Positions 1 through 64,000 of a DNA stretch of 64,000 nucleotides are shown here, in pieces. The notes beneath the pieces are model-generated. The model did no database searches. It had not been told where the DNA came from and saw only the letters and a program-made list of their open reading frames with translations. Origin of the DNA: Sphingobacteriales bacterium (lineage in GTDB: Bacteria; Bacteroidota; Bacteroidia; Chitinophagales; Chitinophagaceae). Every line of letters begins with the position of its first letter. The first letter of the stretch is position 1. The position numbers and the translations under genes were made by a program. The stretch lies in assembly GCA_004144185.1 (NCBI GenBank), contig SEFP01000002.1, positions 620,001 through 684,000 on the forward strand, in the 5' to 3' direction.

Positions 1-1191
1 CATCATCGGAACAGTAAACCGGATGTTACCACGCCAGATGGTGGTCAGCCAGTTAAACACTTTTACCGCAGAAGGCACCGCGATCAACAGCGTCAACAGT
101 ACGAAGATCGATCCCAGGAACGGACTCATACCGGTTACGAACATATGGTGTGCCCATACAAGGAACGCCAGTACGGTGATCCCCACCAGCGAGATGATCA
201 TGGCGAAATACCCAAAGATCGGCTTCCGGCTGTGGTTGGAAAGAATCTCCGACGCCATACCCATTCCCGGCAGCATGATGATATACACTTCCGGGTGACC
301 GAGGAACCAGAACAAGTGTTGATACAGGATGGCAGAACCACCTACGTACGGCAGTGCTTTACCACCAATGAAGATTTCAGACAGATAGAAAGACGTTCCG
401 AAGCTGCGGTCAAAGATCAACAGTACAAATCCGGAAACTAGTACTGGGAAGGACAGGATACCGAGTACTGCAGTAAAGAACAGCGCCCAGATCGTCAACG
501 GCATACGGGTCATGGTCATACCCTTGGTCCGCATGTTCAGGATGGTGGAAACATAGTTGAGACTTCCCAACAGGGAAGAGACTACAAACAAGACCATGGC
601 AATGAGCCACAGATCCATACCGATTCCGGAACCCAATGAAGCTTCTTTCAGGGCCGACAATGGCGGGTAGGTTGTCCAGCCACCGGATGCAGGTCCTGTT
701 TGAACAAACAGCGATGCAAACATGACCACACTGGCCATAAAGAAGAACCAGTAGGAAATCATGTTCATAAACGGCGATGCCATATCCCGGGCACCGATCT
801 GCAACGGAATCAGGAAGTTGGAGAACGTTCCGGAAAGACCTGCTGTCAATACAAAGAATACCAGAATGGTACCGTGCATGGTGACCAATGCATAGTAGAA
901 CTCAGGGGTCAGTTTACCGCCTTTAGCCCACTCGCCCAGGAACTTTTCCATGATCGGAAAGGTTTCGTTGGGAAAGCCCAGCTGCAAACGGAAGAATACG
1001 GAGAACAACGATCCGATGATCGCCCAGATAATCCCTGTAATCAGGTATTGCTTGGCAATCATCTTATGATCCTGCGAGAAAATATACTTCCAGATGAAGT
1101 GTTGTTCGTGATGATCGTGATGATGACCGGTATCGTCGCTATGCTGGGTATGGGCGACGTTCGGTCCTTGTATAACTACATCCTGGTTCAT
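1..1191 (-). CDS. coxA: Cytochrome c oxidase subunit I, C-terminus cut by window edge
   Basis: Catalytic heme-copper subunit of the terminal oxidase: it reduces oxygen to water and pumps protons across the inner membrane. The first 397 codons are present, starting at the ATG whose complement lies at 1189-1191, and the frame is open to base 1. The HPEVYI motif at about residue 290 supplies the CuB histidine and the His-Tyr pair of the active site, and many hydrophobic helices flank it. The N-terminus is unusually rich in histidine (GHHHDHHEQH at about residues 22-31). It lies 50 bp downstream of coxB on the same strand and is probably co-transcribed with it. The missing part lies left of the window. 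Confidence 0.97.
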   Translation of the reverse strand, partial: MNQDVVIQGPNVAHTQHSDDTGHHHDHHEQHFIWKYIFSQDHKMIAKQYLITGIIWAIIGSLFSVFFRLQLGFPNETFPIMEKFLGEWAKGGKLTPEFYYALVTMHGTILVFFVLTAGLSGTFSNFLIPLQIGARDMASPFMNMISYWFFFMASVVMFASLFVQTGPASGGWTTYPPLSALKEASLGSGIGMDLWLIAMVLFVVSSLLGSLNYVSTILNMRTKGMTMTRMPLTIWALFFTAVLGILSFPVLVSGFVLLIFDRSFGTSFYLSEIFIGGKALPYVGGSAILYQHLFWFLGHPEVYIIMLPGMGMASEILSNHSRKPIFGYFAMIISLVGITVLAFLVWAHHMFVTGMSPFLGSIFVLLTLLIAVPSAVKVFNWLTTIWRGNIRFTVPMM

Positions 1192-1241
1192 AATATCACT
1201 TAGTTTATTCAGAGAAACTTCCGGAACGAAGAATCAGACGG

Positions 1242-2297
1242 TTAACGCTTGGTAATGGATTCTACGGGTGCTTTAGCAGCAGGACCGCCGGTACTGTCGA
1301 CCGCAGAAGGAGCCGGTGCAGGCGATTGGCCGCCTTTCAGATACGGCTGTTGCTTGGCAACCCAGGCCGCATGTTCTTCTGGTGTTTCTACGATAATGGT
1401 TCCACGCATGGAGTAGTGGCCTTTTCCGCACATCTGATCACAGGAAAGTTCATACACGAAATCCGGATTGTCGGTCATTTCCTTCATCTGCGTCGTGGTG
1501 TACTTCGGCGTAAACCACAGCGTAGTGGTAATACCCGGCACCGCATCCATCTTGTAGCGGAAGTGCGGCAGACCTACGTCATGAATTACATCACGGGAGC
1601 CGATGATGAATTTCACCGGGCGGTTCACGATTACATGCACCTCACCGTTTTCCAGTACGACGTCGTCCATGTTCTGACGATCAGAGGTATCCAGACCCAG
1701 TACGTTGTTTTCGTTGTTGATCAGCTGGAAGTTCCGCTTACCCAGAACGCCATCAGCGCCCGGATACCGGATAATCCAGTTAAACTGTTTACCGACTACT
1801 TCTACCACCTGCGAATCGCGGGGGGCTTCAGAAGTAATGTTCAACCAGTTGCGCAAACCGATCGCAACCAGAACGGCCATCACCAATGCCGGAATGGTAG
1901 TCCAGATCAGCTCGAGGCGGTTGTTGTGTGCATAGAAGTAAGACGTGCGCTTCTCGGTGCTTTGGTAGCGGAAGGCAAACCAGAACAAAAGGCCCTGCGT
2001 GATCACGAATACAATACCGGTCACGATCAGGGTAATCTTCAGCATAAAGTCATACTGCTCGCCCTGAACCGAAGCCGATACCGGAAGCATTTTGCCTTTC
2101 AGCGCTTCGTGGCACATGTAGATACCCCACATCCCGGCTACAAACATGATGACCATCACCCAGCCGATGGTCCGGTTGGTGGAGGCCTGTACCCGGCCTT
2201 CGCCGCGAAGGATGGTAGCAAATTCACTGGCGCGGGCAATCTGGTAGATGACCGACAGCACGAGAATCAATAATGCAATCAGTATAAAGCCTGACAT
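1242..2297 (-). CDS. coxB: Cytochrome c oxidase subunit II
   Basis: Subunit II of the terminal oxidase, which accepts electrons from a c-type cytochrome through the binuclear CuA centre and passes them to subunit I. The CuA motif C-x3-C-x3-H-x2-M is intact (CDQMCGKGHYSM, about residues 284-295) in a periplasmic cupredoxin domain. Three hydrophobic stretches occur near the N-terminus (about residues 3-20, 44-62 and 90-108), one more than the usual two. The C-terminal 30 residues are a Pro/Ala-rich tail. A TACCTTTG box lies about 55 bp upstream of the start, so coxBA may have its own promoter as well as read-through from the act genes, which end 160 bp upstream. Confidence 0.97.
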   Translation of the reverse strand: MSGFILIALLILVLSVIYQIARASEFATILRGEGRVQASTNRTIGWVMVIMFVAGMWGIYMCHEALKGKMLPVSASVQGEQYDFMLKITLIVTGIVFVITQGLLFWFAFRYQSTEKRTSYFYAHNNRLELIWTTIPALVMAVLVAIGLRNWLNITSEAPRDSQVVEVVGKQFNWIIRYPGADGVLGKRNFQLINNENNVLGLDTSDRQNMDDVVLENGEVHVIVNRPVKFIIGSRDVIHDVGLPHFRYKMDAVPGITTTLWFTPKYTTTQMKEMTDNPDFVYELSCDQMCGKGHYSMRGTIIVETPEEHAAWVAKQQPYLKGGQSPAPAPSAVDSTGGPAAKAPVESITKR

Positions 2298-2352
2298 AAT
2301 AGGTAATTCGGGGGTGAGTACGTTCTAAATCGACAACTTCCGGAAACTGCTG

Positions 2353-2360
2353 CAAAGGTA
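2353..2360 (-). promoter_or_regulatory. Candidate promoter -7 box of coxBA
   Basis: Read on the minus strand this is TACCTTTG, a perfect match to the Bacteroidota -7 consensus TAnnTTTG. It lies about 55 bp before the coxB start in the 160-bp actF-coxB gap. No clear TTTG -33 box is visible at the usual spacing, so strength is uncertain. Confidence 0.45.
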
Positions 2361-2457
2361 CGCGCAGCACGGGCAGAAGGTGGTTTTTTGACTGCTTTTA
2401 AGAGGCTTTCCGGAAGCAAAGTTTCCACAAAGCCGACGCTTCAGAGGGCACTAAAAA

Positions 2458-3681
2458 CTAGCTGACGTGCAGAATGGCTTCTTTCAGCAACACGTTGTTC
2501 TGAGGAACCAGATCATGTTTCGCCAGGGTACGGCTGACACTGAACATCATCAATCCGCTGAAGCCCGCCAGAACGCCGATTTCATACCAGCCCAGGTGCC
2601 AGTGCTGCGCCAACGGACCCGGCATGGTCATGATGAAGAAGTCGAGCCAGTGACCAAAGATGATCATCAAAGCCATGAATGTTACCGTGAAGAAGTTGCG
2701 CTTCGACGGACGGCTCATCAGAATCAGGATCGGTCCTACGAAGTTGATGATAAACGTCGCGTACCAGATGACACTGTACGGGCCCTGTTGGCGAATCTTG
2801 AAGTAGATGGTTTCTTCCGGAATGTTACCGTACCAGATCAGCATGTACTGACAGAACCAGGTGTAGGTCCAGAAGATCGAGAAGGCAAAATTGAACTTGG
2901 CGATATCGTGGATGTGTTCGCGGTTGACCAGCTCAAGGTTGCCCTGGTTTTTCAGGTACACCACCCACAGCATAATCAGGGCCATACCGCTTACGAATGC
3001 AGAAGCAAAGGTGTACCAGCTAAACATAGTGCTGTACCAGTGCGCATCGATCGACATGATCCACAACCACGGCGTGGTGCTCATCTGCGTCAGGGCAAAT
3101 ACGATCAGGAACAACGCCGCCCATTTCATGAACTTGAAGTAGTTCTTGGTCGAGTTTTTCGGAGCTGTTTGCTGGTCCAGTGAAATGCGCTGGAATTTCT
3201 TACCAAAGAACGCCCACAGCAACACCGTCACTACGCTAAAGCCTACAAACATCCCTTTGTTCAGGAACGCCGACTTATGTTCCAGCAGCTCATCGCCATG
3301 CGGGTTTACCCAATGGAAGATCGGGTTGTGACCATCGATCTGGAAGCCAAATACAATCGCAAAGAGGATGATCAGGGCCACTACGCCAAAGACGCCTACA
3401 TTGGCTCCGATCGCTTCCGGAACCCGGCGATACGCTACAATCCAGCCGCCGTGTGCCAGACTGGACGCAGCTTGGATAAAGACCGATGCCAGTGCCATCA
3501 GTACAAAAAACACGCTGTTGTGAAGCAATACGATCCAGAAGCGGGTTTTATCAAAATGGGCATCCGGTCCGGTGCTACCCAGCAGCGAAACCGCGCCAAT
3601 GATAATCACCAGAATGCCAATGGCCATCAACACCATGCTGGTGAGGCGAAGCCGGGCGGGAACTACAAACCTATCGGTCAT
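2458..3681 (-). CDS. actF: Alternative complex III membrane subunit ActF
   Basis: Integral membrane subunit of the quinol:cytochrome c oxidoreductase called alternative complex III. The 407-residue protein is almost entirely hydrophobic helices (about ten) with short loops. It matches the position and character of ActF, the smaller NrfD-like membrane subunit related to ActC. It starts 46 bp after actE and is the last act gene before coxB. No cofactor-binding motif is expected or seen. Identification rests on the hydrophobic profile and the strict act gene order rather than on a catalytic motif. Confidence 0.93.
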   Translation of the reverse strand: MTDRFVVPARLRLTSMVLMAIGILVIIIGAVSLLGSTGPDAHFDKTRFWIVLLHNSVFFVLMALASVFIQAASSLAHGGWIVAYRRVPEAIGANVGVFGVVALIILFAIVFGFQIDGHNPIFHWVNPHGDELLEHKSAFLNKGMFVGFSVVTVLLWAFFGKKFQRISLDQQTAPKNSTKNYFKFMKWAALFLIVFALTQMSTTPWLWIMSIDAHWYSTMFSWYTFASAFVSGMALIMLWVVYLKNQGNLELVNREHIHDIAKFNFAFSIFWTYTWFCQYMLIWYGNIPEETIYFKIRQQGPYSVIWYATFIINFVGPILILMSRPSKRNFFTVTFMALMIIFGHWLDFFIMTMPGPLAQHWHLGWYEIGVLAGFSGLMMFSVSRTLAKHDLVPQNNVLLKEAILHVS

Positions 3682-3727
3682 GACTCAAGAGTAATTAAAA
3701 GTCCTGTATAAAAAGACGTTTCCGGAA

Positions 3728-4438
3728 TTAACGTTGTGCGGTTACGGCGGTAATGCCGGTGGAATCAGCAGGAGCGGCGCCTTTCATACCATTGGTAGAA
3801 TCGGACGGAACAGCACCGGCTTTTACCGGGCCGGTGCCCATAGTAAAGGCTTTGCCGCCATTCTGGCTTTGGAATTGCCGGATATAAGCAATCACCATCC
3901 AGCGCTCTTTGGTATTGAGCTGCGACGCGTACGAGCCCATCGCATTTTTACCAAACTTAACGGCTGCGTACATCTGGCCATTCGGCATCTCGAGGTACTT
4001 CGGCAGTTTGAAGTTGGCCGGAGCCGCAGCAAACTTGCCGTTGCCACCGTTGTAGAGCGGACCGTTGCCATCAAGGCCGGTACCGTGACAGACCCCACAG
4101 TGAATATTATACATCCGGCGACCTTCAGCCAGTTCTCCTTCGGTAAACCGCAGAGACGTGTTGAAGTTTTTGTACGCGTTGGTATCGCCTTCCACCATAT
4201 GATCCGGCAATTCCTGCCCACGGGCTACCGTTCCGGAAACCGGACGGCGTGCTGTATGACCATCCGCGAAGTTGGGATTCTCGTTATAGTAATCATACGC
4301 CCGTGAATACGTCATATCCGGTGCATAAATACGGCCCGGGTTACGGTGTTTTTCGCCATTGCTGGTGCAGGAGGCTATCATCAGCCCTGCAACAGCAGCT
4401 ACCAGTACACCAGATTTATATAAAAATGCTTTTGGCAT
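3728..4438 (-). CDS. actE: Alternative complex III monoheme cytochrome c lipoprotein ActE
   Basis: Monoheme cytochrome c subunit of alternative complex III, placed to relay electrons at the periplasmic face. A lipoprotein signal peptide is visible with the lipobox IASC at residues 21-24, so the mature protein should be lipid-anchored. A single heme-binding CxxCH motif (CGVCH) sits near residue 115, and a candidate distal Met ligand occurs in the segment after it (EMPNGQMY). The C-terminal 50 residues are a low-complexity Gly/Ala/Thr tail. It lies 44 bp after actD and 46 bp before actF, consistent with one operon. Confidence 0.94.
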   Translation of the reverse strand: MPKAFLYKSGVLVAAVAGLMIASCTSNGEKHRNPGRIYAPDMTYSRAYDYYNENPNFADGHTARRPVSGTVARGQELPDHMVEGDTNAYKNFNTSLRFTEGELAEGRRMYNIHCGVCHGTGLDGNGPLYNGGNGKFAAAPANFKLPKYLEMPNGQMYAAVKFGKNAMGSYASQLNTKERWMVIAYIRQFQSQNGGKAFTMGTGPVKAGAVPSDSTNGMKGAAPADSTGITAVTAQR

Positions 4439-4482
4439 GAGCGTTTTTTCTTAAAAAACTTAGGGCAATCAATAAGAGTCTT

Positions 4483-5106
4483 CTAGGCGTGGAGTTCGGC
4501 TTCAATCCGGCGGGAGCGGTTCAGCGCTTCCTGAGGATCAGTTTCGTAATCTTCCGGCTTGTCGTACCGGCCAAACCACCAGCCTTCTTCTGCAATCTGA
4601 ATATTGGTTTCAACGGCACCAGTCGATTTCAGGTAGTTGATCACTTCCAGCTCCGAGGTATCATCCGTCAGTTCGATGGCTGCGACAAACAGGTCATCGG
4701 TCTGACGTGGATGAAACACGTGCTTCTTTACACCCGGCATAATCTGGTTGATATAACAGAACGTCAACACCATACCCACCGCAGCAAACAGAATTGTCAG
4801 CTCGAAGGTGATTGGAATGAACGCCGGTACCGGCAGGTGCGGCTTACCACCAAAGTTGATCGGCCAGTCTTTGGTAAAAATCCAGGACATAAAGCCCAGC
4901 GCGGTGCAGGTTCCGGCAATACCGAAGATGAAACCGGCGATGTGCAGGTCTGTTTCCTTATGTCCGAGCGCTACATCCAATCCGTGTACCGGAAAAGGCG
5001 TGTACACGTCGTGCAGTTTATATCCGCTGTTACGCAGGCTATGAACTGCCGGGAACAGAACGTCCTCGTCATCGTACGCAGCAACTGCAAATTTCTTAAC
5101 GGCCAT
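4483..5106 (-). CDS. actD: Alternative complex III subunit ActD (DUF3341)
   Basis: Small membrane subunit of alternative complex III with the DUF3341 profile. The N-terminal half opens with a soluble segment (KKFAVAAYDDEDVLFPAVHSLR), followed by two membrane helices (about residues 55-78 and 95-117). The C-terminal half is soluble and includes HPRQTDDLFVAAIE. No cofactor motif is present, as expected for this structural subunit. It lies 84 bp after actC and 44 bp before actE. The 207-residue length fits the family. Confidence 0.93.
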   Translation of the reverse strand: MAVKKFAVAAYDDEDVLFPAVHSLRNSGYKLHDVYTPFPVHGLDVALGHKETDLHIAGFIFGIAGTCTALGFMSWIFTKDWPINFGGKPHLPVPAFIPITFELTILFAAVGMVLTFCYINQIMPGVKKHVFHPRQTDDLFVAAIELTDDTSELEVINYLKSTGAVETNIQIAEEGWWFGRYDKPEDYETDPQEALNRSRRIEAELHA

Positions 5107-5190
5107 GATGGTAGTGTTGATAGTGCGTATTCAAAACGAAGCGTGACTTATCGGGTCAGCGTCCTTCCGGATACTAAGATCTTGATACGG

Positions 5191-6624
5191 TTAGTGTGCG
5201 TGCTCCAGTTCGTGAACAAACTCTTCGGTGCTTTTCTCTTCGATCGGCTCCATCTGCTTTTTGTACGATTCGCCCGACGTTTTCAGGATAAACTTGATCT
5301 CAGCCACCGCGATGGTCGGGAAGTACTTGGCAAACAGGAAGAAGCAGGTAAAGAACAACCCAAACGTACCGAGGTAGAAACCGACTTCCGGCCAGCTTGG
5401 GCTGTAGTACGCCCAGGAGCCCGGCAGGTAATCCCGATACAGCGAGGTTACGATGATTACAAAGCGTTCAAACCACATCCCGATGTTTACAACGATCGAC
5501 ATGATAAAGGTGAACGGAATGTTGCGACGCAGACGCTTCACCCAGAAGAACTGCGGAGAAATTACGTTGCAGGTCATCATCGCCCAGTAGCTCCACCAAT
5601 ACGGACCGAGAATCCGCCAGTTAAACGCTTCCTGCTCATACAAGACTCCGGAATACCAGGCCATGAACAACTCGGTCAGGTACGCAACCCCTACAATTGA
5701 ACCAGTCAATACGATTACCTTATTCATCGCTTCGATGTGACCCAGGGTAATATATTCTTCCAGATGCAGGATCCGGCGAACCAGAATCAGCAGCGTCTGT
5801 ACCATCGCGAATCCGGAGAAGATCGCACCGGCTACGAAGTAGGGCGGGAAGATCGTCGTGTGCCAGCCCGGAATGACTGAGGTGGCAAAGTCAAAGGATA
5901 CAATGGTGTGTACAGAAAGTACCAGTGGTGTAGACAAACCGGCGAGTACCAGTGAAAGGGCCTCGTGACGCTGCCAGTTTTTGGCGGTACCGCTCCAGCC
6001 AAACGAAGCCATACCATACAGGCGCTTCCGGAGCTTGGTTTTAGCACGGTCCCGGACAGTCGCGAAATCTGGAATCAGACCGGAGTACCAGAACAACAGG
6101 GATACCGTAAAATAAGTAGAGATCGCGAATACGTCCCAGAGCAACGCCGAGTTGAAGTTCGGCCATAAAGCGCCGCGGCTGTTAGGATATGGCATTACGA
6201 AGAAGCCATCCCAAACCCGGCCCATGTGGAAAATCGGGAACTGACCGGCGCACATAACCGCAAAGATGGTCATCGCTTCCGCCGCCCGGTTTACACCTGT
6301 CCGCCAGCCCTGGCGGAACAGCAACAGGATGGCAGAGATCAGGGTACCGGCGTGACCGATACCCACCCACCATACGAAGTTGGTGATGTCCCAGCCCCAG
6401 CCGATAGTCCGGTTGATATTCCAGACCCCGATTCCGTAGTACACTTCCCAGAATACCGAGAAGGCACCAAAACCGAGCAGCATCAGCGACAGCACAAAGC
6501 CGATATACCAAAGCTTGGTTGGCTTCCGCTCGATGGGCGAAATGATATCTTCCGTCACCTGGTGATAGGTCTTATGCCCATCTACCAACGGCTCGCGGAC
6601 AAAGGATTCGTATTTAAGGTGCAT
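5191..6624 (-). CDS. actC: Alternative complex III NrfD-like quinol-binding subunit ActC
   Basis: Large membrane subunit related to NrfD/PsrC, the polysulfide reductase membrane subunit, which holds the menaquinol site of alternative complex III. The 477-residue protein has about ten hydrophobic helices and family-like stretches such as NRTIGWGWDITNFVWW and GIGHAGTLISA near the N-terminus. The C-terminus is a charged cytoplasmic tail ending in His. It lies 67 bp after actB in the same orientation. It pairs with ActF, its smaller paralogue, in the known complex. Confidence 0.95.
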   Translation of the reverse strand: MHLKYESFVREPLVDGHKTYHQVTEDIISPIERKPTKLWYIGFVLSLMLLGFGAFSVFWEVYYGIGVWNINRTIGWGWDITNFVWWVGIGHAGTLISAILLLFRQGWRTGVNRAAEAMTIFAVMCAGQFPIFHMGRVWDGFFVMPYPNSRGALWPNFNSALLWDVFAISTYFTVSLLFWYSGLIPDFATVRDRAKTKLRKRLYGMASFGWSGTAKNWQRHEALSLVLAGLSTPLVLSVHTIVSFDFATSVIPGWHTTIFPPYFVAGAIFSGFAMVQTLLILVRRILHLEEYITLGHIEAMNKVIVLTGSIVGVAYLTELFMAWYSGVLYEQEAFNWRILGPYWWSYWAMMTCNVISPQFFWVKRLRRNIPFTFIMSIVVNIGMWFERFVIIVTSLYRDYLPGSWAYYSPSWPEVGFYLGTFGLFFTCFFLFAKYFPTIAVAEIKFILKTSGESYKKQMEPIEEKSTEEFVHELEHAH

Positions 6625-6670
6625 AGTGTGTTAGCTTCTTAAGGTTGCGGCAGGCCGCTGCTTCTATTAA

Positions 6671-6686
6671 TGCTGATACGTTGATA
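6671..6686. repeat. Degenerate octamer repeat in the actB-actC gap
   Basis: Two adjacent eight-base units, TGCTGATA and CGTTGATA, lie in the actB-actC gap. They resemble the four-unit octamer array in the actA-actB gap. The match is short, so this could be chance on its own. Confidence 0.35.
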
Positions 6687-6691
6687 CGAGC

Positions 6692-9600
6692 TTAGATGTG
6701 ACGCTGATACAGGCCATCTTCCGCAGTACCGGCAATTTTCACATCCGTATTCCGGATTTTCGACAGGTAGTTTACGTTCGGCAGGGTGTGAATTTCTTCC
6801 AGTACGTAGTACATCCGCTCTTTCTGCTGGTCTTTGCGCAGTTGATAGATGGCGCTCTTCGGGTCATTCACGTTTCCAAATACAATCGCATCGGTCGGAC
6901 AGGCCTGCTGACAAGCGGTCTTCACTTCACCATCGCGCAACGGACGACCGTCTTTTTTGGCAGCCAGTTTACCTTCCTGCAAACGCTGAACGCAGAACGA
7001 GCACTTCTCCATCACCCCACGGCTCCGGACGGTTACATCTGGGTTGAGCACCATGCGGGTCAGGTTATCATTCATATCATCCCGCTTGTAATCTTCGTAG
7101 GTGTTGTCGTCAAAGCAATCCGCTTCGTTCCAGTCCATCCAGTTGAAGTGACGGACTTTGTACGGACAGTTGTTGGCGCAATACTTGGTACCGATACAGC
7201 GGTTGTAGGTCATCATGTTGAGACCTTCAGAGCTGTGTGGCGTAGCGGCTACCGGACAAACGTTTTCGCAAGGCGCGTTGTCGCAGTGCTGGCACATCAT
7301 CGGCTGGAAAACCGTCTGGATACTGTCCGGATTCTCAGGACTTCCGGAGAAATACCGGTCGATCCGGATCCAGTGCATTTCATGCGCCAGCTTCACGTGT
7401 TCTTTACCAACAACTGAAATATTGTTTTCTGCCTGGCAACCCATGACGCAGGCACCGCAACCGATACAGGAGCTCAGGTCAATCGACATGCCCCAGTGGA
7501 TACCCGGTGATACGTAGTTAGGATACAGCGTACCGTTTTCACGGAAGCCTTTCTCCAGTGCGCCACCACCTTGTTCGGCCGCTTCCGGACCGCCCCAGGC
7601 AGCGTTGAAATCAGCCGTATCTGCAGCAGCCATTACAGCACCGCTTACACCCATTACGCTGTGTGCTTCGGCACCGGTGGCACCGGCACCTTCATGACCG
7701 GTTCCGCCATGTCCTTCGGCAGCACCTGTATGAGCAGCAGTTCCTTCATGGGCAGCACCTTCGTGACCGCCACCATGATCTTCCCAGCTGTTGTGTGCAA
7801 AATGACCCAGCTCTTCCTGACGCTTATTCATCAGGTACATCGGATCTTTCGAGAATTCACCAAGGGTGAACTCCTGAATGATCGGACGGGCTTCGTAACT
7901 ATGGTGGGTCTGGGTAATCGCTACCTCGTAGGTATCACCAGTGGTTTCAATCGTTGCCTGCGTGTTGGCGCGATCGAGTGTCCGGCCGTTCCAAACCCGC
8001 ATTGGGTAAGCGTTCAGACCAGTACCGGCAGCAGCGCGACCCACTTGCTTATCGCGGCCAAAGCCGAGGGCAATACCAACGACATCGTTGTGCTGACCGG
8101 GTACTACTACTACTGGCAAACGCAGTTCCTGACCATTGTATTTGATGCTGACCACGCGCTTGGCAGGGTCTACCTCATTGATACCGGTCAGTTCCGCATC
8201 CAGTTCTTTGGCCCGCTGTGGAGACAGCGTAGCGTAGTTATCCCAGGTTGCTTTGGTAATCGGATCGGGCATCTCGAGCAACCAAGGGTTGTTACTCCAG
8301 GCACCACCGTGTCCGATAGAAATTTTTTCGTAAACCATCACTTCCGGATTCTTGCTCACCGGCATGGCGCCGATCGCAGTCACCGCAGCGCCGGTGTTTC
8401 CAGCATACGCCGCACTGGTCAGTCCGGGACTGGCTGGCGCCTGTGGCATTTCCGTAGGCTCGGTACGGCTTCCGGCAGCGGCCATCATGCCTGCACCTGA
8501 AGCGGTATCGCTTTTCAGCACCTCATTTCCGGAACCGGTTGCACGGTTGGTAGCGGTCTTACGCGCACCACCCGGCTCGATCACCCCATCCTGCAAAGCC
8601 AGATCGAAGGCTTCCTGCGAACCGAGACGGCCCATCCAATAATTCTTCCACAGGTCGGCATAAGTAGCGCCACCAGTAGTAGCCGCTACCGGAGTGGCCT
8701 TCGTGCTATCCCCCCGCGTTACAGTACCGGTTACGGCAACTGCGTTCGCACCATTCCCCGCCCAGATCAGCAGACTGTCGGCTAGTGCACGGGTTTTGAA
8801 GAGTGGTGCAATCGTTGGCTGTATCAGGCTGTAATAGCCACTGCGAGGTTCGGCATCGCCCCAGCTTTCCAGCCAGTGATGATCCGGAACCACCATTGTA
8901 CAGGCCTGTGCGGTTTCGTCCATCCGGTCAGCAGTGCTGATACGGGTCGGAACTTTAGCCAGGGCCTCTTTAAATTCTTTACCATTAGGCCATTCGTACA
9001 CCGGGTTCACACCGCTGAAGATGACCGTTCCGATCTGGCCGGCTTTCATCTGGGTCAGCAATGCAGCCATATCGGCGTCAGAGCCTTTCTTGGTATTGTT
9101 GGTCGTACCCCAGTCGATCGTGGTGCCGTTGGCACCGATCGCGCTGTTGATGGCATTCACCACCGTCTGTACATTCACATCATCCGAGCTGCTCACCACC
9201 AGACCACGACCTTTTTTCAGATCGGCAGCTGCCTGGGTCACCAACTTATTCAGAGCAGGAGACGGCAGATTCGGCGTGCTTCCGGAAGCTACGGCATTGT
9301 AAAGCGCCACCGCTACAGCACCCATCTGAGACGGGCGGCAGGTAGCCCGGCGGTCGGCTGCTGCACCACTGATGGTGTGCAGGCTTTCCACCTGATAATG
9401 ACGGCTCATGCGCAGGTTGCGCGCCGAGATTTTACGGCCTTCGGCATACTGACGGGCCTGGGTGGCCGGATTCAGCCAGGTACCCAGGAAATCCGCGCCC
9501 AGGCTTACAATTGTTTCAGCGCGATCGAAATGATAAAACGGAATGGCACGGCGACCATACGAAGCTTCGTTGGCCAGCATCAGCGCGCTGTAGCTGACCG

Positions 9601-10222
9601 GATCCCACTGAATGTGGCGGGCACCGGTTTTAGCTGTAAAACGACTGATGGCCTCCAGCAACGTCGGGCTGCTGATGGTAGAGGTAACCAGTACAACCGG
9701 CCCTTTGCCCAGTCCAGACAGAACGGCGCGGTCAAGTGCGTCAAATGTGGTTTCTTTAGCGTTGATGCGGGGTCCTTTCAGACGGGCTACATCATACAGG
9801 GACAGTACCGCAGCCTGCATCCGGGCCGAAGTCGAGCCCATCGTCAGTGAACTGCGATCGTTGCCTTCGATTTTGATCGGGCGACCATCGCGGGTTTTTA
9901 CAATCGCCGGAACAGCCTCACCGCCATCTATGAAGGTAGATGCATAGTACTCGGGTACGCCGGGCACTACGTTTTCCGGACGGATCCCGTAGGTAATGGC
10001 CTTACGCACAGGCATCTCACACGAAGCCGCGACTACTGCCGCCGCTGTGGAGAAACCTAAGTATTTCAGAAAGTCACGGCGGGGCGTGGTTGCACCCAGC
10101 AGCGAATCACTCAGATCAGCAAGCGGCAGATTGGAGTCTTTAAACTCATTTGCCACCGCTTCCTGATGAGCTGCAGGATTGTGCAGCTCTTCGAGTCCTT
10201 TCCAGTATTGCTTTTCGCTCAT
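6692..10222 (-). CDS. actB: Alternative complex III iron-sulfur subunit ActB (molybdopterin-oxidoreductase-like)
   Basis: Large periplasmic subunit of alternative complex III: an N-terminal molybdopterin-oxidoreductase-like region fused to a C-terminal ferredoxin-like region. The N-terminus has a twin-arginine signal (RRDFLKYLGF, about residue 48) ending in AASC, whose Cys could be lipidated. Fe-S motifs include CIGCGACVMGC (about 920), CQHCDNAPCENVCP (about 980), CIGTKYCANNCP (about 1008) and CSFC plus CQQACP (about 1073-1105). The CIGT variant lacks one Cys, fitting the known three 4Fe-4S plus one 3Fe-4S set. Two low-complexity inserts occur: Ala/Gly/Thr-rich at about 570-620, and His/Gly/Ala-rich at about 815-850. 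It lies 92 bp after actA. Confidence 0.97.
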   Translation of the reverse strand: MSEKQYWKGLEELHNPAAHQEAVANEFKDSNLPLADLSDSLLGATTPRRDFLKYLGFSTAAAVVAASCEMPVRKAITYGIRPENVVPGVPEYYASTFIDGGEAVPAIVKTRDGRPIKIEGNDRSSLTMGSTSARMQAAVLSLYDVARLKGPRINAKETTFDALDRAVLSGLGKGPVVLVTSTISSPTLLEAISRFTAKTGARHIQWDPVSYSALMLANEASYGRRAIPFYHFDRAETIVSLGADFLGTWLNPATQARQYAEGRKISARNLRMSRHYQVESLHTISGAAADRRATCRPSQMGAVAVALYNAVASGSTPNLPSPALNKLVTQAAADLKKGRGLVVSSSDDVNVQTVVNAINSAIGANGTTIDWGTTNNTKKGSDADMAALLTQMKAGQIGTVIFSGVNPVYEWPNGKEFKEALAKVPTRISTADRMDETAQACTMVVPDHHWLESWGDAEPRSGYYSLIQPTIAPLFKTRALADSLLIWAGNGANAVAVTGTVTRGDSTKATPVAATTGGATYADLWKNYWMGRLGSQEAFDLALQDGVIEPGGARKTATNRATGSGNEVLKSDTASGAGMMAAAGSRTEPTEMPQAPASPGLTSAAYAGNTGAAVTAIGAMPVSKNPEVMVYEKISIGHGGAWSNNPWLLEMPDPITKATWDNYATLSPQRAKELDAELTGINEVDPAKRVVSIKYNGQELRLPVVVVPGQHNDVVGIALGFGRDKQVGRAAAGTGLNAYPMRVWNGRTLDRANTQATIETTGDTYEVAITQTHHSYEARPIIQEFTLGEFSKDPMYLMNKRQEELGHFAHNSWEDHGGGHEGAAHEGTAAHTGAAEGHGGTGHEGAGATGAEAHSVMGVSGAVMAAADTADFNAAWGGPEAAEQGGGALEKGFRENGTLYPNYVSPGIHWGMSIDLSSCIGCGACVMGCQAENNISVVGKEHVKLAHEMHWIRIDRYFSGSPENPDSIQTVFQPMMCQHCDNAPCENVCPVAATPHSSEGLNMMTYNRCIGTKYCANNCPYKVRHFNWMDWNEADCFDDNTYEDYKRDDMNDNLTRMVLNPDVTVRSRGVMEKCSFCVQRLQEGKLAAKKDGRPLRDGEVKTACQQACPTDAIVFGNVNDPKSAIYQLRKDQQKERMYYVLEEIHTLPNVNYLSKIRNTDVKIAGTAEDGLYQRHI

Positions 10223-10232
10223 TTGATTAATT

Positions 10233-10264
10233 TGCTAATATGCAAATGTGCTGATTTGCTAATG
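10233..10264. repeat. Tandem degenerate octamer array between actA and actB
   Basis: Four consecutive eight-base units read TGCTAATA, TGCAAATG, TGCTGATT and TGCTAATG. They fill much of the 92-bp gap between two genes of one operon. A related pair lies in the actB-actC gap. Function is unknown. Confidence 0.6.
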
Positions 10265-10314
10265 ATTATTAAGAGTAGTCGTGGTCCGCTTCCGGATACT
10301 AACCGGTCCGAAAA

Positions 10315-11613
10315 TTAATAGTGACACTTTTGACACTCAATACCACCGATGTCTTCTACGGTTACTTTATCACGCTTACCTTCTTTGAACTCCTGGTGAT
10401 ATTTTTCGTAGATCTGATAGTAGTTATTCGTGGCAAACTGCACATTGGTCTGACGGTGGCAGTTGATACACCAGCCCATGCTGAGCGGTGCCATCTGATA
10501 CACTTCGTCCATTTCTTCTACATTACCGTGACACTGCTGGCAAGGCACTTTACCGACCGCTACGTGCTGGCTGTGGTTGAAGTACACGTGATCCGGCAGG
10601 TTATGGATTTTCACCCATTCCGGAGAGGTCGCCTGGATGTTGCCCTGCGCATCGCGGTTGTAGTCTTTCTTCTCGGTATTCCAGCCGGCGTACTTGTACA
10701 GCTTCTGGATCTCACCCGTACCGTTGATTTCTTTTCCTTCGGCCGTAACCAGTTTATGCTCGTCGGCACCGGTGTACTGGTTGATCTGCTTATGGCAGTT
10801 CATACACACGTTGGTCGAAGGAATCATCGCGTGACGGCTCTTCTCGGCAGCTGAGTGGCAATACAGACAGTTGATCTGGTTGATACCGGCGTGTACCTTG
10901 TGACTGTAGAAGATCGGCTGCTTCGGCATGTAGTTGGTCTGCCGGCCCAGATTGACCGCACCATTCACCAGCCAGTAGCCGGCGAAGCAGATTACCACGA
11001 TGGTGAGCAATACAATGGTAAACTTGTTGCGATACCACGGAATTTCCTTGGTCACCGGAATGGCCGCTTTTTCAGCAGCGGCACGTTTCAGGGCTTTGTT
11101 GGCCCGCCACATCACCCAGGTAGCCAGCAACAGCAAAACTGTAATACCGGTATAAATCCAGCTGTTGTTGTCTGCACCTGCGTTCGCATCGCCCATGTTA
11201 CTGGTGCCGGTCGGAGCGGCAGCTTTGTCCTGAACAGAGTTCACATACGCAACAACAGCATCGATTTCCTCGTTGGCCAACTGCGGAAACGCGGTCATCT
11301 GCGTTTTGTTCCACTTGTTGAACAGATCGTTGGCATACTTATCGCCGGTAGCGATGACACCACTTGGGTTGTGAACCCATTTGTAGATCCATTCTTTGTT
11401 GGGAACCCGACCGTCAACGCCTTTCAGGGCCGGACCGGTGGCATCTTTTAAAGGGTTGTGGCAGGAGGCACAGTTGGCCTGGAAAATTGCCTTACCATCC
11501 GGCTGGGCAAAAGCAGGCTGAAAACCAAGTACCAAAACGAGCGCCATCAACAAAGAACGCACCAGTCCTCTTAAATGGCGGCGGGTCGCAGGATTGGGTA
11601 GAGACACGAGCAA
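10315..11613 (-). CDS. actA: Alternative complex III multiheme cytochrome c ActA, six heme motifs
   Basis: Multiheme c-type cytochrome subunit that carries electrons out of alternative complex III. Six CxxCH motifs are present: CASCH near residue 48 in an N-terminal monoheme-cytochrome-like domain, then CLYCH (about 251), CMNCH (271), CQQCH (359), CINCH (382) and CQKCH at the extreme C-terminus (428). Two membrane helices separate the domains (about 150-168 and 198-220). A Sec signal ends at AFAQ near residue 37; an internal Met at the start of the hydrophobic stretch is an alternative start. It is the first gene of the act operon. The characterised Rhodothermus subunit is pentaheme, so the sixth heme comes with the extra N-terminal domain. 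Confidence 0.95.
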   Translation of the reverse strand: MLVSLPNPATRRHLRGLVRSLLMALVLVLGFQPAFAQPDGKAIFQANCASCHNPLKDATGPALKGVDGRVPNKEWIYKWVHNPSGVIATGDKYANDLFNKWNKTQMTAFPQLANEEIDAVVAYVNSVQDKAAAPTGTSNMGDANAGADNNSWIYTGITVLLLLATWVMWRANKALKRAAAEKAAIPVTKEIPWYRNKFTIVLLTIVVICFAGYWLVNGAVNLGRQTNYMPKQPIFYSHKVHAGINQINCLYCHSAAEKSRHAMIPSTNVCMNCHKQINQYTGADEHKLVTAEGKEINGTGEIQKLYKYAGWNTEKKDYNRDAQGNIQATSPEWVKIHNLPDHVYFNHSQHVAVGKVPCQQCHGNVEEMDEVYQMAPLSMGWCINCHRQTNVQFATNNYYQIYEKYHQEFKEGKRDKVTVEDIGGIECQKCHY

Positions 11614-11936
11614 AAGGTTAGAAGTTCGACTGAAAAGTGATAAAAATTAACGAGTTTTTACCCCTTTATTGGGCGGCAAAACTAAGCTACTGTCATCAAA
11701 TTGTCCAGATTGTCACAAAAAAAGTTTTTGGAACAGGGATGCGGGTTTAAACCCCTTCCGGAATACGACTGAAAAGCATTTCTTTGAAAATTTCCGTCCC
11801 GCTCATGGCAATCGGAGTGCCAGACACATTATGAACCCGGAGGTAAACTTCCCAAAACAATTCCCGGACACTTAAAAGATCGTTAGATTTTCTAAGGCAC
11901 CCTACTTATATAAGAATGCTTTATTAATATAGTCTC
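11614..11936. other. Intergenic region upstream of the act operon
   Basis: This 323-bp gap lies between actA and the SDR gene; both genes are on the minus strand. It holds the candidate act promoter box at 11677-11684, one TTCCGGAA copy near 11757 and an AT-rich stretch next to the SDR stop containing the palindrome CTTATATAAG. No convincing open frame or strong terminator was seen. Confidence 0.6.
11677..11684 (-). promoter_or_regulatory. Candidate promoter -7 box of the act operon
   Basis: On the minus strand this reads TAGTTTTG, a perfect TAnnTTTG match. It lies 63 bp before the actA start in an otherwise empty intergenic region. A good TTTG -33 box at 19-20 bp spacing is not evident, so the call is tentative. 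Confidence 0.45.
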
Positions 11937-12722
11937 TTACAGGCTACCCGTCCGGCCACCATCTACCGGAATGCTGACGCCGTTGATATACGCCGCAGCA
12001 TCGGAACATAAAAAGGCAATCACGGCACCGATTTCGTCCGGCTGACCAAACCGTCGGGCCGGGATTTCAGCCAGCATCTCGTCTTCCACTCCATCGCGCC
12101 CTCCGGTTGCTTTCGCGGCTTTTCCGGAAATAATCGCGTCGAGCCGGCCAGTCGCCGTAGCGCCGGGCAGCACATTGTTTACCGTAATGCCATACCTGGC
12201 AACCTCGTTGGAAAGGGTTTTGGCCCAGCTGGCCACCGATCCGCGAATGGTATTGGAAACGCCCAGTCCTTTCAGTGGAATTTTAACGGAGGTGGATACC
12301 ACGTTTACAATGCGACCCCATTTCTGTGCTTCCATATGTGGCAACAACGCCGTAGCCAGCGCATGATTTGCCAGTAAGTGCTGATGGAACGCCGCCAGAA
12401 ACTGCTCGCCGGTCGCATTCCGGATCGGACCCGCTGCCGGACCGCCGGTATTGTTGATCAGAATGTCAAATGTTTGGGTGCCGGCCTGCGCCACTGCTGC
12501 TTCCAGCGAAGCGGCATCCGAGAAGTCGGCCACCAGATAGGTATGTGTGCCTTCCGGAACCGGCGTTAGCTGTGCGACGGCCGACTCAAGGGCAGTTTCA
12601 TTGCGGGCCATTAGGGTGCACCGAACGCCTAACTGCGAAAGTGCTTTTGCAGTTGCAAAACCGATGCCTTGCGTCGAGCCACACACGAGCGCTTTTTTTC
12701 CGGAAAGATTTAACGGGAACAT
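11937..12722 (-). CDS. SDR-family oxidoreductase lacking the canonical Tyr/Lys pair
   Basis: Short-chain dehydrogenase/reductase, 261 residues, with the NAD(P)-binding glycine motif GSTQGIG at about residues 15-21 and NNTGGPAAG after strand 4. The usual YxxxK active-site motif is replaced by SNTIR in the segment before GSVASWAKTLSNEVA, and SVKIPLKGLG precedes it. This matches a known subgroup of beta-ketoacyl-reductase-like SDRs that have lost the catalytic Tyr, so activity and substrate cannot be assigned. Its start is only 33 bp from the divergent aminopeptidase gene. A TACTTTCG box five bases before the ATG suggests a very short or absent leader. Confidence 0.9.
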   Translation of the reverse strand: MFPLNLSGKKALVCGSTQGIGFATAKALSQLGVRCTLMARNETALESAVAQLTPVPEGTHTYLVADFSDAASLEAAVAQAGTQTFDILINNTGGPAAGPIRNATGEQFLAAFHQHLLANHALATALLPHMEAQKWGRIVNVVSTSVKIPLKGLGVSNTIRGSVASWAKTLSNEVARYGITVNNVLPGATATGRLDAIISGKAAKATGGRDGVEDEMLAEIPARRFGQPDEIGAVIAFLCSDAAAYINGVSIPVDGGRTGSL

Positions 12723-12727
12723 GCATA

Positions 12728-12735
12728 CGAAAGTA
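12728..12735 (-). promoter_or_regulatory. Candidate -7 box of the SDR gene
   Basis: Minus-strand TACTTTCG, one mismatch from TAnnTTTG, ends five bases before the SDR ATG. If used, the transcript would begin at or next to the start codon. Confidence 0.3.
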
Positions 12736-12744
12736 GGACGCCCG

Positions 12745-12752
12745 TAATTTTG
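12745..12752 (+). promoter_or_regulatory. Candidate -7 box of the aminopeptidase gene
   Basis: TAATTTTG matches TAnnTTTG perfectly and ends three bases before the ATG at 12756. It would give an essentially leaderless transcript, divergent from the SDR box nine bases away. Confidence 0.35.
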
Positions 12753-12755
12753 GCG

Positions 12756-14189
12756 ATGGAATTTAAATTCAGTACCAAGGCATCCAGGAAAGATGCTATT
12801 TATATTATTGAAGACGCAAAAGATGCGGTGTACCCAACAGGCTTATCGGATGCAGAAGCCGAGTACGTACGCCGGCTGGTCAAGGAAGAGGTTAGCATCA
12901 TTCCGATCAATCACTACGATTCCACCCTGTTTATGGTTTCGCTGCCTGCATGCAACTCCCAGGAGCTGCTGGCCGAAACCCTGCGCAAAAAAGGAGCCGA
13001 TCTGTGTGGCCGTATCAATGCCCTGAAGCTTCCGGACGTTACGATTCACAATACCTCTTCTTTCGGAGCCGCCGCGATTCACCTGGCAGAAGGACTAGCC
13101 CTGAGCAACTACCAGTTTTTGAAGTACAAAACGGAGCCATCCAAAAAGGAAAACCGCCTCAAGACCATCGCCTTCGATAAAGGAAGCGCTACCAAACCCC
13201 AGCTTGCGGAACTGCAAACCGTGATCGATGCGGTTTATGCGGCCCGGACCCTGGTGAACGAGCCGCTCAATGCGATGACTGCAGTAGACCTGGCCAATGC
13301 ATTTGAGAAAATGGGCAAGGACAGCGGCTTTAAAGTAAAAGTGCTGCACAAGAAAGCCATCGAAAAGGAAGGCATGGGCGGTTTGCTGGCGGTTAATCTG
13401 GGCTCGCAGGATCCGCCTACATTTACCATTATGGAGCACAAGCCGGCCAAAGCACTCAACGCCAAGCCGATTGTACTGGTTGGAAAAGGTGTGGTCTACG
13501 ATACCGGTGGCCTCAGTCTGAAGCCGACCCCCAACAGCATGGACCGGATGAAAAGCGATATGAGCGGTGCGGCTTTGGTAGGTGCTACGATGCAGGCCAT
13601 TGCCCAGCTTAACCTGCCACTGCACGTGATTGCACTGGTACCGGCAACCGACAACCGTCCGGGTGAAAACGCGTATGTACCGGGTGATGTCATTACCATG
13701 TACAGCGGCGCCACCGTTGAAGTTTTGAATACCGATGCCGAAGGCCGTTTACTGCTGGGCGATGCGCTGCACTGGGCCAAACGCTACAATCCGGAACTGG
13801 TACTCGATTTTGCCACGCTGACCGGTGCCGCCAGTGTGGCCGTAGGCGAACACGGCATTGTCTGCATGGGCACTGCCGATGAGCGTGTAAAAACACAGTT
13901 GCGCGCAGCCGGCGAGCGGCAGTACGAGCGACTGGTGGAGTACCCGCTGTGGAGTGAGTATGGCGAGCAGATCAAAAGTGATATTGCTGATATCAAAAAC
14001 GTGGGCGGTCCCAGCGGCGGCGCGATTACAGCCGGTAAATTTCTGGAGCATTTCACCTCCTATCCGTGGATGCACTTCGATATTGCCGGGGTCAGCTTTG
14101 CGACGGCCAAGCGCAACTACCAGACCATTGGTGGAACGGCCTTTGGATTGCGGATGCTGCTGGATTTCCTTCAGTCGTACACCGCTTAA
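12756..14189 (+). CDS. pepA: M17 leucyl aminopeptidase
   Basis: Cytosolic dizinc aminopeptidase that removes N-terminal residues from peptides. The family signature NTDAEGRLLLGDAL lies at about residues 326-339. Metal- and substrate-binding segments VGKGVVYDTGGLSLKP (about 243-258) and MKSDMSGAA precede it. The length of 477 residues is normal for the two-domain M17 enzyme. The ATG at 12756 (Met-Glu-Phe-Lys) is preferred over an in-frame TTG at 12750. It is divergent from the SDR gene. The 3' flank, toward pdxA, has a cluster of TTCCGGAA palindromes. Confidence 0.96.
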   Translation: MEFKFSTKASRKDAIYIIEDAKDAVYPTGLSDAEAEYVRRLVKEEVSIIPINHYDSTLFMVSLPACNSQELLAETLRKKGADLCGRINALKLPDVTIHNTSSFGAAAIHLAEGLALSNYQFLKYKTEPSKKENRLKTIAFDKGSATKPQLAELQTVIDAVYAARTLVNEPLNAMTAVDLANAFEKMGKDSGFKVKVLHKKAIEKEGMGGLLAVNLGSQDPPTFTIMEHKPAKALNAKPIVLVGKGVVYDTGGLSLKPTPNSMDRMKSDMSGAALVGATMQAIAQLNLPLHVIALVPATDNRPGENAYVPGDVITMYSGATVEVLNTDAEGRLLLGDALHWAKRYNPELVLDFATLTGAASVAVGEHGIVCMGTADERVKTQLRAAGERQYERLVEYPLWSEYGEQIKSDIADIKNVGGPSGGAITAGKFLEHFTSYPWMHFDIAGVSFATAKRNYQTIGGTAFGLRMLLDFLQSYTA

Positions 14190-14213
14190 AGCCTTTACAC
14201 AGCAGCCCCTGGG

Positions 14214-14319
14214 TTCCGGAAGCTTTATTCCGGAAACGGTATCTTCCGGAACTCAACGGGATATAGTTTATCCGAACCGGATCCGGTGAACAGGTGCAGG
14301 TTTCCGGCGGGTTCCGGAA
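14214..14319. repeat. Cluster of four exact TTCCGGAA palindromes
   Basis: Exact TTCCGGAA copies start at 14214, 14228, 14244 and 14312 in the pepA-pdxA gap. This is the densest group I found of a palindrome that recurs through the window. Neighbouring copies could pair into alternative hairpins. No T-run follows, so this is not a standard terminator. Confidence 0.8.
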
Positions 14320-14336
14320 CGTGCCGGGTTGGTTGT

Positions 14337-14344
14337 TTATTTTG
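14337..14344 (+). promoter_or_regulatory. Candidate -7 box of pdxA
   Basis: TTATTTTG, one mismatch from TAnnTTTG, lies 18 bases before a TTG codon in the pdxA frame at 14363. That spacing matches several other promoter-start pairs in this window. Confidence 0.35.
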
Positions 14345-14362
14345 CGTTCAAAATCTTCTCTT

Positions 14363-15502
14363 TTGCAGTCTTCTTCTACCAGTGCCCCGGTTCCCGTTAG
14401 CGAGCACGCCTCCGTGCTGGAACCTTCGCAGGCCTTGCCTGTGATCGGATTTTCCTGTGGCGATCTTAACGGGATCGGAATCGAAACGATTCTGAAGCTG
14501 CTGGCCGATCCCCGGATTGCACACCAGTGCATTCCGGTGGTTTTTGCCTCCGAAAAAGCGATCGGCTTCTATGCCGCCAAACGGTTTACCGAAGAGAAGG
14601 TTCCGTTCCGGGTCATTCAGTCATTCGACAACCTGGAGAGCGGACACAATTACTTATTTACTGCCTGGAATGAAGAGGTCAGCATCCAGCCGGGTGTGCT
14701 TACGGACAGTTCCGGAAAGTATGCCGTACGATCGCTTCAGGTAGCGGCACAATGCCTTAAAGACGGGCAGCTGGATGGGTTGGTAACGGCTCCTATCAAT
14801 AAAGCCAATACCCAATCCGAACACTTTGCCTACACCGGCCACACACCGTTTTTGCAGGATTTTTTCGGTGCCAAGAGTGTCTTGATGGTGCTTCACGATG
14901 CCTCGTTGCGCGTGGCACTGGTTACCGAGCATCTGCCGGTGTCGGCGATCGCCGCACACATTACCACCGACCGGGTGCTGCAAAAACTCACGCTGTTCCG
15001 GAACACACTGGTGCAGGATTTTGGTATCGACAAGCCCCGCATTGCCGTGCTGGGACTCAATCCGCATGCCGGAGATGGCGGCGCTATCGGCAGCGAAGAA
15101 GACACTCTTATCAAACCGGCTATCGACCAGGCCCAGCAAAATGGCATACTGGCCTTCGGACCGTATGCGGCCGATGCGTTTTTTGCCCGTGGCAGCTATA
15201 CCGGTTTTCACGGGGTGCTGGCGATGTATCACGATCAGGGACTGATTCCGTTTAAAACACTGGCCCAATCCGGAGGGGTCAACTTTACGGCAGGCCTTTC
15301 CGTCATCCGGACGTCTCCCGACCACGGTACCGCGTTTGATATTGCCGGTCAGGGCATAGCAGATCCGACTTCTATGCGCGAAGCGTTGTTTGAATGCATC
15401 GACCGGATCCGGCAGCGGGCAATGTATACGGCCAATACCGCCAATCCCCTACCCCGCAGCCGGGTGCAGAAGGAACGCACGTTTGGCGGACACCGCGACT
15501 AA
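14363..15502 (+). CDS. pdxA: 4-hydroxythreonine-4-phosphate dehydrogenase
   Basis: NAD-dependent enzyme of pyridoxal 5'-phosphate synthesis (DXP-dependent route) that oxidises 4-phosphohydroxy-L-threonine. Hallmarks are GDLNGIGIETILKLL near the N-terminus, the HTPFLQDFF segment and the metal-binding C-terminal block YHDQGLIPFK followed by TSPDHGTAFDIAG. The start is uncertain. An upstream ATG at 14294 gives 23 extra residues unlike the family and would lie before the promoter-like box at 14337. The TTG at 14363 is therefore preferred, and a GTG at 14441 next to the conserved core is also possible. Confidence 0.9.
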   Translation: MQSSSTSAPVPVSEHASVLEPSQALPVIGFSCGDLNGIGIETILKLLADPRIAHQCIPVVFASEKAIGFYAAKRFTEEKVPFRVIQSFDNLESGHNYLFTAWNEEVSIQPGVLTDSSGKYAVRSLQVAAQCLKDGQLDGLVTAPINKANTQSEHFAYTGHTPFLQDFFGAKSVLMVLHDASLRVALVTEHLPVSAIAAHITTDRVLQKLTLFRNTLVQDFGIDKPRIAVLGLNPHAGDGGAIGSEEDTLIKPAIDQAQQNGILAFGPYAADAFFARGSYTGFHGVLAMYHDQGLIPFKTLAQSGGVNFTAGLSVIRTSPDHGTAFDIAGQGIADPTSMREALFECIDRIRQRAMYTANTANPLPRSRVQKERTFGGHRD

Positions 15503-15541
15503 GTCCTAAATACCTATCCGACTATCCATCTTAAGATCTGC

Positions 15542-15895
15542 GTGCCGAAGCCCCCTGCCGTAACCACCCTCTACCATACTGTCAGCGAGTCCGGATTACA
15601 GGCCTTGCAGACGTTGCGCTGGCGTGGGCTTCCTCCCTGTGCCGAAGCCGCTTTTTACCCCGCGCTTACCCGGCAGTTTGCGCTAGAGACCACCCGATTA
15701 TGGAAGCTTCCGGAATGGGGAACCGGCTACCTCACCCGTTTTAAGATCAGTGCCCGGTATGTACGTGATTTTGAGGTGCAGTCGCTTTCCGGAGAGGTGT
15801 ATGAAGAGCTGTGGGTTCCGACTGAGGAACTGGGGGCGTTCAATCAGCATATTGTTGGGAAAATCGAAGTGCTGCAGGTGCTTCACGGGTCGTAA
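15542..15895 (+). CDS. Small conserved protein, 'ADP-ribosylation/crystallin J1' type
   Basis: A 117-residue soluble protein starting at GTG. The pattern TLYHTVSESGLQAL, then WRGLPP, then FYPAL, GYLTRF, a run of aromatic residues and finally EELWVPTEELGAFNQHIVG resembles a family of small bacterial proteins commonly labelled 'ADP-ribosylation/crystallin J1'. That label reflects weak similarity, and no function is established from what I can see. It sits 39 bp after pdxA on the same strand and may be co-transcribed. No signal peptide or membrane segment is present. Family recognition is from memory of the pattern. Confidence 0.72.
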   Translation: MPKPPAVTTLYHTVSESGLQALQTLRWRGLPPCAEAAFYPALTRQFALETTRLWKLPEWGTGYLTRFKISARYVRDFEVQSLSGEVYEELWVPTEELGAFNQHIVGKIEVLQVLHGS

Positions 15896-16000
15896 CGCTT
15901 CTATTTAAGCCTAGCGGCGTTTTCAGGGTCTGTCGGACGGCGTTTGGTTTTCAGGCAGAGCTTCCTGTCTCCAAAAACCAGCCCTTTAAATTGGTTTTTT

Positions 16001-17446
16001 ATGGCCCTTTCCAATCTTCAGAAAAATCTGCACCTCCTGTGGCGTGCCGGCTTTGGTCCTTCGCTGCAACAGCTTCCCGGCCTGGCGACATCAACGCCTG
16101 CGCAACTTTGGCAGAACATAGTGCGCGACAGTCAGGCCCTTCCGGAACAGATTGAAGCCACAATGCCGCAGGTCGACCGGGCAGCGATTGCCGCAATGGA
16201 TTCGGAGGCCGGTAAAAAAGCAGCGTTGCAGGCCTTCCGGAAAGAAAGCCGGCAGGAACTGCAAAAACTCAGCAGCGACTGGCTTCAGACCCTGATTTCC
16301 GGTAAGGCGCAACTGCGGGAACGGATGGCTTTTTTCTGGCACAACCATTTTGCCACCCGTGTCAACCGGGTCGATTGCAACCGCGACCTGCTTCATGTGT
16401 TCCGGACACACGCGCTGGGCAATTTTGGTGCATTATTGACGGCAGTGAGTACCTCCCCGGCGATGCTGTCGTTTCTGAACAACCAGCAAAACCGAAAGAA
16501 GCATCCCAACGAAAATTTTGCCCGTGAACTTATGGAGTTGTTTACACTGGGACGGGGACCGTATACGGAAACCGATATTAAAGAAAGCGCCCGTGCCTTT
16601 ACCGGCTGGGCCTATGCCCCGACCGGAAATGGAGACGAAGTTTCCTTTGTGTTCCGGAAACGCGACCACGACGAAGGCGAAAAAATCTTTCTGGGTCAGC
16701 GGGGCGCCTTTGACGGAGAAGACATTCTTAGAATTCTGCTTCAACAGAAACAGACCGCCCGGTTTATCACCACCAAAATCTACCGCTATTTTGTCAATGA
16801 AACCCCGGACCCGAAGCAGATCGAAGTCCTGAGTCAGCTTTTTTACGACAGCAACTACGATATCAGCACCCTTCTGGAAGCACTGTTTACTCATGTTTCC
16901 TTCTTCGATGAACGCAACGTAGCCAACCGGATCAAGTCGCCGATTGATCTGCTGGTTGGGATCAACCGGATGGTGCCGATTCAATATGGCAATCCGCGGG
17001 GGCTGGTCGTGCTTCAGAATGTGCTGGGCCAGATCCTGCTGTATCCGCCTAATGTAGCCGGTTGGCCAATGGGAAAAGCCTGGATTGACAGCAGTTCGTT
17101 GCTGCTTCGGATGCAACTGCCTTTCATTCTGGCAGGGTCTGAACCGCTGACGGTAGCACCTAAACCCAATGATGATCTTCAGATGGGCCAAAAACTTCCG
17201 GAACAGAACTTCGATCAGAAGCCGGCGATTGCACCTAAGTTGCTGCAAACCCGGATTGACTGGACGGCGTGGGATGCGGTGCTGGGACAGGCGTCTGATG
17301 CGCAAATCGCGTCCTATGTACTCATCCGTCCCGAAAAGGCACCGGTAGCACTGGCCCGACAGGCGGTCACCGGTACAGATCAGCCCAACCAAACGTATCA
17401 ATACCTGCTCCGGCTGATGAGCCTTCCGGAATACCAGCTTTGTTGA
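16001..17446 (+). CDS. DUF1800 domain protein
   Basis: Protein of about 481 residues with the DUF1800 pattern: LLWRAGFGPS at the N-terminus, RMAFFWHNHFATRVN (about residues 105-119), NENFARELMELFTLG (about 170-184), ARAFTGWAY and PPNVAGWPMGKAWIDSS near the C-terminus. The function of the family is unknown. DUF1800 genes are often found next to a DUF1501 gene, but none is present here. The ATG at 16001 is preferred because the upstream ATG at 15944 adds 19 residues unlike the family. No clear secretion signal remains with that start. Confidence 0.9.
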   Translation: MALSNLQKNLHLLWRAGFGPSLQQLPGLATSTPAQLWQNIVRDSQALPEQIEATMPQVDRAAIAAMDSEAGKKAALQAFRKESRQELQKLSSDWLQTLISGKAQLRERMAFFWHNHFATRVNRVDCNRDLLHVFRTHALGNFGALLTAVSTSPAMLSFLNNQQNRKKHPNENFARELMELFTLGRGPYTETDIKESARAFTGWAYAPTGNGDEVSFVFRKRDHDEGEKIFLGQRGAFDGEDILRILLQQKQTARFITTKIYRYFVNETPDPKQIEVLSQLFYDSNYDISTLLEALFTHVSFFDERNVANRIKSPIDLLVGINRMVPIQYGNPRGLVVLQNVLGQILLYPPNVAGWPMGKAWIDSSSLLLRMQLPFILAGSEPLTVAPKPNDDLQMGQKLPEQNFDQKPAIAPKLLQTRIDWTAWDAVLGQASDAQIASYVLIRPEKAPVALARQAVTGTDQPNQTYQYLLRLMSLPEYQLC

Positions 17447-17528
17447 CAGGCGTTTTTTCCAGTTGTTTTTGGATTGAACCAATCCACCTGACCGCTTGTT
17501 GATCAGACACGTCAAACTGCCGGAAAGG

Positions 17529-17536
17529 TATTTTTG
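17529..17536 (+). promoter_or_regulatory. Candidate -7 box of the first uvrA gene
   Basis: TATTTTTG matches TAnnTTTG perfectly and ends 17 bases before the ATG at 17554. This is the spacing seen at several other genes here. Confidence 0.5.
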
Positions 17537-17553
17537 CGTATTCCTACGATTCT

Positions 17554-20535
17554 ATGAGCGAAAAGACGGTTTCCCCCAAGAAAAAAGCCCCGGCCAAAAC
17601 TAAAAAAGCAGCTGCGGAACCTGTTGCGGAGGTGGTTTCGCCCCGTGCCTCCGATGATGTTATTTTCATCAAAGGCGCTCGGATGCACAACCTTAAAAAT
17701 GTGGATGTCGCGATTCCGCGCAATAAACTGGTGGTCGTTACCGGGGTATCGGGGTCCGGAAAATCGTCTCTGACGATGGATACACTGTTTGCCGAAGGGC
17801 AGCGCCGCTATGCCGAAAGTCTGAGTGCCTACGCCCGGCAGTTTCTGGCACGTATGGATAAGCCCGATGTGGATTATATCCGTGGCATTTGCCCGGCCAT
17901 TGCCATCGAGCAGAAAGTGACCAGTCGCACGCCACGCTCTACGGTAGGATCTATGACCGAGATCGGCGATTATATGCGGCTGCTGTTTGCCCGTGCCGGT
18001 CGTACGTATTCGCCGGTTAGTGGCGAGGAAGTCAAAAAAGATACCGTTACCGATGTGGTTACGTTTATTCAGAATCAGGAACACGGCAGCCGGGTGTATA
18101 TTTTGGCACCTCTATTGACCCGCTATGGCCGTAGCCTTCCGGAAGAGCTGAATATTCTGCTGCAAAAAGGATTTACACGGGTCTACAACCCGCAGACCGG
18201 TATGGTGCGGATTGAAGATCTGATTGGTCCATTGCCGCAAACCGATGAGGAGGTTGCCGAAAGCGTTTCGCCGATCGGGATTTCGGATGTAACGGTTACG
18301 GAGCTTCCAGAAGCCACCAAAACTTTCTGGATGCAAAAAAGCAAGGCGTCTAAAGCCTCTAAAAGTGCCAAACCGATGTGGCAGCACGATGCCTATCTGT
18401 TACTCGACCGGCTGGTGGTTAAAGCGTTTGACGAGGACGACCTGCACCGCGTTGCCGATTCAGTACAAACGGCGTTTTACGAAAGCGATGGCGACTGCTT
18501 TGTCGAAATCGACGGGACCGTGCATTCGTTCAACTCGCGCTTCGAAAAAGACGATATTACGTTTGAAGAACCAACGCCGAATCTGTTTTCGCCCAATAAC
18601 CCGATGGGTGCTTGCCCGACCTGCGAAGGTTTCGGGATGATTCTGGGCATCGATCCGGATCTGGTAATTCCGGACAAGCGGTTATCGGTGTATGAAGGTG
18701 CCGTAGCGCCCTGGAAAGGCGAAAAAATGGGCCTTTGGAAAGACGATTTCGTACGCCAGGGTGCCAGGATGGATTTTCCGGTGCACAAGCCGGTGATGGA
18801 TCTGACGCAGGCCGAGTACGATTTGCTGTGGAGTGGCGGAGGCCGCGTGCAGGGCATCCGGGATTTCTTCCAGATGGTGTCGGAAAACCTGTACAAGATC
18901 CAGTACCGGATTATGCAGGCGCGGTATCGCGGTCGTACGTTGTGTCATGACTGCCACGGTTCGCGGCTGCGGAAAGAAGCGCTGTATGTGAAGGTGAGCG
19001 GCGTTACGATTGCCGATTTGCTGAAAATGCCGGTGACCGATCTGGCCAACTGGTTTCAGACCATTCATCTGACCGATGCGGAGCAACAGATTGCCAAGCG
19101 GATCCTGATTGAGATCGAGCAGCGCATCAAAACCCTGCTGGATGTCGGATTGGGGTATCTCACGCTCAACCGGACGGCCAACACACTCTCCGGAGGCGAA
19201 AGTCAACGTATCCAGCTGACGAAATTTTTAGGATCGAACCTTACCGACTCCCTGTACATCCTGGATGAACCGAGCATCGGGTTACATCCCCGCGACACCG
19301 CCCGGCTGATCGGCGTGCTCAAAAACCTGCGGGATTTAGGCAATACGGTAGTCGTGGTTGAGCATGATGAGATGATGATGCGGGAGGCCGATCACATTAT
19401 TGATATGGGTCCGCTGGCCTCGTATCTGGGGGGCGAAGTAGTCGCCGAAGGCAACTATGACGCGATCATCAGCAATCCGGAGAGCCTGACGGGCAAGTAT
19501 TTGTCCGGTGCCTTGCAAATTGAGGTTCCGCAAAAGAAGCGGACCCCAACGGGCCAGCTGTATTTAGAAGGTGCGCGGCAACACAATCTGAAAGACGTCA
19601 ACGTAGCCATTCCGCTGGGTGCGCTCACGGTGGTGTCTGGAATTTCCGGAAGCGGGAAAACCACGTTGATCAAAGGCACCTTGTTTCCGGCACTGCAAAA
19701 ACATTTCGGTACCGGCACCGATAAACCGGGGCTGCACCGTTCGCTTACCGGCGACCTCAATACAATTGATGGTGTGGAACTGGTGGACCAGAACCCGATC
19801 GGTAAAAGCAGTCGCTCCAACCCGGTCACCTATGTAAAGGCCTGGGACGAGATCCGGAAGCTGTACGAAAAGCAGCCGCTGTCGAAGATGCGGGGCTATG
19901 AAGGCCGGCATTTTTCCTTTAATACCGATGGCGGCCGCTGTGATACCTGCAAAGGCGAAGGCGAAGTGATCGTCGAAATGCAGTTTCTGGCCGATGTGCA
20001 TTTGATCTGCGAAAGCTGCAAAGGCCGCCGGTTTAAAGGCGAAGTGCTGGAGATTACCTACGGCACCAAAAACGTGTTTGACGTGCTGGAGCTAAGTGTG
20101 GATGAAGCCCTTTCGTTTTTCCGCGATGAGAAGAAAATTGTGAAGGCGCTGAAACCACTTTCGGATGTGGGACTGGGCTATATCAAGCTGGGCCAGAGTT
20201 CGGATACCCTGAGCGGTGGCGAGGCGCAGCGGGTGAAACTGGCGACGTTTTTGGGACAAGGCGCGTCCAAGCAGAAAGTGTTGTTCATTTTCGACGAACC
20301 GACGACCGGCCTGCACTTCCACGACATCAAGAAGCTGCTGCAATCGTTTAACGCCCTGATTGACGAAGGCCACAGCATCCTGGTGATCGAGCATAACACC
20401 GACGTGATCAAATCCGCCGACTGGGTGATTGATCTGGGTCCGGAAGGCGGTGCAGGCGGAGGCTATCTCATCTACGAAGGCGTTCCGGAAGGAATGAAAG
20501 CCGTGAAGGAAAGCGCTACGGGTGAGTATTTGTAG
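17554..20535 (+). CDS. UvrA-family excinuclease ATPase, divergent paralogue
   Basis: UvrA-type DNA-damage ATPase with two ABC cassettes. Walker A motifs are GVSGSGKSS (about residues 65-73) and GISGSGKTT (about 695-703). Signature motifs LSGGESQR and LSGGEAQR are present, each followed by DEPSIGLHP or DEPTTGLHF. Zinc-module cysteine pairs CPTC/CHDC and CDTC/CESC are intact. The protein is 993 residues, longer than the canonical copy at 54802, with a Lys/Ala-rich N-terminal extension of about 30 residues and a divergent UvrB-binding region. It is likely a second UvrA of the kind seen in Bacteroidota. Whether it works with UvrB or in another role cannot be told from sequence. Confidence 0.93.
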
Positions 20536-20555
20536 TAAATATTTGATTGTTTTAA

Positions 20556-20586
20556 AACACCCCGGTTGCAGTGCAACCGGGGTGTT
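20556..20586 (+). terminator. Rho-independent terminator after uvrA paralogue
   Basis: A 14-bp GC-rich stem (AACACCCCGGTTGC and its complement) with a three-base AGT loop is followed by GATATTTTG. It lies 20 bp after the stop codon. Confidence 0.85.
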
Positions 20587-20645
20587 GATATTTTGTTCGA
20601 GACTATCGCGGCAGTGCCGGAAGAGTAATGTTCTTTCACTACTCG

Positions 20646-20843
20646 CTATCCTCTTTCCCGCTTCCGGAACAACCAGGTAAACGCCAGAATCAGCGCAAAT
20701 AACATGACAGCGATAATGGATGCTTCCTTAAGCGTATCCCGCCAGTCGGAGTAGGAGAAGTCGCTACCGAGCCCATACAATACGGCGCATAGCAACGAAG
20801 CCAGCACCCTAGAGATCGACAGGCAGTTTCGGAACGAAAGCAT
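20646..20843 (-). CDS. Small predicted membrane protein
   Basis: A possible 65-residue protein with two hydrophobic segments (about residues 10-26 and 41-58) and a basic C-terminus, WLFRKRERG, which would lie in the cytoplasm. I recognise no family. The topology looks protein-like and the frame occupies a gap between well-supported genes, but no good promoter box was found. It could be a chance open frame. Confidence 0.4.
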   Translation of the reverse strand: MLSFRNCLSISRVLASLLCAVLYGLGSDFSYSDWRDTLKEASIIAVMLFALILAFTWLFRKRERG

Positions 20844-20960
20844 TGCTTCCGGAAACGAATAATGGGCTGCTTTTAGTTTAACTGCTTGTTTGCTCAGATC
20901 ATTCTGTTACAGCACTCCCTGACTAATACATACAACCGCAGCAATCCTTTTGGCAAGTGA

Positions 20961-21308
20961 CTATTCATCCGGCATACGGTTGAAGCCCAGTTGCTGCATC
21001 CTGGAGACGGTCGAGTCCTTCAGTCCCAGAAAAGTGACGCTGAGCTGATTCCCGGTTTTGCAGATGCAGGCATTGCAAACCTGTGCGGAATCCGTTTTCT
21101 GAATCCCAAGGTTCATAAATTCAATTTTGCGAGCTGTCAGGTACGCCGAAAGGTTTCGTAACGTCAGGCTGTCGGTGGCTGCACGCCCCCACGGATCGCT
21201 GCACTGCGTTTCGGCATAGGTATAGGTAGTGAAGTGATTCCCAATCATGGGGTCTTTGGTACAGGCAGCCAGCAGAACCACGGCCAGTACTCCAATCAGT
21301 GTTTTCAT
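20961..21308 (-). CDS. Small hypothetical lipoprotein
   Basis: A 115-residue protein with a lipoprotein signal (MKTLIGVLAVVLLAAC, lipobox LAAC at residues 13-16) and a soluble Cys-containing mature part including CNACIC. No family is recognised. A near-consensus TACTTTTA box lies about 32 bases upstream of the ATG. It probably faces the periplasm or outer membrane. The gene is monocistronic in its surroundings, with the giant surface-protein gene transcribed toward it from the right. Confidence 0.7.
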   Translation of the reverse strand: MKTLIGVLAVVLLAACTKDPMIGNHFTTYTYAETQCSDPWGRAATDSLTLRNLSAYLTARKIEFMNLGIQKTDSAQVCNACICKTGNQLSVTFLGLKDSTVSRMQQLGFNRMPDE

Positions 21309-21403
21309 ATCCAGATAAGGTAGTAGGGATTAAGAATTATTAAAAGTACACGGTCAGTATGGATTCAACATCTACTCGATCACCGAAAACTGAGCCGATA
21401 GAG

Positions 21404-22012
21404 CGAACAAAGGAAAAGCGGCTACCAAATACGTTTGGTAACCGCTTTCCGGAACACACCGTCTACAGGACTCTCTTAGTCCTTGAAGTCTTTACTGCTT
21501 GGTGATCTTGATAATCTGGGTGCGAACCCCGTCCCGATACTGGAGCAGGTAAAAACCGGCCGCCAGATCCTCCATCGAAACCGTCACCACCGAACCCTTC
21601 ACCGGCACCTCACGCAACCGCTTTCCCGATACGTCACTAATAGTTACCAGCGCATCCGGACCCGGCGCCGCACTGAGGCGCACCGTCACATCACCCTGAG
21701 TCGGATTCGGGAACGCTTCTACCACAAACGCGCCTTCTTTCACCCGCGCACTCACCACCTTGCTGTACCGGGCCGCTCCATTCATCGATACCGCCCGGAT
21801 CCGGTAGTAGTTGATCCCCGTTGCCGGCGAATGGTCTACCAAACGGTACTCGGAAGAGGCCTGACCACTGCTGCCTACCGTGCCGATTTTGGTGAAGGCG
21901 GTGCCGTCAAAGGAACGTTCTACCTCAAAGGAATTACCGAGTTCTTCACTGGCCGTGCTCCAGAGCACTTCGTTTTCAGAGCCCAGGTTGTTCGCAGCGA
22001 CGCCCAAAAGCG
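21404..22012. repeat. 3'-end duplicate shared by the two giant genes, copy 1
   Basis: The last ~520 bp of the giant gene plus 88 bp of downstream DNA are almost identical to 29072-29680. The first ~108 bp, from 21404 to about 21511, are exactly identical by eye, including the terminator. This suggests recent duplication or gene conversion. Confidence 0.9.
21415..21448 (-). terminator. Terminator of giant surface gene 1
   Basis: A 15-bp stem (AAAGCGG, one G-T pair, TACCAAA) with a four-base loop lies 44 bp after the minus-strand stop and is followed by a T-rich tract. A second small hairpin, AGGACT/AGTCCT, precedes it. Confidence 0.75.
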
Positions 22013-25000
22013 ATACCGGCAGTGACGTACCACCCGTTCCGGACGTAATAAAGAAGCCACTAAAGCCGCTGACCGGGAAGCTCATCGTCCAGTAGTTGCC
22101 GTTCCAGGTGGTGGCAATCACATTGCTGGTTAGAAGTTGTCGCTGCGCGGCATTGTACTGACCACCCGGACCGTTGGTGCCTGCGGTAGGCAACCCGTGA
22201 AACTGCAGGATAGACAAGCGGCCAATGCCGGCGGTGTCGGTAGGACCGGTGGGGAGCTTGGGCCAGACCAATCCACTGTCGACGATCCGGGCATTGTACG
22301 CATCGAACTCCGCCTGCGTGGCATACAGTTTGATGATTGCCGGTCCATTGTTCTCAGGGGTAATGTCATAGTGCCGTTGCAGGTACGGACCTGCTCCGAA
22401 CAGCTGTACGGTGCTGTCCATCTGCATCTGCACGTTTACCCTGCCCAAGGTGTTGCCACCGGCTGCATCTGCTACCTCCGCGATCGGCTCACAGGACGCG
22501 TTGGTATAGACATAGTCCAGCCCGTTGGTATGGACCTGTGTATCGGCAGCAGCAGTCATTGCGATCGACGTACCCGACACAGAGCCAACGGTTACGGTCA
22601 CATTAACAGAGGTATCATTACAGCCGTCGGGCGTCATCGCAATCACGCGGTAGGTGCCGGCAGTCGTTGAAGTGGCACCGGTTTTCAGGTATTCTTTATC
22701 GTAGGCGCCGAATATATTGACGTTGTTCCGCTGCCAGCGGTAAAATACAGCACCGGTAGCGTTGACTGACAGCACCAGCGGATTGGGCGTACACACATTT
22801 TGTATGTTGAGAGGCTGGGTGGTAATGGTCGCTTTGGGCGCAATCGCCACCTGCACCGAATCGGCATAGCTGCGACTGCAACCGCCAGTACTGGAAACGC
22901 TCAGCAACCGGTAGCTGTACAGCCCCGCAACCGCCGATGAAACCGGCAACGCTACCTTATTGGTTTCGTTCAGGAAAGAAGTAGTGGCCATGGTATTAAT
23001 ACCCCGATAGGCGTCTACCTGGCGACTGGCTATCGGTACGCCCGCACTGTCTCTGAAAATCAGCTGCAGGTTCCTTAAGGTGTTCTGACAACAGAATGAG
23101 GAAGAGACGATTTGAACGTCTGAAAGATAATAGCCACGCCCTCCCAGATCAATTTCTGCGTATTGTGTGCTGTCAAGTACGGATGGCGACCAGTAATTAA
23201 AGGTGGACGTGCTTCCATCAGTAATAGCATAAGGACTGCCGCTGGTGGCGGTTACCGGCTTGTTTAAAGCTACATTCTGACCGGTAGCCATATCTATTGC
23301 CCGCATCTCTGCTATAAGGGTAGATGAAACCGGAATGTTTTGCTTGATCCGAACATAGCGTACCCGCTGATCGGTAGGGGTCACAGCCGACTGGGGTGTT
23401 CCTCCGTTGATGGCATACATAAAGGTATACGGTGTTGCATCCCGAAAGCCTTTTAAGGTAACCTCCGGCGCAACTGCTCCCTGGCATAGTTGCACTTCTC
23501 CTGCAAGCGTAGCCGTTGGTATACTCTTCACCGTTACTGCCGTTGCAATAGAGGTATCATTGCAACCGGCCACACCTACGGCAATCAGTTTATAGGTTCC
23601 GGAATCTGATGTCACAACACTGGCCCGACTGAGCATAGACGTGGTGTCGCTGATGATACTTCCGTTGCGCATCCACTTATACCCCAGTGCGGTAGGACTG
23701 GTACCGGCCAGCGTCAGTGAAGACGACTCGCAGATAGAAGCAACAGCCGGTGGCTGCTGTGTGATAAAAGGCCTGTTGAATACCGACAGCCGTATAGAGT
23801 CGGATTTTGGCCGTGCACACCCATTGCTGGACGAAATCATAATCAACTGATAGGTGGCTGTACCTGCTGCACTGGTATTTACCGGAAGCGTAGCCGATCT
23901 GGTTACCTGTACCGACCAATTCTTGAGCGCAGGACTGGAGGGAGCCGTTGGGTAGATATAGGCGGTCTGGTCGCTTACTACGGTCCTCAGGCTATCCATG
24001 CAGACCAGCTGAAAATTATTAACGCCAAACCCACCACCCGACGCAGTTCCTGCATACAGATCGACCTGCGAAACCGGATAACTGTTTTGAAGGTCTACTT
24101 CTACGAATCCGGTTGATCCGTACTGCCAGTTCAGCCAGGAAGTCGTCAGATCTCCATCCGTTACATTGGCATTGGCGTAGCCGGAGGTGACGCCGGAACT
24201 CACCGCAGGTTTGCCCAACGAAACAGACATGGGGTTGCCCGGCACAAACGCTTTGATCTCGGTTACGCCCAGTCTTTGATTGAAGCTAGTCGGTCCCTGC
24301 ACCCGTATGTACCGGATCTGCTTGACCGGAAATACAACCGAAACCGGCGTTCCGGAATTCAGCGTGTATTGAACAGTATTGTCGAGGTTGATTCCCGGGT
24401 TGTTCAGCGTGATCGCTGCTCCGGCTACATCCTTACAATAGGACGCATTTCCGGAAAGCGTTGCGTCTGGCGTTTCGTTTACGGTAACCACACTATTGAT
24501 TGAGGTATCACTACAGCCAGCGGTATTCGTAGCGATCAGCCGGTACGAACCGGCATCGGTTAAGGCTGCTGTTTTGGTAAAAACCGTATCGGTGCGGCCT
24601 GTAAGAGTAGTTCCATTCAGTTGCCACTGATACTTGGTGGCGTTGATAGTGCTAGTGGTTAAGGCCATTGTATTGCCGGCACAGACAGACAGCGTTGGTA
24701 CAGGCTCCGTGACGATATTGGCATACGCACTGACCTTAATTCGCGTACTATCGCCTGCCGTACTGGTACAACCGCCGGACGAAATACTCACCAGTTTGTA
24801 CTTACTGTCAGAAGGCAGCGCCGTAGCAATTGTATCTTGATACACAGAACTGAAAAATGAAGATACAAGATGCGTACTGGTCAGACCATTGTTCTGCCCC
24901 TGATAGGCATCTATCTCCCGGCTTTCCAGCACAGTACCGGTTGCGTCTTTCAGACTCAGCTGCAGGTTAGAGGAACGGTCCTGACAGCAGTCGCCTCTGT

Positions 25001-28000
25001 TGGTCACCTTGATTGAAGAAAGGACATACCCCGGTGCGCCTAAATCGATCTCAACATATTCTGTAGTGCTTCCCGAGGTATTGTGCCAGAAATTGTTCAG
25101 GTTGCCATCGTTGATATTAGCCAATGGGTAACCGTTGAGCGTACTGCTTGCCGTAGCTGGTTTAGCCAGGGCTACATTGATGCCAGTGGTTGCGTCTATG
25201 GCCTGTATCTCAGCCAGGTTAAGGTTTGCATTGGATTTATTTTGCTTGATGCGTACATACCGTACCCCTTGAGCAGGTGGGGTTACAACCGTTTGAACAG
25301 CTCCGCCATTTACCGAATACGAAAGGGTGTAGGGAGCGACTGCATTGCCTCCTGTTAGAGTAAGCACCCGTGCAGCACCACCTACGCACACCGAATCAGG
25401 GGCAGAAATAGTAGCGGTGGGAATATTGCTTAACGTAATCGTATTGGAGGTGGCCGCACAACCAAATGCATTGGTCACAAGGGCACGTTTAACACCCGAT
25501 GCAGTGGGTATATACGTAAGCGGTGAAAGCGGTGCCGTACTGAATTTCCGGACCTGTCCCGCACTGCCATCTGTTACATACATCGTTCCGAAAACGTCAA
25601 ACCCAATCCCGTTGGCAGAGGTGAGCGGACTACCGGTTACAGGTGTAACTGTGGTACCGGCCACATCGCCGGGTACCCACCGCTGGATGCGGGCCTGCGA
25701 ACCGTCTGCAACGTAAATGATTCCGTTGCCGTCGCGGGCAATCCCGGCCGGCGAAATCTGATTGGCAGCACTTCCGCTCCCATTTCCGCCAGCCACCAGC
25801 ATTCCGGTAGTAGCACCAGAGGCCCATTTCACGACCCGGTTGTTGCCCAGATCAGCTACATAAACAGCTCCGCTTTTATCAACCACTGCGCCGGCCGGAT
25901 TGGTCAACTGGGTAAGGCCACTCCCGGAACTACCAGTGGTCCCGGCCACACGTGTCCCTGTAGGAGCGCCTACAACCCAACGTGAAACCCGGTGAGCAGC
26001 GGCTTCTGTAATGTAGAACCGGCCGGTATCATCGCGGGTAATCCCTACCGGATCGTACAACTGATTGGTAGCAATGCCACCGTTTCCGGTAGTACCAAAC
26101 AAGGTCGTTCCGGAAACGGCACTGGCGGTCCATTTCTGGATGCGCTGGTTGCCTTTATCGGCAATGTACAAGGTGCCCGATTCGTCTACATAGACAGCGG
26201 CAGGTGTATTTAGTTGGTTTGCACCAGCTCCTGCACCGTTTCCGCCGGCCACTACGATACCAGTGGTTGCCCCAGCGCTCCATTTCATGATGCGGTGGTT
26301 GCCGCCATCCGGAATGTACAGATCGCCGTTAGGACCTACGAAAGCCGCCTGCGGAGCCGACAATTGATTCAGTCCGCTACCGGTTGTGGTACCTGCCACG
26401 GTTGTAGCGGTTGTATTCCAGGAAGGATAAACGGTGTTTAAAAGGCCTCCCGCGCCCATCCATTGCAATTGGGTTGCATTGGCAGAAGGTGCGGCCGTAA
26501 GGGCAGTACCCAGGCAAACATTGGGTGAACTGATTGCCACGATAGGAAGCGGGCTTACCGTTACGGTTACCGGGACCCGGGCAGTCAGTGCGCCGCAGGC
26601 TACCGAATAGGTAAGGGTCAGGGCTCCGGCGTTGTCCCAGGTGCCTTGGGCCATGGTAACATTACTGCAATAAACAGGGTTGGTATAACTGCTGCCGCCG
26701 CCGCCATCTCCATGATTCACACCACCGCCGCCGCCGAAGAAACCGCCCCCACCACCGCCACCGTAATAGGTATTCGAATAGACCGTGCCCGTATAAGCGT
26801 TCTGACTGCCGCCGCCCTGTCCAAAGCTGCCTGATCCAGCCCTATGAAAGGTTGCTGATATTTGATATCCTTCTTGTCCTCCGGCCGTTTGGCTGCCACC
26901 CCGTCCAAGCCAATAAGGGGCTTCATAAAAACCGGAAATCGTACCACCATCCTGCCCGATCAGTCCGCCGCCCGCACCTGTATTGGAGTTTGCATTATTG
27001 TAGCTTTGATTCCAGCCAGAACCGCCGCCGCCGCCAGCTACCAATACGCGGTTGAGCAGCCCTGTACCACCCATGCGGATATCAGTAGCATCGCCACCGC
27101 GGTTGCCGGCGAGTGAATTGCCGCCACCATTCCAGCAGTTTGTGCCTCCTACAAAAAGATTCAATACCTGGCCCGGAACCACATTTAAAGTGGCCGTTAC
27201 CGTTCCGCCTTTTCCACTATAGCCCTTGGCAGGCTGACTGGATGCAGGGAGTCCTTTAGAACCGTACGCAGTTACCTGAACAGACGTAACACCTTCGGGC
27301 ACCGTCCAGGTTTGCATGGCATCTATGGGTAGAAAGTCCACTGAAACCTGCGCTGAGGCAATCTCAGCCCAATAGGTCTTGGTGACCGGAGGGGTAATCA
27401 TAAATCCGGAACCGGTGATGGTTCCGCTGACCAGTTGTCCCCCTGTAGGCGCATCATACCAGTTAATAGGCCCGGGCACGCGGCCTTTTAACCAAACCGT
27501 ATCGCCGGCGCAGACCGTTGCCGGAAAGGCATAGGGAGTATTGGAAAAAGTAGGCAGCGAAACACTTACTTTTTTGCGTATTCCATTGTTGCCGGCAACC
27601 CAGTAGTCGGCTCCGGTCACCATTACAGGGGTCGTAAAGCTGGCCGTAGTTGCAAGGGTCGTACCGCCGCTGGCTGCATCATACCATGCAAACGGACCCG
27701 TGCCCGAAGCCGTCAAAGTCGTAGTTCCGCCGGCACAAACGGTGGTCACACCGGCGACCCGTATCTGTTCACTTACTGTTACCACCGTTTGAGCTGTCGC
27801 AGTGCAGTTGTACACATCCGTACCGGTTACGGTATAAGTTGTTGTCGTTGTTGGCAATACGGAAACGGTGGTTCCGTTCAGAGACTGGTTGCTGCCCTGA
27901 TTGGGGTTCCAGACATAGCTGGTTGCAGTAGCCGAGCCTGCTGTAAGCGTTGCTATCGTACCTTCTGCTACGGTTTGATTTGCACCTGCGAACAAGCCGA

Positions 28001-28742
28001 TATTGGGTCGGACATTCAGGCGTATCGTATCGGTAGTAGGCGCGCAACCCGGAGCGCTACCGGTTACAGTGTACGTTGTAGAAGTCGTTGGCGAAACCAT
28101 AATTGCAGCCGTAGTGGCCCCACCGGGAGACCATAGATAGGTACTGGCACCGCTGGCCGACAACACCGTATTAGTACCGTAACAGACGTCTATCGAAGCA
28201 ACCGGAGACACTACCGTTTTGTAAACAGCAATCGTGACCGATACCGGTGCCGACGGACAGTTCTGATCAGTACCGGTAACGGTGTAAACGGTTGTTGCCG
28301 TTGGTGACACCGTCTGGGTTCCAGTAGCAGGACCATTGTTCCAGGAATAGGACGTTGCACCCGAGGCGGTAAGGGTGATGCTACTTCCGTTACAGATCGT
28401 TGTATTTCCTGAATTGAGCGTAACAGTTGGAGTTTGGTTGACTACGATCGCTACATCGGTGCGTGCGCTCGGAACGGAGTTGACCGATTGCTCTACATAG
28501 TAATGGTAGGTGCCAGCCGTGTTTCGGTTGGGTATCGTGTAGCTCACAGCATTCGTAAGCAGGGTACCACCGGTTGGGGCATCGTACCATTTAAAAACGG
28601 CACCGGAAGCACCACTGGCCATTAGGGTCGTGTTAGTTCCGGAACAAATGGTGGTTGCTCCGGTTACGGTGGGTGCAGCGGGTTGTGCAAACGCACTCAT
28701 ACCCAACAAAACCAGCAGCAGCGAAAGGAAAGATTGCTTCAT
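21492..28742 (-). CDS. Giant T9SS-secreted multidomain surface protein with F-type-lectin-like domains (2416 aa)
   Basis: Signal peptide ending SAFAQ at residue 20, then Ig-like repeats (20-460), a glycine-rich segment (about 470-720), one six-bladed NHL beta-propeller (about 774-1080), and three F5/8/discoidin-type domains (about 1157-1300, 1470-1627, 1790-1934) alternating with Ig-like domains. Next come a conserved CEPIAEV domain, an FN3-like domain and a type A T9SS sorting domain (FPNPTQGDVTV to the end). The first F5/8 domain carries His plus RGDCCQDR, the fucose-binding pattern RxDx4R of F-type lectins; the other two lack it. Likely exported by T9SS and displayed on the surface as a glycan-binding adhesin. 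Domain calls are by eye. Confidence 0.9.
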   Translation of the reverse strand: MKQSFLSLLLVLLGMSAFAQPAAPTVTGATTICSGTNTTLMASGASGAVFKWYDAPTGGTLLTNAVSYTIPNRNTAGTYHYYVEQSVNSVPSARTDVAIVVNQTPTVTLNSGNTTICNGSSITLTASGATSYSWNNGPATGTQTVSPTATTVYTVTGTDQNCPSAPVSVTIAVYKTVVSPVASIDVCYGTNTVLSASGASTYLWSPGGATTAAIMVSPTTSTTYTVTGSAPGCAPTTDTIRLNVRPNIGLFAGANQTVAEGTIATLTAGSATATSYVWNPNQGSNQSLNGTTVSVLPTTTTTYTVTGTDVYNCTATAQTVVTVSEQIRVAGVTTVCAGGTTTLTASGTGPFAWYDAASGGTTLATTASFTTPVMVTGADYWVAGNNGIRKKVSVSLPTFSNTPYAFPATVCAGDTVWLKGRVPGPINWYDAPTGGQLVSGTITGSGFMITPPVTKTYWAEIASAQVSVDFLPIDAMQTWTVPEGVTSVQVTAYGSKGLPASSQPAKGYSGKGGTVTATLNVVPGQVLNLFVGGTNCWNGGGNSLAGNRGGDATDIRMGGTGLLNRVLVAGGGGGSGWNQSYNNANSNTGAGGGLIGQDGGTISGFYEAPYWLGRGGSQTAGGQEGYQISATFHRAGSGSFGQGGGSQNAYTGTVYSNTYYGGGGGGGFFGGGGGVNHGDGGGGSSYTNPVYCSNVTMAQGTWDNAGALTLTYSVACGALTARVPVTVTVSPLPIVAISSPNVCLGTALTAAPSANATQLQWMGAGGLLNTVYPSWNTTATTVAGTTTGSGLNQLSAPQAAFVGPNGDLYIPDGGNHRIMKWSAGATTGIVVAGGNGAGAGANQLNTPAAVYVDESGTLYIADKGNQRIQKWTASAVSGTTLFGTTGNGGIATNQLYDPVGITRDDTGRFYITEAAAHRVSRWVVGAPTGTRVAGTTGSSGSGLTQLTNPAGAVVDKSGAVYVADLGNNRVVKWASGATTGMLVAGGNGSGSAANQISPAGIARDGNGIIYVADGSQARIQRWVPGDVAGTTVTPVTGSPLTSANGIGFDVFGTMYVTDGSAGQVRKFSTAPLSPLTYIPTASGVKRALVTNAFGCAATSNTITLSNIPTATISAPDSVCVGGAARVLTLTGGNAVAPYTLSYSVNGGAVQTVVTPPAQGVRYVRIKQNKSNANLNLAEIQAIDATTGINVALAKPATASSTLNGYPLANINDGNLNNFWHNTSGSTTEYVEIDLGAPGYVLSSIKVTNRGDCCQDRSSNLQLSLKDATGTVLESREIDAYQGQNNGLTSTHLVSSFFSSVYQDTIATALPSDSKYKLVSISSGGCTSTAGDSTRIKVSAYANIVTEPVPTLSVCAGNTMALTTSTINATKYQWQLNGTTLTGRTDTVFTKTAALTDAGSYRLIATNTAGCSDTSINSVVTVNETPDATLSGNASYCKDVAGAAITLNNPGINLDNTVQYTLNSGTPVSVVFPVKQIRYIRVQGPTSFNQRLGVTEIKAFVPGNPMSVSLGKPAVSSGVTSGYANANVTDGDLTTSWLNWQYGSTGFVEVDLQNSYPVSQVDLYAGTASGGGFGVNNFQLVCMDSLRTVVSDQTAYIYPTAPSSPALKNWSVQVTRSATLPVNTSAAGTATYQLIMISSSNGCARPKSDSIRLSVFNRPFITQQPPAVASICESSSLTLAGTSPTALGYKWMRNGSIISDTTSMLSRASVVTSDSGTYKLIAVGVAGCNDTSIATAVTVKSIPTATLAGEVQLCQGAVAPEVTLKGFRDATPYTFMYAINGGTPQSAVTPTDQRVRYVRIKQNIPVSSTLIAEMRAIDMATGQNVALNKPVTATSGSPYAITDGSTSTFNYWSPSVLDSTQYAEIDLGGRGYYLSDVQIVSSSFCCQNTLRNLQLIFRDSAGVPIASRQVDAYRGINTMATTSFLNETNKVALPVSSAVAGLYSYRLLSVSSTGGCSRSYADSVQVAIAPKATITTQPLNIQNVCTPNPLVLSVNATGAVFYRWQRNNVNIFGAYDKEYLKTGATSTTAGTYRVIAMTPDGCNDTSVNVTVTVGSVSGTSIAMTAAADTQVHTNGLDYVYTNASCEPIAEVADAAGGNTLGRVNVQMQMDSTVQLFGAGPYLQRHYDITPENNGPAIIKLYATQAEFDAYNARIVDSGLVWPKLPTGPTDTAGIGRLSILQFHGLPTAGTNGPGGQYNAAQRQLLTSNVIATTWNGNYWTMSFPVSGFSGFFITSGTGGTSLPVSLLGVAANNLGSENEVLWSTASEELGNSFEVERSFDGTAFTKIGTVGSSGQASSEYRLVDHSPATGINYYRIRAVSMNGAARYSKVVSARVKEGAFVVEAFPNPTQGDVTVRLSAAPGPDALVTISDVSGKRLREVPVKGSVVTVSMEDLAAGFYLLQYRDGVRTQIIKITKQ

Positions 28743-28767
28743 AAGCGAAAGGGGAAGATACTGACTG

Positions 28768-28775
28768 CAAAAGTG
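28768..28775 (-). promoter_or_regulatory. Promoter -7 box of giant gene 1
   Basis: Minus-strand CACTTTTG (one mismatch from TAnnTTTG) lies 25 bases before the ATG. A TATG -33-like sequence sits 19 bp further upstream, immediately beside the palindromic operator. Confidence 0.45.
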
Positions 28776-28798
28776 GCTTTATATTTTTCCCTGGCATA

Positions 28799-28814
28799 TA
28801 GGGGCTACCCCCTA
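28799..28814. promoter_or_regulatory. Palindromic operator TAGGGG-CTAC-CCCCTA, copy 1
   Basis: Exact inverted repeat of TAGGGG with a four-base spacer. It abuts the predicted -33 position of the 2416-aa gene, as an activator site would. The same 16 bases occur at 38788 and 38967. The half-site symmetry fits a dimeric NarL/LuxR-type regulator, and one is encoded at 41026. Confidence 0.65.
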
Positions 28815-29071
28815 TTTATGTCCGCAACTTTTAGATAATCATAGACACATATATAAATTATAGTCAATAATTTTACTGCCACAATTACTGGCGGCTACCA
28901 GAACAGGCCTAAGCGGTTAAGCTATGCTGCTGCGAGTAATACCGCTCTTTGAACGCAGCCTACTCTGTGTCTAATTGAAAACAATTCCGGAACTTCTGGT
29001 AGCTATCAGCAGTACCACAGCCAACAATCCAATCAGCTGCTGTACGATTGCTGGAGGTTAAGTAAAGGGGA

Positions 29072-29680
29072 CGAACAAAGGAAAAGCGGCTACCAAATAC
29101 GTTTGGTAACCGCTTTCCGGAACACACCGTCTACAGGACTCTCTTAGTCCTTGAAGTCTTTACTGCTTGGTGATCTTGATGATCTGGGTGCGAACCCCGT
29201 CCCGATACTGCAACAGGTAAAACCCTGCTGCCAGCTCCTCCATCGAAACCCTCACCACCGAACCCTTCACCGGCACCTCACGCAACCGCTTTCCCGATAC
29301 GTCACTAATAGTTACCAGCGCATCCGGACCCGGCGCCGCACTGAGGCGCACTGTCACATCACCCTGAGTCGGATTCGGGAATGCTTCTACCACAAACGCG
29401 CCTTCCTTCACCCGCGCACTCACCACCTTGCTGTACTGGGCCGCTCCATTCATCGATACCGCCCGGATCCGGTAGTAGTTGATCCCCGTTGCCGGCGAAT
29501 GGTCTACCAAACGGTACTCGGAAAAGGTCTGACCACTGCTGCCTACGGTGCCGATTTTGGTGAAGGCGGTGCCGTCAAAGGAGCGTTCTACCTCAAAGGA
29601 ATTGCCGAGTTCTTCACTGGCCGTGCTCCAGAGCACTTCATTTTCCGATCCCAGGTTGTTTGCAGCAACGCCCAGTAATG
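29072..29680. repeat. 3'-end duplicate shared by the two giant genes, copy 2
   Basis: Partner of the repeat at 21404-22012, spanning the terminator, stop codon, T9SS sorting domain and FN3-like domain of the 3190-aa gene. Identity is roughly 95% in the coding part by eye. Confidence 0.9.
29083..29116 (-). terminator. Terminator of giant surface gene 2
   Basis: Identical to the hairpin at 21415-21448 and placed the same distance after the stop codon. Confidence 0.75.
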
Positions 29681-32600
29681 ACACCGGTAAGCCCGTGCTG
29701 GATCCGGAAGTGACGAAAAAGCCGGAGAAGCCGGAGACCGGCATCCGGATCGACCAATACGACCCGTTCCAGGTGGTCGTCAAAGCACTGCTTTGAATCA
29801 GCTGCTGCTGCGAACCGTTGTACTGACCACCCGGACCCGTGGTACCTGCGGTAGGCAACCCGTGAAACTGCAGGATAGACAAGCGGCCAATGCCGGCTAC
29901 ATCAGCGGGGCCGGTCGGAAGTTTCGGATACGAACTGCCATTCGCCAACAGCCACGCATTGAAGGCATCAAACTCTGCCTGGGTGGCATAAAGAGTTACG
30001 GTAGCTGGTCCGTCAGAAGCAGGCGTAATTTCCCAATGGCGCTGCAGATATGGCTGGCTTTTATATACCTGTACGGTTGCGTCTTTGACCACGGAGGTCG
30101 TCACCATACCCAGCACGTTGCCTCCCGCACCATCAGATACATCGGCGATCGGTTCGCAGGCAGTTGTGGTATAGGCCAGCGTCATGCCATCTGCCTGCAT
30201 GAGGCTGGCCGTAGTAGCAGTCGGAGTAGCGGCAACAGGCATCGATGCCAGGGTACCGGTGGTAATGGTGCTTAAGATAGAGGTATCGTTACAGCCGGCA
30301 ATGCCTACTGCAACAACTGAATAGAGGCCGGCGTCGGTAGCTGAAGCACCGGGTTTTACATAGCTGGCGCTTGTTGCTCCGGCAATGGCTACCCCGGCTT
30401 TACGCCACTGGTAAGACGTAGCCCCCGTAGCCGCAGCGGAAAGCACCAGTGGATTGGGCGTACAGAACTGCAAGGCTGTCGGCGGTTGGGTATTGATTGT
30501 CGCTTTTGCATTCACTGCCACTACCGCAGAATCGGTCGGCGTGCTGGTGCAACCGCCGGAGGTGATCCCCGTGAGCTTGTACGCGTAAACGCCGGACACA
30601 GTGGTAGGCACGGGTATGGTTACAGTACCAGAGGAAATATTAAATGACGCAGTGTAGCCACTGTTCTGATTCTGGTAGGCATTGATTTGCCGGGTGACAA
30701 CGGCTGTGCCTGATCCGTCTTTGAGCTGCAGTTGCAGATCGCGGGCCCGGTCCTGACAGCAGTCAAATCGGTTAACGATTTCCAGACGATCGATTGCATA
30801 CGATGTACCTAGGTCGATTTCCACCCAGTTGCCTGTGTTCATATTGGCAGAATGCCAGTAATTACCGGATGTCGCGATGCCATCCACCACTTTCGGCGCC
30901 GGATATCCTGAGGCATTGTTGCTGGCTGATGTGGTCTTATTGAGGGCCACATTGACGCCGGTACCTGCCTGGAATACCCGGATTTCAGCCAGGTTCGTCC
31001 AGTCGGACAGATTCTGTGTTACGCGCACATAGCGTGCATTCACACTCGCCGGAGCAGCCGTTTGTACCGCGCCGCCATTTACAGTATAAGCATAGGAAAA
31101 GTTTCCTACACCGGCTGTTCCGGAAATAATTATAGAGTCTGCCACGCCCTGACAGATGCCGGCTGCCTGGGCAACGATGGTTGCCGTCGGCAGTACGTTA
31201 TTAATCTGAACGGTGGCCTTTGTGGACGTATCATTACATCCACCGGCGCCTACAGCAATAGCCTGGTACAGGCCCGAATCTGCGGTGGCTGCTGCCGCTT
31301 TGGAATACGTAGCACTCGCAGCGCCAGGCAGCACCGTACCCGATTTCCGCCAGATATACGACAGTGCATTGCTGGCCGACACCGGAACGGCGATCACACT
31401 TCCCTGGCAGAAGGTGAAATCCGCAGCGGGTTGCGCGGTGATAACCGCTTTGGGATTTACCGTAACCACGGCAGAATCGGCCAGAACCGGAGCGCTACAA
31501 CCGTTTGCTGCTGTAATGCTTACAACCTTATACGTATAGGTTCCGGACGGTGTTGTCGGTACCAGTACCGCGGCGGTCGCACGCGCGTCTAAATTCGGGT
31601 TCAGTTTGAATTTGACGACCTGCTGTGTGGTGTTGCTCTGGAAGTTATTGTAGCTATAGTCATCCGTGATAGTCCCACCAAAGACATCCCGGTAGGTTAG
31701 AGACAAGTAGTTAATATAGGGTTGACCGTAATACTGGGCCGAGAAGACTTTCACTGAATCGACCGCATATCCCTGCGGACCCAGATCGATCTCCACATAC
31801 TGATTTCCATTTTGGTTGGATTGGCCGGCAGATTCCCAATAGCTATTATCACTGATATCCCCATCCGTTAGGTTACTGTTTGGATAATAACCGGTACCGG
31901 AGGAAGTCACGGTTTTACCCAAGGCGATATTCGTACCGGTCCCGGCCTCCGTTACCTGCAATTCGTTGAAAGCGAGATAATCCGCATCCAGTTGCTCGAT
32001 CCGGACATACCGCACCAGCCTTTTAGCCGCCGTTACGGTTTGTGTAGCGCCGCCGTTTACCTGGTAGCCAATGGTATAGGGCTTGTCACTCTGGTTGGCG
32101 TGCAGGTACACATAAGGCAGCGTCGTAGTACCGGCGCAGACACCTGCCGTACCAGAAATATAAGGTTCCGGGGACGCTTTTACAGACACAATGCTGTTTC
32201 GTGAGGTATCTGTGCATCCACCGTTGCCAATAGCAATGACGCTGTAGGTGCCGGCATCGCCCAAAGCCAAAACAGGATTTGTATACGTCGCTGCAGTTGC
32301 ACCCGTGATGATGGATCCGTTCTTCCGCCATTGGTAGCTTGCTGCGCTGTCTGCAACCACAGTCAGGGTAAGTGGAGTCGCACTGCAGAGGATCTTGGCC
32401 GTATCCGGTTCTGTAGTGATCACTGTGCTTTGTTTTACGGTCACAACAAACGAATCTGTTGGACTGCTGCTACAGCCATTGGGTGTGGTCACCGTCACTG
32501 CTTTGAAAACAGTTGCAACCCCTGCCGCAGTCGTTGGAACAGCGACTCCATACCCATTATACCTGGGCACAAACGATGCGGTATAACCGCTGTTCTGTCC

Positions 32601-35600
32601 CTGATAGGCATTGATCGTCTCGTTGCCAACCAGCATTCCTGCACTGTTTTTGTAGGTCAGTTGCAGGTTTGCCGCCCGGTTCTGACAGCAATCGCCCCGG
32701 TTGGTGATTGTGATTGCAGAAAGATTGTAACCCGGTGCGCCAAGATCAATTTCCACCCATTCGCCGGGGCTGGCACCGGCCGAGTGCCAGTAATTATTGG
32801 CTGCAGTGCTGCCATCGTTGATGTTTCCGGAAGGATAACCAGTTGCAGTACTGCTGGATGTCGTGGGCTTGTTGAGTGCCACATTGGTTCCGGTAACAGA
32901 ATCGATTGCCTGGATTTCGGCGAGGTTGATAAAGTCGGCTGCGTTTTGTGCCACACGGATGTAACGCACCTTGGAGAATGCCGGCGTTACTGTTTGCGCT
33001 GCGCCGTTATTCACGGTATAGGTATACGTTGGGTAAAGCGCATTCGGAGACGTAAACGTTACACTTGCGGCACCCGTTCCGGAACAGACTAAAGAAGGCC
33101 CGGTCATTGCGAACGCTGGCGTCAGCTTCGTCGTTACAACGCTGGCTGCCGACGTGTCGTTACAGCCGTATACCGAATCCAATGCAAGGACTGAATACGA
33201 GCCGGAGTCAGCGATCGGGAACGCCGGCTTCGTATAAACCGCAGCCGTGGCTCCGGTAATCGCGGTGCCGTTTTTGCGCCATTGATACGACGTCACTGCA
33301 CCGGTAGCAGCCGCAGTCAACGTTAAAGAAGTGCCGGAGCACAGCGTAACTGCTGCTGCTGGCTGCGTGGCAATTACTGCACGTGGACGGATGTTGACCG
33401 TAACCGAATCAGCGCTGGTCGAAACGCAGGTGCCGGTTGAAGTTGCATTCAGGAGTTTGTATTTATACGCACCCGCAGCAGAGGTCGGAAGCGTAATACG
33501 CGCTGTTGTCCCGTTCAGTGTACTCGGATAGGTTGAGGTATACCCGTTATTCTGGTTCTGATATACGTTGACAGGCGTGCTGGTCAGCGTTGTACCGGCA
33601 TTGTCTTTAAGAATCAGTTGCAGATTGGCCGAACGGTTCTGGCAGCAATCGCCCCGGTTGGTAATCTTCACGGATGACAGATAGTAGCCCGGCGCTCCGA
33701 GATCGATCTCAATATATTCAGAAGGCGTTGCAGCATTGGTATGCCAGAAATTGTTGGGATTCCCGTCGTTGATATTGGTAGTTGGATATCCGGAAAGGGT
33801 GCTGCTGGCAGTCGCGGTTTTATTCAACGCCACATTCACCGCCGTGCTGTCTTCTATGGCCTGGATTTCGGCCAGGTTAATAAGCTCATTGGCATTCTGC
33901 TTCACCCGTACATAGCGTACCCGGGTGCGTACTGCTGCTACCGTCTGGGTAGCACCGCCGTTCAGCGTATAGGCAAACGTGTATGGAGTAGATCCGCCCG
34001 AACCTGTAATGACCAGATCCTGCACCGGCACATCCTTACATAGATTAGCAGGCGCTGAAAGGGTGGCAGTTGTGAGGGTTTCCACTGTTTTCTGGCTGGT
34101 AGCCGCACAGCCGCCAAACGATGTAGCTACTACTGAAAGGGTTCCGGAAACGGTCGGTAAATAGGTAGAAATCGTACTGTCATTCAGGGCAAACTTGCGG
34201 ATGCGGTTATTATCTACATCGGTTACATACAGGCTGCCCGCTGCATCGAGCTGTACCCCATGCACCACACCGATTTGTCCGGTACCGGTGATAGTAGTGC
34301 CGCTGGTAGCACCGGGTGCCCAACGCTGAATGCGGTGATTAAACTGATCGGATACATACACGTTCCCGATCGGATCAACCGCCACATCGGTAGGACCGGT
34401 AAAGCCGCTGGCTACCAAAGTTCCTGAGGTAGCACTCCGAGGCCATTTCACGACGCGGTTATTGCTCAGATCGGCCACATAGACCGCTCCGGAATCATCG
34501 ACATCAATCCCGTAAGGCGCGCTGAGCTGCGCCAGACTGCTGCCCGGCGAGCCACCTGCTACGGTGATTCCGGAAACGGCGCCCGGTACCCATTTCTGCA
34601 CCCGGTTGTTGCCATTGTCGGAGATATAGAGGTAGCTGCTGTCGTCCAGTACTACATCTATAGGGTTGTTCAACTGTGACACAGTAGCTCCGCTGATACC
34701 TGTACCCGCTACGGTAACACCGGCTGTAGCGCCGGGCGCCCATTTCTGAATGCGGTGATTATTAAAATCAGCCACATACACATTCTGTGCACCATCCACA
34801 TACACCCCACGCGGCTCACTCAGTTGATTGGCACCATTTCCGCTGCCGTTCCCACCGGCAACTACAACACCCGTTGCAGCACCTGTGCTCCAGCGCACCA
34901 CGCGATGGTTATTAATATCAGACGCATAGAAGGTACCATCGGGCGCCGCATAGCCAAAGCGGGGCGAAGAAAGCTGGTTCAGTCCGCTGCCTGCGCCATT
35001 GCCACCGGCTACCGTCGTGGCGATTGCCTTCCACAAGGGCAGACTGGTTTGCAGCACCGTCGTTCCGGATTTCCATTGGAGACTGCTACCGGGTGTAACA
35101 GCGGTTGTAAGGGGTGTATTCAGACAGGGAACTCCCGCTATAGGTGCAATAACCGGTGGCGGCGTCACCATAACGGTTGCGGTCGTTACCGCTCCGGTAG
35201 ATGGGGTTGTCGCGCAACCGTTGGTAGTTGACGTATTGAGTAGGGTAACAGTTGTAGTACCGGCTGTGGCGGTAGACACCGGCACGGCTACATAGTTCGG
35301 AAGCGGATTGGAAACGATCGTTCCATGCTGCACATTGATCCCTCTGTAGGCATCGATATCAGAAGTGTACAATACAACCCCTGCCGTATCCCGCCAGGTA
35401 AGTTCCAGGCTGCTATCACCACTAAAATCATTGAAACCACAGCAGGTCGTGCTGTAGATGCGGACTTCGGAAAGGTTGTATCCACCGGCGCCGAGGTCGA
35501 TCTCGACGAATGTAGACGGTCCCGATCCGCTGGAGGCCCAGATACTATAGGAGGCGATGTTCCCGTCGTTTACACGGTTCTGGTTTGGATATCGTGCACC

Positions 35601-38600
35601 GCTGCTGGCCACCGGTTGGTTGATCGCCACATTCGCCCCCGTGCCGGATTGGATCGCCTCGATGTCGCCGACCAATAACTCACCATTTCCTTTCTGCCGC
35701 AGACGGATGTACCGCACCTTCCGGGTGCTGCTGATAGCTGTCTGGGTGGCGCCGCCGTTTATCTTATAGCTAAATGTATAAGGAGAGACGCTTCCGGAAC
35801 CTGTAAGGATAACATTGGGAATGGCCGCATCCTTACACACCGTCGTAGAGCCGGCAATGGTTGCGGCCGGCGCTGTAATAAACGATTGATCGTTGGTCGT
35901 AACCGAAGCGCAGCCGGTAAGCGGCGTCAGGATTGCCTTATAAGTACCCGGATTAGTGGGTGTGTAGGTCAGTGAAGCGCCATTATACACGAACTTCTGT
36001 ACTTTTTTGCCGCTCTCATCGGCTACGTAAAGATTCCCTGCACCATCCAGGGCCACACCTTGCACCGCACCGGCCTGTCCACCGTTGGTAAGAGCCACTG
36101 TAGTTGCTGTTGTGGAACCCGACGTCCAACGCTGAACGCGGCCGCCGAACTGGTCGGCGACATAAAAATTCCCCAGTCGGTCTACCGCAATGTCCATCGG
36201 ACTGAACGACTGGCTTCCGCTTCCGGAAGTCGCCATAACAGTTCCGGCCGTTGCGCCCGGCGCCCATTTCATGATCCGTCCGTTCAGGTCGGCGATGTAG
36301 ATGGCACCGGCTTTGTCCAACGCCAGGCTGTACGGATAGCTCAGCTGTGTCAATGCCGAACCGGCACTACCGGCAAGGCCCGCAACGGTAACACCACTGG
36401 TAGCGCCGGGTGCCCACTTGGAAACCCGGTGAGCAGTGGCTTCCACCACATAAAAATTACCCGTATCATCGCGGACAACCTTATAAGGATTCCCCAGCTG
36501 GTTGGCCGCTGATCCGCTGCCATTCCCCCCGAACAGGGTGGTACCGGTGGTAGCGCCGGCGGTCCATTTCGCGATCCGGTGGTTGTTCTCATCAGCTACG
36601 TACACCGTACCAGCGTCATCTACATACACCCCTTGTGGACCATTGAGCTGGTTGGCTGCGCTTCCCTGCCCGTTGCCACCGGCTACGACCACACCGGTGG
36701 TAGCACCGGCAGCCCATTTCACCACGCGGTGGTTGCTGTTATCACATACATACACATCGCCATTCGGCGTTACGAACGGCCGGCGCGGTGTAGAAAGTTG
36801 ATTCAGCGCACTGCCCGATCCGTTGCCGCCGGCCGCTGTGGTCGCCGTGGCATTCCAGGTTGCTGGTGCATTCAGAACAGTATCGTTTCCGGATTTCCAG
36901 ATCAGGGAACCGGCCGGAATCGTACTGCTGACGGTGAGCGCACCACCCAAGCAAGCACTGTTGCTGGCAAGCGTGGCGGAAGGACTCGAATTAACCATAA
37001 CGGTAACCGGCGTACGGGTGGTCGTGGGTGCACCACAGGCAGCGGAACCATAGCTGATGGTCAGCTTTCCATCATTCTGCCAATAGCCTTGGGTATGACT
37101 TACGTCTGCACAATATTGCGGGTTGGTATAGCTGCTTCCGCCGCCACCGCCACCCAAATAATCAGTACCGCCGCCTCCGCCATACCAGCCGCCGCCGCCA
37201 TTTCCGCCGGGAGAACCGGCATATCCGGCACCGCCGCCCTGCCCGAAGCTGCCACCTCCTCCGTATCCGGTGCCCCCCTCAGATTGGGTCCCCCCTTCTC
37301 CTCTTCGGGGAACAAAGGAGGGATTAAACGTTCCGGTCTGTCCAACAAGTCCGCCGCCATGCCCGACAGTCGTCCAGCTGTTTGCCCAGTTCAGTGATGA
37401 AGTTCCTACATACCCTACCCCGCCGCCGCCGCCGGCAACCAGTACCCGATTGGTAAGTGCATTTCCACCAATCCGGATGTCTGTAGCCCCACCGCCTTTC
37501 GCGCCTGCGTTGGTACCACCTCCATTAAAGCTATTGGAGTGACCGACGTTGATGTACAATACCTGCCCTGGTGTAACAGCAATCGTAGCAAGCACCCGTC
37601 CACCGAAACCTCGATAAAAACCGTTGTACATCCCGTAGTTAACAATACCAAAAGTGACATTTCCACCCAGATTACCTCCCCAGGAACCCAGCGCTTCCAC
37701 CTGAATGGAATACACGCCATCAGGGACTGTCCATGTTGAGGCACCTGGATTAAATACGACGGTATCAATAAATGCCAAGGGCTGCGCATAATAGCTTGTT
37801 GTAACCGCGGGGGTTACCGTCAGCATAGAATCTTTCAAAGTAGTGCCCAGCAACGTACCACCCGTTGCCGCATCATACCAGGCCGTTTTTCCGCTGTAAA
37901 AGGAGCGCAGCTTTACAGATTGGCCGGCACAGATTACGGATGGAAAAATTGTTGCACCGTAATAGGGCTGCGAAACCGTGATACCCACCTGCCGGCGAAT
38001 GCCGTTTGTTCCGGCCACCCAGTAGCTCCGGCTTTGATACAGTGTGGGAGTGGTAAAACCGGCTGCTGTAGACAGTGTATTTCCTCCTATTGCAGCATCA
38101 TACCAGGTGTAAGACGTGGAGCCGCTGGCGGTAAGGGTCGTTGTGCCACCCCGGCAAACGCTTACGCTTCCGGCTACGGTAACAGGCTGTATCAGCGATA
38201 CGGTTGTGGAGGCAGTTGCCGCACAACCGTTAGCAGCCGTTAGTGTCGCGGTATAAGTCGTCGTCGCCGTGGGCACCATTGCTGCTGTCGAGCCGGTCAT
38301 GGTAGCAGAGGACCCTTGGTTGGGTGTCCACACATAAGCCGTGTTCGCCGGACTGGCGGTCAGGTTGGCAACGGAACCAGCCGTAACAGAACCCGGACCG
38401 GAAACGGTAAGAGGAGCAGGCGTTTGATTAACGGTAAAGGCAATATAAGTGGGTTGGCTGGCCTGCCCGTTGACCGTCTGGATCAGATACACTGCATACC
38501 CACCCGCAGATGTAGTGGCCGGTACGGTATACTGGGCACTGGTAGAATAAAGCGTTCCTCCGTTAGAGGCGCCCTGCCAGACAAATGTGGCCCCTGGGGC

Positions 38601-38732
38601 ACCCGTAGCCGTAAAGGTATTTGCCACGCCTGTGCAAAAAGTCGTGTTACCAGTATAACCTGGTGCAGCAGGTTGTGCAAACGCAGTGATACCCAACAAA
38701 ACCAGCAGCAGCGAAAGGAAAGAGTGCTTCAT
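29160..38732 (-). CDS. Giant T9SS-secreted multidomain surface protein with F-type-lectin-like domains (3190 aa)
   Basis: Paralogue of the 2416-aa protein. Signal peptide ending TAFAQ, Ig-like repeats, a glycine-rich segment (about 324-554), NHL propeller 1 with six blades (634-931), F5/8 domain 1 (990-1150), NHL propeller 2 with six blades (1237-1534), then F5/8 domains 2-5 (about 1600-1747, 1917-2067, 2237-2390, 2564-2714) alternating with Ig-like domains. The CEPIADV, FN3-like and type A T9SS sorting domains close the protein. Domains 2, 3 and 5 keep His and RxDCCQxR, the F-type lectin fucose site; 1 and 4 have lost it. The ATG at 38732 (Met-Lys-His-Ser-Phe) is used rather than an in-frame TTG at 38759 that overlaps the promoter. 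Confidence 0.9.
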   Translation of the reverse strand: MKHSFLSLLLVLLGITAFAQPAAPGYTGNTTFCTGVANTFTATGAPGATFVWQGASNGGTLYSTSAQYTVPATTSAGGYAVYLIQTVNGQASQPTYIAFTVNQTPAPLTVSGPGSVTAGSVANLTASPANTAYVWTPNQGSSATMTGSTAAMVPTATTTYTATLTAANGCAATASTTVSLIQPVTVAGSVSVCRGGTTTLTASGSTSYTWYDAAIGGNTLSTAAGFTTPTLYQSRSYWVAGTNGIRRQVGITVSQPYYGATIFPSVICAGQSVKLRSFYSGKTAWYDAATGGTLLGTTLKDSMLTVTPAVTTSYYAQPLAFIDTVVFNPGASTWTVPDGVYSIQVEALGSWGGNLGGNVTFGIVNYGMYNGFYRGFGGRVLATIAVTPGQVLYINVGHSNSFNGGGTNAGAKGGGATDIRIGGNALTNRVLVAGGGGGVGYVGTSSLNWANSWTTVGHGGGLVGQTGTFNPSFVPRRGEGGTQSEGGTGYGGGGSFGQGGGAGYAGSPGGNGGGGWYGGGGGTDYLGGGGGGSSYTNPQYCADVSHTQGYWQNDGKLTISYGSAACGAPTTTRTPVTVMVNSSPSATLASNSACLGGALTVSSTIPAGSLIWKSGNDTVLNAPATWNATATTAAGGNGSGSALNQLSTPRRPFVTPNGDVYVCDNSNHRVVKWAAGATTGVVVAGGNGQGSAANQLNGPQGVYVDDAGTVYVADENNHRIAKWTAGATTGTTLFGGNGSGSAANQLGNPYKVVRDDTGNFYVVEATAHRVSKWAPGATSGVTVAGLAGSAGSALTQLSYPYSLALDKAGAIYIADLNGRIMKWAPGATAGTVMATSGSGSQSFSPMDIAVDRLGNFYVADQFGGRVQRWTSGSTTATTVALTNGGQAGAVQGVALDGAGNLYVADESGKKVQKFVYNGASLTYTPTNPGTYKAILTPLTGCASVTTNDQSFITAPAATIAGSTTVCKDAAIPNVILTGSGSVSPYTFSYKINGGATQTAISSTRKVRYIRLRQKGNGELLVGDIEAIQSGTGANVAINQPVASSGARYPNQNRVNDGNIASYSIWASSGSGPSTFVEIDLGAGGYNLSEVRIYSTTCCGFNDFSGDSSLELTWRDTAGVVLYTSDIDAYRGINVQHGTIVSNPLPNYVAVPVSTATAGTTTVTLLNTSTTNGCATTPSTGAVTTATVMVTPPPVIAPIAGVPCLNTPLTTAVTPGSSLQWKSGTTVLQTSLPLWKAIATTVAGGNGAGSGLNQLSSPRFGYAAPDGTFYASDINNHRVVRWSTGAATGVVVAGGNGSGNGANQLSEPRGVYVDGAQNVYVADFNNHRIQKWAPGATAGVTVAGTGISGATVSQLNNPIDVVLDDSSYLYISDNGNNRVQKWVPGAVSGITVAGGSPGSSLAQLSAPYGIDVDDSGAVYVADLSNNRVVKWPRSATSGTLVASGFTGPTDVAVDPIGNVYVSDQFNHRIQRWAPGATSGTTITGTGQIGVVHGVQLDAAGSLYVTDVDNNRIRKFALNDSTISTYLPTVSGTLSVVATSFGGCAATSQKTVETLTTATLSAPANLCKDVPVQDLVITGSGGSTPYTFAYTLNGGATQTVAAVRTRVRYVRVKQNANELINLAEIQAIEDSTAVNVALNKTATASSTLSGYPTTNINDGNPNNFWHTNAATPSEYIEIDLGAPGYYLSSVKITNRGDCCQNRSANLQLILKDNAGTTLTSTPVNVYQNQNNGYTSTYPSTLNGTTARITLPTSAAGAYKYKLLNATSTGTCVSTSADSVTVNIRPRAVIATQPAAAVTLCSGTSLTLTAAATGAVTSYQWRKNGTAITGATAAVYTKPAFPIADSGSYSVLALDSVYGCNDTSAASVVTTKLTPAFAMTGPSLVCSGTGAASVTFTSPNALYPTYTYTVNNGAAQTVTPAFSKVRYIRVAQNAADFINLAEIQAIDSVTGTNVALNKPTTSSSTATGYPSGNINDGSTAANNYWHSAGASPGEWVEIDLGAPGYNLSAITITNRGDCCQNRAANLQLTYKNSAGMLVGNETINAYQGQNSGYTASFVPRYNGYGVAVPTTAAGVATVFKAVTVTTPNGCSSSPTDSFVVTVKQSTVITTEPDTAKILCSATPLTLTVVADSAASYQWRKNGSIITGATAATYTNPVLALGDAGTYSVIAIGNGGCTDTSRNSIVSVKASPEPYISGTAGVCAGTTTLPYVYLHANQSDKPYTIGYQVNGGATQTVTAAKRLVRYVRIEQLDADYLAFNELQVTEAGTGTNIALGKTVTSSGTGYYPNSNLTDGDISDNSYWESAGQSNQNGNQYVEIDLGPQGYAVDSVKVFSAQYYGQPYINYLSLTYRDVFGGTITDDYSYNNFQSNTTQQVVKFKLNPNLDARATAAVLVPTTPSGTYTYKVVSITAANGCSAPVLADSAVVTVNPKAVITAQPAADFTFCQGSVIAVPVSASNALSYIWRKSGTVLPGAASATYSKAAAATADSGLYQAIAVGAGGCNDTSTKATVQINNVLPTATIVAQAAGICQGVADSIIISGTAGVGNFSYAYTVNGGAVQTAAPASVNARYVRVTQNLSDWTNLAEIRVFQAGTGVNVALNKTTSASNNASGYPAPKVVDGIATSGNYWHSANMNTGNWVEIDLGTSYAIDRLEIVNRFDCCQDRARDLQLQLKDGSGTAVVTRQINAYQNQNSGYTASFNISSGTVTIPVPTTVSGVYAYKLTGITSGGCTSTPTDSAVVAVNAKATINTQPPTALQFCTPNPLVLSAAATGATSYQWRKAGVAIAGATSASYVKPGASATDAGLYSVVAVGIAGCNDTSILSTITTGTLASMPVAATPTATTASLMQADGMTLAYTTTACEPIADVSDGAGGNVLGMVTTSVVKDATVQVYKSQPYLQRHWEITPASDGPATVTLYATQAEFDAFNAWLLANGSSYPKLPTGPADVAGIGRLSILQFHGLPTAGTTGPGGQYNGSQQQLIQSSALTTTWNGSYWSIRMPVSGFSGFFVTSGSSTGLPVSLLGVAANNLGSENEVLWSTASEELGNSFEVERSFDGTAFTKIGTVGSSGQTFSEYRLVDHSPATGINYYRIRAVSMNGAAQYSKVVSARVKEGAFVVEAFPNPTQGDVTVRLSAAPGPDALVTISDVSGKRLREVPVKGSVVRVSMEELAAGFYLLQYRDGVRTQIIKITKQ

Positions 38733-38756
38733 AAGCGAAAGGGGATATCCTGACTG

Positions 38757-38764
38757 CAAAAGTG
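38757..38764 (-). promoter_or_regulatory. Promoter -7 box of giant gene 2
   Basis: Minus-strand CACTTTTG, identical to the box of giant gene 1, lies 24 bases before the ATG. The operator centre lies 35 bp upstream in both genes. Confidence 0.45.
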
Positions 38765-38787
38765 GCTTTATATTTTCTCCACACCTA

Positions 38788-38803
38788 TAGGGGCTACCCC
38801 CTA
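38788..38803. promoter_or_regulatory. Palindromic operator TAGGGG-CTAC-CCCCTA, copy 2
   Basis: Exact copy of the 16-bp inverted repeat, upstream of the 3190-aa gene in the same position relative to its -7 box as copy 1. Conserved flank TTTATNTCCG follows on the right, as in the other two copies. Confidence 0.65.
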
Positions 38804-38966
38804 TTTATCTCCGCAACTTTTAGGGGCTGGTTTTTTGCCGGATGGATACGGAACCTCCCTCTTTACGGATTCAGGCAGCACCAATGAGGTCGCCAGTGCC
38901 GGGAACAACCCTCTGCAACAAATCGAATGCAAGCCGCAAAACTTATCTTCATTTTTTTCCTGTATC

Positions 38967-38982
38967 TAGGGGCTACCCCCTA
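38967..38982. promoter_or_regulatory. Palindromic operator TAGGGG-CTAC-CCCCTA, copy 3
   Basis: Exact copy upstream of the kinase/regulator operon, centred about 51 bp before its -7 box. The right flank TTTATGTCCG matches copy 1, so relative to the promoter it drives, this copy is inverted compared with the giant genes. Its left flank also resembles the giant-gene promoters, ending in a minus-strand AAGTTTTG at 38937-38944. Confidence 0.65.
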
Positions 38983-39021
38983 TTTATGTCCGGCCACGTC
39001 TTTACGTGGACCCCCAGCAGA

Positions 39022-39029
39022 TACATTTG
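39022..39029 (+). promoter_or_regulatory. Promoter -7 box of the two-component operon
   Basis: TACATTTG matches TAnnTTTG perfectly. A CTTTA -33-like sequence lies 18-19 bp upstream, and the TTG start codon at 39047 is 17 bases downstream. Confidence 0.5.
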
Positions 39030-39046
39030 CAGACCAATCCCTCACC

Positions 39047-41026
39047 TTGTATCGTTTCTCCCGAGTCTGTCTTATTTATGTGTGTGTGCTGTTGACGTTC
39101 AGCTGGAGCGCATGTAACAGGTCTCAGGCCAGCCATACACCCGGCGATACCCAGGCGCTGCAAACCCGGTTGGAGGCGCTGAAGAACGCCACGCCCGACT
39201 CGCTGCGACCCACTGCATTCCGGAACTTTTACGATCAGACACCAGCCCAACTGCGGCCGGTTCTTTTAACGCCCTTGCTTCGGGAAACGAGTGCCCTCCT
39301 GTTTTACCAGCTCCATGCCGACACCCTTTTAATTCCGTTTTATCAGGGGCTTATCGCCGACCCGCAGCTTCCGGATACCAACCGCGCTACGGCTGCCCTT
39401 CAGCTGGCGTCCTACTACGCACACATTTCCGGAGATCCGGACAGCGCCACTGTTTATGTGGCGTCTTTCCGGAAATATGCCGATCTGCGCAACGACGCCA
39501 GCATGGCCAAAAGTTATGCCCTGTCGGCTCAGATTGCACAGCTCCGGGGTGATCTGCCGCAGGCCAGCGTAGCACTCTTCAAAGCCATTCAACACGCGGA
39601 GAAAGCGCATGATACCAGCATGATGGCCCGTAACTACGGCAACCGCGCTAATATCTACCGGCTACTGGAAGATTATAATAAGGCTGCTGCTGATCACTAT
39701 CGGGCAAATGCTTATTTTAAAAAAATAAAAGACAGTGCAGCTTGGCTTACCACCACAGGTGCCCTGGCAGCTGATTACGCAGCTCTTAATCACGCCGATT
39801 CTGCACAGTACTATTTTACTGAAGCCGAAAAGCTGATTGCCGCTGGTGTCCGGCAGCCTGTTGCCGAATATTATCTCCATATCTCCCATGGGGGATTTTA
39901 CGTGAATCAACCCTTTGTCAACTACGATTCAGCGATTCATTATTTTGAAAAAGCAGCTCCGCTCGCCACTGCTTTTGGAGACCCCAATACCGAAATGCTG
40001 TACCTGATTGCAGCGACCCGCGCCTATGCGCAACGACGGCCTGTAACCGAAGACGCCCGGCGGATTGCTGCCTATATTCCTGCCCTACTCGCCGATAGCG
40101 ATCTGGCAACCGCCCGCGATGCGTACTATACCCTGTACATGGTTTCGGTAGCCGAAAAAAATGCCGATGAAGCGTTAGATTATTATCAGTTGTACGATTC
40201 GGTGCGGACACTGCTTTCCAATGAGCACAACCGGGCCCATATCGCCAGCCTGGAAGCGCAGTATGAGAATGAAAAAACCGCGCTTACCATTCAGCTTCAG
40301 GAAAAAGAACTGCGACAGCAACGCACACTTAGTATCATTTTTGGCCTTGGGGCACTGGCCGTTATCCTGACGTCTGCCATCGTTTTGAGCCGCATCCGGT
40401 TGAGCCGAAGTCAAGAGGAAGCTGTCCTTCAGAAACATTTTACCACCGAAATCCTGAAGCATACCGAAGCCGAACGGGGCCGGATTGCCGCTGATCTGCA
40501 CGATGGCATCACGCATGATCTGCTGAATCTTAAAAACAACCTGCAACAACCGAAGGCCGCGTCTGAAACGCACATCGACAGCATTCTGAACGATATCCGG
40601 ATGCTCAGCCGGAACCTGCACCCGGTTATGCTGGACAAGATCGGGTTGGAGTACAGCATCGAGCATCTCTGCGAACAGATCATGGCCGGTGGACACTTAT
40701 TTGCTTCAGCTGATATCGACTATCAGAAACAGCTCCCTCCGGAAAGCGAGTTGCAGTTGTACCGCATCATCCAAGAATCGCTGAGCAATGTAGTGAAGCA
40801 TGCAGGCGCAGTTGCCGCTAAGATCCGGATGACGTCGCAACCGGGCCACCTGCTGGTTTCGGTTATAGACAATGGACACGGCTTTGACGTTGCCGAAATG
40901 CTGGCCTCCAAAAATGCCTTTGGCCTGCACAGCATTGTCGCACGCAGTCAGGCGATGGGCGGACGGGCCATTATCACATCCGGAACGGAAGGCACTACGA
41001 TTACCATTGACATTCCGACCGCCTGA
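39047..41026 (+). CDS. TPR-containing membrane sensor histidine kinase (HisKA_3/NarX type)
   Basis: Two-component sensor of about 659 residues. A lipoprotein-like signal (LLTFSWSAC) is followed by an extracytoplasmic helical region with TPR-like repeats, one membrane helix (about 425-445, FGLGALAVILTSAIVLS) and a cytoplasmic kinase. The phospho-acceptor is in ERGRIAADLHDGI (His about 485). ATP-binding boxes are QESLSNVVKHAG, DNGHGFD and GLHSI. The TTG at 39047 is preferred because the ATG at 38927 lies before the promoter and places the operator inside the gene. Its stop overlaps the regulator's ATG by one base, so the two are translationally coupled. Confidence 0.9.
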   Translation: MYRFSRVCLIYVCVLLTFSWSACNRSQASHTPGDTQALQTRLEALKNATPDSLRPTAFRNFYDQTPAQLRPVLLTPLLRETSALLFYQLHADTLLIPFYQGLIADPQLPDTNRATAALQLASYYAHISGDPDSATVYVASFRKYADLRNDASMAKSYALSAQIAQLRGDLPQASVALFKAIQHAEKAHDTSMMARNYGNRANIYRLLEDYNKAAADHYRANAYFKKIKDSAAWLTTTGALAADYAALNHADSAQYYFTEAEKLIAAGVRQPVAEYYLHISHGGFYVNQPFVNYDSAIHYFEKAAPLATAFGDPNTEMLYLIAATRAYAQRRPVTEDARRIAAYIPALLADSDLATARDAYYTLYMVSVAEKNADEALDYYQLYDSVRTLLSNEHNRAHIASLEAQYENEKTALTIQLQEKELRQQRTLSIIFGLGALAVILTSAIVLSRIRLSRSQEEAVLQKHFTTEILKHTEAERGRIAADLHDGITHDLLNLKNNLQQPKAASETHIDSILNDIRMLSRNLHPVMLDKIGLEYSIEHLCEQIMAGGHLFASADIDYQKQLPPESELQLYRIIQESLSNVVKHAGAVAAKIRMTSQPGHLLVSVIDNGHGFDVAEMLASKNAFGLHSIVARSQAMGGRAIITSGTEGTTITIDIPTA

Positions 41027-41658
41027 TGCCTACTATTTTACTCGCCGACGATCATCCGATAACGGTTATGGGCACCCGGTCGTTTGTGGAAAGCCTGGGG
41101 TATACGGTAGTAGATACCTGCTCCAATGGCATTGCCGCATACAACGGGATTTTAGCGCGGTGCCCGGACCTGGCGCTGGTAGATATGAATATGCCCGGCC
41201 TTAACGGCATTGAACTGCTGGAAAAGCTGGGCCGGCAGAAATGCACTACCAAAGTGGTATTGCTGACGATGCACAATGAAGCAGCCATCTTCAACCGGGC
41301 GATGGCGCTCGGCGCACGCGGCTATGTACTCAAAGAATTTGCACTCACCGAGTTGACCGGATGCTTGGCCGAAGTCAGTCGCGGCGGCATCTGTTACAGT
41401 CCGCATTTCTCCTCTTATGCACCGGAAAGTGACCCTGCAGCTCATGAAACCGGTTTTTCAGCCCTTACGTTTAGCGAGAAAAAAATTGTGGAGCTGATCG
41501 CCGGTGGTCACAGCAGCCGTGCCATTGCCCAGATGCTTTTTATCAGCGAAAAGACGGTTGAGAATCACCGAAGCAATATCATCCGGAAACTGGCCCTGCC
41601 GGCAGAAAAAAATGCACTCCTCGTCTGGGCAATGCAGCATCAAAAGGCGCAAGCCTGA
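41026..41658 (+). CDS. NarL/LuxR-family response regulator
   Basis: Cognate regulator of the upstream kinase. The receiver domain has the acidic pair Asp8-Asp9, phospho-acceptor Asp53 (LVDMNMPG), Thr81 and Lys103. A LuxR-type helix-turn-helix follows (LTFSEKKIVELIAGGHSSRAIA and SEKTVENHRSNI, about residues 145-185). Such regulators bind inverted repeats as dimers. The inferred targets are the three TAGGGG-N4-CCCCTA sites upstream of this operon and of the two giant genes. The 210-residue length is typical. Target assignment is an inference from proximity and site symmetry. Confidence 0.94.
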   Translation: MPTILLADDHPITVMGTRSFVESLGYTVVDTCSNGIAAYNGILARCPDLALVDMNMPGLNGIELLEKLGRQKCTTKVVLLTMHNEAAIFNRAMALGARGYVLKEFALTELTGCLAEVSRGGICYSPHFSSYAPESDPAAHETGFSALTFSEKKIVELIAGGHSSRAIAQMLFISEKTVENHRSNIIRKLALPAEKNALLVWAMQHQKAQA

Positions 41659-41735
41659 GGGGTATCCGGAACCGCATTTATAAAATGGCTACGCTCATTA
41701 CAGAATGCCTCGCTGGCGGGCCAGGCAGGTGGTAT

Positions 41736-41743
41736 TAGTTTTG
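41736..41743 (+). promoter_or_regulatory. Candidate -7 box of the MFS transporter gene
   Basis: TAGTTTTG matches TAnnTTTG perfectly and ends 18 bases before the ATG at 41762. This supports that start over an upstream ATG at 41705. Confidence 0.45.
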
Positions 41744-41761
41744 CAGCTGTCTTCGACTGTT

Positions 41762-42970
41762 ATGCCTTCAGCCTTATCCGGTTCCGGAAAACCAATCGAG
41801 TCCGCTTCCGGGATCTCGCCCTTCCTGCTGTATTTTATGGCTACTGCCTGTGCGCTGGTAGTGGCCAATATTTACTATTGCCAGCCGTTGTTGGGGCGGT
41901 TTGCCGAATACTTCGACACCAGCGATAATGCTGCATCCTGGGTAAATATCTGCTCGCAACTGGGGTACGGACTGGGTATTTTTCTCATTGTACCACTGGG
42001 CGACCGGATGATCCGCCGCAAGTTGCTCACGTATATGGTAGGTGCGGCAGCGGTGTTGCTGGCAGGGGCGGCTTTAGCGCCCAATATTTATGTGCTGTAC
42101 ATATTCAGTATGCTGGTAGGAGCGGCCTCAACGGCCTGTCAGGTGTTTGTACCGCTGGCGGCACACCTGGCTACTGATTCCAATCGCGGGCGGGTGATCG
42201 GAACGGTGATGGGCGGCCTGCTTTCCGGAATTTTACTGTCCCGGACGCTGAGCGGCTTTGTAGCCGACGCCTGGGGCTGGCGCAGCATTTACTGGATTGC
42301 CGCCGGACTGATGTTGGTGACCAGCATCCTTATCTACCGGTTTATCCCTACGGAACAGCCGGCTTTTAAAGGCACCTACCGGTCGCTTCTACAGTCGTTA
42401 TGGGCCTTGCTGCGTCAGGAGAAACTGGCCCGGCAAAGCAGCTGGATTGGCGGCTGTCTGTTTGGGTCGGTAGCGGTTTTCTGGAGCACGCTGGCATTCT
42501 TTCTGGAGAAACCACCGTTTTCGTATGCACTGGCTACGATCGGTTTGTTTGGAATCGCAGGCATGTCCGGAGCCCTGATTTCGCCACAGGCGGGCCGTAT
42601 GGCCGACCAGCGAGGCAGCCTTTTCCCTATGCGAATCGGACTGATCCTGATGGTGTTGGGCTACGGGTTGTTGTTTCCCAGTGCGCACTCCATTTTTTGG
42701 CTGATTGGCGGCATTGTGCTGATCGATATGGGGTTGCAGCTGGCGCATATTCCCAATCTGAGCCGCATGTCGTCGCTGGCACCGGAAGCCCGGACTCGTC
42801 TCAACACCATTTACATGACCAGTTTTTTCATTGGTGGCACCATCGGATCGGTTGTCGGCAGCATTGCCTGGGGACTTTATGGCTGGCCGGGCGTCTGCAC
42901 CACCGGATTGTTGTTTGCCATTCTGGGAGGCCTGCCATTGCTGAAAAAGCCGGTTCCAAAAGTGGCTTAA
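41762..42970 (+). CDS. MFS transporter
   Basis: Twelve-helix major facilitator of about 402 residues. The N-terminal motif NIYYCQPLLGRFAEYF and the loop PLGDRMIRRKLLTYMVGAA resemble the drug/sugar efflux type of bacterial MFS proteins (YnfM-like). The central loop lies near RSLLQSLWALLRQEKLARQ. Substrate cannot be inferred. The ATG at 41762 is chosen because the promoter-like box lies just upstream of it; the longer form from 41705 adds a non-hydrophobic 19-residue leader. It converges with the PH-like gene, leaving only 21 bp between stops and no visible terminator. Confidence 0.88.
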   Translation: MPSALSGSGKPIESASGISPFLLYFMATACALVVANIYYCQPLLGRFAEYFDTSDNAASWVNICSQLGYGLGIFLIVPLGDRMIRRKLLTYMVGAAAVLLAGAALAPNIYVLYIFSMLVGAASTACQVFVPLAAHLATDSNRGRVIGTVMGGLLSGILLSRTLSGFVADAWGWRSIYWIAAGLMLVTSILIYRFIPTEQPAFKGTYRSLLQSLWALLRQEKLARQSSWIGGCLFGSVAVFWSTLAFFLEKPPFSYALATIGLFGIAGMSGALISPQAGRMADQRGSLFPMRIGLILMVLGYGLLFPSAHSIFWLIGGIVLIDMGLQLAHIPNLSRMSSLAPEARTRLNTIYMTSFFIGGTIGSVVGSIAWGLYGWPGVCTTGLLFAILGGLPLLKKPVPKVA

Positions 42971-42991
42971 AGTATCTGTAAACTTCTTTTC

Positions 42992-43462
42992 CTAGCTTGA
43001 CCAAATAGCTCCGTACGAGATAAAGTTGTTTACGCGCAGTCCTTTTGCTTCCAGTTGTTGTTCTAGCAGGTGCCATCTTTTTCCGGTCAGGGTAGCTGCG
43101 TAATAAAGCTGATACGAAGCCGGCGTTATAAATATGCGGATGCTATCTGAATCTATTTTATTAGTAGAAGTTTCCATCCGGATGCTTTTAATATCCTGAA
43201 TCAGATACGATTTCCGATACCACCGCCTGATGTGATTTTTAATAATTAATTCATTGTCTGTTACACCAAAGTAGTAGCAGTATTGACTATTAAATAGAAT
43301 ACCGGCAAGAGTGATGACGCCGAAGAAGACAGGCTTATCCAGTCCACAGGTACCCTGTATATATTGGATCACTGCGCTGATGGTGCAAGTCACAAAAAAA
43401 GCTAAGAACAGCACCCGAAAGCTCAGCCACCACCACTGCCCATACCATTGGACTTGATTCAT
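42992..43462 (-). CDS. Hypothetical membrane protein with PH-like C-terminal part
   Basis: A 156-residue protein with two hydrophobic segments near the N-terminus (about residues 11-35 and 43-60) and a soluble C-terminal half. The latter has alternating hydrophobic strands (NELIIKNHIRRWYRKSYLIQDIKSIRM) resembling bacterial PH-like membrane proteins. No specific family is recognised. It lies 47 bp after the queuosine transporter gene on the same strand and may be co-transcribed. Its codon use is more AT-rich than that of its neighbours. Confidence 0.72.
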   Translation of the reverse strand: MNQVQWYGQWWWLSFRVLFLAFFVTCTISAVIQYIQGTCGLDKPVFFGVITLAGILFNSQYCYYFGVTDNELIIKNHIRRWYRKSYLIQDIKSIRMETSTNKIDSDSIRIFITPASYQLYYAATLTGKRWHLLEQQLEAKGLRVNNFISYGAIWSS

Positions 43463-43509
43463 ACCATAAAGACCTTTTCAGTTTAGAATTCCGGAACAGG
43501 AATTAAACA

Positions 43510-44283
43510 TCAATTTTTTCCCATTGCTTCCGCTTTGAGCTGGGCCGTCAGGTCTTTGCCAAAAGACGTTTCAATCCGGCGTTCGGCTGCGTAGATGACC
43601 GGTGTGAGTAAAATGGCTACAACCAGCTTGTAAGAATAATTCACTAGTCCTACCGCCAGTACGCGCTGCCAGCCCCAAAGCGGACCAAAGGCAATCGCCA
43701 GTACAATAAAGCTGTCTACCAACTGAGAGACGGCGGTCGATCCGGTAGCCCGGAGCCAGACTTTTCGTTCGCCGGTTTTGCGCTTGATGCGGTGAAAAAT
43801 CCATACATCCAGCACCTGACTGACCAGAAAAGCCACCAAGCTCCCCGCGATGATCCGCATACTTTGCCCGAAAATCCCTTCGAATGCGACCTGCATATCC
43901 GGAATGCCGTTTGCGCGCTGGCTGCCCCGCCAGAACCCATCATCGGCCGGCATGTGAATAGCCAGGTAAAATGCCAGAAACGCATACCCGATCAGGGCTA
44001 CAGCGATATATGAAATCCGCCGTACGGCACGCGGTCCGTAGTACTCGTTGATAATATCGGTCAGCACAAACTCCAGCGGCCAGAGCAACACGCCACAAGT
44101 TAACGTATAGGTCAGCCCTTCCTGCCCCAACAGGGTAAACGGTCGCACGGGAAGTCCCAGCAGTGCCTCGAGGGAAAACAGCTTATTGCCGATGCATTCT
44201 GCAATGAGGGCATTGGCCACAAAAAAGGCCGTCAGAAATAAAAACAGCCGTGAAGGCTTGTCTGATAAAAACCGCTGAAACAT
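43510..44283 (-). CDS. Queuosine precursor transporter (VUT/YhhQ family)
   Basis: Integral membrane protein of 257 residues with about six helices and the family signature EFVLTDIINEYYGPRAVRR. It imports a queuosine precursor such as preQ0/preQ1 for tRNA modification (family knowledge). A longer frame starts at 44397, but the ATG at 44283 is preferred because a perfect TAGCTTTG box ends 20 bases before it and the longer form adds a non-family soluble leader. It is divergent from the cupin gene. Confidence 0.88.
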   Translation of the reverse strand: MFQRFLSDKPSRLFLFLTAFFVANALIAECIGNKLFSLEALLGLPVRPFTLLGQEGLTYTLTCGVLLWPLEFVLTDIINEYYGPRAVRRISYIAVALIGYAFLAFYLAIHMPADDGFWRGSQRANGIPDMQVAFEGIFGQSMRIIAGSLVAFLVSQVLDVWIFHRIKRKTGERKVWLRATGSTAVSQLVDSFIVLAIAFGPLWGWQRVLAVGLVNYSYKLVVAILLTPVIYAAERRIETSFGKDLTAQLKAEAMGKN

Positions 44284-44303
44284 ATCCGGGAGTCGAGAAG
44301 CCA

Positions 44304-44311
44304 CAAAGCTA
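44304..44311 (-). promoter_or_regulatory. Candidate -7 box of the queuosine transporter gene
   Basis: Minus-strand TAGCTTTG matches TAnnTTTG perfectly and decides the start at 44283. Confidence 0.5.
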
Positions 44312-44403
44312 AACCGCTCCTTCGGCTCTAACCGAATCCGGAATGGTTCCAGAACGTATGGATCCGAAGGCCGAAGGCACAAATTTTTCATAACCAATCA
44401 GTT

Positions 44404-44811
44404 ATGATCCATAAACAAAATGACGCGACTCCCAACCGTCCGGAAGGCAGCCGCCCACTCGACGCAGATACCATTTATATTTCGCTGAACGACCGCCTGG
44501 CGCAACTCAAAAGCGAACCTGCCTGGCAGGACCGCGACCGGACGGCCATTACGCTGGTACACCACCCCAGACTGCGGGTTGTGTTACTGACGCTCCACAA
44601 AGACGCTTTAATGGAGACCCACACAGCCGATGGTCCGGTGACCATTCAGGTTCTGGAAGGTCGTTTGGCCATTGGAATGAATGAGCAATCTTATGAACTG
44701 CAACCTGGTGAAGTACTGGTGATAGACGACCAGATTCCGCACAGCGTACAAGCACTGGACGAAGCCGCGTTTCTGCTGACGATGGGACCGGGACCGGCGA
44801 AAACCTTTTAA
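44404..44811 (+). CDS. Small cupin-domain protein
   Basis: A 135-residue protein with a single cupin fold: LHKDALMETHTADGPVTIQVLEG corresponds to motif 1 and LQPGEVLVIDDQIPHSV to motif 2. The metal-binding set is partial (His in ETHT and His in PHSV). Such small cupins are often sensors or sugar-binding proteins, and no substrate can be named. It is monocistronic, followed by a strong hairpin terminator, and divergent from the transporter gene to its left. Confidence 0.85.
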   Translation: MIHKQNDATPNRPEGSRPLDADTIYISLNDRLAQLKSEPAWQDRDRTAITLVHHPRLRVVLLTLHKDALMETHTADGPVTIQVLEGRLAIGMNEQSYELQPGEVLVIDDQIPHSVQALDEAAFLLTMGPGPAKTF

Positions 44812-44888
44812 GTAACAAGGCGCTACAGACACATTCTGTATCAATCTATGTCTGAGGCACATCAAGGGGTTTCTGACTGTAATCAATA

Positions 44889-44926
44889 AAAGAGTGGCGA
44901 TGCATCTGGATGCATCGCCACTCTTT
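44889..44926. terminator. Bidirectional terminator between cupin and lipoprotein genes
   Basis: An almost uninterrupted 16-18-bp stem (AAAGAGTGGCGATGCATC and its complement) lies between two convergent genes, with A-rich DNA on the left and T-rich DNA on the right. Confidence 0.85.
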
Positions 44927-44956
44927 CTGTTCCGGAATCATTTCGGAAGCTGATTT

Positions 44957-45823
44957 TTATTGAGCACACTTCAGGTTGTAATCCCAGGCAGTACCGCTGC
45001 CGGTGCAACCGGATACATATACTTCTACCGCTTTATTATCCGCAGTAACCGGTACGGTAAAGGTTCCGCTCGAGCCTACGAAGCCTGGCAGCGGGCTGCT
45101 GCATGGGCACAACGGTGGCGGCGGAGCGATGGTAGAACCCGTTCCGGCTTTCCAAACGCCGTCTACAAACACATCGATACGATCCGGAATGCTGTAGGTG
45201 TTCCAGGCAATCGAAACATCACCCGCTTTTCCGTTCAGTGCATGAAGCGTTTGGGTAATGCCCGAGCTACCACTGACGCTGGTGCCGCCAGTTGCACATT
45301 CGTACGGTTTTTTGATTTTCACCGGTACGGTCAGTCGCTTAGAACCTACGATATCGCCCTTGTCGTTTTGCAACAGCACGTCGAGGCTAAAGTTGCCTTC
45401 TGTTACACTTTTAGGAATCGTCATCGGCACGAAGAAGGTTCCGGACGTGCCGGCGTTCGGTGCATCGAACACAAAGTATTCTTTGGTAGCGCCGGTTACA
45501 CTCAGCAATACTTTGGTGAATGCTTCAGAGCCTTGGAATACAATCGGCAAAAAGGTTTTGGAACCACCGGTGCTCACGGTCAGCGACGGATCATATGAGA
45601 TCGTAATGGTACCGGTAGAAGCCGTTACAGGCAGGGCACCGCTCTGACGCTTGGCATCTCCAAAGGAAATAACCATCGTCAGCGAATCGGGCATCGACGG
45701 ATTGATGGAATAATCGGCATACGTAGGCGTACCGGGATCAGATTCCTTTTTACAGGACGTCGTTTGAATCATACCGGCCAGCAGCAGCGCACTGGTGCAG
45801 CCATAGAGAAGAATTCTTTTCAT
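44957..45823 (-). CDS. Hypothetical lipoprotein
   Basis: A 288-residue protein with a lipoprotein signal starting at the ATG at 45823 (MKRILLYGCTS, lipobox TTSC). The mature part is Ser/Thr/Gly-rich with beta-strand-like segments, a conserved-looking CPCSSPLPG and a C-terminal pair of Cys. It contains several short tandem-like PVT and GTF elements suggesting Ig-like folds. No family recognised. The upstream ATG at 45859 adds 12 residues ahead of the signal and is less likely. A TACTCTTG box lies at 45857-45864. Confidence 0.8.
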   Translation of the reverse strand: MKRILLYGCTSALLLAGMIQTTSCKKESDPGTPTYADYSINPSMPDSLTMVISFGDAKRQSGALPVTASTGTITISYDPSLTVSTGGSKTFLPIVFQGSEAFTKVLLSVTGATKEYFVFDAPNAGTSGTFFVPMTIPKSVTEGNFSLDVLLQNDKGDIVGSKRLTVPVKIKKPYECATGGTSVSGSSGITQTLHALNGKAGDVSIAWNTYSIPDRIDVFVDGVWKAGTGSTIAPPPPLCPCSSPLPGFVGSSGTFTVPVTADNKAVEVYVSGCTGSGTAWDYNLKCAQ

Positions 45824-45944
45824 AAAAGAGAGAAAGGAAGAGTGGAAATAATACTGCAAGAGTACTACCTGCTCAGAGTTCTTGCAATACGAAGAACTGC
45901 GTATCTGGTTGCTTTATAGTTTATCTGATGAAACGGTTTCTCAA

Positions 45945-47582
45945 CTACCACTTCGAAGCCGCAACCAGCTTCCGGGTATACGGATGCGCCGGATGACGAA
46001 GGACCGCCTCAGCGGTACCACTTTCTACGACCCGCCCGGCCTGCATGACCAGCACCCGATCCGATAGATAATGCACGACCTGCAGATCGTGGGAGATAAA
46101 CAGGTACGAAAGATTCAGTTGAACACGCAACTCTTGCAACAGATTCAGGATTTGGGCCTGTATACTCACGTCCAGCGCCGAAACGCTTTCATCACAGATC
46201 AGAATCCGGGGACGCAGACTCAGCGCCCGGGCAATCCCGATGCGTTGCTTCTGGCCACCCGAAAATTCATGCGGATACTTAGTTCCGGAAACCGCCGGTA
46301 ATCCCACCTGCTCCAGCAACCGGACGGCCTCTGTCCGCGCCTCGCGTACGCTTCTCATCCGGTGGGCGATCATCGGTTCGGCAATGGCATCCAGTACAGT
46401 CATTCTTGGATTGAGCGCCGAGGCCGGGTCCTGAAACACCAGCTGCATTTGTCGGCGGAGGTCTTTAATCCGTGTTTGCTTTTGTTCCGGAACATCTCCA
46501 GGCAGTCCAATGGTGCCTGCGCTCACCGGAGCCAGCCCCATCAAGGCCTTGGCAATCGTGCTTTTACCACAACCGCTTTCCCCAACCAAGCCCAGCACTT
46601 CACCCTGGTGCAGCGTAAACGACACATCATCCACCGCCCGAAAAGCATTTTTTCCGGAACCGTATACAACAGACAACTGCTCCACACGAAGTACCGGTGG
46701 TGTAGCTTCAGCCGAAACCGGCAAGGAGATGGTCACCGGTTCCGGAACGCCATTCATAAAATCGCTTACCTGTGGCAGTCGTTTTCCTTTGGCATCCGCA
46801 TCGGGCCGGCATTGGAGCAGCGCTTGGGTATAGGGATGCTGCGGATTCCGGAACAGCGATTCGGCAGGTCCGTACTCCATCGTTTCGCCCCGGTACAGCA
46901 CCAATACCTCATCGGCAATTTCACGCGCCAGCGCCAGATCGTGTGTGATAAATAACAGCGCAGTGCCGGTTTCCTGTTGCAACGTTTGAAGCAATCGTAC
47001 AATCTCCAGTTGCACCGTTGCGTCCAGTGCCGTAGTCGGTTCATCAGCAATCACCAGCGCCGGCCGGTTGCACAGCGCCATAGCTATAATGACCCGTTGT
47101 TTTTGTCCGCCCGACAACTGATGCGGGTAACGGTCGTATAGTTTTTCCGGTGTCGGAAGCTGCACTTTTTGCAGCCATTCGATAGCCTGCTGCCTGGCGG
47201 ATGTTCCGGAAACAGCTTGGTGTTGCCGGATGGCCTCCGTGAGCTGACTTCCTACCGTCATCAGCGGATTCAGTGCGCTCATGGGTTCCTGAAACACCAG
47301 TCCCGCCCGTCGACCCCGGATCCATTTCCAGTCGTTTTGCGTTAATTGAAGCAAGGCTACCTGTTCATCCGGAACCGTCAGGGTGATGCTTCCGGAAACG
47401 ACCGCTCCTTTCGGCAGCAATCCCATTACGGATAACGCCGTCAATGATTTTCCGGAACCACTTTCGCCCACCAGCGCCAGCGTTTGGCCGGCGGCAATAG
47501 AAAATCCCAGCGACCGGACCACCGGCTCGGCCATACCAAACCGGATTGAGACCTCGGCAAGCTGTAAAACGGGTTCCATCAA
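45945..47582 (-). CDS. ABC transporter ATP-binding protein with two fused ATPase domains (Opp/Dpp, YejF type)
   Basis: A 545-residue protein containing two complete ABC ATPases in tandem. Walker A motifs are GESGSGKS (about residues 38-45) and GESGCGKS (about 329-336). Signature motifs are LSGGQKQR and FSGGQKQR, with Walker B LVIADEPT and ILICDESVSALD. This layout is typical of peptide/nickel or oligopeptide importers (OppD-OppF fusion). No permease or binding-protein gene is nearby, so the partners must be encoded elsewhere. It lies 27 bp after AMP nucleosidase on the same strand, suggesting co-transcription. Confidence 0.92.
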   Translation of the reverse strand: MMEPVLQLAEVSIRFGMAEPVVRSLGFSIAAGQTLALVGESGSGKSLTALSVMGLLPKGAVVSGSITLTVPDEQVALLQLTQNDWKWIRGRRAGLVFQEPMSALNPLMTVGSQLTEAIRQHQAVSGTSARQQAIEWLQKVQLPTPEKLYDRYPHQLSGGQKQRVIIAMALCNRPALVIADEPTTALDATVQLEIVRLLQTLQQETGTALLFITHDLALAREIADEVLVLYRGETMEYGPAESLFRNPQHPYTQALLQCRPDADAKGKRLPQVSDFMNGVPEPVTISLPVSAEATPPVLRVEQLSVVYGSGKNAFRAVDDVSFTLHQGEVLGLVGESGCGKSTIAKALMGLAPVSAGTIGLPGDVPEQKQTRIKDLRRQMQLVFQDPASALNPRMTVLDAIAEPMIAHRMRSVREARTEAVRLLEQVGLPAVSGTKYPHEFSGGQKQRIGIARALSLRPRILICDESVSALDVSIQAQILNLLQELRVQLNLSYLFISHDLQVVHYLSDRVLVMQAGRVVESGTAEAVLRHPAHPYTRKLVAASKW

Positions 47583-47609
47583 ACCAATGTTCCGAACAGG
47601 AACTGTTTA

Positions 47610-48386
47610 TTAAAATTGCAGGTGTTTGACGGTTCGCCCCTGATTGATCAGCTGGCGCAGGGAATCGATCCCGATGCGTAAATGAAGATCTACGTAATTT
47701 TTAGTCACCGAGACATCACTCTGCGCCGTTTTGACCCCTTCCGGTGTCATGGGCGAATCTGAAACCAGCAGTAAGGCTCCGGTGGGGATATGGTTGGCAA
47801 AGCCGGTAATGAAGATGGTAGCCGTTTCCATATCAATGGCCTGCGCCCGGACTTTTTTAAGGTATTCCTTGAATTCCTCATCATGTTCCCAGACCCGGCG
47901 GTTGGTCGTGTACACCGTACCTGTCCAATAATCCCGCTCGTATTCCCGGATAGTCGTCGAGATCGCCTTTTGCAGGGCAAAGGCCGGAAGCGCCGGAACT
48001 TCGGGTGGAAAATAGTCATTACTGGTCCCCTCGCCCCGGATGGCGGCAATCGGAAGAATCAGATCGCCCACATTGTTTTTCTTCCGCAGTCCTCCGCATT
48101 TTCCTAAAAACAGCACCGCCTCAGGCTCAATCGCACTCAGCAGATCCATGATCGTAGCAGCTGTAGGCGACCCCATTCCGAAATTGATAATGGTCATTCC
48201 TTCTGCTGTAGCCGACTGCATCGGCTTGTCCAGCCCCATCACTTTAACTTCAAAGACATCGGCAAACAACTGCACATAGTTGCTAAAATTGCAAAGCAAA
48301 ATATACTTGCCAAATTTATCCAGTGGGACACCGGTATACCGGGGCAGCCAGTTTTGGGTGATTTCTTCTTTGGTACGCATAGCCAT
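47610..48386 (-). CDS. amn: AMP nucleosidase
   Basis: Purine-salvage enzyme that cleaves AMP to adenine and ribose 5-phosphate, of the phosphorylase-superfamily type common in Bacteroidota. Family-like stretches are FLGKCGGLRKKNNVGDLILPIAAIRGEGTS (split here by text only), then QAIDMETATIFITGFANHIPTGALLLVSD, which contains the substrate-binding MET segment. The start at 48386 (Met-Ala-Met-Arg-Thr) is preferred to an upstream frame from 48539 that overlaps the divergent gene. A TATCTTCG box ends six bases before it, suggesting a leaderless or very short leader. Confidence 0.9.
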   Translation of the reverse strand: MAMRTKEEITQNWLPRYTGVPLDKFGKYILLCNFSNYVQLFADVFEVKVMGLDKPMQSATAEGMTIINFGMGSPTAATIMDLLSAIEPEAVLFLGKCGGLRKKNNVGDLILPIAAIRGEGTSNDYFPPEVPALPAFALQKAISTTIREYERDYWTGTVYTTNRRVWEHDEEFKEYLKKVRAQAIDMETATIFITGFANHIPTGALLLVSDSPMTPEGVKTAQSDVSVTKNYVDLHLRIGIDSLRQLINQGRTVKHLQF

Positions 48387-48435
48387 TTGACCCGAAGATA
48401 AAAAAGCCATTCCGGAAACCCTCAACTTCGTCCCT

Positions 48436-48891
48436 GTGATCTCGATTCCCTTGCTTTCCGGAGCCAACCGGCTCCGGCGATTGGCCACCGGGCGGGTACA
48501 AGTGCATGATCCCATCCGGAAACGATGGGTGGCGTACACCCCGGAAGAGGCCGTCCGACAGAATTTTATTACGTATTGCCTAACCGAACTGCAGTATCCT
48601 GCCGCCTACCTGGCCGTCGAGAAAAGTATTGTGGCACCGGGGATTGCAGCGCGCTTCGATCTGCTGCTGTATAATGCTGCCCACCGGCCCTGGATGCTGG
48701 TGGAATGCAAAGCGCCGGATGTACCTATTTCAGAAGATACCCTGTACCAGTTGCTCCGGTATCAACATGCGCTGGGCTGTCGCTACTGGGTGCTTTACAA
48801 CGGTATTCAGTGTTTTTGCGCAGATGCACAGGATCCGCAGGCCATTCAGTGGCGCTCCGGCTTACCGCCCTTCGAGGACATTATACACTGA
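48436..48891 (+). CDS. HSDR_N_2 (type I restriction R-subunit N-terminal-like) protein, stand-alone
   Basis: A 151-residue protein starting at GTG, resembling the HSDR_N_2 domain: KRWVAYTPEEAVRQNFITYCLTE, then AVEKSIVA, RFDLLLYNA, WMLVECKAPD and LLRYQHAL. The D...ECK series is the PD-(D/E)xK nuclease core. No helicase or restriction partner is nearby. Stand-alone versions are common in Bacteroidota and have no established function that I know. It is divergent from AMP nucleosidase (49 bp) and overlaps the 3' end of the S41 protease gene by 30 bp. Confidence 0.85.
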   Translation: MISIPLLSGANRLRRLATGRVQVHDPIRKRWVAYTPEEAVRQNFITYCLTELQYPAAYLAVEKSIVAPGIAARFDLLLYNAAHRPWMLVECKAPDVPISEDTLYQLLRYQHALGCRYWVLYNGIQCFCADAQDPQAIQWRSGLPPFEDIIH

Positions 48892-50508
48892 GCTTTTTAA
48901 GGCTTCACGCGCTTTAATGACCATTGGATCTTTCGGAACGAGCACGCCGTAATACCCATTGCTGCGGAAGATCAGCCGGGCCAGACGCGCCAGCAGTTGA
49001 TTTTGCAGGAAGGCATACGACTGAGGCTTTTTCCGGATGCGAAGCAGCGCTTCCTGATCGGCAGCCGGCAGCCGTTGGGCTAAGTTTTGAACCAGGGTAT
49101 CGGCAACCGCCCGGTTGGCCATCAGTGCCGCCACATTGGGCAGGCGACGCAGGCGAACAACGTGTTGAAGGTAATATTCCCAAACCGCCAGACCGGCCGT
49201 TTCATTGTACGCCAGTGCCAGAAGTGGGGTGTTAAATGTAATGGAATCGTATGGCACCAGCACATCCGGAATCACACCACCGCCGCCACGCACCTTTCGG
49301 TGGTTGTTGGTATAGTACGTCGCAGTATCAAGTCCGGTGACGTCTTCGGTACGACCGGTCAGTTCACCAGTATGATAGCGATTGGCAAGATCTTCCGCAT
49401 AGGCAGCACGCCCGGCGGCATAAGATCGTTGCAGACTTCGTCCGGAAGGGGTATAGTAGCGCGCGACCGTAATGCGTAAAGCCGACCCGTCGCCCAGTCC
49501 AAACTGTTCCTGCACCAACCCTTTTCCAAACGTGCGGCGACCAATTACCAGTCCACGGTCATTATCCTGTACAGCACCGGCCACGATTTCAGCAGCTGAA
49601 GCAGAGCCTTCATCTACCAGAACCACCAGTTTTCCGGATTCGTACAAACCAGGGCGTTCCGCTTTGCTAATGGTTTCTTCAGTCCGGTTTTTGGTGCGTA
49701 CAATGGTTCTGCCCATCGCCAGCAGTTCATCCGCTACGGCGACCGCCTGCTCCAGGAAGCCACCCGGATTTTGCCGCAGATCCAGAATCAGGCTCGTCAC
49801 ACGGTTCTCCTGCAATCCCCGTAAGGCCTTAACAAACTCTTCATGCGTTTTGGCAGCAAACCGGTTGATTTTGATATAACCGGTTGTGGAATCCAGCAGC
49901 AGGGTTGCATCCACACTGTAAATCGGAATGGCATCCCGTACAATCACCGCTTTCCGGAGGGTTGCGCTTTCGGCACCCTGCAAACTCACGGTAGCTTGGC
50001 TGAACTGCTTGCCGCGCAGCATCCGGATAATGCGTTCGGACGTAATGCCCACCCCCGCAACAGCACTGTCGTTTACTTTAATAATCTTATCGCCAATCTG
50101 CACGCCTGCCCGGTCGGCAGGTCCTTTGTCTACGACTGAGGTTACCTGAATGGTGTCCCGAATAATGTCAAACTCCACACCGATGCCAAAGAACGATCCT
50201 TCCAGATCATCATTTACACCACCCAGGTCAGCAGCGGGAATATAGCTGGTGTGGGGATCAAGATGCGAGATAATTCCTTCTACAGCATCCTGGTACAGCC
50301 CGTTGACATTGACCGTATCGACATAGCGTTCCTGAATCAGGTCAATGATTTCTTCGAGCCGGTCGTTCCGCTCTATAAGCACGCCGATGTCGCGCTTATT
50401 CCGCAACGTTTCCTGCATCCGGAATCCCAGCGTCATGCCCAGTGCCAGGATAGCGGCAAATAAAATAGGCGTCCAAATGTAAAGGCGACGCAACCTGGGA
50501 TCGTTCAT
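48862..50508 (-). CDS. S41-family C-terminal processing peptidase
   Basis: Membrane-anchored serine protease of 548 residues with one N-terminal helix (about 9-30), a PDZ domain (about 100-190) and the S41 catalytic core. The serine lies in DEGSASAAEI, the Lys in FGKGLVQ, and RQNPGGFLEQA precedes them. It probably cleaves periplasmic or envelope proteins, as CtpA/Prc do. The C-terminus extends about 120 residues past the core. A TACCTTCG box lies 19 bases upstream of the ATG. The end overlaps the convergent HSDR_N_2 gene by 30 bp. Confidence 0.93.
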   Translation of the reverse strand: MNDPRLRRLYIWTPILFAAILALGMTLGFRMQETLRNKRDIGVLIERNDRLEEIIDLIQERYVDTVNVNGLYQDAVEGIISHLDPHTSYIPAADLGGVNDDLEGSFFGIGVEFDIIRDTIQVTSVVDKGPADRAGVQIGDKIIKVNDSAVAGVGITSERIIRMLRGKQFSQATVSLQGAESATLRKAVIVRDAIPIYSVDATLLLDSTTGYIKINRFAAKTHEEFVKALRGLQENRVTSLILDLRQNPGGFLEQAVAVADELLAMGRTIVRTKNRTEETISKAERPGLYESGKLVVLVDEGSASAAEIVAGAVQDNDRGLVIGRRTFGKGLVQEQFGLGDGSALRITVARYYTPSGRSLQRSYAAGRAAYAEDLANRYHTGELTGRTEDVTGLDTATYYTNNHRKVRGGGGVIPDVLVPYDSITFNTPLLALAYNETAGLAVWEYYLQHVVRLRRLPNVAALMANRAVADTLVQNLAQRLPAADQEALLRIRKKPQSYAFLQNQLLARLARLIFRSNGYYGVLVPKDPMVIKAREALKSSVYNVLEGR

Positions 50509-50527
50509 GGAGGGGATTTCCGGCGCG

Positions 50528-50535
50528 CGAAGGTA
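50528..50535 (-). promoter_or_regulatory. Candidate -7 box of the S41 protease gene
   Basis: Minus-strand TACCTTCG (one mismatch) ends 19 bases before the start codon. Confidence 0.35.
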
Positions 50536-50625
50536 GGGCCTTTACATGGACAAATAGAGGTAAATTATTTCTGTCAGTCTGTTGTTTTTTATGATAAAAT
50601 GTTAGGAACTCCCTGAGCCGTATTG

Positions 50626-50633
50626 CAAATTTG
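50626..50633 (+). promoter_or_regulatory. Candidate -7 box of the BadF-family kinase gene
   Basis: CAAATTTG (one mismatch from TAnnTTTG) ends 21 bases before the ATG at 50655. Confidence 0.35.
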
Positions 50634-50654
50634 TAGACCCATCCATTCCCTGTT

Positions 50655-51506
50655 ATGTCAACGCTTATTCTGGCCGAAAGTGGCTCCACAAAAACCGACT
50701 GGCGCATTATCCGGAACAGGAAAGTGGTGCATGCAGCCCGTACATCCGGAATCAATCCGTATCTCCAGCCCACGGCTGAGATCCGGCGTTTGCTTCGGAA
50801 AGAGTTTCCGGAGGATTGCGGCCTGACCAAGAAGCGTTCGGTGGTATTTTATGGGGCCGGCGTAGGCAGTCCTGAGAAAAAAGCAGATTTAGCAGAAGTG
50901 CTTCAGAATTTTTTTGATACGTCTGCTGTAGAAGTTGCCACCGATATGTTTGGCGCTGCCCGTGCATTGTGTGGCCACCAAAAGGGAGTGGTTTGCATTC
51001 TGGGGACCGGAAGCAACAGTTGTTATTACGATGGCGAGCAGATCGTGGATCAGCATGCATCGCTGGGGTATATCGCCGGCGATGAAGGCAGTGGTAACTA
51101 TCTGGGTAAGAAAGTCCTTCAGTACTACGCGTACAAAACGTTTGATGAAGAGCTTACGGCTGCGTTTGAAACACTTTGGGGCAATGATCTTTCCGGCATT
51201 CTTAAAAGCCTGTATGCAGATCCGTTTCCCAACCGGTATCTGGCCGGGTTCACGACCTTGCTGATCGAGTACCGGGAACATTTTATGGTGGAGAACATTC
51301 TGGAAGATGCCTTCACCGCATTCTTCACGCGGCATCTCTTTAAATACCGGCAAACCTGGAAAGGTCCGGTGCATTTTGCCGGCTCGGTGGCCTGGCAGTT
51401 TCGCGATGTGCTGGCAGAGATCTGCCATAACCACGAAATAGAATTGGGTACAGTGGTACAGGCTCCGATGGATGATCTGGTAAGGTATCATCTGGCACGC
51501 GCCTGA
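50655..51506 (+). CDS. BadF/BadG/BcrA/BcrD ATPase-family protein, N-acetylglucosamine-kinase-like
   Basis: A 283-residue actin/hexokinase-fold protein. The phosphate-1 loop is AESGSTKTDW at the N-terminus; the phosphate-2 region is ATDMFGAARAL, followed by ILGTGSNS and GDEGSGNYLGKK. Relatives include eukaryotic-type N-acetylglucosamine kinases and the Bacteroidota proteins usually annotated as such. A role in amino-sugar recycling is likely but unproven. The gene is monocistronic, ending in the perfect palindromic terminator at 51525. Confidence 0.88.
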   Translation: MSTLILAESGSTKTDWRIIRNRKVVHAARTSGINPYLQPTAEIRRLLRKEFPEDCGLTKKRSVVFYGAGVGSPEKKADLAEVLQNFFDTSAVEVATDMFGAARALCGHQKGVVCILGTGSNSCYYDGEQIVDQHASLGYIAGDEGSGNYLGKKVLQYYAYKTFDEELTAAFETLWGNDLSGILKSLYADPFPNRYLAGFTTLLIEYREHFMVENILEDAFTAFFTRHLFKYRQTWKGPVHFAGSVAWQFRDVLAEICHNHEIELGTVVQAPMDDLVRYHLARA

Positions 51507-51524
51507 ATCTGATTTACGCCTATT

Positions 51525-51556
51525 AAAAAATCCCCTTTCCGGAAAGGGGATTTTTT
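51525..51556 (+). terminator. Perfect 32-bp palindromic terminator centred on TTTCCGGAAA
   Basis: A-run, CCCC, TTTCCGGAAA, GGGG and T-run form a flawless palindrome 18 bp after the stop codon. The window-wide TTCCGGAA word sits at its centre. Confidence 0.88.
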
Positions 51557-51607
51557 GTGCGCATTCAGTTTACGCCAGAAGTGGGCCGCTGACACAAGAA
51601 TCAAAAA

Positions 51608-51642
51608 GAAACCGCCTTCCGGAGAGTCCGGAAGGCGGTTTC
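51608..51642 (-). terminator. Terminator of the OmpA-family gene
   Basis: A 16-bp perfect stem with GAG loop, both arms containing TCCGGA, followed on the minus strand by TTTTTGA. Confidence 0.88.
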
Positions 51643-51674
51643 AAAGCGATTACTTGATAACTGTAAAACAGCTA

Positions 51675-53444
51675 CTAGTTGCGGCGCATGTTAGGGAATG
51701 GCGGCGGTACGTTAGACGGACCTTCTTCGCCACTGTTGGCGCTGCGGTACATTACTGCGTTGCCTTCGCCCATACCACCGTATTGGAAGATAAAGCGGCC
51801 ACGGTCGATGCCGGACTTCTCGCTCATATATTCGATTACGGCGTTCACGCGATCCCAGCTACGTTGCTGCTCCATTTTAGAACCAGATCCGTTGCCGATG
51901 ATAACTACCTTACAAGTAGGGTTAGCGTTCATCTGAGCAGCCAGGCTAGACAGTTGGTTCTGCATAGCAGGGCTGATACGGCTGCTTCCGGAAGAGAATG
52001 TCAGGGAACCGGCACCGATATTGCTACAAGCGCTTGTTACTTGACCTTCGCAGTTGCAAGGGCATTTGCCTACACCGTCAGCATCTACTGGCTGGCACTC
52101 GGTTGGAGTGATCAGTTGCTTATCGCGATCATCCGGAACACCATCACCATCGGTATCCATTGGGCAACCATGAGAATCAACGGCTACACCGGCAGGAGTA
52201 CCTGGGCATTTGTCGAACTGGTCAACAACACCATCGCCATCAGAATCAGGCAGGGTTGGATCAGGCAGACGCATGTGGCGTGGGTAAGACAGCTCGCTGT
52301 ACGCATGGTCCAGCGGGTTCATCCAGTACAGCGGCTCTACGCGGGTGCGACGGTTGCCGATGTTCAGATTCAAACCAACATTTGCATAGTTGATCAGATC
52401 ACGGTCAGCAGTAACAGAAACAGTTCCGTTTGGAGGGGTTACACTGTATTTAACACCATCAAGGTAGTCATTCGAGTTACCAAATGGAATGCTGATACGA
52501 TCTTCCAGAGAGATATTCAGGGTACGGCTCAGACGGAACTGGAATCCGAGACCACCGGTTACCATTGGCATCAGGGTCTTGTCTTTGAACAGACTGTTAT
52601 TGCGCTCAGAGTTGATGTTGGCATCTGTCTCGTAATTACCATCCAGCATAGCAGTAATTGCTTCACGGATATCTTTACGGTTGGTATGGTTGAATCCCTG
52701 ATCACGGTTACCAGCAGCTTGGGCTGCGTAGTATGGAGCCAGTCCTGAATTACCTTGGTAATTATATGCCTGGTAGTTTGCATCCAAGGCATCCAGACGG
52801 GTACCAAAAGCGATTGCAGAAGCACCACCAAAAATATACACATTCACACGTGGCTTCGCCTTGTGGAACAGAATATTGGTCAGGTTAGCAACGAGGTCCA
52901 GGCTCAGGTTGTGAGCTTCTGTACGATAGTTGTAGAAATAACCTGTAGTCGCTGGATACAATGAGGTGATATCAGGACGTGTAGGCAGGTTGGCTGCAAA
53001 TGTCAGGCGATCTACCGGCTGATAGGATTGACCTTTGCCAACACCATAGGTGTAGTCTGCACGAAGGCTGAAGGTATAACCCAGTGCTTTCCGGATGTGA
53101 GCACCGATACCAAAGCTACCAAAGTTCTCTTTGGAGTTGGATTTCTGCCAAAATTTGGTAGAAGGAACGTCACCAATGATGTTCCACAGACCAGTGTGAA
53201 TACCGATTTCCCACTGATTGCGGGGCTTTGGAGGAAACACGTATTCGTAGTTCATGTACTGACGGTACTGATCCATGCGGGACGCCGGATACAGAGAGGA
53301 GTCAAATACATCATAGTTCTGTCCGCGATACGTCATATCGCGAGTGGTGTATGTAGCGGTAGCTGTGCCATCCTGCGCAAGTGCAGTCTGAGAAGCCAGA
53401 GCGGTACATAAACCAGCTACCATTAGGTATTTAGTGTATGCCAT
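51675..53444 (-). CDS. OmpA-family outer membrane protein with calcium-binding (TSP3) repeats
   Basis: A 589-residue outer-membrane protein. The signal peptide ends SQTALAQ (about residue 24), and a beta-barrel-like region of about 340 residues follows. Asp-rich thrombospondin-3 type repeats come next (DSDGDGVVDQFDKCPGTP and DTDGDGVPDDRDK). A C-terminal OmpA-like domain (about 485-570) carries SGSSRISPAMQNQL and RSWDRVNAVIEYM. It likely anchors the outer membrane to peptidoglycan. Codon use differs from its neighbours, with few TTCCGGAA copies, as expected for a highly expressed gene. It has the best promoter in the window and a strong terminator. Confidence 0.94.
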   Translation of the reverse strand: MAYTKYLMVAGLCTALASQTALAQDGTATATYTTRDMTYRGQNYDVFDSSLYPASRMDQYRQYMNYEYVFPPKPRNQWEIGIHTGLWNIIGDVPSTKFWQKSNSKENFGSFGIGAHIRKALGYTFSLRADYTYGVGKGQSYQPVDRLTFAANLPTRPDITSLYPATTGYFYNYRTEAHNLSLDLVANLTNILFHKAKPRVNVYIFGGASAIAFGTRLDALDANYQAYNYQGNSGLAPYYAAQAAGNRDQGFNHTNRKDIREAITAMLDGNYETDANINSERNNSLFKDKTLMPMVTGGLGFQFRLSRTLNISLEDRISIPFGNSNDYLDGVKYSVTPPNGTVSVTADRDLINYANVGLNLNIGNRRTRVEPLYWMNPLDHAYSELSYPRHMRLPDPTLPDSDGDGVVDQFDKCPGTPAGVAVDSHGCPMDTDGDGVPDDRDKQLITPTECQPVDADGVGKCPCNCEGQVTSACSNIGAGSLTFSSGSSRISPAMQNQLSSLAAQMNANPTCKVVIIGNGSGSKMEQQRSWDRVNAVIEYMSEKSGIDRGRFIFQYGGMGEGNAVMYRSANSGEEGPSNVPPPFPNMRRN

Positions 53445-53527
53445 AACTGGGGGTTTGAGTAAAAAGAGAGTCTTGTTTTAAAGCAGTGAAAGGTAAATTC
53501 TTCTCGTTCTTTCTGGGTTTAATGCGG

Positions 53528-53558
53528 CAAAGGTGCGCTATAAAATGGAAAATCCAAA
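53528..53558 (-). promoter_or_regulatory. Promoter of the OmpA-family gene
   Basis: On the minus strand, TTTG (-33) at 53558-53555 is followed after exactly 19 bp by CACCTTTG (-7, one mismatch) at 53535-53528. The predicted leader is about 75-80 nt, longer than elsewhere here. Both elements and the spacing fit the Bacteroidota consensus. Confidence 0.65.
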
Positions 53559-53695
53559 AAATGTTGCCTGCCTGCAGGATCCGGAAACCCCGTATCCAAC
53601 AATTGTGCCAATGCTAAAAACGCAGCCGGAATCCGGTACCCCTATAGCACCTTTTTTGCTGCTGTCAGGATTGCAAAGCACCTTTACGGGCTCAC

Positions 53696-54658
53696 ATGAA
53701 CTTCGCCAGAGATCTCATTGGTGCCGAGTTAGACCTTTTTGAAAAGGAATTCCGAAACGCCACTAAAGCCTCAAATCCACTCCTGGAGCGGATCATGCGC
53801 TTTATTGTGCGCCGTAAAGGCAAAGGCCTCCGACCGATGTATGTGTTTCTTTGTGCCCGGATGGCCGGCGGCGTGCAACCGGCCACCTACCGGGCTGCTT
53901 CACTGATAGAGTTGTTGCATACCGCTACCCTGGTACACGATGATGTTGTGGACGATGCCTTGCAAAGACGGGGTTTTTTTTCCATAAACGCCCTGTGGAA
54001 AAACAAGATTGCCGTGCTCGTAGGCGACTATCTGCTCTCCAAAGGGTTGCTGCTGTCGATTGATAACGGCGATTTCCGGATTTTGCAGATCACCTCCCGT
54101 GCCGTACGGGAAATGAGCGAAGGCGAACTGCTTCAAATGGAGAAAGCCCGTAAACTGGATATCTCCGAAACGGTTTATTTTGATATTATCCGCGCCAAAA
54201 CAGCTTCCCTGCTGGCGTCTGCCTGTGCTGCCGGGGCCTGGTCGGCCTGCGAGGATGAAACCACCACAGAAATCTTCCGGAAATTCGGCGAAGCAGTCGG
54301 GATTGCCTTTCAGATTAAAGATGATCTCTTCGATTATGGGGCCGATAGTGTCGGGAAGCCTACCGGTATCGACATCCGGGAAAAGAAGATGACACTTCCC
54401 CTGATCTACACCCTGCAACAGGCGGATCGCGAAACCCGCCGTCATATTATTTATGATGTCCGCAACCGCAATACCAATAAAGATGCAGTGGCCGGGATTA
54501 TCCAACAGGTGATCGACACCGGGGGCATTGAATACGCACGTCAGAAAATGTATGCCTATCGCGATGAAGCGCTGGCCCTGCTTCAGGCGTTTCCAGCAGA
54601 TGACAGCCGCCGTGCACTGGAAGAGCTGGTCAATTACGCCATCGACCGCAAGTATTAG
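53696..54658 (+). CDS. Polyprenyl diphosphate synthase (long-chain)
   Basis: Trans-isoprenyl diphosphate synthase of 320 residues that extends isoprenoid chains, probably for the menaquinone side chain or a related lipid. The first Asp-rich motif is DDVVDD (about residues 81-86), preceded by KGLRP. The second is QIKDDLFDYG (about 205-214). GDYLLSKG lies between. Short residues before the first Asp-rich motif are consistent with a long-chain (C35-C40) product, but chain length cannot be fixed by eye. Menaquinol is the expected substrate of the alternative complex III encoded at 2458-11613. Confidence 0.93.
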   Translation: MNFARDLIGAELDLFEKEFRNATKASNPLLERIMRFIVRRKGKGLRPMYVFLCARMAGGVQPATYRAASLIELLHTATLVHDDVVDDALQRRGFFSINALWKNKIAVLVGDYLLSKGLLLSIDNGDFRILQITSRAVREMSEGELLQMEKARKLDISETVYFDIIRAKTASLLASACAAGAWSACEDETTTEIFRKFGEAVGIAFQIKDDLFDYGADSVGKPTGIDIREKKMTLPLIYTLQQADRETRRHIIYDVRNRNTNKDAVAGIIQQVIDTGGIEYARQKMYAYRDEALALLQAFPADDSRRALEELVNYAIDRKY

Positions 54659-54801
54659 CCAAACTGGCCCGTTGTTGTCTGGATTCTTTCAATAGTAAGG
54701 CGCTTAAGAAGACACCTTGGCTATATAGATGCTAAGGAACTTTATGAACAGTTGGTTGTTAGCTTGTTTCCGGAATTATTTCCTCCGTTATTTTATTGAT
54801 T

Positions 54802-57633
54802 ATGCCGGCTGAAAAAGACCAGATTATTGTACAGGGTGCCCGTGTACACAACCTTAAAAATATTGATGTTTCGATTCCTAAAAATGAACTGGTAGTCATT
54901 ACCGGCATTTCGGGTTCCGGAAAATCATCGCTCGCATTCGATACCCTGTTTGCCGAAGGCCAGCGCCGCTATATGGAAAGCTTTGCAGCCTACGCCCGCC
55001 AGTTTATGGGCGATCTGGAGCGCCCGGACGTAGATAAAGTGTCGGGTCTGTCGCCGGTCATTTCCATTGAACAGAAAACCACCAACCGTAACCCGCGCTC
55101 TACCGTCGGTACCGTTACAGAAGTCTATGATTTTATGCGGCTGCTGTACGCCCGCATCGGTCGGGCCTATTCCTGGCAGACGGGAAAGCGCATGACGAAA
55201 TTTTCGGAAGAAGAGATTCTGGCACACGTGGCCGAAAACCTGTCCGGAAAACGCATTTCGGTGCTCGCACCCATTATCCGGGGCCGTAAAGGACACTACC
55301 GGGAACTGTTCGAACAACTGCGCAAGCAAGGCTATCTCAAAGTACGAGTCGATGGAGAGGTCACCGATCTGAAAGAACGGATGCAGGTCGACCGCTACAA
55401 AATCCACGATATTGAACTGGTCGTAGACCGGCTGGAAGTGATTCCGGAAGACAAGGCGCGCCTGTCGCAAAGCATCCAGAAAGCGTTGCAAATGGGCAAA
55501 GGGTTGCTGTTTATTCTGGATGCCGACGACGGTTCGCTGCGTCAGTACAGCAAACAACTGATGGACCCGGAAACCGGTCTCAGCTACGAAGAACCTTCGC
55601 CTAATACCTTCTCGTTCAACTCTCCGTATGGAGCCTGTCCCAAGTGCAATGGCCTGGGAACGGTTTACCAGATCAATATGGCAGAGGTAATTCCGGATAC
55701 TTCCAAATCGATTAAAGACGGCGGGATTGTACCCCTCGGTGGCGAGCGCGAAGCCCAGGTGTTTCAGCAGGCGATTAAAGAAGCCAAGAAGCGGAAAATT
55801 TCCACCACAACACCCCTGGCTTCCCTGCCTTCCGAAGCGCTCAACTTTTTGCTGTACGGCAACGAAGAAGGAACGCTGACCTACGATGAGACCAACGCCT
55901 ACCAGGGCTACCTCAGCGATGAATTTGAAGGCATCATCAACGTGTTGTACCGCTGGTTCAACAATTCGTCTTCCGAAGGCATCCGCGACTGGGCCGAAGG
56001 GTTTATGATGTTGCAGACCTGTCCGGAATGCAACGGTGCGCGCCTTAAAAAAGAAAGTCTGTTTTTCCGGATCGACGAGCACAGCATTGCCCAGCTGTCC
56101 ATGATGGCGCTGTCTGAACTGCAACAGTGGTTTGTAGGCATTGAAGACCGGCTGGATGCCCGCGAAAACCTCATCGCCAAAGACATCCTCAAGGAAATCC
56201 GCGACCGGCTGCATTTCCTGTTGGATGTAGGACTGCACTACCTGACCCTCGACCGCCCTACCCGTACTCTTTCCGGCGGCGAAAGCCAGCGCATCCGGCT
56301 CGCTACCCAGATCGGTTCCCAGCTCACCGGCATCACATATATCCTTGATGAGCCGAGTATCGGGCTGCACCAGCGCGACAACCACCGCCTCATCGGTGCC
56401 CTTCAAAACCTGCGCGACACCGGCAATTCGGTGCTGGTAGTCGAACACGATAAAGACATTATGCTGGCGGCCGATTACCTGATCGACGTCGGCCCGGCTG
56501 CCGGTTACCACGGCGGTCGTATTGTAAGCCAGGGCACCCCCGCTGAGGTCTTAAAGACTGATACCAAAACGGCCGGCTACCTGAACGGCACCCTGAGAAT
56601 TGCGATTCCGGAAAACCGCCGCAAAGGCAATGGCAAAAAGCTGGTTTTAAAGGGCGCTACCGGCAACAACTTGAAAAACGTTTCCATCACGATTCCGATG
56701 GGTGCCTTTACGGCCGTGACAGGCGTAAGCGGTTCCGGAAAAAGTACGCTCATCAACGATACGCTGTATCCGTTGCTGGGACAGCACTGCTACCACAATT
56801 TCAAGCAGCAACCCGCGCCGTATAAAAAGATGGACGGGCTGGAACACCTCGACAAAGTCATCGAGATCGACCAGAGCCCGATCGGTCGGACGCCCCGGAG
56901 CAATCCGGCGACCTATTGCGGTTTCTTCACCGAAATCCGACAACTGTTTGCTCAGGTTCCGGAAGCCAAAATCCGCGGATACAACGCCGGTCGGTTCTCG
57001 TTTAATGTAAAAGGCGGTCGCTGCGAAACCTGCGGTGGCGGCGGCATGCGGACCATTGAAATGGGCTTTTTGCCAGACGTGTATGTGCCTTGTGAAACCT
57101 GCCGGGGGCGGCGCTACAACCGGGAAACGCTGGAGATCCGCTACAAAGGCAAATCCATTGCCGATGTACTGGAAATGACCGTAGCGGATGCCGTCGATTT
57201 CTTCGTGAACGTGCCCTGGCTGCACCGCCGGATCAAAGCATTACAGGATGTAGGCCTGGGCTACATTACCCTGGGACAAAATGCGGTCACCCTTTCCGGA
57301 GGGGAAGCCCAACGGGTAAAACTGGCGACCGAACTGGGCAAGCGCGATACCGGCCAAACGGTGTACATCCTGGATGAGCCTACAACCGGACTGCATTTTC
57401 AGGACATTGAGCATCTGATCAATGTACTACAGCGGCTGGTGGAAAAAGGAAATACCATCATTGTAATCGAACACAATCTGGATATCGTCAAGGTGGCCGA
57501 TTACGTGATTGATATGGGTCCGGAAGGCGGTGCCGGCGGTGGTACGGTAGTCGGTACCGGCACGCCTGAAAAAATCGCAGCCATTCCGGAAAGCCATACT
57601 GGTCAATACCTGAAGCTGGAACTAAAGGCCTGA
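54802..57633 (+). CDS. uvrA: Excinuclease ABC subunit A (canonical UvrA)
   Basis: DNA-damage recognition ATPase of nucleotide excision repair, 943 residues. Walker A motifs are GISGSGKSS (about 31-39) and GVSGSGKST. The family core [21 protein letters not shown] and the UvrB-binding segment [16 protein letters not shown] match the canonical enzyme. Zinc modules are CPKC/CPEC and CETC/CETC, and LSGGESQR and LSGGEAQR are both present. The ATG at 54802 is preferred over an in-frame TTG six bases earlier. A diverged paralogue lies at 17554. A strong terminator follows. Confidence 0.97.
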
Positions 57634-57651
57634 TAGCTCAACCAAATATTA

Positions 57652-57690
57652 AAAAAGCCGGCTGCATCAAGTTGATGCAGCCGGCTTTTT
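57652..57690. terminator. Bidirectional terminator after uvrA
   Basis: A 17-bp stem (AAAAAGCCGGCTGCATC and its complement) with an AAGTT loop lies between convergent genes, with A- and T-runs on the two sides. Confidence 0.88.
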
Positions 57691-57720
57691 ACTAAAATGA
57701 ATCTGTAACCGCGAAGCAGA

Positions 57721-59940
57721 TTACTGAACAACAAACGGAACGGTTTCGGCAAAGTTTTTCTCCGGGTTCTGGAGGTGAAAATAGTATGTGCCGGCAGGAT
57801 ACATACGTACAGGGAAGGTCGTAGAAGGCGCATTCAGCGTTCCTTTCCAGACCTGCTGCCCCATACTGTTGTAAAGAGACGCCTGAACTGCGGTCAACAA
57901 CTGAGGAAGATCAATCTGTACAGATGCCTTGGCTGGCACCGGATACAGATGTACCTGTGCAGCGGCTCCGGAAACGGTTTTCACAGCACTGGGCACAGTT
58001 CCGGCAGCTACAGTGAGCAAGGCCCGGTTGATTACAAAGAAAACGTTGTTGGACGCCTTGATCTTGATCCGGCCACGGGTGGTAGTAACCGTCGGTACGA
58101 TCACCGAGTCCAGTCCGTCGTTGGGTACACCGGCGGCGAGCAGATACGGCCAGGTGCGGCCGCTATCCGTTGAAAAATAAATATCCACACTCGGGCAATT
58201 GATCGGTGCTGCGGTGGTGTTGGAAACCGTCCAGGTCACTTCCTGAAGCGTTCCCTGAAACAGCGTATCCAAGTTCGACATCAGATTGGTGATCCTGAAG
58301 GTATCCGGAGCCACAACAGTCGTGACGGATACAATGCCGGTATTGGAAATGGTAAAGGCGCCGGTTCCATTGGCTACATCACGCGTGGTGAGCCGGAAAT
58401 TCATGGTGCGGGCAATGGTGGGCAGGCGATCTCCGATAAAACCCGGAATGTTCCGGAGCAGCCGTCCCAGACTTGGAAATACACGGGTAGGCGATGGATC
58501 GGGCCAGTAGCTGCGCCAGATTGGCCCGAGTGGCAGGTTAATATTGTACGAACTCCGGAAGTTACCGAGGTCATGCTGTTCCCAGCAATAAGTAACGGCC
58601 GTACCGCTTACCGAAGGCGCCATCAGCTCAAAAGGCGTTACCCAGGGAATGCTGTATGAGGCAGCGGCTTGGGTTACAACAGGTGCCAGGGTACCAGTAG
58701 CTACAGCAGTGCCACAGGTAGGTACGTTCGACATCCGCGTAGTGGCCTGATCCAGACTGCGGGCATGGAAATACGCATCGCTATTCTGCTGGATATTATC
58801 TGCTGCCCCACAGATACCTGCGTACGCCATGATCGTAGACCCGGAACCTGGCTCATAGGCACTGCTGGTCGATCCGTTTCCGGAACAGCTACCGGTGTTG
58901 GCGTTGAATGTATGCTGGCCGCCAAACTGATGCCCCATTTCGTGGGCTACGTAATCCACATCAAACGGATCGCCGACCGGATTGGCCGAACCGGTGACCC
59001 CCTGTGCTTTTACGTTGCTGCATAAGCTGCCCAGAGAAGCGATGCCTCCCCCACCAGTCGAAAACACGTGCCCGATGTCATAATTCAAACTACCAATCCG
59101 ATTGGTGACTGTCGTCTGGTTTTGCCCCAGCATGGCAGATCCATTATTATTATCATACGGGTCTGTAGAGCCATCGAAAAAAATAAGGGTATCGGTATTC
59201 GGGACAAGCATCATCGTTGCCGCCAGTTCCCGCTCATAGATTCCATTGACCCGGTTAATAGACGTAATCATCGCGGCCAGTACCTGTACCTTGGTGGGTG
59301 TAGCCGTACCGGTAGCCGCCTGGGCATACTCACCGGTACATGCCAGTGCCAGCCGGTAGGTCCGCTTGATAGTCCCGTTGGTAAACAGCGCATCGGGCTG
59401 GGTCGGTTCCGGATCGGGTTGCAACTGCGCCTCCAGTTCGCACCGCATTTTTTCACGCCCTTCCAGACTCATATCCTTCCGGTCGTACACCATATATGGT
59501 GCATTAGCATCCAGGGAGAACGGATCAATAAAATACTGGCTGTTTCCGGAAAAAATCATCGCATGAAACCGGCCTTCTCCAACATCGAGCTTTACGGTAT
59601 GGTACAGGTCGTCGGTTTGTACGCCGGTATACGTCCGCAGTCCAGGATACTTCTCATAAAAGGCACCGAAAGAGATCGGTGTCTCCCAGATCCGGAAGGT
59701 CTTGAACTGCCCATCGGGCTGCGGCAGCTCTACCAAAATACCTTTTTCCGGATTTTGAGGCGCAGCAACCAGCTTTTGGGTCAGCAGCGTGGTCTGCAAC
59801 TGATAGGTGATGTACTTTTCAGCGCGGATGCGGGGCACACCACTCACCGTGGCCAGCGGTTGCCAATAAGCGGCCGACTCACCCGCCAGTGCCGGCACTG
59901 TAGAAGTCAATAAAGCCAGCGCGTAGAGTATTTTTTTCAT
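57721..59940 (-). CDS. Secreted metzincin zinc protease with T9SS sorting domain
   Basis: A 739-residue extracellular protease of the reprolysin-like (M12B-type) group. The signal peptide ends VPALA near residue 19, followed by a prodomain-like region of about 180 residues. The zinc-binding motif HEMGHQFGGQH is near residue 335 and the Met-turn TIMAYAG near residue 370. C-terminal domains end in a T9SS sorting tail (YPVPAKASVQIDLP to MYPAGTYYFHLQNPEK). It would be exported by the same system as the giant proteins. The convergent uvrA gene and terminator lie downstream. Confidence 0.92.
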   Translation of the reverse strand: MKKILYALALLTSTVPALAGESAAYWQPLATVSGVPRIRAEKYITYQLQTTLLTQKLVAAPQNPEKGILVELPQPDGQFKTFRIWETPISFGAFYEKYPGLRTYTGVQTDDLYHTVKLDVGEGRFHAMIFSGNSQYFIDPFSLDANAPYMVYDRKDMSLEGREKMRCELEAQLQPDPEPTQPDALFTNGTIKRTYRLALACTGEYAQAATGTATPTKVQVLAAMITSINRVNGIYERELAATMMLVPNTDTLIFFDGSTDPYDNNNGSAMLGQNQTTVTNRIGSLNYDIGHVFSTGGGGIASLGSLCSNVKAQGVTGSANPVGDPFDVDYVAHEMGHQFGGQHTFNANTGSCSGNGSTSSAYEPGSGSTIMAYAGICGAADNIQQNSDAYFHARSLDQATTRMSNVPTCGTAVATGTLAPVVTQAAASYSIPWVTPFELMAPSVSGTAVTYCWEQHDLGNFRSSYNINLPLGPIWRSYWPDPSPTRVFPSLGRLLRNIPGFIGDRLPTIARTMNFRLTTRDVANGTGAFTISNTGIVSVTTVVAPDTFRITNLMSNLDTLFQGTLQEVTWTVSNTTAAPINCPSVDIYFSTDSGRTWPYLLAAGVPNDGLDSVIVPTVTTTRGRIKIKASNNVFFVINRALLTVAAGTVPSAVKTVSGAAAQVHLYPVPAKASVQIDLPQLLTAVQASLYNSMGQQVWKGTLNAPSTTFPVRMYPAGTYYFHLQNPEKNFAETVPFVVQ

Positions 59941-59981
59941 GAAGGACGTTTCCCCAAAAAGCGGAAGGTTAAAAGATGAAT

Positions 59982-60554
59982 TTAAGGTTTATTGCCGGTG
60001 TTCTCTGATTCGAACGGACGCCGGACTGTCGGTACATCTGCTTTATCAAAAACCAGGTAAACCGTTCCGGAAGCCGTGTTATACGGTTCAATCAGGTAGG
60101 TTTTATTCATTTCAATGACTTGTCCGCGCATCACCTGCCCATCCCAGTCTATCCGCAGATCACGACCGCCGGTACCACCCCCTTTCAGAGACACCAGCTG
60201 CGGATATTTCCGCGCCAGTTCCGGACTCATGGTTTCTGAACGGGTCAGTGTAAACTGTTGACAGCCCGAAGGCAACCGGAGCGACGCTTGGGCGGGCTGC
60301 GTTTTAGCAGCCTGAAAAAAATCGCTTCCTCCGGTCAGGGTATACGCGGAATAGGCCGTTGGAATAGTCTGACCAGTACGAATAAACTGAAGCTTCTTCC
60401 CATCCACCGATGTCAACCGAATGGTAGCGGCACCAGCCTGCACCAGATTGCAGCCTGTAGGACTTTCCACAGCAACTGTTTTCTGCGGAGCGGTGCAAGC
60501 AGCTCCCAGTATAACAATCAGGAGAATGCCCGATTTGAATAACACTCCAGTCAT
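59982..60554 (-). CDS. Hypothetical lipoprotein downstream of copA
   Basis: A 190-residue lipoprotein starting at the ATG at 60554 (MTGVLFKSGILLIVILGAAC, lipobox GAAC). The mature part includes a GGGTGGRDLRIDWDG stretch but no recognised domain. A longer frame begins inside the end of copA at 60617 and is less likely. It lies 64 bp after copA on the same strand, so it may be co-transcribed with the copper exporter. A metal-related role would be a guess. Confidence 0.75.
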   Translation of the reverse strand: MTGVLFKSGILLIVILGAACTAPQKTVAVESPTGCNLVQAGAATIRLTSVDGKKLQFIRTGQTIPTAYSAYTLTGGSDFFQAAKTQPAQASLRLPSGCQQFTLTRSETMSPELARKYPQLVSLKGGGTGGRDLRIDWDGQVMRGQVIEMNKTYLIEPYNTASGTVYLVFDKADVPTVRRPFESENTGNKP

Positions 60555-60618
60555 AAATAGCAAATGCTTTAAATCGGGGTCTAATTTAAATCGTAAAAAA
60601 ACCAGTCCTCCTTGCAAA

Positions 60619-62742
60619 TTAGCGCAACCGGCGGATGCCCAAGTATAGACTATTGAGCACCAGCACTACATCTGACAATGCCATGACGCCCGCGCCCCAG
60701 GTAGGACTGAGATAGCCGGCAGCGGCTACCGGAATGGCAATTACATTGTAAATAAACGCCCAGAACAAATTGGACTTGATCGTGCGCTCGGTATAAATGC
60801 CCAGCTTAAATGCCTGTGGCAACCGGCTTAGATTGTTTCCGGAAAGAATGATCTGCGCCGACTGAACCGCAATCTGAGACGCATCACTCAACGAGATCCC
60901 CACAGTAGCCTTGGCCAGCGAGGGCGCATCGTTGATCCCATCGCCTACCATGGCAACGCCTCCTTTTTGCAACAATGCATCCAGCAGCTGCGCTTTTCCT
61001 TCGGGCGTCTGACCGGCATGGACGGTTTCGATACCGACCTGTGAGGCGACTGCGGCCGATTTTTCCTGTCGGTCGCCGGAAATCAATACCGGTTCATAGC
61101 CTTGCGCTTTTAGTGTCTGGATGGTTTCGGCGGCATCCGGCCGCAGCTCGTCTTCCAGTTTCAAAGCCCCTCGGTACTGCCCGTCTTCAGACAGGTACAG
61201 ATCATAGTCCTCCGGTCCGGCATTTAGAGCCGCCCAGCTTCGTTTGCCGAGCTTCCACATGCTGCCGTTCCGGAAGCCCTGCATCCCGTGGCCTTTGATT
61301 TCTTCAATTCCGGAATAGTCCACTACGGTATCAGCCGACCATTGGGCCAGAATCGATTTTGCGATGGGATGGGCTGAGTGTTTTTCTAGGCTCACCACAA
61401 TGTCTTTCAATTCGGCTTCTGAGATTCCGGAACTGGTGGTAGCTGCGATTTGCAGGTTGCCGGTCGTCAGCGTACCGGTTTTATCAAATACAATGGTTTT
61501 TATTTTTTTGATCCGCTCCAGCGTATCGCCGCCTTTAACCAAGATGCCCATACGGGCCGCACGTCCCAGGCCAACCGCAACCGCAGCCGGAGTGGCTAGT
61601 CCCATGGCACAGGGACAGGAAATAACCAAAACGGCAATGGCCCGCGACATGCTTTCGCCAAACGGATGACCGCCGACAAAGTAATTGATCACGAGCGTTA
61701 GCACGGAGATGCCGAGCACAGCAGGAACAAAGATTCCGGAAATTTTATCCGCCAGTTTTTGCAGCGGTGGTTTAGTAGCCTGTGCCTGCCGCACCAGCTC
61801 TACAATCCGCGACAGGGTACTGGCTTTTCCGACCCGGGTCGTCCGGACCAGTGCCGAGCCGCTTACCACCAACGTACCGCCGGTTACGGCACTGCCCACG
61901 ACCCGATGCGCCGGCAGCGCTTCTCCGGTCAGCATTTTTTCATCTATCTGCAGGTCCCCGGTTTCAACAACCCCGTCTACCGGAATGGCTTCGCCCTCGG
62001 CCACCCGGACCAAGTCATCCGTGCGCAGGTACTTGGCTTCGACTTCCATTACCGACTCGCGGCCCAGGCTGTCGACCTGCACCAGCCGGGCCGTTTGAGG
62101 CTGCAACTTCGACAGCGCATCGATACTTTTGGTTGTGGCTTTTACGGTGCGGTGCTCCAGCCAGTTGCCAAGCATCACCAGCGTAATAATGGACGCAGCG
62201 GTTTCGAAAAACATAAACTGGTGCGCCGATCCAACCAAACTGCGCAGCGAGTACCCATACGCAGCCGTTGCGCCCAGAAGGATTAGCACGTTCATGCTGG
62301 GCCAGCCATTGCGAAGCGACTGAATGCTGCTTCGGCCGAATACCAGCCAGCCCATGATAAAAACCGGTGTAGCCAGCGCCAGCTGAAACCAGACATTGTG
62401 CAGCAGCCACCAGTCGGAGACCATATGCGCCAATAACGGAATGGTGAGTGCGATACACCAAGGCAGCAAGGTATCCGCCAGGGTACCATGGTCGTGCCCT
62501 GCGTGATCATCGGTCTCGATACCGGCCTCCAGGCCCGGACGAAGCGTTCGGTAGCCCAGCCCGTCAATGGCATCATAAACCGGCTCCAGCGGAATGGCGT
62601 CGCCGGTGTCAAAACGAACCTCGCCACTGGCGTGATTGACTGAAATATTGGACAAGCCGCGTCGCTGAAGGGTTTTGGTTACGGCGTTGGCACACGAAGC
62701 ACAGGTCATGCCTTGAACTTCGAGTGTATGAGACTGATTCAT
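60619..62742 (-). CDS. copA: Copper-exporting P1B-type ATPase
   Basis: Membrane ATPase that exports Cu(I). One N-terminal heavy-metal-associated domain has GMTCASC (residues 11-17), followed by a short His-rich linker (DDHAGHDHG). Eight membrane helices include the CPC metal site in VISCPCAMGLATP (about 375). The phosphorylation motif DKTGT (about 417), the HP motif SAHPIAKS and the hinge GDGINDAPS (about 598) follow. The 707-residue length is normal for a single-HMA CopA. Copper matters here because the oxidase genes nearby encode CuA and CuB centres, but no regulator is adjacent. Confidence 0.95.
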   Translation of the reverse strand: MNQSHTLEVQGMTCASCANAVTKTLQRRGLSNISVNHASGEVRFDTGDAIPLEPVYDAIDGLGYRTLRPGLEAGIETDDHAGHDHGTLADTLLPWCIALTIPLLAHMVSDWWLLHNVWFQLALATPVFIMGWLVFGRSSIQSLRNGWPSMNVLILLGATAAYGYSLRSLVGSAHQFMFFETAASIITLVMLGNWLEHRTVKATTKSIDALSKLQPQTARLVQVDSLGRESVMEVEAKYLRTDDLVRVAEGEAIPVDGVVETGDLQIDEKMLTGEALPAHRVVGSAVTGGTLVVSGSALVRTTRVGKASTLSRIVELVRQAQATKPPLQKLADKISGIFVPAVLGISVLTLVINYFVGGHPFGESMSRAIAVLVISCPCAMGLATPAAVAVGLGRAARMGILVKGGDTLERIKKIKTIVFDKTGTLTTGNLQIAATTSSGISEAELKDIVVSLEKHSAHPIAKSILAQWSADTVVDYSGIEEIKGHGMQGFRNGSMWKLGKRSWAALNAGPEDYDLYLSEDGQYRGALKLEDELRPDAAETIQTLKAQGYEPVLISGDRQEKSAAVASQVGIETVHAGQTPEGKAQLLDALLQKGGVAMVGDGINDAPSLAKATVGISLSDASQIAVQSAQIILSGNNLSRLPQAFKLGIYTERTIKSNLFWAFIYNVIAIPVAAAGYLSPTWGAGVMALSDVVLVLNSLYLGIRRLR

Positions 62743-62859
62743 GAGACTGAAAACGTTGTTAGAAAGGCTGGTTTAAAACCAGGCAATACGTTCCGGAACC
62801 GGCGTTCTGATGTTCTTTAATAACCGATAGCGCGGGGCTTTTGTTTCTTTGCTACCGGA

Positions 62860-63297
62860 ATGTCAACAGAGACCCTGCAAATTTCGTACGCACTGGCTGA
62901 GATCAGTGCTGTAGTAACCACTTTCCGGAACTGGTGCGGACCGGATGCGCGGGTGTTTGTTTTTTCCGGAGATCTCGGAGCCGGCAAAACCACCTTTATC
63001 CGGGAGCTCTGCCGGCAGTGGCAGGTGACCGATGCGGTGAGCAGCCCTACCTTTTCACTGGTCAATGAATACCGGACCCAATTGAACGAAACCGTGTATC
63101 ACATGGACTTTTACCGGTTACGAAGCGCTGCAGAAGCGATCGATGCCGGGCTGGAAGAACTGGTCAATACGAAGCACGCGCGCATCCTCATCGAGTGGCC
63201 GGAACAAGCCCAAAGCATCCTGCCGTCCCCGCGCATTCAGGTCGAAATTGCCTGTACCGATCCGGAAAGCCGGCTGCTTCAGGCGGCGTGGGCTTAA
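62860..63297 (+). CDS. tsaE: tRNA threonylcarbamoyladenosine biosynthesis ATPase TsaE
   Basis: Small P-loop ATPase required for t6A modification of ANN-decoding tRNAs with TsaB and TsaD. Walker A GDLGAGKTT is at about residues 35-43, and SSPTFSLVNEY follows at about 62-72. The 145-residue length fits. A TTTCTTTG box eight bases before the ATG suggests a very short leader. It is divergent from copA. Confidence 0.95.
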   Translation: MSTETLQISYALAEISAVVTTFRNWCGPDARVFVFSGDLGAGKTTFIRELCRQWQVTDAVSSPTFSLVNEYRTQLNETVYHMDFYRLRSAAEAIDAGLEELVNTKHARILIEWPEQAQSILPSPRIQVEIACTDPESRLLQAAWA

Positions 63298-63333
63298 TAT
63301 TGTGTTCCCTAATCCTTGCCCTGTAGCCTCTCT

Positions 63334-63972
63334 ATGGATATAATCGGCGCTGTTATCGGCGGACTTACCCTGGGCCTGTTCATGGCTATTTCGGTGGGGC
63401 CTACGCTTTTCGCCATCATCCGTTACAGCCTCAATCACAGCTATAAAACGGGACTGGCATTTGTGCTGGGCGTATCGCTGAGCGATGTACTGTATGTAAC
63501 GGTAGCCAATCTGGCCACGCCGTGGCTGGAGATGCTGCACCGGTTCGAAAAATGGCTGGCCTACGGCGGTGGGATCCTGCTGATGACGATCGGCTTGCTG
63601 GGATTTCTGAAAAAATACAAACCCGTACGTCCCAAGCGTGGCATCCGGATGGTGACGAGCGGCCACTACCTGCGCATCTTCGTCAGCGGATTTCTGATCA
63701 ACACCATCAATCCCGGGGTCGTCATCAACTGGCTGGCTGCAGCGGCCGCAGTGGCAACAAAAGGATCGCTGTTCCGGATTGTGTTTTTTGGCTCTTGCCT
63801 GGGACTGGTGCTGGGGCTCGATTTCCTTAAAGTATTTGCGGCCGACAGCATCCGGAAAAAGCTAACGTTGCGCCGGATCATGTACCTGCAAAAGACATCC
63901 TCTTTTTTGCTGTTTGGCGCAGGTCTGTTGCTGATTCTGGCGGCTGCATTCGACTGGATTGAACTGGGCTGA
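63334..63972 (+). CDS. LysE-family exporter
   Basis: Integral membrane protein of 212 residues with about six helices. The N-terminal pattern GLTLGLFMAISVGPTLFAIIRYSL and GVSLSDVLYV (with the SVGPT motif) matches the LysE/RhtB amino-acid exporter family. The ATG at 63334 (Met-Asp-Ile-Ile-Gly) is preferred to one at 63316. It lies 36 bp after tsaE on the same strand. The exported compound cannot be inferred. Confidence 0.88.
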   Translation: MDIIGAVIGGLTLGLFMAISVGPTLFAIIRYSLNHSYKTGLAFVLGVSLSDVLYVTVANLATPWLEMLHRFEKWLAYGGGILLMTIGLLGFLKKYKPVRPKRGIRMVTSGHYLRIFVSGFLINTINPGVVINWLAAAAAVATKGSLFRIVFFGSCLGLVLGLDFLKVFAADSIRKKLTLRRIMYLQKTSSFLLFGAGLLLILAAAFDWIELG

Positions 63973-64000
63973 CGACTTCCATCTGGCTGGGTTGGTTCCG

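Follow-up and report, generated by a model that had tools for sequence, protein, structure and literature searches.

The pepA-pdxA locus

The window, that is, the whole 64,000-nt stretch of DNA analysed here, carries a pepA-like leucyl aminopeptidase gene (12750-14189, + strand) followed by pdxA (14363-15502, + strand), with an intergenic gap of 173 nt (14190-14362) between them. The upstream gene, whose stop lies at 14189 in the ORF list, was named from its open reading frame and its best NCBIfam matches, the top ones being leucyl aminopeptidase models that all score below their curated cut-offs; pdxA matches TIGR00557 of the same collection above cut-off. Gene calls were made with a custom script rather than a published caller, and place the likely start of pdxA at TTG 14363, an identical TTG being present in a sister species (G002). 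The best named relatives of pdxA are Bacteroidetes and Chitinophagaceae records (best 62% identity), and by this sequence comparison the host would belong to the Bacteroidota, near Chitinophagaceae.

All inside the gap, within 14214-14319 of the window, lie four exact copies of TTCCGGAA, a perfect 8-nt palindrome (14214-14221, 14228-14235, 14244-14251 and 14312-14319; no strand is assigned to the copies or to the gap). A preliminary description of the locus had placed copies at 14214, 14228, 14244 and 14312 between pepA and pdxA, positions that proved exact, and had called them the densest group; they are indeed the sole quadruple within 106 bp in a 604-kb sample of the source genome (G000). 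Two further copies fall within pdxA itself: according to alignment by eye, the one at 14710-14717 is kept in G002 at the corresponding place and the one at 14996-15003 is not.

The cluster had also been said to precede a predicted promoter. Bacteroidota promoters have a -7 element with the consensus TAnnTTTG, and a putative element of this kind lies at 14337-14344 (+ strand), reading TTATTTTG here and TACTTTTG in G002; it is Bacteroidota-like and matches the consensus imperfectly, which makes such an element before pdxA plausible. The fourth copy ends 17 nt before it, and four copies stand upstream of pdxA, as would be expected of an operator or promoter cluster controlling that gene. Against this, a sigma-70-type scan of the gap returned 0 promoters. 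The further claim that the cluster has no T-run holds insofar as no clear T-run is present, but two weak terminator-like matches with T-rich tails follow the third and fourth copies.

These matches, together with the predicted fold of the gap RNA (-64.2 kcal/mol, z -3.07, equalled by 0 of 200 shuffles), are what an RNA element or terminator built of paired copies would offer in its favour. Shuffled gaps, however, yield 0.9 +/- 0.8 terminator-like matches against the 2 observed, no Rfam family matches the gap at E 0.1, and T-runs are not clearly commoner after copies than after random positions, whether in G000 (20 of 167 copies and 80 of 835 positions in gaps of 40-400 nt) or in G002 (8 of 113 and 58 of 565, in gaps of the same size). 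The stem followed by a T-run that marks an intrinsic terminator is thus found neither at this locus nor as a property of the motif, only in isolated cases elsewhere, and this explanation is very improbable. The better-than-shuffle fold leaves a local structural role possible; palindromic copies, however, pair with one another by construction. One of the isolated cases is found on contig C11 of G000 (L105:1501-1545), where a hairpin made of two copies, 10 nt apart, leads into a T-run and, from its letters, appears terminator-like.

A highly iterated palindrome in two sister species

The palindrome is by no means confined to the gap. The window holds 82 copies where 1.31 are expected, and 0 of 100 dinucleotide shuffles reach this number, the largest count being 5. 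In the source genome, which comprises 3,316,718 bases and is 98.5% complete, the word occurs 4475 times (1.35/kb) and the reversed control word AAGGCCTT 83 times, and G002, a congener that is 87% complete, holds 3302 copies in about 2.7 Mb (1.22/kb). Two other congeners, G001 (83% complete) and G003, are poor in the word, with 162 and 209 copies, respectively. Relative to a second-order Markov model the word is over-represented 19.6-fold in 604 kb of G000, 20.6-fold in 459 kb of G002 and 2.0-fold in 331 kb of G003. Among the 797 genomes counted (G000-G796) the array occurs in two, G000 and G002, and the next densest among the genomes listed has 745 copies in about 3.7 Mb, or 0.2/kb (G422). Highly iterated palindromes (HIPs) are over-represented palindromic words that recur about once per kb throughout a genome, a description that TTCCGGAA fits; it constitutes a HIP-like array in Bacteroidota.

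HIP1 (GCGATCGC) of the cyanobacteria was reportedly first described by Robinson in 1995. As with HIP1 and the alternate HIPs of that phylum, an 8-bp palindrome extends over the whole genome with one dominant word, and the densities given above are similar to those of two cyanobacteria, where HIP1 reaches 0.86 and 1.42/kb (PMC3497702, consulted, like the other papers cited here, in excerpt). Further likenesses are that some close relatives carry the array and others do not, and that words one letter removed from the palindrome are skewed towards the outer letters in G000, though not in G002, where the skew falls on letter 2 (PMC4390886, excerpt). In contrast to HIP1, the word is a different one, the host belongs to another phylum rather than to the cyanobacteria, an extended flank is present in G002 only, the array is limited to 2 of 797 genomes, and the two HIP-rich species have no methyltransferase in common among four Pfam families; TTCCGGAA is thus not HIP1 itself. 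Chi sites are likewise short words found genome-wide, but the Chi of E. coli (GCTGGTGG) is not palindromic (PMC1939737, excerpt).

According to a statement marked as unpublished in the excerpted text of PMC3497702, octamers that reach the frequency of HIP1 are found in very few bacterial genomes. Among the matches listed for genomic HIPs in open-licence papers, only cyanobacterial cases were recognized in the text available, and among those listed for TTCCGGAA the titles and abstract openings gave no sign of genome-wide repetition. No open-licence paper was found that joins DNA uptake sequence, Bacteroidetes and overrepresented, or TCCGGA, methyltransferase and Bacteroid-. Such absence from the literature is not proof that the array is novel.

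Placement, spacing and chance grouping

The preliminary description had suggested that the gap might reveal the behaviour of the palindrome outside coding constraint, an expectation borne out in general terms. In the G000 sample the density of copies is 2.2 times higher in intergenic than in coding DNA (2.63 and 1.19/kb; 2.03 and 0.88/kb in G002), despite the lower G+C content of intergenic DNA (0.44-0.45), and it reaches 4.7-6.6/kb in gaps of 40-200 nt. The coding copies of G000 use all three reading frames (139/247/238). Density differs little with the orientation of the neighbouring genes, being 2.59, 2.32 and 2.95/kb in tandem, divergent and convergent gaps of G000 and 2.40, 1.80 and 2.34/kb in those of G002. 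This near equality implies that the motif does not serve generally as promoter or terminator. The preliminary description had proposed to relate groups of copies elsewhere in the genome to promoters; the motif has no tie to promoters.

Four copies share this gap because the motif is scattered through G000 and G002 about every 700-800 letters. In simulations that placed copies at random over the two C15 segments of G000 (564 of the 604 kb) while preserving the coding and intergenic rates, four-within-106-bp events arose 0.32 times on average against the 1 observed, and 268 of 1000 runs reached the observed number. Gaps of 120-200 nt hold 5.49 copies/kb over 69 gaps in G000, so that a gap the size of this one has a mean of approximately 0.9 copies and a probability of 0.014 of holding four or more; by this arithmetic approximately one such gap is expected in the G000 sample. 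Triples separated by 1-31 nt number 3 in the whole of G000, of which the cluster is one, and 13 in G002, compared with Poisson expectations of about 7.8 and 4.8, respectively. A tandem repeat search of the gap found none, and the flanks differ among the four copies. We conclude that the cluster is very probably an ordinary chance grouping without function as a cluster.

A local duplication or small mobile repeat would account for the length of the gap, which exceeds its G002 counterpart by 130 nt, but is hardly credible given the differing flanks and the lack of a tandem repeat. Moreover, the longest non-self BLAST match of the gap within 604 kb of G000 covers 35 nt at 83% identity (E 0.002), and the longest in 459 kb of G002 covers 47 nt at 74% (E 0.06).

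Spacing on a larger scale differs between the two species. Copies in G000 avoid close neighbours and are evenly spaced, with 69 neighbours closer than 100 bp compared to 102 +/- 9 in simulations and 446 at 200-1000 bp compared to 390 +/- 13. The cluster runs against this tendency of its own genome, yet falls within chance. G002 shows the opposite, with 75 neighbours closer than 100 bp compared to 55 +/- 6 simulated, and any saturation of the array is therefore not a feature that the two species share. Single-copy gaps are in excess (116 compared to 75.6 +/- 7.2 expected), a figure that cannot be used because it is confounded with gap length: the shortest gaps have 6.6 copies/kb, whereas gaps of at least 400 nt, which in part may contain uncalled genes, have 1.07/kb.

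Conservation in the sister species

The order pepA-pdxA is kept in G002; in the 4-kb loci that were read from G001 and G003, pepA was not seen to adjoin pdxA. The preliminary description had proposed a comparison of the gap in relatives, and had held that lack of conservation of the copies or their spacing in close relatives would count against it. In the alignment the syntenic gap of G002 is 43 nt long and contains 0 copies, which is the outcome named there. It also speaks against the operator or promoter cluster considered above. Such a cluster should show an excess upstream of genes and persist at its locus, and neither feature was found; divergent gaps are no denser in copies than convergent ones, and this explanation is most improbable. 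Along with the simulations and the missing link to promoters, the empty gap in G002 leaves the notion of the cluster as a marker of something specific to this locus without support. G002 has four copies of its own 3' of pdxA (L089 1386-1484), and in the same region (L089:1370-1500, contig C122) a long hairpin with a fold z of -6.02 carries a copy at its tip, a second isolated case of terminator-like appearance.

The turnover seen at this gap appears to be general for intergenic sites. In 29 orthologous gaps, taken between adjacent genes and reaching 30 nt or more in one or both species, a copy was present in both species in 4 cases, in one only in 10 and in neither in 15; the presence of copies in orthologous gaps is barely correlated. 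Coding sites were compared in 54 reciprocal-best gene pairs, chosen after removal of genes with internal stops and with at least 50% identity required over 60% or more of the G000 protein. The pairs align over 61,455 nt at 70.9% identity, and sites that face a gap or N in the other species were not counted. In these pairs 30 of the 74 coding copies of G000 (41%) are identical in G002, and 30 of 59 in the reverse direction, compared with 7.4-13.5%, depending on frame, for control 8-mers that likewise contain four G+C. No such rise in conservation is seen in the flanks of the coding copies. Where both species encode the same dipeptide, the palindrome codons are kept in 50-62% of cases, compared with 11-25% for other codons, in both classes on small numbers. 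By these alignments the array is for the most part common to both species and retained in genes, with intergenic sites turning over. Most simply, the shared coding sites would predate the split of the two species, and parallel gains at permissive places could lie partly behind them.

Related but non-identical motifs and the question of DNA uptake

Among words that differ from the palindrome by one letter, those of G000 with the outermost letter replaced, by any base, occur at 3.9-4.4 times expectation, other positions giving at most 1.84; in G002 the excess lies at letter 2 (2.1-3.1 times), letter 1 giving 1.0-1.7. The copies of G002 are preceded by T at -1 in 78% and by A or T at -2 in 75% of cases, compared to T at -1 in 32% for G000. 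Accordingly, G002 prefers a longer palindrome and G000 does not, and the two sister species bear related, non-identical motifs.

Uptake sequences have flank dialects, and a core with a species-specific flank, in addition to the density and intergenic excess of TTCCGGAA, is what would be seen if the word had become enriched as a DNA uptake sequence, through preference for transforming DNA that holds it. Known examples, the DUS of Neisseriaceae and the USS of Pasteurellaceae, are likewise short words with over a thousand copies that are commoner in non-coding DNA and occasionally form terminators from two copies (PMC1939737, PMC1852404, both in excerpt), a configuration matched by the C11 hairpin of G000. 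Nevertheless, uptake sequences as described in the available parts of these papers are non-palindromic words of about 9-11 nt, whereas TTCCGGAA is a palindrome, hence without orientation; the motif also has no general link to T-runs, as described above. A DNA uptake sequence is an unlikely explanation of the array.

DNA methyltransferases and the array

Cyanobacterial HIPs accompany methyltransferases able to modify them, and a methylation-linked model has been proposed for their origin (Elhai 2015, PMC4390886, excerpt). Applied here, a methyltransferase for TCCGGA or CCGG, together with biased mismatch repair, would ratchet the sequence towards the palindrome. The cause of HIP1 was still a model in 2015, according to the same excerpt. 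The word class, the density and the outer-letter pattern of one-off words in G000 are as in HIP1 (PMC4390886), and m5C methyltransferases of family PF00145 are present in both HIP-rich species (1 gene in G000, 3 in G002) and in neither of the HIP-poor ones, G001 being 83% complete. G002 is rich in methyltransferases generally, with four match rows for each of PF01555, PF02086 and PF02384 besides its three PF00145 genes, and several of its methyltransferase matches contain palindrome copies (L092, L095, L098, L181), so that these genes may be long resident.

Other observations weaken methylation as the driver. The m5C enzymes are not orthologous, the best G002 match of the G000 enzyme being 36% identical, and the four closest relatives of the G000 enzyme (45-51%) come from genomes without the array. 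In G000 this gene lies in a 9.2-kb stretch without copies (C1:1268073-1277292), mostly of G+C 0.33-0.44, and PF01555 and PF02086 have no match. The two PF02384 matches of G000 are a Type ISP enzyme, located in 20 kb of sequence that lacks the palindrome altogether, and an MmeI-like gene in a region with 3 copies in about 11 kb (C1:37.6-48.5 kb), one of them inside the gene. The three methyltransferase genes of G000 that the four Pfam families detect are thus all found in palindrome-free or palindrome-poor stretches, and these families yielded no methyltransferase common to G000 and G002. Moreover, the one-off words of G000 that deamination of a methylated C would produce occur at 0.99 and 1.84 times expectation. 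The copies inside the MmeI-like gene and the G002 methyltransferase genes indicate that these are not all recent arrivals, which raises the standing of the methylation-linked model and lowers that of a methyltransferase-independent reading and of the reader mechanism outlined below. On balance, methylation as the origin of the array is doubtful.

As individual candidates, the Pfam families fare as follows. PF00145 separates the HIP-rich from the HIP-poor species (2 of 2 and 0 of 2), but was rejected as the cause on the grounds of its non-orthologous enzymes and the palindrome-free surroundings of the G000 gene, and its sorting in four genomes is weak evidence. PF01555, present in three of the four congeners but not in G000, and PF02086, present in G002 and G003, do not sort with the array.

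Both copy-free stretches of G000 look acquired. One includes the AT-rich, palindrome-free region around the m5C gene (L184:6594-13094; about 1268.6-1275.1 kb of contig C1), where the neighbours of the methyltransferase are a 995-aa HEF_HK/HATPase protein, a 552-aa Response_reg_2 protein and a 251-aa protein without a Pfam match. PADLOC recognizes only the methyltransferase among these four proteins, and the region looks like an acquired defence operon. The other, positions 22001-42000 of contig C30 (L274; 20 kb, 0 copies, G+C 0.45), carries the Type ISP restriction-modification gene and looks mobile or acquired. The MmeI-like gene (L250:337-3275; about 42.7-45.7 kb of C1) occupies two overlapping frames of 386 and 593 aa, and its palindrome copy falls within the 386-aa piece.

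A possible trans-acting reader of the palindrome

Taken together, the best overall explanation, to which we assign a probability of roughly 0.7, is that the cluster is a chance grouping within a HIP, and that the array is driven by a reader acting in trans. Its copies are ordinary members of the array, which gains and retains copies at a density of about one per 0.7-0.8 kb where the sequence can change, and the pepA-pdxA locus needs no function of its own. The mechanistic part, taken as a whole, is more tentative, with odds somewhat short of even. A reader would recognize the CCGG-centred palindrome, probably as a dimer. Each site would act as a landmark, whether in repair, recombination, uptake or chromosome layout, all of which fit as roles of the reader. 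The benefit in G000 would seem to level off when one site is present within about a kilobase, extra neighbours not being favoured, and the reader is probably not among the DNA methyltransferases detected in that genome. A more far-reaching proposition, possible but rather unlikely, is that TTCCGGAA is a methyltransferase-independent HIP that arose within one Bacteroidota genus, with flank dialects already differing between two sister species; it would then reveal a dimeric reader that rewrites the genome towards its own site, saturating in one species at one per about 0.7 kb.

The cluster itself is unimportant; it is the array that matters. In this genus two species are rich in the HIP and two are poor, and few methyltransferases occur in one of the rich pair; this amounts to a natural experiment that can separate explanations based on methylation, uptake and a binding protein.

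Dense groups of the palindrome also occur in viral DNA, where scanning of contigs for three close copies gave 48 stretches. Flanks were viewed in the 10 densest and are repeated in L125, L142, L143, L147, L156 and L163, the others being left unclassed, and most of the contigs are represented by pieces; for the remaining 38 density alone was computed. One viral contig (IMGVR_UViG_3300044959_000237) has 51 copies in 12 kb, of which 48 are packed into a 2.8-kb segment (L143:9185-11962) that is considered a repeat region because the copy spacings are often multiples of 24. Another stretch (L157), a 3.1-kb piece of the 158-kb IMGVR_UViG_3300014208_000003, holds 10 copies at irregular spacing. Finally, in the 459-kb sample of G002, GATC is scarce (1.33/kb in coding DNA, compared to 5.32 in G000) and GTAACGGT is over-represented 6.4 times (60 counts on both strands).
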